Virus record (IMG/VR): IMGVR_UViG_3300025872_000216
Location: 1-29,787 of that record
Direction: 5' to 3' (one strand)
Origin: a virus
DNA length: 29,787 bases
Part shown: piece by piece, positions 1 through 29,787 of the stretch
Numbering within the stretch: position 1 is the stretch's first letter
Layout of the letters: each line of letters starts with the position of its first letter
Program-made: the position numbers and the translations under genes
The notes under the pieces: model-generated
Seen by the model: the letters and a program-made list of their open reading frames with translations, nothing else
Database searches by the model: none
Told to the model about the DNA's origin: nothing

Positions 1-148
1 CAAAATCAAATACTTTCACGGCAGTGGTGGTGGTGGTGTGGTAACCCGTGGTGCCATCAACTTGACCAGGGCTTTGGAGATGTATGAGGACTTCGATGTG
101 TTCACGATGGGTCACATCCACGAGAATGCTGCCAGAAATGATGTGCGT
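1..148. repeat. Terminal direct repeat, left copy
   Basis: The first 148 bases recur at the right end (29640-29787). The only difference is position 22 (C here, A at 29661), the third base of a glycine codon (GGC/GGA). The reading frame of the metallophosphoesterase continues across the join. This indicates a circular or terminally redundant phage genome assembled with overlapping ends. A true physical terminal repeat cannot be separated from an assembly overlap by sequence alone. Confidence 0.95.
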
Positions 149-388
149 GACACCGTTACCTTCCATTCCAAGACTGGATATCGACACCAACACAAAGACA
201 TCCATCTCATGCTCACTGGTACATATAAAGAAGAGTATGGTGATGGCTCCAAAGGATGGCACGTTGAGCGTGGTGCTCCGGTCAAGCCAACTGGAGGGCG
301 TATCCTCACCATTGAGTGTGGAAGATATATCGATGACAACGTGAAAAAAACTGCCAAGTCTATCGACTCAATCAAATTTCCTTTGTAA
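1..388 (+). CDS. Calcineurin-like metallophosphoesterase, C-terminal part (gene continues from 29149)
   Basis: This is the 3' part of the phosphoesterase that begins at 29149; joined across the circle the protein is about 292 residues. The frame here starts at base 2, and the stop is TAA at 386-388. In joined numbering it carries the late metal-ligand motifs FHG (His170) followed by a run of four glycines, and GHIHE (His202, His204). The family hydrolyses phosphomonoesters or phosphodiesters using two metal ions; the substrate here is unknown. Bases 1-148 duplicate the window's right end, so this is one gene, not two. A strong terminator follows at 421-444. Confidence 0.9.
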   Translation, partial: KIKYFHGSGGGGVVTRGAINLTRALEMYEDFDVFTMGHIHENAARNDVRDTVTFHSKTGYRHQHKDIHLMLTGTYKEEYGDGSKGWHVERGAPVKPTGGRILTIECGRYIDDNVKKTAKSIDSIKFPL

Positions 389-420
389 TTTAGTACCGTA
401 TTCATAATACGTTGTTTTAG

Positions 421-444
421 GGGAGCTTTCGGGCTCCCTTTTTT
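421..444 (+). terminator. Rho-independent terminator after the phosphoesterase
   Basis: GGGAGC (421-426) pairs with GCTCCC (433-438) around a six-base loop, followed directly by six T (439-444). It lies about 30 nt after the phosphoesterase stop and closes the lysis/late transcript before the early promoter region. Confidence 0.9.
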
Positions 445-504
445 GTTGCAAAATAAGGGTAAAACCTTACACTCCAAAAAAAAAGTTTAAAAAAATGTTC
501 ATAA

Positions 505-538
505 TTTGTAACATATTTGCAAATGTTGCGTATATTCG
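505..538 (+). promoter_or_regulatory. Bacteroidota-type promoter for the first early operon
   Basis: TTTG (505-508) and TATATTCG (531-538) match the Bacteroidota -33/-7 pattern TTTG...TAnnTTTG, with a 22-bp spacer, one longer than usual. A perfect 10-bp palindrome ATTTGCAAAT (515-524) sits inside the spacer and could be an operator. The predicted start is near 545, giving a short A-rich leader before the ATG at 560. The promoter at 6167-6200 shares the GCGTATATT core and has a similar leader. Confidence 0.6.
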
Positions 539-559
539 CAGAAACAAAAACAATTTATT

Positions 560-745
560 ATGGACAAAGAACAAATTTTAGAACTAATTAGAGCCACAGA
601 AGCTGAACTCTACAAGGAATTGCTTGAATGTTATCAGTATCGTGATGCAAGGGATGCAAAAGATGCGGCTATATTCAGAGCATCGGCTGCTTGGTTTTCT
701 ATCAATCAACTACTTGAAAAAATCGAAGAGCATGAAAACAATTAA
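560..745 (+). CDS. Small hypothetical protein, first early gene
   Basis: A 61-residue acidic, mostly helical protein with no cysteine-knuckle, membrane or known domain signature; I do not recognise it. The start at 560 follows a promoter and an A-rich leader ending ACAATTTATT, nearly the same as the leader before the ERF gene at 6220. The next gene begins 14 nt before this stop, so the two are probably translationally coupled. As the first gene of the operon it may be expressed immediately after infection, but nothing in the sequence fixes its function. Confidence 0.65.
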   Translation: MDKEQILELIRATEAELYKELLECYQYRDARDAKDAAIFRASAAWFSINQLLEKIEEHENN

Positions 746-962
746 ATTCCTATTCCAAGACCTCAACCAAGATGAGCGTCAGATTCTTGGCAGTGGCATC
801 GTGTTTATTTTGGGTGCTGCTTTCTTTGTGTACTTACTCGATACAGCCACAACGCATCGAGCAGAGGTTCAGCAAAAGACAGAAGTGAAGCAGAGCTATG
901 AACTCCCAGCTTCATATGGCAAATATTCAAATCGAATCTACAATGAAAAATACGGAAAGTAA
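732..962 (+). CDS. Small single-pass membrane protein
   Basis: A 76-residue protein. I chose the ATG at 732 rather than the upstream in-frame ATG at 624 because 732 gives a 14-nt overlap with the previous gene and a sensible N-terminus. Residues about 20-38 form one hydrophobic segment (GIVFILGAAFFVYLL core) followed by a polar, Gln/Lys/Tyr-rich tail. Function unknown. Small early membrane proteins of phages often alter the host envelope or exclude other phages, but that is only a general possibility here. Confidence 0.6.
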   Translation: MKTIKFLFQDLNQDERQILGSGIVFILGAAFFVYLLDTATTHRAEVQQKTEVKQSYELPASYGKYSNRIYNEKYGK

Positions 963-1260
963 ATATTGGTTTTCAGAGTTATCATCTGACATCGCAACCC
1001 ACACCATCATCGTTGAAGTTTACACCCGACAAGATGATGAGAAAATCGGAGAAATAGAATTAATTTATAACTATAACAAAAACAACAACTATGAAGAATG
1101 GACAATTGAATCAACAGACTGGGACAAAGAGCTCACCCTTAAAGAATGCGATGACGCAATGCAAGAGCTTATTGACAACGCAACCGAAAACTTCCACGAG
1201 TTCGCCTTCGAGTGCTACCACTATGACCCGAGAGATGATGAGTTTAGTTGGTTCATTTAA
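943..1260 (+). CDS. Hypothetical acidic protein
   Basis: About 105 residues from the ATG at 943; in-frame ATGs at 916 and 898 would add 9 or 15 residues. I prefer 943 because overlaps in this operon are short and the codons before it mainly read the previous gene in another frame. The protein is rich in Asp, Glu, Asn and aromatic residues (a YNYNKNNNYEEW stretch, a C-terminal DDEFSWFI). It ends in helices with many acidic residues. No family is recognised. Confidence 0.6.
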   Translation: MKNTESKYWFSELSSDIATHTIIVEVYTRQDDEKIGEIELIYNYNKNNNYEEWTIESTDWDKELTLKECDDAMQELIDNATENFHEFAFECYHYDPRDDEFSWFI

Positions 1261-1345
1261 CAAGTACCAGATTGACCGATTCTGGACATCATTCAACCAC
1301 GATCTATACAACAGAATTTGTGAAATTAAAATGACAGAGATATGA
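1223..1345 (+). CDS. Very small hypothetical protein
   Basis: A 40-residue frame starting inside the end of the previous gene (overlap 38 nt) and ending in an ATGA overlap with the next start at 1342. ATGs at 1235 and 1238 are alternative starts. It contains aromatic and basic residues (KYQIDRFWTSFNHDLYNRI). It fills an otherwise empty gap between two coupled genes, the main reason to call it. Function unknown. Confidence 0.4.
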   Translation: MTREMMSLVGSFNKYQIDRFWTSFNHDLYNRICEIKMTEI

Positions 1346-1488
1346 GATTCAAACTAACATACCAAGTCGGCAAGCAAGTGGTCCAGGAGTGGCTATTTGT
1401 TTCAAAATCACTCGCATACTGGCAGAAGTCAGTGCTGATGAATTCCGGAAGCTATAACATGGGTAAATTTAAAGTGACACCGTTATGA
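1342..1488 (+). CDS. Small hypothetical protein upstream of the methyltransferase
   Basis: A 48-residue protein (starts MRFKLTYQVGKQ, ends GKFKVTPL). Its ATG overlaps the previous stop as ATGA, and its own stop overlaps the methyltransferase ATG as ATGA, so it is tightly coupled on both sides. It is basic and likely mostly beta. No family is recognised. The double ATGA coupling supports it being a real gene despite its size. Confidence 0.6.
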   Translation: MRFKLTYQVGKQVVQEWLFVSKSLAYWQKSVLMNSGSYNMGKFKVTPL

Positions 1489-2129
1489 AAGTAACCGATA
1501 AAATAACAATAACAAACGAGGACAATATGCAGTTAATGGCTCGTTATCCTGACAACTATTTCGACTTGGCCATTGTTGACCCACCTTATGGAATTGGAGC
1601 CAACAAAATGACACTTGGAAATGGAAAGAAAAAGATTTATAGAGGTCAAAATGATTGGGATAATTCAATCCCAAATAAGGAATATTTTGATGAATTAAAA
1701 AGAGTTTCAAAAAATCAAATTATTTGGGGAGGAAATTATATGACTGAATTTTTAGCTCCAACTTCATCTTGGTTGTTTTGGGACAAAGGAACTGGTGAAA
1801 ATGACTTTGCAGATGGTGAACTTGCTTGGACAAGTATTGGTGGAGCATTAAGAAAAATCAACAAGTCTTGGGTAGGTGCTAATGCTAAAGATGAATGTGA
1901 ACGCTTGCATCCAACACAAAAACCAATTTATTTGTATGGTTGGTGCTTAAAAAAGTACGCAAAGCAAGGCGACAAAATACTCGACACTCATCTTGGCTCA
2001 GGCAGTATTGCAATAGCTTGCCACGACTACGGATTCGAGTTGACTGCTTGCGAGCTGGACTCCGAATACTATGAAAAAGCAATTCAAAGAATTAAGAACC
2101 ACACGAACCAAACAAACTTATTTTTATGA
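1485..2129 (+). CDS. Beta-class DNA methyltransferase (N6-adenine or N4-cytosine), orphan
   Basis: A 214-residue protein that transfers a methyl group from S-adenosylmethionine to DNA. Catalytic motif IV DPPY is at residues 32-35, HPTQKP at 142-147 and the cofactor loop DTHLGSGS at 167-174, followed by the acidic ACELD (Glu190). Motif IV before motif I is the beta-class order. It is short for the class, so the target-recognition region is small and the target site cannot be read from sequence. No restriction enzyme lies nearby, so a role in protection from host restriction or in regulation is likely. Codons in the middle (about 1600-1960) are more AT-rich than at both ends, suggesting a mosaic. 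Confidence 0.9.
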   Translation: MKVTDKITITNEDNMQLMARYPDNYFDLAIVDPPYGIGANKMTLGNGKKKIYRGQNDWDNSIPNKEYFDELKRVSKNQIIWGGNYMTEFLAPTSSWLFWDKGTGENDFADGELAWTSIGGALRKINKSWVGANAKDECERLHPTQKPIYLYGWCLKKYAKQGDKILDTHLGSGSIAIACHDYGFELTACELDSEYYEKAIQRIKNHTNQTNLFL

Positions 2130-2542
2130 CAATCCAAGACCTAATTGACGAAGTCAAGCAAGAAATCGAGGCAAGAGACCTGGCGTATCGCCATGGAGCC
2201 AACAACCGCATGAGATACAAAGTGTATCAGAAATACTACCTCATGCACTATTTGAGAAAGCATAAACTAACGCTCCAAGAGATTGGCAATCTATTCGGTC
2301 TGAAGCACTGCACTGTGTTATATGGAGCGCAGCAAGCTGAATGGTTGAAAAAAGATAGGCTATTCCTGAAGATGACTGATGACCTACGCCAGAAATTTGA
2401 GAAATACACCGCACTCAACTACCCCATCACAAGAAATCTCATCCATGATGTGATGCAATGCAGCGCATATTGGGAGCTCAAAAAGATACAGACTGACATC
2501 AAGCGAGGGGTGTATGGTGAGTTCACAAGCGTGACGGAATGA
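2126..2542 (+). CDS. DnaA domain IV-like DNA-binding protein
   Basis: A 138-residue protein. Residues about 43-72 (LRKHKLTLQEIGNLFGLKHCTVLYGAQQ) resemble the C-terminal DNA-binding domain of DnaA, whose signature is an IGxxFGxRxHTTVxxA-like helix-turn-helix. The ATPase domain of DnaA is absent, so it cannot be a full initiator on its own. It starts in an ATGA overlap with the methyltransferase and is followed directly by the repeat-rich intergenic region 2530-2695. That placement suggests it binds there as an origin-recognition or regulatory protein (inference). Confidence 0.65.
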   Translation: MTIQDLIDEVKQEIEARDLAYRHGANNRMRYKVYQKYYLMHYLRKHKLTLQEIGNLFGLKHCTVLYGAQQAEWLKKDRLFLKMTDDLRQKFEKYTALNYPITRNLIHDVMQCSAYWELKKIQTDIKRGVYGEFTSVTE

Positions 2543-2695
2543 CGATTGCTCTATTGTACCGATTACTGGACAGATGGCAAAAAAAACAAGAGTGAAAAAT
2601 TTTTGAGAGCGTCATCGTCACGAAATTAGTTAAAATACAGGTATTCAGTAATTTAGCATTTTTCACATCGTCACGCTTTGTCATTTAGCGTCACG
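2530..2695. repeat. CGTCACG iteron-like sites; candidate origin or operator region
   Basis: CGTCACG occurs at 2616-2622, 2669-2675 and 2689-2695, and inverted (CGTGACG) at 2530-2536. Two of the direct copies are followed by pyrimidine-rich (C/T)TTTG, and the inverted copy reads CGTCACGCTT on the other strand. An inverted repeat GTGAAAAAT (2592-2600)/ATTTTTCAC (2658-2666) and an AAAAATTTTT tract (2596-2605) lie among them, and the flank 2701-2750 is AT-rich. The region sits between a DnaA-like gene and the primase operon. Confidence 0.55.
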
Positions 2696-2753
2696 TTTTG
2701 AACAAAAAAATATAAAGTTATTAACAAATGCAACCATTTCAACACTCATTCGT

Positions 2754-2761
2754 TATATTTG
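2754..2761 (+). promoter_or_regulatory. Bacteroidota -7 promoter element for the leader RNA
   Basis: TATATTTG is a perfect match to TAnnTTTG. No good TTTG was found 19-21 bp upstream, so the -33 half is weak and may need an activator, for example the DnaA-like protein binding the adjacent repeats. The predicted start is near 2767, exactly where the RNA structure begins. Confidence 0.55.
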
Positions 2762-2766
2762 TAACT

Positions 2767-2857
2767 GGTTCGGTCTCACATTATAGAACCTAAAGGTATT
2801 ATTGAAGCCTTATAATGAAATCGAAGTGAGACCCGATGGATTTATGAGGCTTTTTTT
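2767..2857 (+). ncRNA. Structured leader or small RNA with alternative terminator fold
   Basis: Fold 1: GGTCTCAC (2772-2779) and ATTATA (2780-2785) pair with GTGAGACC (2826-2833) and TATAAT (2811-2816), a 14-bp interrupted helix. That whole segment is also the loop of GGTTC (2767-2771)/GAACC (2786-2790), so a pseudoknot is possible. Fold 2: AAGCCTTAT (2805-2813) pairs with ATGAGGCTT (2844-2852), nine pairs with one G-T, running into seven T (2851-2857). The two folds exclude each other, as in an attenuator. The HNH and primase genes lie downstream with no other promoter seen. It could instead be a free-standing small RNA. Confidence 0.5.
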
Positions 2858-2875
2858 ATTACTTAAATTTTACAT

Positions 2876-3352
2876 ATGGTAGAAATTTGGAAAGATATCC
2901 CAGGATTTTTGGAATATCAAGTCAGTAATCTTGGGAGAGTAAAATCATTTAAAGGGCGAAATATAAAATTATTAAAGCCACAAACAAGAGTAAAAGGATA
3001 TAAATGTGTGTGCTTATCAAATGAAACAGATAAAAAACTTATAGATATTCATCGATTAGTATTGATGGCTTTTGTTGGTATGCCTCCAGAAGGTAAAGAA
3101 TGCGACCACATCAACAGAGTCAGAGATGACAATCGTCTTGAGAATTTGAGATGGGTCACCAAAGTAGAAAACGAGGCTAATAAATTAAAAAAATTTCCGA
3201 GTTATGTGAAAATAAATAATAATAGAAATAAGAAATATAGAGTTCAATTAAGGATAAATAAAAAAGATATTCATTTCGGATCGTTCTCTACTTTAGAGGA
3301 AGCAGAAAATAAAATAAAACAACTAAAAAATGAGTACAGTATCAGTATTTAA
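2876..3352 (+). CDS. Free-standing HNH homing endonuclease (NUMOD4-HNH-AP2 type)
   Basis: A 158-residue protein. Residues 3-25 (EIWKDIPGFLEYQVSNLGRV) are a NUMOD4 motif. Residues about 59-98 hold the HNH core (HRLVLMAF, CDHINRVRDDNRLENLRW) with His59, Asp77-His78 and Asn90. Residues 108-150 look like an AP2-type DNA-binding domain (YRVQLRINKKDIHFGSFSTLEEA). Such enzymes nick or cut a specific site and spread their own gene. The codons are far more AT-rich than those of the neighbours, a sign of recent arrival. It overlaps the primase start by 23 nt and lies right after the structured leader. Confidence 0.9.
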   Translation: MVEIWKDIPGFLEYQVSNLGRVKSFKGRNIKLLKPQTRVKGYKCVCLSNETDKKLIDIHRLVLMAFVGMPPEGKECDHINRVRDDNRLENLRWVTKVENEANKLKKFPSYVKINNNRNKKYRVQLRINKKDIHFGSFSTLEEAENKIKQLKNEYSISI

Positions 3353-5732
3353 AAACCTATTCAATACCAAGGAGACACCATTTTCTCTGTCCATTCACGA
3401 GGTTTACAACCGCATAAAGCACGGCAACCCCGAGCTCATCAAAAAAGTATCAACCATACGATCACTGGAGAAGGCTGACCCCGAGCATGACCGCCTCAAG
3501 TCATCACTCAATGCCATCATGTTCAATGGTACCTTCACCGAGCGAAATGACAGCAGTCTGGTCGAGCATTCAGGTCTGTGCATCCTGGACTTCGACCAAT
3601 ATCCAACCAAAAAGAAAATGATGGAGGAACGCAAGCGGCTAATTGCTGACCCCCATGTGATGATGGTGTTCACCTCACCAAGTGGTAATGGACTCAAGGC
3701 TGTCATCAGAATCCCAAAGTCGGACAAGGTTGAGCACAAGCGCAGATTTACTGCATTCGGCAAGTACTTCCAGAGTGAATATTTCGATACAAAGAACAGC
3801 AACGTCAGTCGAGTCTGTTTTGAATCCTATGACCCGGATATTTATTTCAATGAGTTCTGCCAGGTATTTGAAGGCATCGAGCAAGACCAGGGATTCAGCT
3901 ACACAGAGCGCACTCCAATCTGCATCCTATCCGATGAGGACAAAATAATCAGCTTGATTGAACGATTCGACCATGGATGTCAATTCGAGGAGGGCAGTCG
4001 CAATGAATTTGTGTTTAAATTAGCAGCAGTTCTCTGCGAGTATGGCATTGGGAAGGATACGGCAGAACAGTACATCTGGACCAAGTATGCTCAAGGCTCC
4101 AGCTTCAGCGAGCAAGAGATGGTCACAACCATTCGCTCGGCTTACAAAAAAGCCTCCTACGGCATCAAATACTTTGAGGACAAGGATACATTCCAAAGAG
4201 TGCGTCAAAAGCTCAAGAGCGGCATCGCAGACGATGACATCAAGAAACAACTGAACGTGCGAGAAGATGTCATTGAGGACATCAAGAAAGAGATTCAGAC
4301 CGGTGATGATATCTTTTGGTCGGTCAATGAGAAAGGCACAATCACAATCAAGCCATCCAACTACTCTGAATTTCTGGTCAAGAACGGATTCAATAAGTAC
4401 TATCCAGAGAATGCAGAGAAGCCAACCTTTGTGAGAGTCAAAGAGAACAAGGTTCGAATCTCATCAGCGGAGCAAATCAAGGACTTTGTGCTGAACTATC
4501 TGCAAAGCAAGGGTGAGATGGATGTATGGAACTACTGCTCCAGGAACGCATTTCTCTTCAATGAGAACTTCATCAATATGATTGACAGCATCAACATACT
4601 GATGCTTCAGGATAGCAAGGATGCATCGTATATCCCATTCAAGAATGGAGTGGCAAAGATATCCAAGAATAAAGTGGAGCTCAAGAGTTACATCGATGTC
4701 GATGGCTACATTTGGGAGAATCAAATCATCGAGCGAGATTTCACGCTGCTGGATGACTGCACCAATGACTTCAAAGATTTCGTCAGCAAGGTATCAGCAG
4801 ATGATAGAGGCAGAATCAATGCGCTTGAGACAACGCTCGGCTACCTCATGCACACCTTCAAGGATAAGACTGACCAGAAAGCAATCATCTTCAATGACCA
4901 AGAAATCGATGACAACCCGAATGGAGGGTCAGGCAAATCACTCATGTTGGCTGCACTTGGCAATCTGCGCAGAGTGGTCAAGATAGATGGCAAGAGCTTC
5001 AATCCATCCAAGTCTGATTTCGTTTATCAGCGAGTAAACCTGGACACGCAGATTCTGGCATTCGATGATGTGCGTAAAGCATTCGACTTCGAGCAGCTCT
5101 TCAGCCTCATCACCGAGGGAATTACCGTGAATCGCAAGAATAAGGATGAGATATTTATCCCATTCAACCGATCACCAAAGATTGTCATCACAACCAACTA
5201 TGTAATCAGTGGTGCTGGCTCTTCTCATGACCGCAGACGTCACGAGCTGGAGTTCTATCAGTACTTTCATAGCAAGCGCAGCCCACTCGATGAGTATGGT
5301 CGGCTCTTATTCGACTCCTGGGCCGATGAAGATTGGTTGAAGTTCGACAACTACATGGTCAAGAACCTTCAGAAGTACCTGACAAATGGATTGATGAAAT
5401 CCATCAGCATCAACGCAGATGCCAAGCGACTCATTCAGGCAACGTGCAAGGATTTCTTTGATTGGGTGGAGGAAGGCAACCTCGCTCTTGATGTGTACCA
5501 CTACAATGGAAGCAAGATTCAAGAATTCACCTCCGAGTTCACCTCATTCAAAGAGCTCGAGCCACGTAGATTCCTCAAATGGGTGCAATCGTATGCTGAT
5601 TATAAAGGCTACAACATCACCAAAGGACGCAATCACAACGGAAGATACTTCATTCTTGATTCGGGAAATCCCAAGCCGACTCCAGAATCTGATGATATTT
5701 GGGATGAGTTAAATGAAAAAGCAAAACAATGA
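3330..5732 (+). CDS. Primase-helicase with VirE_N-type N-terminus and P-loop ATPase C-terminus
   Basis: An 800-residue replication protein. Residues about 1-175 resemble the VirE N-terminal/BT4734-like domain (HSGLCILDFDQYP, VFTSPSGNGLKAVIRI), commonly fused to primases and helicases in Bacteroidota mobile DNA. Residues about 215-290 look like a primase C-terminal helical domain. The C-terminal half is a P4/D5-like helicase of the DUF5906 type: Walker A GGSGKS at 532-537, Walker B ILAFDD at 575-580, and a sensor-like IVITTNY. It probably unwinds DNA and makes primers at the fork. No separate DNA polymerase was found, so host polymerase is presumably used. It is followed by the VRR-NUC gene in an ATGA overlap. 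Confidence 0.85.
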   Translation: MSTVSVFKNLFNTKETPFSLSIHEVYNRIKHGNPELIKKVSTIRSLEKADPEHDRLKSSLNAIMFNGTFTERNDSSLVEHSGLCILDFDQYPTKKKMMEERKRLIADPHVMMVFTSPSGNGLKAVIRIPKSDKVEHKRRFTAFGKYFQSEYFDTKNSNVSRVCFESYDPDIYFNEFCQVFEGIEQDQGFSYTERTPICILSDEDKIISLIERFDHGCQFEEGSRNEFVFKLAAVLCEYGIGKDTAEQYIWTKYAQGSSFSEQEMVTTIRSAYKKASYGIKYFEDKDTFQRVRQKLKSGIADDDIKKQLNVREDVIEDIKKEIQTGDDIFWSVNEKGTITIKPSNYSEFLVKNGFNKYYPENAEKPTFVRVKENKVRISSAEQIKDFVLNYLQSKGEMDVWNYCSRNAFLFNENFINMIDSINILMLQDSKDASYIPFKNGVAKISKNKVELKSYIDVDGYIWENQIIERDFTLLDDCTNDFKDFVSKVSADDRGRINALETTLGYLMHTFKDKTDQKAIIFNDQEIDDNPNGGSGKSLMLAALGNLRRVVKIDGKSFNPSKSDFVYQRVNLDTQILAFDDVRKAFDFEQLFSLITEGITVNRKNKDEIFIPFNRSPKIVITTNYVISGAGSSHDRRRHELEFYQYFHSKRSPLDEYGRLLFDSWADEDWLKFDNYMVKNLQKYLTNGLMKSISINADAKRLIQATCKDFFDWVEEGNLALDVYHYNGSKIQEFTSEFTSFKELEPRRFLKWVQSYADYKGYNITKGRNHNGRYFILDSGNPKPTPESDDIWDELNEKAKQ

Positions 5733-6187
5733 CACCACAACACCGAAAAATCCTAAAAGATTTACAATTGAAGCACAAAATGGAAAAGTATCCAACCATC
5801 CCACCACACCTCATCGCCCTGGACCAATGGAATGACAACTCCGCCAATGCACTGACCAAGTCAATCATCGCATTCCTTCAGTTCAGCGGATGCCAAGCGG
5901 AGCGAATCAATACCATGGGAGTCTATCGAAAGAAATACCGCACAGATGGAGTCGCCATCGGTGGGCAGTGGACCAAGGGAACCGGCACACCAGGCTCGGC
6001 AGATATCTCCGCAACGATCAAGGGACGTTCTGTTAAGATTGAGGTCAAGTATGGCAAGGATAGACAGTCTGAAGCGCAGAAAGCATACCAGAAAGCCATT
6101 GAAGAGGCTGGTGGTGTGTATGTTATTGCAAAAGATTTTGAAGGATTCTTGAAATTTTATGAGCAATTTTGTGAATCAATCAAATAA
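5729..6187 (+). CDS. VRR-NUC family nuclease (PD-(D/E)XK fold)
   Basis: A 152-residue protein. Residues 88-107 (TPGSADISATIKGRSVKIEVK) carry the catalytic pattern: Asp92, then Glu105-Val-Lys107, with a Gln around 114-117 in the next helix. This is the compact virus-type replication-repair nuclease, thought to cut branched DNA such as Holliday junctions. It is coupled to the primase-helicase by ATGA, consistent with resolving replication or recombination intermediates before packaging. The N-terminal 60 residues are less typical and may bind DNA. The ERF promoter overlaps its 3' end. Confidence 0.85.
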   Translation: MTPQHRKILKDLQLKHKMEKYPTIPPHLIALDQWNDNSANALTKSIIAFLQFSGCQAERINTMGVYRKKYRTDGVAIGGQWTKGTGTPGSADISATIKGRSVKIEVKYGKDRQSEAQKAYQKAIEEAGGVYVIAKDFEGFLKFYEQFCESIK

Positions 6188-6200
6188 AAGCGTATATTTA
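6167..6200 (+). promoter_or_regulatory. Bacteroidota-type promoter for the recombination operon
   Basis: TTTTG (6167-6171) is separated by 21 bp from TATATTTA (6193-6200), a near-perfect TTTG-N21-TAnnTTTG arrangement. The predicted start is near 6207, leaving a short leader ending CAATATATT before the ATG at 6220. The shared GCGTATATT core and leader link it to the promoter at 505-538. Confidence 0.7.
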
Positions 6201-6219
6201 CAACTCAAAACAATATATT

Positions 6220-6738
6220 ATGACTACAAAGAAAGCAGAGCCAATGAACATTTGGCAAAAATTACACGCTGCCAAGCAGCAGATTGGAAAGGTTGCAAAG
6301 AATGCAACGAATCCACATTTCAAAAAGAGCTATGCTGACATCAATGCGCTGCTCACAACGGTGGAGCCAATCCTCCACGAGCATGGACTGCTTCTATTGC
6401 AGCCAGTGGTGGGCAATGATGTGGTGACTCGTATCATCGACATCGATTCTGGTGAGGTAATCGAATCATTCATGAGCCTTCCAGTCATCACAGACCCACA
6501 AAAGGTGCTCGCTGCCGTCACTTACTTCCGTAGAGGTACATTGCAGTCACTGCTCTCACTTCAAGCTGTGGACGATGATGGCAACACAGCGGCTGCTGCT
6601 CCTCAAGGCAAGCCAACAATCAATGCAGAGCGATTCAAATCAGCACTCGAAGCAATTGAAGCTGGCAAGTATACAGCAGAACAGTTGAATTCCAACTATT
6701 CACTAACTGAAGTACAACTCAAAGCTCTCGCATTATGA
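6220..6738 (+). CDS. ERF-family single-strand annealing recombinase
   Basis: A 172-residue protein. Residues 10-115 match the ERF pattern: NIWQKLHAAKQQIGKVAKNATNPHFKKSYADINALL, then a GLLLLQPV strand, then the TYFRRGTLQSLL helix. ERF proteins form rings that anneal complementary single strands and promote phage recombination and end repair. The C-terminal 50 residues form a small helical tail, possibly a partner-binding domain. The gene starts its own transcript, and an exonuclease gene overlaps its stop (ATGA at 6735), the usual pairing of annealing protein and nuclease. Confidence 0.85.
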   Translation: MTTKKAEPMNIWQKLHAAKQQIGKVAKNATNPHFKKSYADINALLTTVEPILHEHGLLLLQPVVGNDVVTRIIDIDSGEVIESFMSLPVITDPQKVLAAVTYFRRGTLQSLLSLQAVDDDGNTAAAAPQGKPTINAERFKSALEAIEAGKYTAEQLNSNYSLTEVQLKALAL

Positions 6739-7352
6739 AATGGCATCCATCGCAAATCGGTAAGCTGATGACCAATGGCAGAGCCAAGGACAGCATCGGA
6801 GAGACAGCCAAGAGCTACATCAAGCAGTGTGCAAAGGAGGATTTCTACAACTACACCACAGAACTCAACAACAAGTACATCTGGAAAGGTAGAGAGCAAG
6901 AGCTGGAGTCAATCAACCTCATCAACTCGGTGAGGTTCACCAACTACGTTAAGAATGAACAGACCATCGAGAATGACTATCTCATCGGCACCGCTGATAT
7001 CATCATCGAGCAGCGAGTCATTGACGTCAAAACATCGTGGTCATTGGATACATTCCCTGCACTTACTGAAGATGCAGTCAACCCACTCTATGAATGGCAG
7101 CTGCGTGCTTACATGATGCTTTATGACAAACCATGTGCCGAGCTGATATACTGCATGGTCACCACATGGGATGAGTTCCTCAACGAATACGAGAATCTCC
7201 AGCTCCACAGAGTTGACCATATCAATCCTGAGAAGCGCATCACAGCTCTCTGGTATGACAGAGATGAGGACATCGAGGCTAAGATGGTTGCTCGCCTTAA
7301 AGAAGCATCAGACCTATATCATGAATATTACGAACAATTAAATAACAAATAA
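6735..7352 (+). CDS. YqaJ/Cas4-like PD-(D/E)XK exonuclease
   Basis: A 205-residue protein starting in an ATGA overlap with the ERF gene. Its nuclease core is visible: an upstream Glu around 55-58 (GREQELES), Asp88 in GTAD, Asp98-Val-Lys100 in IDVKT, and Gln122 in EWQLRAYM. These match RecB/YqaJ-type phage exonucleases that resect double-strand ends to give the single strands used by the annealing protein. The N-terminus (MKWHPSQIGKLM) also resembles phage exonucleases of this class. A Cas4-type iron-sulphur cluster is not evident, since clustered cysteines are missing. Confidence 0.8.
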   Translation: MKWHPSQIGKLMTNGRAKDSIGETAKSYIKQCAKEDFYNYTTELNNKYIWKGREQELESINLINSVRFTNYVKNEQTIENDYLIGTADIIIEQRVIDVKTSWSLDTFPALTEDAVNPLYEWQLRAYMMLYDKPCAELIYCMVTTWDEFLNEYENLQLHRVDHINPEKRITALWYDRDEDIEAKMVARLKEASDLYHEYYEQLNNK

Positions 7353-7354
7353 CA

Positions 7355-7678
7355 ATGGAAGAGCTAAAAGCAAAAGGCACCATTCACCACCTTGGTGAAG
7401 CCAGACAAGTGAGTGACAAGATGAACATCAGAGAGTTTGTGCTCTCAATCGGTGACAAGTATCCGCAGCTGGTACAGTTTCAAGCAATGAATGAGCGAGT
7501 GAAGTTCCTGGATGGAGCCAAAATCGGACAAGAATGTGAGGTCAAGTTCGACCTTCGAGGTCGTGAGTACAATGGCAGATATTACGTCAGCCTCAATGCT
7601 TGGGATATCCGCATCGCAACAACAGCAGCACCATCAAAACCAATCACAGATGAAATCGATGACGATTTACCTTTCTGA
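7355..7678 (+). CDS. DUF3127-type single-stranded DNA-binding protein
   Basis: A 107-residue protein with a five-strand OB-like pattern. REFVLSI, PQLVQFQAMNERVKFLD, GQECEVKFDLRGREYNGRYYVSLNAWDI match the DUF3127 family of Bacteroidota phages and mobile elements. It ends in an acidic tail, DEIDDDLPF, the hallmark of single-strand DNA-binding proteins that recruit partners through the last residues. It follows the ERF and exonuclease genes, completing a resection-annealing-protection set. It starts 2 nt after the exonuclease stop. Confidence 0.85.
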   Translation: MEELKAKGTIHHLGEARQVSDKMNIREFVLSIGDKYPQLVQFQAMNERVKFLDGAKIGQECEVKFDLRGREYNGRYYVSLNAWDIRIATTAAPSKPITDEIDDDLPF

Positions 7679-7859
7679 TGGCGAGAACATTCGGGACTTC
7701 ATCCATAAAGAGTTGAGGTCCCGACTATCAAGCCGATACAAGATGACTCACCTGGCTGAAGATATGAATCTCAACTACTACACTGTCAACCGATTTATGA
7801 GAGGTAATGGGGTGGGAGATGAGTTCTATATTCAAGCATTCAACTTCCTAATGAAATGA
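7659..7859 (+). CDS. Small helix-turn-helix protein
   Basis: A 66-residue protein. I chose the ATG at 7659, which overlaps the previous gene by 20 nt, over an in-frame ATG at 7512 lying deep inside that gene. The pattern SSRYKMTHLAEDMNLNYYTVNRFMRG fits a Cro/XRE-like helix-turn-helix: the first helix pair, LAEDMNLNYYTVNRF as the recognition unit, then a short helix. It may regulate early transcription. Its small size and lack of any second domain or divergent partner make it unlike a full lysogeny repressor. Confidence 0.65.
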   Translation: MTIYLSDGENIRDFIHKELRSRLSSRYKMTHLAEDMNLNYYTVNRFMRGNGVGDEFYIQAFNFLMK

Positions 7860-8044
7860 AGTATTTCATCGCATACATAGGCACCAAAAATGACAACCTC
7901 GATAGCTTGGTTGCAAGGGTGCACGACTTATTCAACATGATGCCAGGTGTCAACACTTGCATCGTGCTCACCTTCTCGGATGAGGTGCATATCTCGGAAG
8001 TGACTCCAGAGGAATTCTACGAGCAATATTCAAGCCTTAACTAA
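7856..8044 (+). CDS. Small hypothetical protein
   Basis: A 62-residue protein (starts MKYFIAYIGTKNDN) coupled on both sides: its ATG overlaps the HTH gene stop, and its stop overlaps the next ATG by one base. The alternation of beta strands and helices (FIAYIG, TCIVLTF, VTPEEFYEQY) suggests a small alpha/beta fold. I do not recognise a family. Confidence 0.65.
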   Translation: MKYFIAYIGTKNDNLDSLVARVHDLFNMMPGVNTCIVLTFSDEVHISEVTPEEFYEQYSSLN

Positions 8045-8268
8045 TGGAACAGCAAATACAAGACCCAATCGTGCTCAAGGTGCTTTCAAAGTATTATGAG
8101 CGCAGCCAGCTCGGGATTCAGAAATATGGGCGCACTTTAGATCGTGATGACCTGAGCCTCACCGATTGGTTGAATCATCTCCAGGAGGAATTGATGGATG
8201 CCACGCTGTATATCGAGAAGCTGAAGGCAGATGTCAAGTTTATTGAGCAAAAAACTGGACAAGGATAA
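8044..8268 (+). CDS. MazG-like all-alpha NTP pyrophosphatase-like protein
   Basis: A 74-residue helical protein with the pattern GIQKYG...LSLTDWLNHLQEELMDATLYIEKL. The EExxD-type acidic helix (QEELMDA) and the KYG turn are typical of small phage proteins of the all-alpha NTP pyrophosphohydrolase group, which hydrolyse nucleoside triphosphates or abnormal nucleotides. It is shorter than full MazG domains and probably works as an oligomer. It is the last gene of the replication/recombination block. Enzyme activity is inferred from motif likeness only. Confidence 0.6.
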   Translation: MEQQIQDPIVLKVLSKYYERSQLGIQKYGRTLDRDDLSLTDWLNHLQEELMDATLYIEKLKADVKFIEQKTGQG

Positions 8269-8308
8269 GGGGTAAAAATTGCCACATATCTAAACACGAA
8301 ATGTAAAC

Positions 8309-8328
8309 TAAACAACAAGAACAATGAA
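8309..8328. repeat. 20-bp direct repeat, copy 1
   Basis: TAAACAACAAGAACAATGAA is present here and identically at 8486-8505. It includes the A-rich leader and start codon of the 54-residue membrane protein gene (ATG at 8324). The unit between the two copies (8309-8485, 177 bp) looks like an insertion that duplicated the leader. Confidence 0.9.
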
Positions 8329-8488
8329 TATACATTTAAAAACATCTATTACTTTACTTTTAATAATTGTATGTATTGGATTAATATATTTATTTCCAAT
8401 ATTAGGATTAGTAACATTATGCATTATACCTCTTGCATTAGTTTATTACCTTATATATGAATTTATTGAGAATGATTTTAACCTTTAA
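8324..8488 (+). CDS. Tiny two-pass membrane protein, AT-rich insert
   Basis: A 54-residue protein (MNIHLKTSITLL... ending FIENDFNL) made almost wholly of two hydrophobic segments, about residues 9-24 and 28-45, with a charged tail. The DNA is strikingly AT-rich (TTA, ATA and ATT codons) compared with both neighbours. It is framed by the 20-bp repeats at 8309 and 8486, so it looks like a recent acquisition. Function is unknown; membrane disruption, anti-holin action or superinfection exclusion are all possible but unsupported. Confidence 0.65.
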   Translation: MNIHLKTSITLLLIIVCIGLIYLFPILGLVTLCIIPLALVYYLIYEFIENDFNL

Positions 8489-8505
8489 ACAACAAGAACA
8501 ATGAA
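8486..8505. repeat. 20-bp direct repeat, copy 2
   Basis: Identical to 8309-8328. This copy contains the stop codon of the 54-residue gene (TAA 8486-8488) and the leader and ATG (8501) of the next gene. Recombination between the copies would cleanly remove the membrane-protein gene and restore a single leader. Confidence 0.9.
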
Positions 8506-8659
8506 AATAGAAATCACCCAATACGGACACAAGTCGACCTATGAGTTCGAACACGAGGATGTTGATTTGGAGGAGTTGCTCTTCTACATTGAGCGTGTCA
8601 TAAGGTTGACCGGATACGAATTTAACGGAACATTACAAATAGTAAACGAGGAACAATGA
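8501..8659 (+). CDS. Small acidic hypothetical protein
   Basis: A 52-residue protein (starts MKIEITQYGHKS) rich in Glu and Asp, with a likely beta-alpha-beta arrangement (YEFEHEDVDLEELLFYIERVIRL). House-style codons return here after the AT-rich insert. Its stop overlaps the next ATG (ATGA at 8656). No family is recognised. Confidence 0.6.
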   Translation: MKIEITQYGHKSTYEFEHEDVDLEELLFYIERVIRLTGYEFNGTLQIVNEEQ

Positions 8660-8772
8660 AACTAAACCAAAACGATCAACGTGAGGAGATGGCTGCAATC
8701 GGCACCATGATACTCTTGACAGCAATAGCTATTATTTTAGTAATTAAAACTATATTTGACCTATGGAACTGA
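8656..8772 (+). CDS. Tiny single-pass membrane protein
   Basis: A 38-residue protein: a short polar N-terminus (MKLNQNDQREEMAAIG) followed by one hydrophobic segment (TMILLTAIAIILVIKTIF). It is coupled by ATGA to the gene before and overlaps the next start (8763) by 10 nt. Its size limits confidence, but the clean coupling and membrane segment argue that it is expressed. Function unknown. Confidence 0.5.
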   Translation: MKLNQNDQREEMAAIGTMILLTAIAIILVIKTIFDLWN

Positions 8773-9011
8773 TACAATATCTCGCACTCGGGTGGCTCAT
8801 CGCCAACTTCGAGCCTCTGCACTGGCTCATCGACTTCACATTCATGAGAGTCATTCCAAGCTCCAAGCTCGGTGATTACATTCACGCTGGATTCGGTTGC
8901 TGGAAGTGTACCTCATTTTGGACTGCTCTGATACTTTCAGGCAATATATATACGGCAGCAATCACAGCGATGGGTGCCTACATCATCAGCGAATGGATAG
9001 AGAGCAAATAG
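8763..9011 (+). CDS. Hypothetical membrane protein with a CxxC-like pair
   Basis: An 82-residue hydrophobic protein with about two or three membrane segments (LIQYLALGWLIANF, the region around WTALILSG, and AAITAMGAYIISEW) and a GCWKCTSFW motif. The same C-x-x-C-x-x-F/W arrangement occurs in small phage and host membrane proteins of unknown function. The following gene overlaps its 3' end by 19 nt. It could be a second envelope-acting protein, apart from the holin at 27682, but this is only a guess. Confidence 0.6.
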   Translation: MELIQYLALGWLIANFEPLHWLIDFTFMRVIPSSKLGDYIHAGFGCWKCTSFWTALILSGNIYTAAITAMGAYIISEWIESK

Positions 9012-9193
9012 AATACGTCAAAGCAGTGCAACTAATGGATGAGAAAGAACGTCTCACCAAGAAAGTGCTGAACCAACTCAAGCGAATCAAGGTCAGCGTG
9101 ACCGGACAGCCCGACCGTGAGTGCTTCTGCTCGCAAATCAGACGCAAAATCTGGTACAAAGATTTCACCAACTGGTATGAAAGCAACTCTTGA
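8993..9193 (+). CDS. Small basic hypothetical protein
   Basis: A 66-residue protein from the ATG at 8993; an in-frame upstream ATG at 8897 lies wholly inside the previous gene and was not chosen. It is helical and basic (MDEKERLTKKVLNQLKRIKVSV) with two cysteines (CFC) and an aromatic C-terminal part (KIWYKDFTNWYESNS). It overlaps the sigma-like gene start by 17 nt. A DNA- or RNA polymerase-binding role would fit the charge and neighbourhood but is unproven. Confidence 0.55.
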   Translation: MDREQIEYVKAVQLMDEKERLTKKVLNQLKRIKVSVTGQPDRECFCSQIRRKIWYKDFTNWYESNS

Positions 9194-9710
9194 CCGCTAC
9201 ATATCGTCTCACTATGAGGAGCTATATCGATACACCAGGTACTTCTGCTCTAAATACAATCCGAAATTGACGATTGATACAGTCATATCCAATGCCTATC
9301 TCCACTGCCTCGAAATCAATGACAATACAGAGGATGTCGGGAAGGTCAAGAGCTATATCCTCAACTCAATCAAGCGTCAAGTCATTTGGAAGAACGTCAA
9401 CAGCTTCAAGGATGAGCGAATCCTGGCATCAGAAATCGCAGTTCCAGACCAATTCGATGATGAGGAGGACCTCAACTACAAAATCGCCATCGAGCAGCAA
9501 TACCAGGGATGGAAGTCATCGGTGGACATCTATCGAGATGGGCTGACAGACAACGTCAAGATTGCAGTCGCCAAGGCTTACTTCGACAAAGGGCTGACAA
9601 CAGCACGATCAATGGCGCAGTATTTCAACATCCCAGTGACGTCAGCACACTATCTAATCTCTGACATAAAAAACACGCTTAAATCCATACACTATGAAAA
9701 TAAAAGATGA
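9177..9710 (+). CDS. ECF-type RNA polymerase sigma factor-like regulator
   Basis: A 177-residue protein, the usual length of ECF sigma factors. The ATG at 9177 is preferred to the in-frame ATG at 9117, which lies inside the preceding gene. Residues 10-72 fit sigma region 2 (EELYRYTRYFCSKY, TIDTVISNAYLHCLE, VKSYILNSIKRQVIWK). An acidic linker at 90-100 leads to a C-terminal region-4-like helix-turn-helix at about 141-170 (TTARSMAQYFNIPVTSAHYLISDIKNTLKS). It stands just before the packaging genes. Its proposed targets are the four identical late promoters at 12082, 21127, 22834 and 25404. The match is by pattern and the sequence is divergent; an unrelated HTH protein remains possible. Confidence 0.6.
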   Translation: MKATLDRYISSHYEELYRYTRYFCSKYNPKLTIDTVISNAYLHCLEINDNTEDVGKVKSYILNSIKRQVIWKNVNSFKDERILASEIAVPDQFDDEEDLNYKIAIEQQYQGWKSSVDIYRDGLTDNVKIAVAKAYFDKGLTTARSMAQYFNIPVTSAHYLISDIKNTLKSIHYENKR

Positions 9711-9978
9711 ATACAAGGGCAAGACTATCGTCAAGAACACCACGCTCGGAAACATGACGGTCGTTGTTGACAATATAGATGTGAGCAAGTACCGATATTA
9801 TGTGTCCATAGGATTCGGTTATTTGTTCGAAAAGGAGACCACAACTGCACCAGAGCAGTGCATTCGATACGAGGGCATTGAGGCTGATGAGCAGACGGAA
9901 GCTCCAAGAGCAGAACCAAAACCAAAACGAAAAAGAAAAACTAATGCCAAAGCCAACACCAAACGAAACCAAGGATGA
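9694..9978 (+). CDS. Hypothetical protein with basic C-terminal tail
   Basis: A 94-residue protein. The first 60 residues are a likely beta-rich fold (KTIVKNTTLGNMTVVVDNI, YRYYVSIGFGYLF). The last 25 are low-complexity and strongly basic (EPKPKRKRKTNAK), which suggests nucleic-acid binding. It overlaps the sigma-like gene by 17 nt and the next gene by 35 nt. Short basic-tailed proteins just upstream of terminase genes may act in packaging, but there is no direct evidence. Confidence 0.6.
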   Translation: MKIKDEYKGKTIVKNTTLGNMTVVVDNIDVSKYRYYVSIGFGYLFEKETTTAPEQCIRYEGIEADEQTEAPRAEPKPKRKRKTNAKANTKRNQG

Positions 9979-10420
9979 TTTCCTAAATCGCTGTATGGTC
10001 GATGAGAAAGCACTCCAAGACTTTCCAGAGAATGACCAGCGATATGCTGTATGCAATTCCATGTGGGAAGAGTCAAAGATGAGCGCATTCTCAAAGTTCA
10101 GAGCAGCATTTGCAGAGAAAACCTACTCAGACTATCCTGACTCGGTGCGCAACAACGCACGCAGAGGAATCGAGCTCAACAAAGAACTCGGTAACAAGTG
10201 CGCAACGCAGGTCGGAAAGGTCAGAGGACAGCAGCTCGCAAACAAGGAGCCCATTTCAGTGGATACGATCAAGAGAATGTATTCATATCTCTCCAGGGCA
10301 GAACCTACATTCGAGGATTCAGCACCTGAGGACTGCGGATACGTTTCATTCCTTCTGTGGGGTGGCAAGACTGGACTTGATTGGGCAGAAAGTAAACTTA
10401 AAGGATTAGGATTGATATGA
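9944..10420 (+). CDS. Conserved phage protein upstream of terminase, function unknown
   Basis: A 158-residue protein from the ATG at 9944 (MPKPTPNETKDDFLNRCM). The upstream in-frame ATG at 9878 would translate the low-complexity tail region of the previous gene in another frame. Two blocks stand out: an N-terminal FPENDQRYAVCNSMWEES motif, seen in phage proteins near head-maturation and portal genes, and a second domain (YPDSVRNNARRGIELNKELG, CATQVGKVRGQQLAN, SYLSRAE, LLWGG). It is coupled by ATGA to the small terminase. A head-morphogenesis or packaging role is possible from position only. Confidence 0.65.
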   Translation: MPKPTPNETKDDFLNRCMVDEKALQDFPENDQRYAVCNSMWEESKMSAFSKFRAAFAEKTYSDYPDSVRNNARRGIELNKELGNKCATQVGKVRGQQLANKEPISVDTIKRMYSYLSRAEPTFEDSAPEDCGYVSFLLWGGKTGLDWAESKLKGLGLI

Positions 10421-10845
10421 AAACTGGTAGACCAAGAAATTTCGAAGAGCCAGAGGACCTATATCAGCTTTTCGTTGAGTATAGAAAGAAAGTGAAAGAC
10501 AATCCCAGGTATCAATACTCTCTTTCAAATAAGACTGGGAAGGCTGAACCGATTCCACTGGAGGTACCGCTCACAATGAGTGGATTCAGAGTATTTGCAC
10601 ACGATCATGGTCTTGTGGTGCACGATTATTTCGCAAACACTGGAGGGAGATATTCTGCATTTACGACAATCTGTTCACGCATAAGCGATGAAATCAGAGA
10701 CGACCAAATCAAGGGAGGGATGGTTGGACAATTCAATGCGTCCATCACACAGCGACTGAATGGTCTGACTGAAAAGACTGATATCACTTCTGGAGGGCAG
10801 AGCATCTCCGAGGTGAAGGTGAATATTATTAGACCTACTGAATAG
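10417..10845 (+). CDS. terS: Terminase small subunit
   Basis: A 142-residue protein. The opening MKTGRPRNFEEPEDLYQLFVEYRKKVKDNP and the LTMSGFRVFAHDHGL block match the DNA-recognition helices of Bacteroidota phage small terminases (DNA-packaging protein family). The rest is an oligomerisation helix region and a short beta tail. It recognises the phage DNA and loads the large subunit. It lies 78 bp before the large terminase, with a separate promoter-like element between them. The ATGA overlap at its start couples it to the gene before. Confidence 0.8.
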   Translation: MKTGRPRNFEEPEDLYQLFVEYRKKVKDNPRYQYSLSNKTGKAEPIPLEVPLTMSGFRVFAHDHGLVVHDYFANTGGRYSAFTTICSRISDEIRDDQIKGGMVGQFNASITQRLNGLTEKTDITSGGQSISEVKVNIIRPTE

Positions 10846-10854
10846 ATATTTTTA

Positions 10855-10862
10855 TATCTTTG
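10855..10862 (+). promoter_or_regulatory. Promoter element before the large terminase
   Basis: TATCTTTG matches the Bacteroidota -7 consensus TAnnTTTG. A TTTG at the right distance upstream is lacking. The palindrome AGATAT...ATATCT (10844-10859) overlaps it and may act as an operator. The predicted start lies near 10869, just before the hairpin at 10873-10897. Confidence 0.45.
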
Positions 10863-10872
10863 TAGGAATTGT

Positions 10873-10897
10873 CTATATGAGAGAAATACTCGTATAG
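10873..10897 (+). promoter_or_regulatory. 5' leader hairpin of the large terminase mRNA
   Basis: CTATATGAG (10873-10881) pairs with CTCGTATAG (10889-10897): nine pairs with one G-T, around a seven-base loop AGAAATA. If transcription starts near 10869 the hairpin caps the 5' end of the terminase message. No T-run follows, so it is not a terminator. Confidence 0.5.
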
Positions 10898-10923
10898 CAT
10901 CCCTATTGCCTAAACTTTGACCT

Positions 10924-12084
10924 ATGGCTGAAATCACAATCGACAGCACTGTCATCTTCGAAAAGAACTACACAGCATTGGCTGACCCGAGCATCCGCTT
11001 CATCATCAATGAGGGTGGAAGCCGCTCGAGCAAGACATACTCGCTGTGCCAGATGGTGATCGTGTATTGCCTCCAACATCCTGGCAAGGTGGTCAGCATC
11101 GTGCGCAAGACATTCCCAGCTTTGAGGGCAACGGTGATGCGTGACTTCTTTGAAATCATGAAGCAGATGGATATCTATGAGGTTCAAAGCCACAACAAGT
11201 CAGAGCACATCTACACCTTCTCGAATGGGTCCATCGTGGAGTTCTTCAGCGTGGATGACGAGCAGAAGATTCGAGGTCGCAAGCGTGACCTTGGGTGGTG
11301 TAATGAAGCCAACGAGCTGTGGTTTGAAGATTTTCAGCAGCTCAACATGAGGACCGAGCAGAAGCTCATCTTCGACTACAACCCGAGTGAGTCATCATCC
11401 TGGCTCTATGAGCTACCGATGGAGGAGAGCATCATCATCAAGTCAACGTACAAAGACAACCCATTCCTCCCCGACAGCATCAAGCGACAGATTGAGGACC
11501 TCAAGCGAACCGATGAAGCCTTGTATCAAATCTATGCGCTCGGTGAGAAAGCCATCTCGAAGAGCAACATCTACTCAAATTGGACCTTCGTCAAGCATCG
11601 ACCAGCTCGGTTCGTCAACTTTGTCTATGGCCTTGACTTCGGATATAACCACCCCACCGCACTGATGCGAGTGTACTGGTGCGACAATGACATCTACATC
11701 GAGCCAGTCATCTATGAGAGCTACCTGACCACCACCAACCTCATCGATAGGATGCAGCAGATGGATGTCGAAAAGAATGTCACCATCGTGGCTGACTATG
11801 CGAGACCAGAAATCATTGCCGAGATGAACAACGCTGGGTACGATGTGCAGAACGCCAACAAGGTGGTCAAGAAAGGCATCGACAACATCAAGACCTTCGG
11901 AGTGGTCTGCGAGGAGGACCCACGCATCAAGAAAGAGTATGAAAATTACAAATGGAAAAAGGTTGGTGACATCATCACGGACGAACCCGTGAAGCTCTTC
12001 GATGATGCCATGGATGCCATCCGCTACGCTGCCACGCACATCCGCCAGGAGTACTACACCGATGACAGCTATTTCGCCTTCTAA
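10924..12084 (+). CDS. terL: Terminase large subunit (ATPase-nuclease)
   Basis: A 386-residue packaging motor. The N-terminal ATPase has the P-loop GGSRSSKT (31-38) and the Walker B-like LGWCNEAN (123-130, catalytic Glu128). The C-terminal RNase H-like nuclease has GLDFGYNHPT (Asp238), IVADYARPE (Asp291) and the FDDAMDAIRYA acidic cluster (360-364). It cuts concatemeric DNA and pumps it into the prohead through the portal. The size fits the compact Terminase_3-like type of Bacteroidota phages. Its TAA at 12082 overlaps the -35-like part of the first late promoter. Confidence 0.95.
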   Translation: MAEITIDSTVIFEKNYTALADPSIRFIINEGGSRSSKTYSLCQMVIVYCLQHPGKVVSIVRKTFPALRATVMRDFFEIMKQMDIYEVQSHNKSEHIYTFSNGSIVEFFSVDDEQKIRGRKRDLGWCNEANELWFEDFQQLNMRTEQKLIFDYNPSESSSWLYELPMEESIIIKSTYKDNPFLPDSIKRQIEDLKRTDEALYQIYALGEKAISKSNIYSNWTFVKHRPARFVNFVYGLDFGYNHPTALMRVYWCDNDIYIEPVIYESYLTTTNLIDRMQQMDVEKNVTIVADYARPEIIAEMNNAGYDVQNANKVVKKGIDNIKTFGVVCEEDPRIKKEYENYKWKKVGDIITDEPVKLFDDAMDAIRYAATHIRQEYYTDDSYFAF

Positions 12085-12112
12085 ACATTTGGCTGCCTTT
12101 CTGCAATATAAG
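12082..12112 (+). promoter_or_regulatory. Late promoter candidate 1 (tail fibre operon)
   Basis: TAAACA (12082-12087), 15 bp, then GCAATATAAG (12103-12112), one base before the ATG at 12114. The same two-part motif stands before three other late gene groups (21127, 22834, 25404). The AAC-containing upstream box and the spacing are like ECF sigma promoters. Confidence 0.6.
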
Positions 12113-12113
12113 C

Positions 12114-13526
12114 ATGGCATTTAGAACACAGAAGATATCCCAGATGACTCCCAAGGGAGCTGACTTGGAAGCAACCGACCTCATCGAAGTATCCACCATT
12201 GAGAGTGGAAGCTACGTCACACGATCTATTACTGGTCAAGAACTCATCGACGCAATACCACCGACTACGATTGAATGGGGTGACATTGGCGGCACGTTGT
12301 CAAACCAGACCGACCTCAACACGGCATTGAATGGGAAAGTCCCCACCACTCGCACGCTAACAATAAACGGAACAACACAGGATTTATCTGCAAATAGAAC
12401 GTTTACGATACCTACTGATTTAACAGTCGGCACTACACCGATAGCTTCGGGTACAATAGGAAGAGTATTGTTTCAAGGTACGGGGAATGTGTTGCAGCAG
12501 AGTTCGTCTTTATTTTGGGACTCAACGAACAACCGCTTGGGGATTGGGACGAGCAGTCCGTTAAGTACATTTGAAGTTGTTGCAGGTTCTGACGCCAATG
12601 GAATTAAATTGCGTGGTAGGTCTGCGGATAACATCTCAAACTTTTTCTTTGCTTCGAATGATGGGGTAACTCAATACGGATATCTTCAGCATCGTTCTAC
12701 AGTTATGCGTTTGGTTAATAACGTTGGGGATTTAGAATTATGGAACGGGCCTAATATTGGCTCAACTGTTCAAAGAGCAACTTTATTTGGCGCAACGGGC
12801 AATCTTGCAATAAACACAACAACCGATGCAGGCTTCCGTTTAGACGTCAATGGTACTGCGAGGGTGCAGGGGAATGCGACTATTGTAGGCACGTCTTTAA
12901 GTAGCTTTTCGGTAAGCAACGGAGCAACTGCAATGATTCAAACTGCATCAAGTGGGATTGGTTCATCTGATTTTAGATTACGTTTATTTAACAACGGAAA
13001 CACGCAAACATTAGACCTTTATGGTTCGGGTGATTATGACCATCAATCTAAACACGCTTTTAGAACTAATGGAACTGAAAGGATGCGTATATTTTCCACA
13101 GGCAACGTCCTCATCAACACCACCACAGACGCAGGCTTTAGACTTGACGTTAACGGGACTGCGAGGGTGCAGGGTAACTTGACTTTAACGAGTGCGTTTC
13201 AGGTTAAATTCGCAAACAACAATAGATGGATAGGGCCGAGTGAGTTATATGCTGGAGTTCAAATATATGCAGCCGCTTCGGGTTCTGATGTAATACAAAT
13301 GACTGCAGGTCAGCAAGTACACATATCTTCAGCAGGTGGAATTACAACACAAACATCGTCAGTTTTACAAGTAGACTCCACCACCAAAGGCTTCCTACCC
13401 CCACGACAAACTCAGGCACAGCGTACCGCTATTGCCTCTCCAGCAGTTGGCCTCATTGTATATCAAACTGATTTGGCAGAAGGTTTGTATATTTACAAAT
13501 CAACAGGATGGACATTTGTAATATGA
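12114..13526 (+). CDS. Tail fibre / receptor-binding protein with internal repeats
   Basis: A 470-residue protein. The N-terminal ~75 residues (MAFRTQKISQMTPKGADLEATDL, TGQELIDAIPP) are the conserved virion-attachment type of Bacteroidota phage fibres. The long central part is repetitive beta-structure with phrases such as RLGIGTSSPLSTFEV and two identical 22-residue repeats (residues 233-254 and 334-355). The C-terminus (TTKGFLPPRQTQAQRTAI, GLIVYQTD, GLYIYKSTGW) is the typical fibre tip end. Codon style changes sharply near 12355, so the outer part was probably swapped in by recombination. It likely decides host range. A homing endonuclease follows in an ATGA overlap. Confidence 0.8.
   Translation: MAFRTQKISQMTPKGADLEATDLIEVSTIESGSYVTRSITGQELIDAIPPTTIEWGDIGGTLSNQTDLNTALNGKVPTTRTLTINGTTQDLSANRTFTIPTDLTVGTTPIASGTIGRVLFQGTGNVLQQSSSLFWDSTNNRLGIGTSSPLSTFEVVAGSDANGIKLRGRSADNISNFFFASNDGVTQYGYLQHRSTVMRLVNNVGDLELWNGPNIGSTVQRATLFGATGNLAINTTTDAGFRLDVNGTARVQGNATIVGTSLSSFSVSNGATAMIQTASSGIGSSDFRLRLFNNGNTQTLDLYGSGDYDHQSKHAFRTNGTERMRIFSTGNVLINTTTDAGFRLDVNGTARVQGNLTLTSAFQVKFANNNRWIGPSELYAGVQIYAAASGSDVIQMTAGQQVHISSAGGITTQTSSVLQVDSTTKGFLPPRQTQAQRTAIASPAVGLIVYQTDLAEGLYIYKSTGWTFVI
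12810..12875 (+). repeat. Fibre coding repeat, unit A
   Basis: It encodes 22 residues (INTTTDAGFRLDVNGTARVQGN) identical to those of unit B at 13113-13178. The DNA differs at 15 of 66 positions, all synonymous. The last third (ACTGCGAGGGTGCAGGG) is identical in both. Confidence 0.9.
13113..13178 (+). repeat. Fibre coding repeat, unit B
   Basis: The second copy of the 22-residue fibre repeat, 101 residues downstream of the first. All 15 nucleotide differences from unit A are silent, so the copies are old or codon-diverged but held constant in protein. Confidence 0.9.
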
Positions 13527-14083
13527 CGGGAATATATAAAATGACTTTTAGTAATAATCATTACTACATTGGTCAAGCATTAGATACTAACAGGAGGTTC
13601 TCACAACATAAAAGAGAACTCAAAAAAGGCACGCATTCTAACAGCAGGCTTCAAAACTGTTTTAATAAATATGGAGAGCCTAAGTTTGAGGTAATACACG
13701 AATGCACCAAAGAAGAATTAAATTCGATTGAGACAAAGTATTTGTTTGACAATGTAGATAATGAACTTTGCTGCAATATGTGCAGAAAAGGTAAAAGTCC
13801 AAAAGGCGTAAAAAGAACCGAAGAATATAAACAAAAAATTTCAGACTATCAGAGGTTGATAGGTAAGGTGAAACCTGTTTATATGTATACAAGGGACAAT
13901 ATGTTTTTAGTGGCAAAGTATGATTCTATTACTGATGCTACTAAAGCTATTGGATGTGGACCTAAAGATGTTCAGAAGTCCTGCAAATCAAATGGCAAGT
14001 ATAATGTAAAAGGATACAAATTCCTATTTGCGCAACCTGTTGACAATTTTATAAATCACATAGCACAAAAAGTAAAAATATGA
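13523..14083 (+). CDS. GIY-YIG homing endonuclease with NUMOD motifs
   Basis: A 186-residue protein from the ATG at 13523, which overlaps the fibre stop as ATGA; an in-frame ATG at 13508 would add five residues. GIY is at residues 3-5, YIG at 15-17, the conserved Arg at about 24-25 and the catalytic Glu in NSIETKYLFD near 70. After that come NUMOD3-like (KGKSPKGVKRTEEYKQKIS) and NUMOD1-like (YDSITDATKAIGC, KYNVKGYKF) DNA-binding motifs. It is AT-rich and out of place among structural genes, so it is a mobile free-standing homing gene. It probably helps spread the linked fibre segment. Confidence 0.9.
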   Translation: MTGIYKMTFSNNHYYIGQALDTNRRFSQHKRELKKGTHSNSRLQNCFNKYGEPKFEVIHECTKEELNSIETKYLFDNVDNELCCNMCRKGKSPKGVKRTEEYKQKISDYQRLIGKVKPVYMYTRDNMFLVAKYDSITDATKAIGCGPKDVQKSCKSNGKYNVKGYKFLFAQPVDNFINHIAQKVKI

Positions 14084-14349
14084 AAACACAACCAACACAA
14101 GGAGTAGCAATCGAGCCGATTGTATACCCACTAAACGCAGGAACGGCAACGCAAATGTCCGTCTTAATTCTTAACTTTACAACCGAAGCAACCACTTGCA
14201 CAACGTATTGGCAGTTGCTATCCGAAGACGGACTCCAACTTTCACAAGGTAACTACACTTTGACAGAGGAAGAGTTCGCAGCTTGGGGTCAAGATAACAA
14301 CTACGTGAACGAGGTCGTTGCTGCCGCTATTGGCGTAACTTTAATTTAA
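14080..14349 (+). CDS. Hypothetical tail-associated protein
   Basis: An 89-residue beta-rich protein (IEPIVYPLNAGTATQMSVLILNF, TYWQLLSEDGLQLSQGNYTLTEEEFAAW). The phrases resemble small accessory proteins found near fibre genes in Bacteroidota phages. The pattern W-x-L-L-x-E-D-G...L-x-x-G-x-Y-x-L-T-x-x-E-x-x-x-W is characteristic, though no function is known to me. Its start is coupled by ATGA to the endonuclease, and the codon style fits the imported fibre cassette rather than the tail genes downstream. Confidence 0.6.
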   Translation: MKTQPTQGVAIEPIVYPLNAGTATQMSVLILNFTTEATTCTTYWQLLSEDGLQLSQGNYTLTEEEFAAWGQDNNYVNEVVAAAIGVTLI

Positions 14350-14354
14350 GACGT

Positions 14355-14501
14355 ATGATTCAGCTCACTGAAGAGAATGTGAAAGCATTGGTAGAATTCG
14401 CCAATGAATTGCCAACCAAGTATGGTCTGCCATTGTTGCAGTTCATAGAGAAACTCAAAGAGAATGGCGCAGACAACCATAGCGAGTCCGCAGACGTTTA
14501 G
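14355..14501 (+). CDS. Small helical protein between fibre and tail-tip genes
   Basis: A 48-residue protein (starts MIQLTEENVKALVEFANELP, ends NHSESADV) starting 5 nt after the previous stop and overlapping the next gene by 38 nt. Mostly one long amphipathic helix. House codon style returns here, so it marks the right edge of the acquired cassette. Function unknown; a small tail accessory or chaperone would fit the place. Confidence 0.5.
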   Translation: MIQLTEENVKALVEFANELPTKYGLPLLQFIEKLKENGADNHSESADV

Positions 14502-15948
14502 TCCGGCATATAACCCACTCAAGTTCATCATCGATTCCACCAACAAATCATTGGCTGGCTTTCGATACATCTTTGATGTCTACGCTGCTGGAACGGCAAC
14601 CAAGATAGCGGAGTACAAGGTGCTCCCAACCTACGGCACTGGCTATGGCGAGGAGGACCTATCCAAGCTGCTCCAGAACCAGGTGAGCTGGGACCTCGAT
14701 ACAGAGCTCACATCCAACTATGGCGCACCGAATTCATTCTACGCATACGATGTCAAGGTCGGCGAGGAGTACGTCTATGAGGTAGCCTACACGAGTAGCC
14801 TCACTGATGCGAGTGGTAGCGTGCAGATAAACGTCACCAACTCATTCGCTGCTGGAGACCAGGTCATCATCACACAAGCTGATGGTGGTGCTGCTAACCC
14901 ACAGCTCGAAGGACTGCACACCGTGGTCAGTGCAACGGGCTCGGCATTCGTGGTCAACGTCAACTGGTCCACGATCACTGATGCGACCATCAATGGCTCG
15001 GTGAGTTATGCTGACAAGCGCAAGACCATCACCAGGGACATCACTCTCTTCGAAGACTACGGCGTATTCAATGGAGCGTTCAGATGGTTGGACTGGACAA
15101 CGTATGACAAGCTCGACTACAAGCTCAACACACCCACTGCATTGTGGCTGACCAACCAACCAACGGCAGACTTTTACTGCACATTGGGTCAAGACTTATA
15201 TCTCAACCTCCAGAATCCGAAAGGCACTGACCGAATCTACTTCGAGAACTCGAATGGTGCTGTGTTCTACAAGGCAGTCATCTCGAGTGCTGACATCCTT
15301 CAGGTGCCAGTGGGTCCGAACAACTATGGAATATTGGTGGGCACTGGAGACCTCATCGACAACACCGTTGAGTGGTATGATGTGTGGTTCAACAATGGAG
15401 CCACATTGCAAATCCAAGACTCTGTGAAGTACAGAATCTATCTCGACAGACGAGTGCTCATCTCCGAGTATCATGTGTTGTTCCTGGACCGATTAGGCTC
15501 GTGGTCATCATTCGCCTTCCAACTCAAATCATATGAGCGTGGTGAGGTGAGTCGTGAGATGTACAACCAAGATGTCGCTGGCTACGTCAACGCACTGGAC
15601 GAGTGGACCTACAAAACCGAGGAGTTCGGATTCAGAACATTCAACACCAACGTCACCAAGCGCATCGACCTCAACACGAACTGGATGACGCAGAACATGG
15701 CGACATACTTCGAAGAGCTGGTCACATCACCGCAGACCTTCCTCAAGATTGTCACCTACGTCACCACAGAGGATGGCATCCCACTCATTGATGAGGATGG
15801 TTGTCCGATTCACATCCCCGAGTCAACGGCATACCAGCCATGCATCGTGGACAACAACGCATACGAGATGCTCAACCAACGCAATAAGAATCTGATGCGC
15901 CACTCAATCACCGTGCGCCTCGCAAACCAGGACAACGTAAATGGTTAG
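14464..15948 (+). CDS. Tail tip / distal tail structural protein
   Basis: A 494-residue, beta-rich protein with no signal peptide. It contains strand-rich domains typical of tail-tip proteins (NPLKFIIDSTNKSLAGFRYIFDV at the N-terminus; GDQVIITQADGG in a small middle domain; ISEYHVLFLDRLGSWSSFAF and an EEFGFRTFNTNVTKRIDLNTNWM region toward the C-terminus). Together with the next, 904-residue gene, it sits directly upstream of the tape measure, where tip genes are expected in this reversed order. The exact role (distal tail, hub or adapter for the fibre) is not determined. Confidence 0.65.
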   Translation: MAQTTIASPQTFSPAYNPLKFIIDSTNKSLAGFRYIFDVYAAGTATKIAEYKVLPTYGTGYGEEDLSKLLQNQVSWDLDTELTSNYGAPNSFYAYDVKVGEEYVYEVAYTSSLTDASGSVQINVTNSFAAGDQVIITQADGGAANPQLEGLHTVVSATGSAFVVNVNWSTITDATINGSVSYADKRKTITRDITLFEDYGVFNGAFRWLDWTTYDKLDYKLNTPTALWLTNQPTADFYCTLGQDLYLNLQNPKGTDRIYFENSNGAVFYKAVISSADILQVPVGPNNYGILVGTGDLIDNTVEWYDVWFNNGATLQIQDSVKYRIYLDRRVLISEYHVLFLDRLGSWSSFAFQLKSYERGEVSREMYNQDVAGYVNALDEWTYKTEEFGFRTFNTNVTKRIDLNTNWMTQNMATYFEELVTSPQTFLKIVTYVTTEDGIPLIDEDGCPIHIPESTAYQPCIVDNNAYEMLNQRNKNLMRHSITVRLANQDNVNG

Positions 15949-18655
15949 AATACAACTTGAGAATGGATTCCTTGATGTGAAGGAGGGGACAGTCTTTCCT
16001 TTGAACTTTGCTGTCGGAGATATCCGTGACCTCACCAAGCGCAGCGGAGCGTTCTCCAAGACCATTACTTTGGTGGGTAGCAAGAACAACCACGAGCTGC
16101 TCAACCACTACTATGATGTCAACATCTCGGCTGGCACATTCAACATCAACGCACTGACCAAATGCAGCGTGATTCAAAACAACGTGCCCATCATGGAGGA
16201 TGCGCTGCTTCAGTTGCTATCGGTCAACAAGAATCAGCAGACAGATGCCTATGAGCAAGCTGTCGAGTATGAGGTCCTGATAAAGGACACAAGGGTGGAG
16301 TTCTTCACAGCCATCGCCAACAAGGAGCTGACTGACCTCGACTTCACTGACCTCAACCATACCTTCTCGGCTGCTGATATCGTGGGAACATTCAGTAACA
16401 CTGTCACTGAGGGCTTCAAGTATGTGCTGCCATACGACACCGACAACATCTACAACGTGCGCCAGATGAAGCCAGCCATCTACGCCAAGACATACCTTGA
16501 CCGCATCTTCGCCACCGCTGGCTTCCAATACGAGTGGAGTGACTTGGCTGCGGCTCGCTTCGACAAGCTGCTGATTCCTTACAATGGGGACAGCAATACA
16601 TTCGACACCGCTGATTATTTGGTGGAGGCAACCATCAATGGTATTCAGCAAGAGACTCTGACCAACTCATTCGGCTCATATGATGACGTAAGCGGATGGA
16701 CTGAAATCACTGACGTGCAAGGTTCATTCAATCCAACCACTGGAGTCTACACGATACCTATCACCACGAGCTCAACTGCTGGTGAGGGATACACCATTGA
16801 ATATGAGGTTGACTATGAATTCTATGTTGACAACACCAACACTGTTAATGTGTACAATATGTACAACGGATACAGCGCAAGACCGAGAATTGCAGTCAGC
16901 GTGGAAGGATATCAAGACCAGTTATCGAATGTGGATAACTACCAAGTCATTGGCACTGGCTTCACATTGGCACCAGGAATTCACAACTTCTCACCAGCGG
17001 CATCTGGTATCAAGAACGGCAACTTGATTGCTATGCAGAACGCATCTGGTTCACTTGAGATTCTTGCTGCCGATGAGCTCAAGATTCAAATCGGAGTGCA
17101 GCAGGTATTCACTGCGTGGTTCACCAACACTGTATTCCCATACACACCAGCACCCGACCCAGTATACTCGGTATTCAAGGTTAACAGCCTTCGAGTGCGC
17201 ATCCTTCCAACAGCCAACATCCAAGTGATTGGTGGCATCCTGGACATCAACCAATATGTGCCACTCAAAATCAAGCAGAGCGACTATGTGAAGTCTATCT
17301 TCCAGATGTACAATCTCTACGCTGATACGGACACAGACCAACCCAACAAGCTCATCCTTCGCCATCGTGACGAATACTATGACAGCGGAGCAGAGAAGGA
17401 TTGGTCGCAGAAGCTGATGAAGGACAGAGAGCAGAATCTCATCTTCCTACCCGACCTCACTGCCAAGAAACTCAAGCTCACATACAAGGCAGACAATGAC
17501 TCTCCGAATGTAGTGTACACCCAGATGACTGACGAGATTTATGGTCAGCTCGAGTACACCTTCGAAAATGAGTACGTCAGAGACACCGACACCAAGGAGC
17601 TCATCTTCTCACCGACTCCAGTGGTTGCCACCACATTCGATGCCTATGTGCCAGCCTTGAATGGTGAAGCACCAAAGACCAACATCCGCATCCTGTATGA
17701 TGGTGGCGAGCAGACGTGCGGCTCATGGGACCTCATTGAGTATGGCACAACGGGTGAGCTCGGCATCACTACCTATCCGATGCTCGGTCACTTCGATGAT
17801 GCGCTCACACCTACATTCGACATCAACTTCGCAACGTGCGACTATTACTACTATTCACCGACCACGCTAACTGCCAACACGCTGTACAATCTCTACTGGA
17901 GACGAACAGTCAACCAGATAAACGTGGGCAAGATGTTGGTGGCTTACTTCCATTTGACCGAGGCTGACATTCAGACGCTCAAGCTCAATGACAAGATTCG
18001 CATCGACAACTCATGGTGGAACATCAACAAGGTCATCGACTATGATGCCAATGCAGAGGTGCCAACCAAGGTGGAACTAATCAGCATCGACACCGAGATT
18101 GAGCTCGCTCCATTTGTAACGAATCCAGGCACACCAGTATCACCACCCATCACTGCTGCATCTCGTGAGTCAAATCTTGAAACACGATCAACAGAGGCAA
18201 ACGTCAACCTTTCTGGCATCGATGTCATCGTGCGTGGTGAGGGCAACAACATCGGTGATGGTCTGCGTGGCTTGGTCATCGGTGACAACAAGACGCTTCA
18301 GGAGGATGGAATCATCACGCCTCGAATCAATGGAGCGGCTGCTGTGGAGCAGACTTATGTGGCGTTACTAACGCAGAGCGGAACTACTGACCCGAGCGCA
18401 GTTGTTTTATCCGACAACATCGGTCAAGTAGTTTGGACTCGCACGTTGAAGGGCAACTACCTCGGCACTCCTATCACCCCATTCGATGCTCTAAACACTT
18501 TCGTCATAATCGGCAATGTAGAGCATGACCACCTTGCATCTGCATTTGTCAACAGCGATGGCAACATTGTGGTCAAGACAACCAACACATCGAATCATCA
18601 GCACGAAGATGATAAATTGTTAAACTCACCAATCGAAGTCAGAATATATGGCTAA
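15941..18655 (+). CDS. Large tail-tip / baseplate hub-like protein
   Basis: A 904-residue structural protein, the largest in the genome. The N-terminus (FPLNFAVGDIRDLTKRSGAFSKTITLVGSKNNHELLNHYYDVNI) is a conserved signature of large tail proteins in Bacteroidota siphophages. The middle holds hub-like beta domains (YVPLKIKQSDYVKSIFQMYNL, YTFENEYVRDT). The C-terminal 150 residues (TRSTEANVNLSGIDVIVRGEGN, LRGLVIGDNKTLQEDG) look like a repetitive fibre-type extension. It overlaps the previous gene by 8 nt and the tape measure by 8 nt. A hub joining the tail tube to fibres is the likely role; no enzymatic motif was noticed. Confidence 0.65.
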   Translation: MVRIQLENGFLDVKEGTVFPLNFAVGDIRDLTKRSGAFSKTITLVGSKNNHELLNHYYDVNISAGTFNINALTKCSVIQNNVPIMEDALLQLLSVNKNQQTDAYEQAVEYEVLIKDTRVEFFTAIANKELTDLDFTDLNHTFSAADIVGTFSNTVTEGFKYVLPYDTDNIYNVRQMKPAIYAKTYLDRIFATAGFQYEWSDLAAARFDKLLIPYNGDSNTFDTADYLVEATINGIQQETLTNSFGSYDDVSGWTEITDVQGSFNPTTGVYTIPITTSSTAGEGYTIEYEVDYEFYVDNTNTVNVYNMYNGYSARPRIAVSVEGYQDQLSNVDNYQVIGTGFTLAPGIHNFSPAASGIKNGNLIAMQNASGSLEILAADELKIQIGVQQVFTAWFTNTVFPYTPAPDPVYSVFKVNSLRVRILPTANIQVIGGILDINQYVPLKIKQSDYVKSIFQMYNLYADTDTDQPNKLILRHRDEYYDSGAEKDWSQKLMKDREQNLIFLPDLTAKKLKLTYKADNDSPNVVYTQMTDEIYGQLEYTFENEYVRDTDTKELIFSPTPVVATTFDAYVPALNGEAPKTNIRILYDGGEQTCGSWDLIEYGTTGELGITTYPMLGHFDDALTPTFDINFATCDYYYYSPTTLTANTLYNLYWRRTVNQINVGKMLVAYFHLTEADIQTLKLNDKIRIDNSWWNINKVIDYDANAEVPTKVELISIDTEIELAPFVTNPGTPVSPPITAASRESNLETRSTEANVNLSGIDVIVRGEGNNIGDGLRGLVIGDNKTLQEDGIITPRINGAAAVEQTYVALLTQSGTTDPSAVVLSDNIGQVVWTRTLKGNYLGTPITPFDALNTFVIIGNVEHDHLASAFVNSDGNIVVKTTNTSNHQHEDDKLLNSPIEVRIYG

Positions 18656-20699
18656 TGAAATAGAAATACCTCTCAAGCTCTCGGGTGTTCAGTCACTCAA
18701 GGCAGAGCTCCGCTCACTCAAGGCAGCCATTGCTGAAGCATCTGACCCAGAACAAATGGCGGCTCTCGCTGCCAGAGCTGGTGAGGTAGCGGATAGAATT
18801 AAGGATGCCAACGATGCTGTGAATGTGTTCGCATCTGGTTCGAAATTTGAGCAAATCAGCAACTCATTTGGTGGCATCCGTGACTCATTGATGTCACTTG
18901 ACTTCGAAGAGGCATCAACCAAAGCACAAACATTCAGCAAGACTCTCGGCTCATTGAATGCCGCTGACATCAGCAAGGGATTGAAAGGTCTCACGAGCAC
19001 TGTCACAACTATGGGTGGCGCATTCGTTAAGCTGGGAATGCAACTTCTCGTGAATCCAATTTTCTTACTTGCTGCTGTCATCACCGCAATCGTGGTTGCA
19101 GTAGTTGCTTTCTTGAAAAAAATTGGTGTACTTGATAAGATATTCAATGCCATCAATGCGGCACTGAAGCCATTGATTGATGGATTCAAGCAACTGACTG
19201 AATGGTTGGGATTGAGTACGGCTGCATCAGATGACGCAGCGGAAAAGGTCAAAGCCAACAATGAGAAGATTGTTGCATCTTCCAAAGAAAGAGCTGAAGC
19301 ACAAAGCAAGTCAATCGACCAAGAGATTCAGCTTGCTCAATCATTAGGCAAAGAAACAACTGACCTCGAAATTGAAAAGACAAAGGTCACAGAAAGAGAG
19401 TCAAAAAAGCGATTGAAGCAAACGCAGAAGGACCTCAAAGAATTGGGTGACAAGGTTGGGACATTGGCAGAACAAGAAAGAGCCAGACTCAAGAAACAAC
19501 TCAAGGAAGAGAATGCACTCATCCGTCAGGCACAGGTTGATCGTAAGGTCATCCTAAACAAAGCCGCCAAAGAGGATGCGGATGAAGCGAAAGAAAAGGC
19601 GGCAAAGGATGCTGAAGATGCAAAGAAAAGAGCTGAAGATGCAGCCAAGGCATACCGAGAAGGAAGAACAGCGATTCAAAAAGAGATTGCCGCAGCCAAT
19701 AAGTTGGTTGTCGATTCTGGCAAGACACAACAGCAGAAAGAAATTGATGATGTCAAGGCTAAATATGATGCTCTCATCAAGGAAGCTAAAAAATATAAGC
19801 AAGATACTACTGCACTTAAAGCAGCAGAAAAGTTGGAGATTGATGCTATCAACAAAGCTGCCGCTGATGCTGAACTTGAAATACAAAAGAATCTCGCAAA
19901 GCAATTAGCTGATTTCAGAAATGAAGAGCTCGACAGAGCAGAAGCAATCCAGGAGCAAGCATATCAATCCGGACTGACTGCTCGCCAAAAAGAAATTGAA
20001 GAGCGCACCTACTACTATGATAACTTAATTGCTGAAGCCAACCGATATGGTGTTGATACCAAAGTATTTGAAGAGCAACGCAGAAAGGAACTCGCTGACA
20101 TTAACAAGAAATTTGACGACCAAGAGAAACAAGTTGCACTTGAAAAGATAGCTCAAGAACAAGCCATCAGAGATGCCAAGATTGAGATTGCATCTTCAGT
20201 TGCTCAAGGACTTGGTGCTATTGGTGAGGCATTCATCAAGGACCAAGAGAAGCTCGAGAAATTCAACAAGGCGCAAGCACTTATACAGATAGGTATCGAC
20301 ACAGCCAAAGCAATCAGTTCATTGGTTGCGATGTCTCAAGCCAACCCACTCAACTCGGTAACTGCTGGTGCGGCTGGTCTTGCTCAATACGCTGCTGGTA
20401 TCGTTCAGATTGTGACCAACATTGCGAAGGCGAAGTCAATCTTGATGAACCCAACCAACACATCTGCGGCATCTGCTGGAGGAGGTGGTGGAACAAGCAG
20501 CAGCGCAAGCGGAGGTTCATCCGTTCCATCATTCGTACCTGGCAACCTATTCGGTCAAGGCAACGCAGCGAACAACGTAACCGCACCAACTGGCATGGAG
20601 TCAGGTCAGAATATCACTGTCACTGCTGTGGTGAGTGAGACAGAAATCACAGCCACGCAGAACAAGGTCAACAAAATCATGAAAAATTCAGTATTATGA
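18648..20699 (+). CDS. Tail tape measure protein
   Basis: A 683-residue protein. The N-terminus has helical repeats (LKAELRSLKAAIAEASDPEQ). A hydrophobic segment lies at about residues 137-156 (IFLLAAVITAIVVAVVAFL). A very long Ala/Lys/Glu coiled-coil region runs from about 200 to 520, then a second hydrophobic stretch near 560-600 and a glycine/serine-rich tail (SAGGGGGTSSSASGG). These are the marks of a tape measure, which sets tail length and helps pass DNA through the membrane. At about 1.5 angstroms per residue it predicts a tail near 100 nm. Confidence 0.85.
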   Translation: MANEIEIPLKLSGVQSLKAELRSLKAAIAEASDPEQMAALAARAGEVADRIKDANDAVNVFASGSKFEQISNSFGGIRDSLMSLDFEEASTKAQTFSKTLGSLNAADISKGLKGLTSTVTTMGGAFVKLGMQLLVNPIFLLAAVITAIVVAVVAFLKKIGVLDKIFNAINAALKPLIDGFKQLTEWLGLSTAASDDAAEKVKANNEKIVASSKERAEAQSKSIDQEIQLAQSLGKETTDLEIEKTKVTERESKKRLKQTQKDLKELGDKVGTLAEQERARLKKQLKEENALIRQAQVDRKVILNKAAKEDADEAKEKAAKDAEDAKKRAEDAAKAYREGRTAIQKEIAAANKLVVDSGKTQQQKEIDDVKAKYDALIKEAKKYKQDTTALKAAEKLEIDAINKAAADAELEIQKNLAKQLADFRNEELDRAEAIQEQAYQSGLTARQKEIEERTYYYDNLIAEANRYGVDTKVFEEQRRKELADINKKFDDQEKQVALEKIAQEQAIRDAKIEIASSVAQGLGAIGEAFIKDQEKLEKFNKAQALIQIGIDTAKAISSLVAMSQANPLNSVTAGAAGLAQYAAGIVQIVTNIAKAKSILMNPTNTSAASAGGGGGTSSSASGGSSVPSFVPGNLFGQGNAANNVTAPTGMESGQNITVTAVVSETEITATQNKVNKIMKNSVL

Positions 20700-21145
20700 T
20701 AAGCTATCAAGCACTCGTTAACGAAATCATTGCATTCTACAATGCCCATCTTCAGGTCAAAAAGGTAGGCTCTGACTTCAAAGAGCAGCTCTTCAACTTC
20801 GCCACCAAGGATGAGAAGTATCCGATTGTATACATCGTGCCAGTGGATGCGATTCCAACCGAGAACACCAATGACTTCACGCTTGAGATTTATTGCTTCG
20901 ACATCATCCAAAAAGACCGTGCCAACATCAATGTCATCTTGAGTGACTGTCACCAGATTCTCATGGACTTGTATTTGAACTACACATTCAGCCTCAATGA
21001 TCGTGATTTTGATGTGGTCGGATTCCCAGCTCTCGTGCCGCTCAACAATGACCTCCTCGACTACGCTGCTGGATGGTTGATGACCATCACATTCACCATG
21101 GATTCATGGACCGATTGCCAGATTCCTAAACAAATCGGGGACTAA
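20696..21145 (+). CDS. Probable tail completion / terminator-like protein
   Basis: A 149-residue alpha/beta protein (MISYQALVNEIIAFYNAHLQ, YPIVYIVPVDAIPTENTNDFTLEIYCFDI, GWLMTITFTMDSW). An N-terminal helix, then paired strands with a central helix, is the general pattern of tail terminator proteins that cap the tail tube. It is coupled to the tape measure by ATGA and followed by another neck-like gene. The assignment rests on pattern and place only; some Bacteroidota phages carry the same gene without assigned function. Confidence 0.45.
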   Translation: MISYQALVNEIIAFYNAHLQVKKVGSDFKEQLFNFATKDEKYPIVYIVPVDAIPTENTNDFTLEIYCFDIIQKDRANINVILSDCHQILMDLYLNYTFSLNDRDFDVVGFPALVPLNNDLLDYAAGWLMTITFTMDSWTDCQIPKQIGD

Positions 21146-21157
21146 TTGCAATATAAG
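21127..21157 (+). promoter_or_regulatory. Late promoter candidate 2
   Basis: TAAACA (21127-21132), 15 bp, then GCAATATAAG (21148-21157), two bases before the ATG at 21160. Same layout as the sites at 12082, 22834 and 25404. The upstream box lies inside the end of the preceding gene. Confidence 0.6.
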
Positions 21158-21159
21158 TA

Positions 21160-21585
21160 ATGGCACGCTACGCAAACACTGGAGAGTACAACTTCAAATA
21201 TCCTTTGAGAAGGCGAGTCGCCAACACTCTCAAGAAAGTCATCAAGGATGAGGCACTCATCGACACATACACCTTGTATGATTCTGTGCGTATCAACGCC
21301 AAGGTGACAACCGAGGGCAACCTACGCATTCAGATTGTTGCTGCCTATTATTTTGGCTACCTAAACAATGGCACAGCAACCATCGCTCCATTCGATTTGG
21401 TGCAGAAATTCAACAACGCACTTGAGATGAATGGATTGATTGCTGAAATGTACGGAATGTATGTCGCTGACTTGGCGCAGAAGTTCCCTATCCTTGAGCT
21501 CGGTAATCTATTGCGTAAAAAACCAAAAGTCATCTATGACTTCGAGCCGCTATTCGGTGAATTCAACTACTCACTGGACTACTAA
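21160..21585 (+). CDS. Possible head-tail joining (gp10-like) protein
   Basis: A 141-residue protein. A basic N-terminus (YPLRRRVANTLKKVIKD) is followed by DSVRINAKVTTEGNLRIQIVAAYYFGYLNNGTATIAPFDLV. This resembles the pattern of HK97 gp10-type neck proteins: a strand pair, Y-x-x-Y-L-x-x-G-T, then P-F. It has its own late promoter candidate and its stop overlaps the stop of the convergent minus-strand gene (21582) by four bases, leaving no room for a terminator. Call by weak pattern only. Confidence 0.4.
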   Translation: MARYANTGEYNFKYPLRRRVANTLKKVIKDEALIDTYTLYDSVRINAKVTTEGNLRIQIVAAYYFGYLNNGTATIAPFDLVQKFNNALEMNGLIAEMYGMYVADLAQKFPILELGNLLRKKPKVIYDFEPLFGEFNYSLDY

Positions 21586-22319
21586 ATCTCCAGCTCTTTT
21601 CTCATCGCCAAGAAATTAAACACAAGCACGAGCTTCATGTTGATGACTTGGTCGTATTTGGTGAGGTCACCGTTGCACATCGACCAGATAAGCTGCTCCC
21701 ATCCCCATTTTTGCGATGACTTCTCACGCTCCGCTTCCTTTTTTTCTTCTGGGTCAGTGATGTCATCGATGTCATCCACCACTTGCTCGGTCATCAGGTT
21801 CTTGTGGCTGGTGATAAAGTTGTCACGGAACTTGATATACTCGGTAAGCACCCCATACATCTTGGTGATTGGATGCTCCAGGAAGTAATGCACCCGAATC
21901 GATGTCTTGAAATCAGTTGACTCCCATTTTGCGACAACTCCATCCTCCACGATCTCGGGGATGCGATACAGCAGAGCGCAGATGTTTGGAAGATATTTGA
22001 TGTAGTCGCTTGTGAAGTAGTGCTCGAGGTCGATGAACTCACCGAGAGTGAGGTCAGTCATTGGCTTGAGATAGAACTTGCCAATCCTATCGGTATACAA
22101 TTTGCTCGGCTCGGTGTAGAGCCACTGAAGGTCCTTAAATATCTCGGCTACCTCTGCGATATCGAGGTCATCGAAGTCATCTGGTATGGCATCTGTGAGC
22201 GCACAGAGGATATCGATGTTGTGGTTGAATGCACCATCCTCCGCTTTGAGTTGGCGCAGCTCAATGAACTGCTCAAGACTGACTTCCTTCCACCCCTTGG
22301 GCAGTATTGGCTTGGGCAT
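21582..22319 (-). CDS. Minus-strand tail chaperone-like protein, paralogue B
   Basis: A 245-residue acidic, helical protein. Its first ~125 residues align by eye with the upstream minus-strand gene: EVSLEQFIELRQL against ELTIEQFEKISQI, then LTLGEFIDLEHYF...YLPNICALLYR against LSVKETKLIEKIV...YISDIMAIMFKR. It has an extra C-terminal domain with an acidic/basic low-complexity stretch (DDIDDITDPEEKKEAEREK). It overlaps the paralogue by 47 nt and the convergent plus-strand gene by 4 nt. Its place next to tape measure and head genes suggests tail assembly chaperones, but this is inference; the minus-strand location is unusual. Confidence 0.6.
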   Translation of the reverse strand: MPKPILPKGWKEVSLEQFIELRQLKAEDGAFNHNIDILCALTDAIPDDFDDLDIAEVAEIFKDLQWLYTEPSKLYTDRIGKFYLKPMTDLTLGEFIDLEHYFTSDYIKYLPNICALLYRIPEIVEDGVVAKWESTDFKTSIRVHYFLEHPITKMYGVLTEYIKFRDNFITSHKNLMTEQVVDDIDDITDPEEKKEAEREKSSQKWGWEQLIWSMCNGDLTKYDQVINMKLVLVFNFLAMRKELEI

Positions 22320-22821
22320 ATTCAGCTATCTTCTCGGTGACAAATACAATGTAAGGAACGCAGAGCTCCGCTTTCTGTGTGCGAAATAGTTTTGCTTTGT
22401 GCTTGAGGTGGGCATCGGTGAAGTGCTCGGTGTTGGATAGGTCAGTGCGCTTGAACATGATTGCCATGATGTCACTGATGTAGTGATTCGGCTTGGTGTT
22501 CACAATCTTCTCAATGAGCTTGGTCTCCTTCACTGACAACTTCAACTGCGCCTCATAGGTGTATCCTTCCAACTCGATGGTTGTCTGCGCCTCATTGGGT
22601 GTGTATGAATCGAGGTTGAATTCTTGCACGAGCTTGATGAACTCGCTGAATGGGTAGTCATCCCACATCTCCTCCTTGATGCCAAGATATTTGAACATCT
22701 CCACATACTTTTCGATGTTGTCGAAGTCTTGGTTGTTAAGGATTTGGCTGATTTTTTCGAACTGCTCAATGGTCAGCTCGCTCATTTTGTTAGGAATCTC
22801 CTGGTCGAATATCTGTATCAT
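22273..22821 (-). CDS. Minus-strand tail chaperone-like protein, paralogue A
   Basis: A 182-residue protein from the ATG at 22821 (MIQIFDQEIPNKMSELTIEQF). The frame stays open upstream to an ATG at 22872, but that would run through the promoter region and give a non-homologous hydrophobic start. The LTIEQFEKISQIL helix, acidic DDYPFSEFIKLVQEF and the C-terminal VNTKPNHYISDIMAIMFKR blocks recur in the next gene, so the pair arose by duplication. Function unknown; tail assembly chaperones often come as an overlapping pair, which fits the 47-nt overlap. A -7-like promoter element lies just upstream on the minus strand. Confidence 0.6.
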   Translation of the reverse strand: MIQIFDQEIPNKMSELTIEQFEKISQILNNQDFDNIEKYVEMFKYLGIKEEMWDDYPFSEFIKLVQEFNLDSYTPNEAQTTIELEGYTYEAQLKLSVKETKLIEKIVNTKPNHYISDIMAIMFKRTDLSNTEHFTDAHLKHKAKLFRTQKAELCVPYIVFVTEKIAEYAQANTAQGVEGSQS

Positions 22822-22833
22822 AATACTAATTTT

Positions 22834-22863
22834 TGAACAAAGATAAAAAAAAAGCAATATAAG
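22834..22863 (+). promoter_or_regulatory. Late promoter candidate 3 (head operon)
   Basis: TGAACA (22834-22839), 14 bp, then GCAATATAAG (22854-22863), one base before the ATG at 22865. Same motif as at 12082, 21127 and 25404. It overlaps the minus-strand -7 element at 22838-22845, so the two promoters probably exclude each other. Confidence 0.6.
22838..22845 (-). promoter_or_regulatory. Minus-strand -7 promoter element
   Basis: Read on the minus strand this is TATCTTTG, matching TAnnTTTG. A minus-strand TTTG (22870-22873 on the plus map) lies 24 bp upstream, a little farther than usual. It is placed 16 bp before the ATG of the minus-strand gene (22821). Confidence 0.45.
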
Positions 22864-22864
22864 C

Positions 22865-23839
22865 ATGACCAAAGACCTTCCAATTTACAAAATCACCATT
22901 GAGGATGAATATGCCGATGGCGAGAATTTGGGAATCGAGATGATAGCATTCACGAGTATGCCAGCCATAAAGGTTCGTGGCCTCGCATTCAGTAGCGAGA
23001 AGAAAATGCTTTTTGCTGACGATGTGAAATATCGCATCACTGCACCAGCCATGATACCAATGGACATCTATCGCAGAGATTCTGAAGAGGGTGACTATTA
23101 TGTGCAGTTCACCGCTGATGTCATTGAGAAGATTCACGCCAAGTTTATGGCTGACCTCCGCAATCGTGACATCTTCAACCTGGAGCATGACACAGATAAA
23201 AAGGTACCAGCCTACATCCTTGAAACATGGATCGTGGACAACCCAACCAAAGACAAAGCATTCAGCACATTTGGCATCGAGGTACCGGAAGGAACTCTCA
23301 TGGTGACTGCTCAAGTGACTGACCCAGAGTACTACAACAAATTGGTTGAAGAGGGTCAAGTTGGTTTTTCCATCGAAGGCTTCCTTGGTCTGAAACTTTC
23401 GGAACAATTAAATCTTAATACAATGAAGTTACCTGATGGAGAGCACACCATTGAGGACAAAATCTATGTCGTGAAAGACGGTGAGGTTGTTGAAATCAAA
23501 GAGGTGGAAAAAGAACCAACTGAAGAAGTGGTTGAGGAAGAGATGTCAACTGAAGAGGTTGCAATGGAAGATACAACAGTTGAAGAGACAACTGAAGAGT
23601 CTACCACTACCGAAGAGGAGATGGCTATCGACCCAGCAACAGACGCAGAAGCTATCCTTGCAATCGTCTTGCCAGTGATTGAGGAGCGTGAGAAGGCATT
23701 GATTGCCATCATCGCTGACCTCCGCAATCAAATGGAAGAGATGTATGCAGAGAAAGAAGAAGAGAAGGCAGAGGAGCAAATTGCCGAGGCTACAATGAGC
23801 CAAAAATTTGCCGCATTTAGACAATTCAGTAATCAATAA
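22865..23839 (+). CDS. Prohead protease (XkdF-like) fused to a scaffold domain
   Basis: A 324-residue protein. Residues about 1-180 form an XkdF/Peptidase_S78-type serine protease with catalytic His108 (FNLEHD) and Ser169 (VGFSIEG), and the family phrase YILETWIVDNPTKDKAF...VPEGTLMVTAQV. Residues 205-260 are extremely acidic (Glu/Thr-rich). Residues 265-315 form a coiled coil (EEREKALIAIIADLRNQMEEM), as expected of a scaffolding domain that is digested after shell assembly. It is the first gene of the head operon, directly after a late promoter, and the major capsid gene follows. Confidence 0.85.
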   Translation: MTKDLPIYKITIEDEYADGENLGIEMIAFTSMPAIKVRGLAFSSEKKMLFADDVKYRITAPAMIPMDIYRRDSEEGDYYVQFTADVIEKIHAKFMADLRNRDIFNLEHDTDKKVPAYILETWIVDNPTKDKAFSTFGIEVPEGTLMVTAQVTDPEYYNKLVEEGQVGFSIEGFLGLKLSEQLNLNTMKLPDGEHTIEDKIYVVKDGEVVEIKEVEKEPTEEVVEEEMSTEEVAMEDTTVEETTEESTTTEEEMAIDPATDAEAILAIVLPVIEEREKALIAIIADLRNQMEEMYAEKEEEKAEEQIAEATMSQKFAAFRQFSNQ

Positions 23840-23852
23840 AAAACAAATAAAA

Positions 23853-24773
23853 ATGTCAAGAAAACTCCGTTTCGATTTGGATGTTGACGCATCCGCTCTA
23901 TTGGCAGCGAACCCAGAGGCATTCTACTCTAAAGCATATTTAGCAGAAGAATCAATCGCTGACAACTACCGCCTTTTACCAGGTGTTAAATCAAAAACCA
24001 AATTAGCAACTGTGCTTTTTGGTAATGTATTGCAAGCATCTTCTTGCCCATTCGATGCTCCAACTGATGACTTGAGCGCAGTTGAAATCGATGTTTGTGC
24101 ATTAAGCGCAATGGCTCAAATCTGTCAATTCGACCTTGAGCAATCATTCCTCGCCCTTCAAATGGCTAAAGGTTCAAATGGTGACTTTACTGTTGCTTCT
24201 TTCATGGATTTCTACTGGAATGAAATGGCTTTGCAAATCGGTCAAGACATCGAGCTTATCCGTTGGCAAGGTGACACAACAAGTGAGAACGCTACTTTGG
24301 CTCTTTGTGATGGTTACATCAAAGGCTTATTGGCTGACTCAACTGTCATCGATGTAAACAATACAACGGTAAATGCTGGAAACGTTTTGACAGAGCTTGC
24401 AAAAATTTTCGCAGTAGCTCCAGCTGCAATCGTGCGCAAGAAAGCTGACCTCCGCTTGTATGTTTCTACAAACATCGCAAACGCATACGAATTGGCTGCT
24501 GCTTCTGGCAACACCATGACATATGTGACTACTCCATTGGCATTGACTTACCTTGGTGTTAAAGTTGTTGTTTGTGAAGGTATGCCGAATGACACTGCTG
24601 TCTTGGCACTCAAAGGCTCGCTTATCTATGCATTTGATGCTGAAGGTGACTCTAAAGCGTTGAAAGCTGTTAACCTTTCTGACACTGTTGCTGAGCCGTA
24701 CATCCGCACTCGTGCCAACATGAAAGTTGGTTTCACTCACGTGAATGGTGCGCAAATCGTACTTTACTCATAG
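23853..24773 (+). CDS. Major capsid protein
   Basis: A 306-residue protein from the ATG at 23853 (MSRKLRFDLDVDASALLAANPEAFYSKAYL), preferred over the in-frame ATG at 23808 because it lies after the protease stop and behind an A-rich leader. The fold pattern (long N-terminal arm, ADLRLYVSTNIANAYELAAAS, LALTYLGVKVVVCEGMPND, PYIRTRANMKVGFTHVNGAQIVLYS) fits HK97-type shells, especially the final strand. Position directly after the protease-scaffold gene and a very strong terminator after it support abundant expression. Codons differ from the neighbours (more TTG, GCA, CTT), consistent with selection for high expression. Confidence 0.85.
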   Translation: MSRKLRFDLDVDASALLAANPEAFYSKAYLAEESIADNYRLLPGVKSKTKLATVLFGNVLQASSCPFDAPTDDLSAVEIDVCALSAMAQICQFDLEQSFLALQMAKGSNGDFTVASFMDFYWNEMALQIGQDIELIRWQGDTTSENATLALCDGYIKGLLADSTVIDVNNTTVNAGNVLTELAKIFAVAPAAIVRKKADLRLYVSTNIANAYELAAASGNTMTYVTTPLALTYLGVKVVVCEGMPNDTAVLALKGSLIYAFDAEGDSKALKAVNLSDTVAEPYIRTRANMKVGFTHVNGAQIVLYS

Positions 24774-24780
24774 TATATCC

Positions 24781-24808
24781 AGGGGGGTGAAATTCCCCCC
24801 TATTTTTT
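24781..24808 (+). terminator. Rho-independent terminator after the capsid gene
   Basis: AGGGGGG (24781-24787) pairs with CCCCCCT (24795-24801) around a seven-base loop, followed by ATTTTTT. Strong G-C stem. Partial read-through must feed the next gene unless it has its own promoter; none was recognised in the 24 bases between. Confidence 0.9.
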
Positions 24809-24831
24809 CAAACTGATAAATCAAAAATATT

Positions 24832-25353
24832 ATGGCTTGTGAAGCTTTAGAAACAATCGTAAAATCATGCGACAACAATAGTGGTGGCATCGAGAAGATT
24901 TGGATTAATCAGCAAGACAACATTGCGTCATTCACTTTAGATGCAACCAACACATGGACAATCGATGCTATCACTTTAGCTGGTGGTGCTCCTGACTATA
25001 CTCCATTCGAGATACGCAGAAACACTGGAAGCTATGTTGAAGATGCTGCCATCGACCTCGTGAACGGTTCATCTTATGTGACTGCGACAATCTCTTTGAT
25101 GTTCCACCGCAGAGACCAGGACAAATCTCAAGCAATCAAAATCTTGGGTGCTGGTCAACAATACCTCAACGCAATTGTTAAGGATATGAACGGCAAGTAC
25201 TGGTACTTCCCATTCCTTCAGTTGAGTGCTGTTGGTGAAGGTTCAGGTACTACTCGTGCAGATGGTAGCAAGTACTCTGTGACATTGATCGCAGAGAATG
25301 ACTTCCTCGCATACGAGATTGAAGAGGCTGCTGTGAATGCTGTCATTGCTTAA
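24832..25353 (+). CDS. Major tail tube protein
   Basis: A 173-residue beta-rich protein (IEKIWINQQDNIASFTLDATNTWTIDAI, YTPFEIRRNTGSYVEDA, SYVTATISLMFHRRDQDKSQAIKILGAGQQYLNAIVKDMNGKYWYFPFLQL, DGSKYSVTLIAEN). This arrangement, with a long central helix between two beta sheets, is that of siphovirus tail tube proteins. Its own terminator follows, as often seen for highly made structural genes. The placement between capsid and portal genes is atypical. Confidence 0.75.
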   Translation: MACEALETIVKSCDNNSGGIEKIWINQQDNIASFTLDATNTWTIDAITLAGGAPDYTPFEIRRNTGSYVEDAAIDLVNGSSYVTATISLMFHRRDQDKSQAIKILGAGQQYLNAIVKDMNGKYWYFPFLQLSAVGEGSGTTRADGSKYSVTLIAENDFLAYEIEEAAVNAVIA

Positions 25354-25377
25354 TCAAAAATCAACCTACTACAAAGA

Positions 25378-25402
25378 GCCATCCAACCGGGTGGCTTTTT
25401 TT
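25378..25402 (+). terminator. Rho-independent terminator after the tail tube gene
   Basis: GCCATCC (25378-25384) pairs with GGGTGGC (25389-25395), seven pairs with one G-T, four-base loop AACC, followed by seven T (25396-25402). The next late promoter box begins 1-2 bases after the T-run. Confidence 0.9.
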
Positions 25403-25403
25403 G

Positions 25404-25434
25404 TGAACAAAATTTGACCTCATTGCAATATAAG
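25404..25434 (+). promoter_or_regulatory. Late promoter candidate 4 (portal operon)
   Basis: TGAACA (25404-25409), 15 bp, then GCAATATAAG (25425-25434), three bases before the ATG at 25438. Same motif as at 12082, 21127 and 22834. It lies immediately behind a terminator, where a new transcript must start. Confidence 0.65.
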
Positions 25435-25437
25435 TAA

Positions 25438-25779
25438 ATGATTTACATTAACAAGGGAGAGGTGAATTCAATTGTGCTGACACTGACAGAGGTGTCGACA
25501 TTGAGCTCGCCATATTATTTGTTCGTTTTCCAAAACGAAATGAACCCAACATCCGACCCAATACTCTTCACAGCTCCAGACGACTCCGACTATCCAGAGA
25601 GATTCAACCTATTCTATTTGGATGAGCCCGTTGATGTCGAGCTAATGAAGGGACAATATACATACTCGGTGTACGAATCCACAATTCCACCCACAGAAAT
25701 CAGCGACACTACTGGCGTTGTGATTGAAGAGGGCAGAATGGTTGTGAGTGGCGCATCGACATCATCAATTTACGATTAA
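25438..25779 (+). CDS. Conserved structural protein, unknown function
   Basis: A 113-residue beta-sandwich-like protein (MIYINKGEVNSIVLTLTEVSTLSSPYYLFVFQNE, GQYTYSVYESTIPPTE, VVIEEGRMVVSG). This pattern (I-x-x-N-K-G-E-x-N-x-x-x-L-T-L-T-E...Y-x-Y-x-V-Y-E-S) is common in Bacteroidota phages near tail or portal genes and is usually left unnamed. It is first in the portal operon, directly after a late promoter and terminator. A minor virion or assembly protein is likely. Confidence 0.6.
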   Translation: MIYINKGEVNSIVLTLTEVSTLSSPYYLFVFQNEMNPTSDPILFTAPDDSDYPERFNLFYLDEPVDVELMKGQYTYSVYESTIPPTEISDTTGVVIEEGRMVVSGASTSSIYD

Positions 25780-25781
25780 TC

Positions 25782-27116
25782 ATGGGCATATTCGATAGAT
25801 TCAGAGCACAAAAACCAGCAGAGATGGAAGTCATCTCGCCAAATTATGAGGCATTCAGCACACCATTCTTGAAAGTTGGTGGTGCAAACCTCTCTTTGCC
25901 ATACGTCAACGGTAGATACACAACTGCTGGATGGATTTCATTTGGCCAGGACAATATGTATCCAGAGCTACTCAATCAAATGGTATTCAGCTCGCCACTT
26001 CATGGTGCCATCGTGGACTACAAGACCAATGCTGTCATTGGTGGTGGCTTCGACATCAAAGTTGAGGGCGCAACAGCCAAGGATTTGCTTGACCTCTACA
26101 CATTCGAGAAGAAAATCAACATCAAAAAGATTGCAAGAGCAGTCACCGAGCAGTTGATTGTGCACAATCGTGTTTACTTTCGCTTGGTATTTGATGAGAA
26201 AATGAAGCTCAAGAGAGTGCACAACGTATCGCCAGAGAAAGTGAGACGTGGTCGTCAACCAAATCAGTACTTCATCTGTGAGGATTGGTCGGCTCGAATC
26301 AATGTCCAAGAAATTAAGAGACACCATCCGACTTGCACTGACACAGAACAGTTGTTCGTTTATGAGGTTGAGACCCTTGGTCAAGATTGGTATCCGCTGC
26401 CAAAATATTCGAGTGCCCTTAACTTCGCATTTTTGAGTGGCGACCTTTCATTTTTTGCAAAGAGCAACATTCAGAACAGCATCTTCCCATCCTTTGCAAT
26501 CATGTTCCCAAAACGTCCGCAATCGGAGGAGGAAAAGAACGTGCTGCGTAACACTATCGACAAGCTAAAAGGTGCACAAAACGCTGGCAAGACTGCCGCA
26601 TTCTTTGCAAACTCACAAGACCAGCTTCCAAAGATTGAGAGCATTCCAACCAACTCAAATGACAAGCTCTTCCAGGAAGCATCCGCATTGAACACAGAGC
26701 AAATCTGTTTCGCTCACACCATCGACCCAATCTTGATGGGTGTCCGCACCACTGGTTCACTTGGTTCTGGTAGCGACATCAAGCAAGCATATGTAATCTT
26801 CGAAAAGAATGTGGTCATGCCATTGCGTGAGCAAGTGCAAGATATCTTCAATGAGATTCTGCACATCGCCAAGCTCGGATTCGCTGACTTCACAATCAAC
26901 AACTTCCAAATCATCAATGAGTCAATCGTTGAAATCGAAGGTGATGCAAGCAAGACATCTGATGCACTCAATGCAATGAGCCCATTGGTTGCTACCAAAG
27001 TACTCGAGCAGATGACTGTTAATGAGGTCAGAGCACTCGCATCACTTCCACCGATTGAAGGTGGTGACCTCACTCAAGCACAAGCAGCAGCACAACCTCA
27101 AACACCTCAAGCGTAA
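25782..27116 (+). CDS. Portal protein
   Basis: A 444-residue protein (MGIFDRFRAQKP start). Typical portal phrases: WISFGQDNMYPELLNQMVFSSPLHGAIVDYKTNAVIGGGF, a clip/stem region, SGDLSFFAKSNIQNSIFPSFAIMFPKRPQ, and ICFAHTIDPILMGVRTTGSLGSGSDIKQAYVIFEKNVVMPLREQVQDIF near the C-terminus. The portal forms the dodecameric ring through which DNA is packaged and to which the tail joins. It ends in a Gln/Ala-rich tail and overlaps the connector start by one base. In most siphophages it lies next to terL; here it is about 14 kb away. Confidence 0.85.
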   Translation: MGIFDRFRAQKPAEMEVISPNYEAFSTPFLKVGGANLSLPYVNGRYTTAGWISFGQDNMYPELLNQMVFSSPLHGAIVDYKTNAVIGGGFDIKVEGATAKDLLDLYTFEKKINIKKIARAVTEQLIVHNRVYFRLVFDEKMKLKRVHNVSPEKVRRGRQPNQYFICEDWSARINVQEIKRHHPTCTDTEQLFVYEVETLGQDWYPLPKYSSALNFAFLSGDLSFFAKSNIQNSIFPSFAIMFPKRPQSEEEKNVLRNTIDKLKGAQNAGKTAAFFANSQDQLPKIESIPTNSNDKLFQEASALNTEQICFAHTIDPILMGVRTTGSLGSGSDIKQAYVIFEKNVVMPLREQVQDIFNEILHIAKLGFADFTINNFQIINESIVEIEGDASKTSDALNAMSPLVATKVLEQMTVNEVRALASLPPIEGGDLTQAQAAAQPQTPQA

Positions 27117-27682
27117 TGTTGTATTTTATCACAGAAAACTACCTCAAGACCAACACACCAATCACCGCCAATGTGGATGTGACTGATGTATTCCCATATG
27201 TAGCCACTCAAGCACAGCTCCGAGTGATGCCGATATTGGGCACCGTATTCTACAACCATTTGCTCGAGGCATACAACGATCAGACTCTAACACCTGAAGA
27301 GGAGCAGCTCGTGCTGTTCATTCAGCCGGTCATCGCATGGAGGTCTGCTGAAGATGCAGTCTTTGGATTGACGTATCAGCTCAAGAATAAAGGTCTCCAG
27401 CAACAGAGTGGTGACTTCTCGCAGCCAGTCTCTCGCAGCGAAGTTGCATTCGGCATGGAGCACTATGCACAGAAAGCATCTTTCTTTGAGATGCGCCTCA
27501 TCAGATACCTGGTAAAAAACCGAGCAGAATATCCTATCTTCATTAGCCATGAGAATCGTGACACCGACCTTCGACCACAAATCGAGTGCGTTCAGTGCAT
27601 CGGTGACTGCTTCATGAATGGTGCCTGGAATTGTGGCTATCCACGCAACAACGGATACAACAACCAAATTCTTGTCATCTGA
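27116..27682 (+). CDS. Head-tail connector (DUF6712-like)
   Basis: A 188-residue protein, mainly helical (YLKTNTPITANVDVTDVFPYVATQAQLRVMPILGTVFYNHLLEAYNDQTLTPEEEQLVLFIQPVIAWRSAEDAVF). This resembles the DUF6712 group of Bacteroidota phage head-completion proteins, related in layout to the gp6/gp15-type connectors. The C-terminus carries a small cysteine cluster (IECVQCIGDCFMNGAWNCGYP) that could bind a metal, an unusual addition. It is translated right after the portal and overlaps the holin start (TGATG). Confidence 0.65.
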   Translation: MLYFITENYLKTNTPITANVDVTDVFPYVATQAQLRVMPILGTVFYNHLLEAYNDQTLTPEEEQLVLFIQPVIAWRSAEDAVFGLTYQLKNKGLQQQSGDFSQPVSRSEVAFGMEHYAQKASFFEMRLIRYLVKNRAEYPIFISHENRDTDLRPQIECVQCIGDCFMNGAWNCGYPRNNGYNNQILVI

Positions 27683-28107
27683 TGAAAAACAGCTTTTTTA
27701 TTTTGACCGCTTCATTCGTTACAATACTCGCACCAGTACAACCAATGGTGTTGATTGCCATTCTTGCTATATTCATTGACACCATCTTCGGAGTATGGCG
27801 CAGCGTCACTAAAGGAGGCTGGAAAGCATTCAAATCTCGCAGACTATCTGATACCATTGGCAAGTCATTGCTCTATTGTGGTGGCATCGTGTTTACATTC
27901 CTCATCGAGAAGTACATCGCTGGTGATATCATCGCTCACTTCATTTCTGTTGAGCTCATCATGACAAAATTCGTGGCTTTCTTTTGCGTGATAGTGGAAG
28001 TCAAGAGCATCAACGAATCATATGAAAGCGTGACCGGCAAGAATATCCTCGCTGCTATGCGTAGATTCGTTACACGATCTAAAGTAGAATTCGATAAATG
28101 GAATTAG
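27682..28107 (+). CDS. Holin (phage_holin_4-like)
   Basis: A 141-residue membrane protein from the ATG at 27682, which overlaps the connector stop as TGATG; the longer in-frame start at 27631 lies inside the connector gene. There are about three or four membrane segments (FFILTASFVTILAP, MVLIAILAIFIDTIFGVW, SLLYCGGIVFTFLIEKYI, KFVAFFCVIVEVKSI) and a charged C-terminus. DTIFGVWRS and EVKSINESYE are the family marks of the TcdE/phage_holin_4 group. It opens holes for the endolysin, whose gene starts 10 nt before its stop. Confidence 0.8.
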   Translation: MKNSFFILTASFVTILAPVQPMVLIAILAIFIDTIFGVWRSVTKGGWKAFKSRRLSDTIGKSLLYCGGIVFTFLIEKYIAGDIIAHFISVELIMTKFVAFFCVIVEVKSINESYESVTGKNILAAMRRFVTRSKVEFDKWN

Positions 28108-28745
28108 ACATCTCCAAAATCAAGCAAGTCAGGCTCAAAGAGTCGCAGTACTTTGCCGAGGAGTCAGCCAAGACTCAAATCTATTTGCACCACACTGCTG
28201 GCAACGGCAATGCAGAGGCAGTGAGTAGGTATTGGAACGGCACCAGCGATAGAGTAGCCACTGCTTTTGTGGTTGGCCAGGATGGATTGATTGTTCAGTG
28301 CTTCTCATCCAAGCATTGGGCGTGGCATCTCGGCATCAGCAAAGCAGAATTTAAAGGTCAAGGTGCCAAATATCAAAATCTTGACAAGGCTTCTGTTGGA
28401 ATCGAGGTATGCAACTGGGGATATCTCAAGGAGAAAGATGGCAAGTTCTACAACTATGTCAACACTCGAGTGCCTGACTCTATGGTTACCACCTTGAATG
28501 AGCCATTTAAGGGATTCAAGCATTGGTACAAATATACAGATGCACAAATTGAAAGCACTCGACAATTGCTCGTGTATCTCTGCGATACCTATAACATACC
28601 GAGAGAATATAGAGCGCAGATATTCTCGCTCGACAAGGAGGCATTCAAGGGCACTCCTGGCATATATACTCACAATTCGGTCAGAAAGGACAAGAGTGAC
28701 ATCTATCCGTGCCCGAGAATGATTCAAATGCTTGAGAACTTATGA
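28098..28745 (+). CDS. Endolysin, N-acetylmuramoyl-L-alanine amidase (Amidase_2)
   Basis: A 215-residue enzyme that cuts the bond between muramic acid and the peptide of peptidoglycan. Zinc-site signatures: IYLHHTAGN (His31/32) near the N-terminus; THNSVRKDKSDIYP (His192, Lys199, Asp201) near the C-terminus. Between them WAWHLGIS, SVGIEVCNWG and TRQLLVYLCDTYNI are typical of the Amidase_2/PGRP fold. No signal peptide or wall-binding domain is seen, so it needs the holin. It lies in a holin-endolysin-spanin cassette, with ATGA coupling to the spanin. Confidence 0.9.
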   Translation: MELDISKIKQVRLKESQYFAEESAKTQIYLHHTAGNGNAEAVSRYWNGTSDRVATAFVVGQDGLIVQCFSSKHWAWHLGISKAEFKGQGAKYQNLDKASVGIEVCNWGYLKEKDGKFYNYVNTRVPDSMVTTLNEPFKGFKHWYKYTDAQIESTRQLLVYLCDTYNIPREYRAQIFSLDKEAFKGTPGIYTHNSVRKDKSDIYPCPRMIQMLENL

Positions 28746-29152
28746 AGATTCTGTCTCTAATATTGGCAATATTTGCGACAAGTTGCACAGCCAACTATCA
28801 CCTACGCAAAGCAATCAAGAAAGGATATCGCTGCGATGAGGTTGGAGATACCATCCGCATCACCTCAATCGACTCGATTCCATACGTTGTAAACGATTCA
28901 ATCTATTGGGAGAAGGTGCTGGTCCAAAAAGATACCATAGTACGCTACAAAACGTCCTATGTGCCCTTGACGAGATACCAGGAGCGCATTCGGTATAAAC
29001 TCAAGCGTGACACCATTCGCCAGGTGCAGAAGATAGAGGTAGCAAAGTACAAATCACAGAAGGAAAAGCCTAATTTTTGGGTGCTGATTCTTGGCTTTGT
29101 GATTGGCATGGGAACAATGTATCTATTCAGATACTCTAAATCCAATATATGA
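28742..29152 (+). CDS. Unimolecular spanin (outer-membrane lipoprotein with C-terminal membrane anchor)
   Basis: A 136-residue protein. The N-terminus MKILSLILAIFATSC is a lipoprotein signal with the lipobox-like ATSC, Cys15 being the lipid site. The middle is predicted to be extended and charged (VRYKTSYVPLTRYQERIRYKLKRDTIRQVQKIEVAKYK). Residues 112-129 (FWVLILGFVIGMGTMYLF) form a C-terminal membrane segment followed by RYSKSNI. One lipid anchor in the outer membrane and one inner-membrane segment in a single chain is the layout of a u-spanin, which fuses the two membranes at the end of lysis. Its neighbours are the endolysin and, through ATGA, the phosphoesterase. No overlapping o-spanin gene was seen. 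Confidence 0.75.
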   Translation: MKILSLILAIFATSCTANYHLRKAIKKGYRCDEVGDTIRITSIDSIPYVVNDSIYWEKVLVQKDTIVRYKTSYVPLTRYQERIRYKLKRDTIRQVQKIEVAKYKSQKEKPNFWVLILGFVIGMGTMYLFRYSKSNI

Positions 29153-29787
29153 TATTAAAAAAGCACGCCAAGAACATCCACGAGCTTCAACTCGAGGGTA
29201 ACTTGGTGAAGATAGCGATGCTATCAGATGTCCATTGGGACAATCCAAAAAGCGATTGGAAGCTCCTCAAGCGTGACCTCGACTATTGCCTGGAGCACAA
29301 CATTCCCGTCATGATAAATGGCGATATGTTCTGCCTAATGCAAGGGCGTGGTGATCGTAGAGGCAACAAGTCAGACATCCGACCAGAGCACAACAATGCA
29401 AAGTACCTGGATAGCATAGTCGACACCGCTGTTGAGTGGTTTCTGCCGTATGCTCACATCTTGACAGTCATCGGATACGGCAACCACGAGACCGCAATCA
29501 TCAAGTATCAAGAGACAGACATCCTTCAGAGGTTCGTGGACCTTCTCAACTACAAAGCTGGGAGCAATGTATTCGCTGGTGGATATGGTGGGTGGTTGAT
29601 TGTTCGCCAGACATTCAATGGCAACGTGCAGATGGCTACCAAAATCAAATACTTTCACGGAAGTGGTGGTGGTGGTGTGGTAACCCGTGGTGCCATCAAC
29701 TTGACCAGGGCTTTGGAGATGTATGAGGACTTCGATGTGTTCACGATGGGTCACATCCACGAGAATGCTGCCAGAAATGATGTGCGT
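29149..29787 (+). CDS. Calcineurin-like metallophosphoesterase, N-terminal part (continues at 1-388)
   Basis: The 5' part of a 292-residue phosphoesterase; the other 79 residues follow at 149-388. Metal-binding motifs are all visible in order: SDVHWD (Asp27, His29), NGDMF (Asp59), GYGNHE (Asn112, His113), then FHG (His170) and GHIHE (His202, His204). Such phage enzymes may process DNA ends, RNA or nucleotides; the substrate is not shown by sequence. It is coupled by ATGA to the spanin, so it is expressed with lysis genes, an odd place for a DNA-repair enzyme. The terminator at 421-444 closes the transcript. Confidence 0.9.
   Translation, partial: MILKKHAKNIHELQLEGNLVKIAMLSDVHWDNPKSDWKLLKRDLDYCLEHNIPVMINGDMFCLMQGRGDRRGNKSDIRPEHNNAKYLDSIVDTAVEWFLPYAHILTVIGYGNHETAIIKYQETDILQRFVDLLNYKAGSNVFAGGYGGWLIVRQTFNGNVQMATKIKYFHGSGGGGVVTRGAINLTRALEMYEDFDVFTMGHIHENAARNDVR
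29640..29787. repeat. Terminal direct repeat, right copy
   Basis: Repeats bases 1-148 with one difference (29661 A for 22 C), a silent change in a glycine codon. The 126 bases downstream of that position match exactly, as do the 21 upstream. Together with the uninterrupted reading frame this shows the ends belong to one circular map. Confidence 0.95.

Follow-up and report, generated by a model that had tools for sequence, protein, structure and literature searches.

What is the role of a structured, terminator-ended sequence that stands between a promoter and the primase gene of a phage? The question arises at positions 2,754 to 2,875 of the viral record IMGVR_UViG_3300025872_000216, of which we analysed a stretch of 29,787 nucleotides (hereafter the window; the RNA and the HNH and primase genes behind it lie on the plus strand). 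The feature is real, and it is part of a large RNA family of Bacteroidota phages. The minimum-energy fold of 2767-2857 has a first hairpin, P1, followed by a terminator hairpin, at -22.9 kcal/mol (z -2.6 against shuffles), and an equally good fold arose in 3 of 200 dinucleotide shuffles. Beyond this comparison, it is conservation across 93 aligned members that we regard as decisive.

The element is headed by a Bacteroidota-type -7 promoter element, TATATTTG (2754-2761), recognised by its sequence and by the spacing of TAnnTTTG in family members. P1 pairs GGTTC (2767-2771) with GAACC (2786-2790) around a loop, GGTCTCACATTATA (2772-2785), made up of a strand that we call K, GGTCTCAC (2772-2779), and an A/U-rich linker, ATTATA (2780-2785). 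A single-stranded spacer (2791-2804) leads to the second hairpin, in which the terminator stem P2 (2806-2815 with 2842-2851) is separated from an inner stem, P3 (ATCG, 2820-2823, with CGAT, 2834-2837), by a purine internal loop with a GAA side (2817-2819) and a GGA side (2838-2840), presumably a run of sheared G-A pairs. The loop of this hairpin ends with K', GTGAGACC (2826-2833), and the P1 loop begins with K, so that an 8-bp kissing helix is possible with both stems untouched. The U7 tract of the intrinsic terminator (2851-2857) is the expected 3' end of an RNA of about 90 nt. The promoter, the P1 hairpin, K' and the terminator (its stem drawn as AAGCCTTAT, 2805-2813, with ATGAGGCTT, 2844-2852, followed by the run of seven T) all lie where the earlier note had placed them. 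A conventional intrinsic terminator (9 bp, TTTT) is also seen at 419-440, 3' of an upstream gene.

Members were gathered from relatives of the window's primase, then by pattern scans of viral contigs and then with a covariance model. The covariance check in relatives proposed in the earlier note was run, and compensatory changes are present: of the pair cells in 93 aligned members 98.5% remain paired, and 25 of the 27 pairs vary on both sides. The covariation score is 0.888, whereas shuffles score 0.224 and slid partners no more than 0.108. A MAFFT alignment of 16 sequences, which was not fitted to a model, had 98.6% of cells paired and both-side changes in 25 of 27 pairs. Taking the stems in turn in the 93-member alignment, 100% of cells are paired in P1 (5 of 5 pairs vary on both sides), 98.7% in P2 (10 of 10) and 98.6% in P3, and at least five T are found in the eight nucleotides after P2 in 92 of the 93 members. 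Within the spacer A2793, T2799, T2800 and A2801 are conserved (1.3-1.5 bits, position-wise) and are required by no search pattern. The GAA/GGA loop occurs in 95 of 155 members taken from scans that did not require this motif, with purine-rich variants in most of the remainder. Linker-free pattern scans (155 members) put the linker consensus at approximately RNNATA, mostly 5-7 nt, and linkers of other members include GTAATA, ACCATA and ATTTA. An apparent invariance of ATTATA, TGAA and GGA proved to be partly an artefact of the search patterns; scans that left them unfixed returned the looser linker and variable purine internal loops. A subfamily (L088, L584, L599 and relatives) has a GGC/AAA internal loop and a longer P3, and is followed by small ORFs and a protein that resembles primases.

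The kissing helix is absent from the covariance model, yet it pairs in 97.4% of cells over the 93 sequences (6 of 8 pairs vary on both sides), a percentage that leans upward because the 16-sequence set and most of the 93-sequence set were chosen after a filter on K:K' complementarity. The test that is independent of this filter uses patterns that leave the six variable bases of K unfixed. At least five of the six K:K' pairs were Watson-Crick in 114 of 118 phage matches with a P3 of 4 bp and in 67 of 90 with a P3 of 5 bp; the natural null, bacterial and archaeal genomes, gave 0 of 99 pattern matches at this level and none with the structure. Hundreds of relatives retain the loop-loop pairing while the letters change, and some HNH-bearing primase relatives carry other but complementary loops (e.g. 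CCTTCGAC/GTCGAAGG and GGTTCGAC/GTCGAACC). The octamer takes at least 40 different sequences, a count among K strands that are not phylogenetically independent, and all of them have three or four G/C in the first six bases. Duplex energies of 40 octamers range from -9.2 to -12.6 kcal/mol with a standard deviation of 1.0, compared with 2.5 for random N6AC sequences, and this narrow range points to a tuned kissing stability. Two loci with a second copy were also seen. L313 has copies near 927 and 2686, 1.8 kb apart, whose octamers differ (GTCTTCAC and CGTCTGAC), as if avoiding cross-pairing. L458 (G012:C1, approximately 12190-12283, minus strand) is a degenerate second RNA copy with an unrelated octamer, GGTCTGAA, and without the GGA motif.

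The pairing that the earlier note had emphasised is longer, a 14-bp helix that was said to exclude the terminator, so that only one could form. Its 8-bp part (2772-2779 with 2826-2833) is the strongly conserved kissing helix, but its 6-bp part (2780-2785 with 2811-2816) shows no covariation. Pair by pair, these six positions are paired in 92, 78, 65, 62, 45 and 65 of approximately 93 sequences, and the linker has no compensating changes: when the P2 strand of this ATTATA/TATAAT extension changes, the linker stays as it is and P2's own partner follows. In addition, the best fold that holds the 14-bp helix reaches -14.7 kcal/mol, approximately 8 weaker than the -22.9 kcal/mol of the terminator fold. 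These observations indicate that the terminator is the selected partner of the P2 strand, and they leave a two-state switch unsupported; we therefore rejected a mechanism in which the terminator and a mutually exclusive 14-bp helix alternate. The claimed exclusivity thus fails, since no base is shared between the 8-bp kissing helix and the terminator and the two can coexist; conflict arises only from the unconserved 6-bp part. We found no conserved antiterminator helix, neither the alternative of the earlier note nor any other.

The surroundings of the RNA bear on what it might do. In 122 of 144 non-redundant members TAnnTTTG is found 3-12 nt before P1, most often at 4-7 nt (mode 5), compared with a background of about 1% per 15 nt. 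In the window the last base of TATATTTG lies 5 nt before P1, and transcription therefore probably starts at P1 or just before it. The preceding gene often ends approximately 20 nt before the RNA. The next ORF starts 10-20 nt after the U tract in 147 of 191 members, which leaves no room for another promoter, although this short distance could reflect the compactness of phage genomes. The earlier note saw no other promoter for the HNH and primase genes, and the window indeed has no other TAnnTTTG between the RNA and the primase start. With no promoter between terminator and gene, RNA polymerase has to read through the terminator if the replication genes are to be transcribed. In most genomes checked, replication genes are among the first downstream ORFs, though they are of unrelated families: replication initiators (Lin1244_N or HTH_36), DUF6291 proteins, primases and DnaB-like ATPases. 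Not all downstream genes are replication genes, and in some phages an HNH or MT-A70 protein comes first after the RNA. CGTCAC words are repeated upstream of the RNA, at 2600-2700 of the window, and occur in similar places in relatives that lack the RNA; they may be binding sites for the DnaA-domain-IV-like protein whose gene lies at 2126-2542, and may belong to a replication origin.

In the window itself a NUMOD4 + HNH_3 endonuclease gene (2876-3352; Pfam) is inserted between the RNA and the primase gene (BT4734-like_N, PriCT_1; 3330-5732; Pfam and PHROGs), the first replication gene 3' of the RNA. The RNA and the HNH gene co-occur in the window's primase family: 14 members have both, 58 have neither and one is truncated, which suggests that they were gained or lost together. 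Most primase relatives lack the RNA and use a plain TAnnTTTA promoter, so the RNA is dispensable there; those with the HNH gene carry it. A purely HNH-linked RNA would fit this one family, but most members stand before genes of other kinds, with no HNH gene present, and we rejected that reading. Our reasoning is that (i) in L136, L231 and L250 the RNA is followed first by an HNH gene and then by an initiator, which has a relative in L120 that comes immediately after the RNA, and (ii) in L327 the RNA stands directly before a distant primase. HNH genes thus insert just behind the RNA; the HNH gene beside it is an insertion, and more broadly the RNA goes with replication genes. The insertion junction is marked in L027 and L028, where ACAAAACAACATTTTATG, which follows the HNH gene, is identical to the leader of RNA-less relatives.

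Of the 31 phage records in which the covariance model found the RNA, 30 have a single copy and one has two. Among ten cultured Bacteroidota phage records, Flavobacterium phage FL-1 was the only clear match (18934-19029 of KY421186.2, linker AATAC), and this ties the family to Flavobacterium hosts. A second, weak match in FL-1 looks like coding DNA and was discarded, and a Riemerella phage match covers only about 45 nt around the promoter. Searching 397 Flavobacteriaceae genomes with the covariance model under stricter filters, which can lose weak matches, gave one match, on a 3.5-kb contig; this suggests an element of phages that are rarely present as prophages. Rfam had no match over the window's RNA or in 11 other loci carrying it, we found no description of the family in the open-access literature, and it is apparently undescribed.

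A plausible scenario, to which we give about an even chance, is that the RNA is a cis-acting transcription attenuator in the 5' leader of the replication genes, with the kissing pseudoknot setting the efficiency of the terminator, the products being an RNA of about 90 nt and limited read-through. This is the most economical reading given that replication transcripts must cross the terminator. A promoter, a conserved P2 hairpin and a U tract stand before the gene, as an attenuator requires (122 of 144 and 92 of 93 members for the first and the last); the lack of a mutually exclusive antiterminator concerns two-state attenuators, not constitutive partial terminators. From the structure, covariation, promoter and context found computationally we infer the following course of events. 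A host-type promoter would start the RNA at P1 or just before it; P1 would fold first and present K in its loop; the terminator hairpin (P2, GA loop and P3) would come next and present K'. The 8-bp kiss would then allow P1, K:K', P3 and P2 to stack as one rod ending at U7, with the next ATG 18 nt further on. The majority of transcripts would stop at U7, leaving the RNA of about 90 nt, and the replication genes would be expressed from read-through. The kissing helix probably favors the terminator fold, since it can extend the rod of the terminator and leave P2 undisturbed; less probably, it acts in the opposite direction. Read-through, and with it the timing or dose of replication proteins, may be set by the tuned kissing strength itself or by a factor, from phage or host, that binds the kiss or disrupts it. 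That the strength is tuned and not maximal argues for an adjustable or regulated step. It is a tentative proposal, and on balance an unlikely one, that an intramolecular kissing pseudoknot built into an intrinsic terminator times the replication genes by its tuned strength alone or by contact with RNA polymerase, without a dedicated protein. The attenuator or riboswitch-like control suggested in the earlier note is thus retained as a structured, probably cis-acting, terminator-ended leader of replication genes, on the basis of family-wide covariation, the promoter, the position before replication modules and the read-through needed to reach the genes; the riboswitch part is not, there being no Rfam match.

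Attenuation has to be weighed against a trans-acting role, in which the terminated RNA itself is the product (acting on host or phage targets as a decoy, sponge or regulator) and its position incidental. The earlier note had offered a small RNA ending at 2857; such an RNA is a likely by-product of the attenuator, while as the main product it is a live rival that we nevertheless think improbable. Its own promoter, compact structure and terminator, the usual single copy per phage and the conserved unpaired spacer bases, which could bind a protein, all suit a small RNA. However, the most exposed sequence, K/K', is used internally and varies freely, and a search of the phages' own genomes for sites complementary to K or K' showed no excess, which favors action in cis; furthermore, the genes behind the RNA can be transcribed only across the terminator, and the location before replication modules holds across unrelated genes.

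Less likely still, in our view, is antitermination, in which the nascent RNA, once folded, would bind RNA polymerase and enable it to pass both the terminator of the element and those further on. There is precedent in HK022: its putL, about 70 nt long with two stem-loops, lies just downstream of an early promoter and works without a phage protein (PMC9378689). Here, too, two stem-loops (P1 and P2/P3) follow the promoter, and the kissing rod with its linker could make a comparably compact element. However, put has no terminator and is separate from the terminators that it overrides, whereas here the terminator stem belongs to the fold; Rfam also gave no sequence match. We see little chance that the RNA mainly stabilises the mRNA 5' end or enhances translation, as a capping structure with a U-rich tract and little real termination. 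P1 at the predicted 5' end and the A/U-rich sequence up to the start codon would suit such a role, but a G/C-rich P2 base followed by at least five T (92 of 93 members) is the design of a terminator, and kissing loops are not needed for a stabiliser. Finally, it is very improbable that the RNA serves a nearby phage replication origin, as a primer or in an R-loop: the RNA occurs once in nearly every record, adjoining replication genes, with CGTCAC repeats just upstream in the window, but cumulative GC-skew extremes are not at the RNA, close relatives replicate without it and no RNA-DNA switch signal was seen.

The RNA family is thus widespread, covaries strongly enough for its structure to be fixed, and stands at the head of phage replication operons; little is known of how phage genes are regulated in this group of hosts. 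A terminator loop that kisses an upstream hairpin loop, through octamers that are free to change but equally strong, is an unusual design. The timing of replication in these phages becomes directly testable, with FL-1 as a cultured phage for the purpose, and the element may suit use as an orthogonal attenuator set in Flavobacterium and Bacteroides.

With regard to known systems, the RNA, like HK022 put, is short, has two hairpins, opens an early phage transcript and probably acts in cis. The sequences differ, as do the hosts (enterobacterial versus Bacteroidota), and put lacks both a terminator and an 8-bp kissing helix; because the second hairpin is here the terminator itself, we do not file the RNA with put despite the shared position and size. 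Leader attenuators such as ribosomal-protein leaders and riboswitches share the arrangement of promoter, structured leader and intrinsic terminator just before the regulated gene. Unlike them, this RNA has no conserved mutually exclusive antiterminator, its terminator loop pairs with an upstream hairpin loop, and it is found in phages only, save for the one match in a bacterial assembly, where the contig is 3.5 kb long. In ColE1 RNA I/RNA II and in phi29 pRNA, loops kiss between molecules. The complementary hairpin loops are alike and of similar length, but here both lie in one transcript, stacked on one side through zero-nucleotide junctions.
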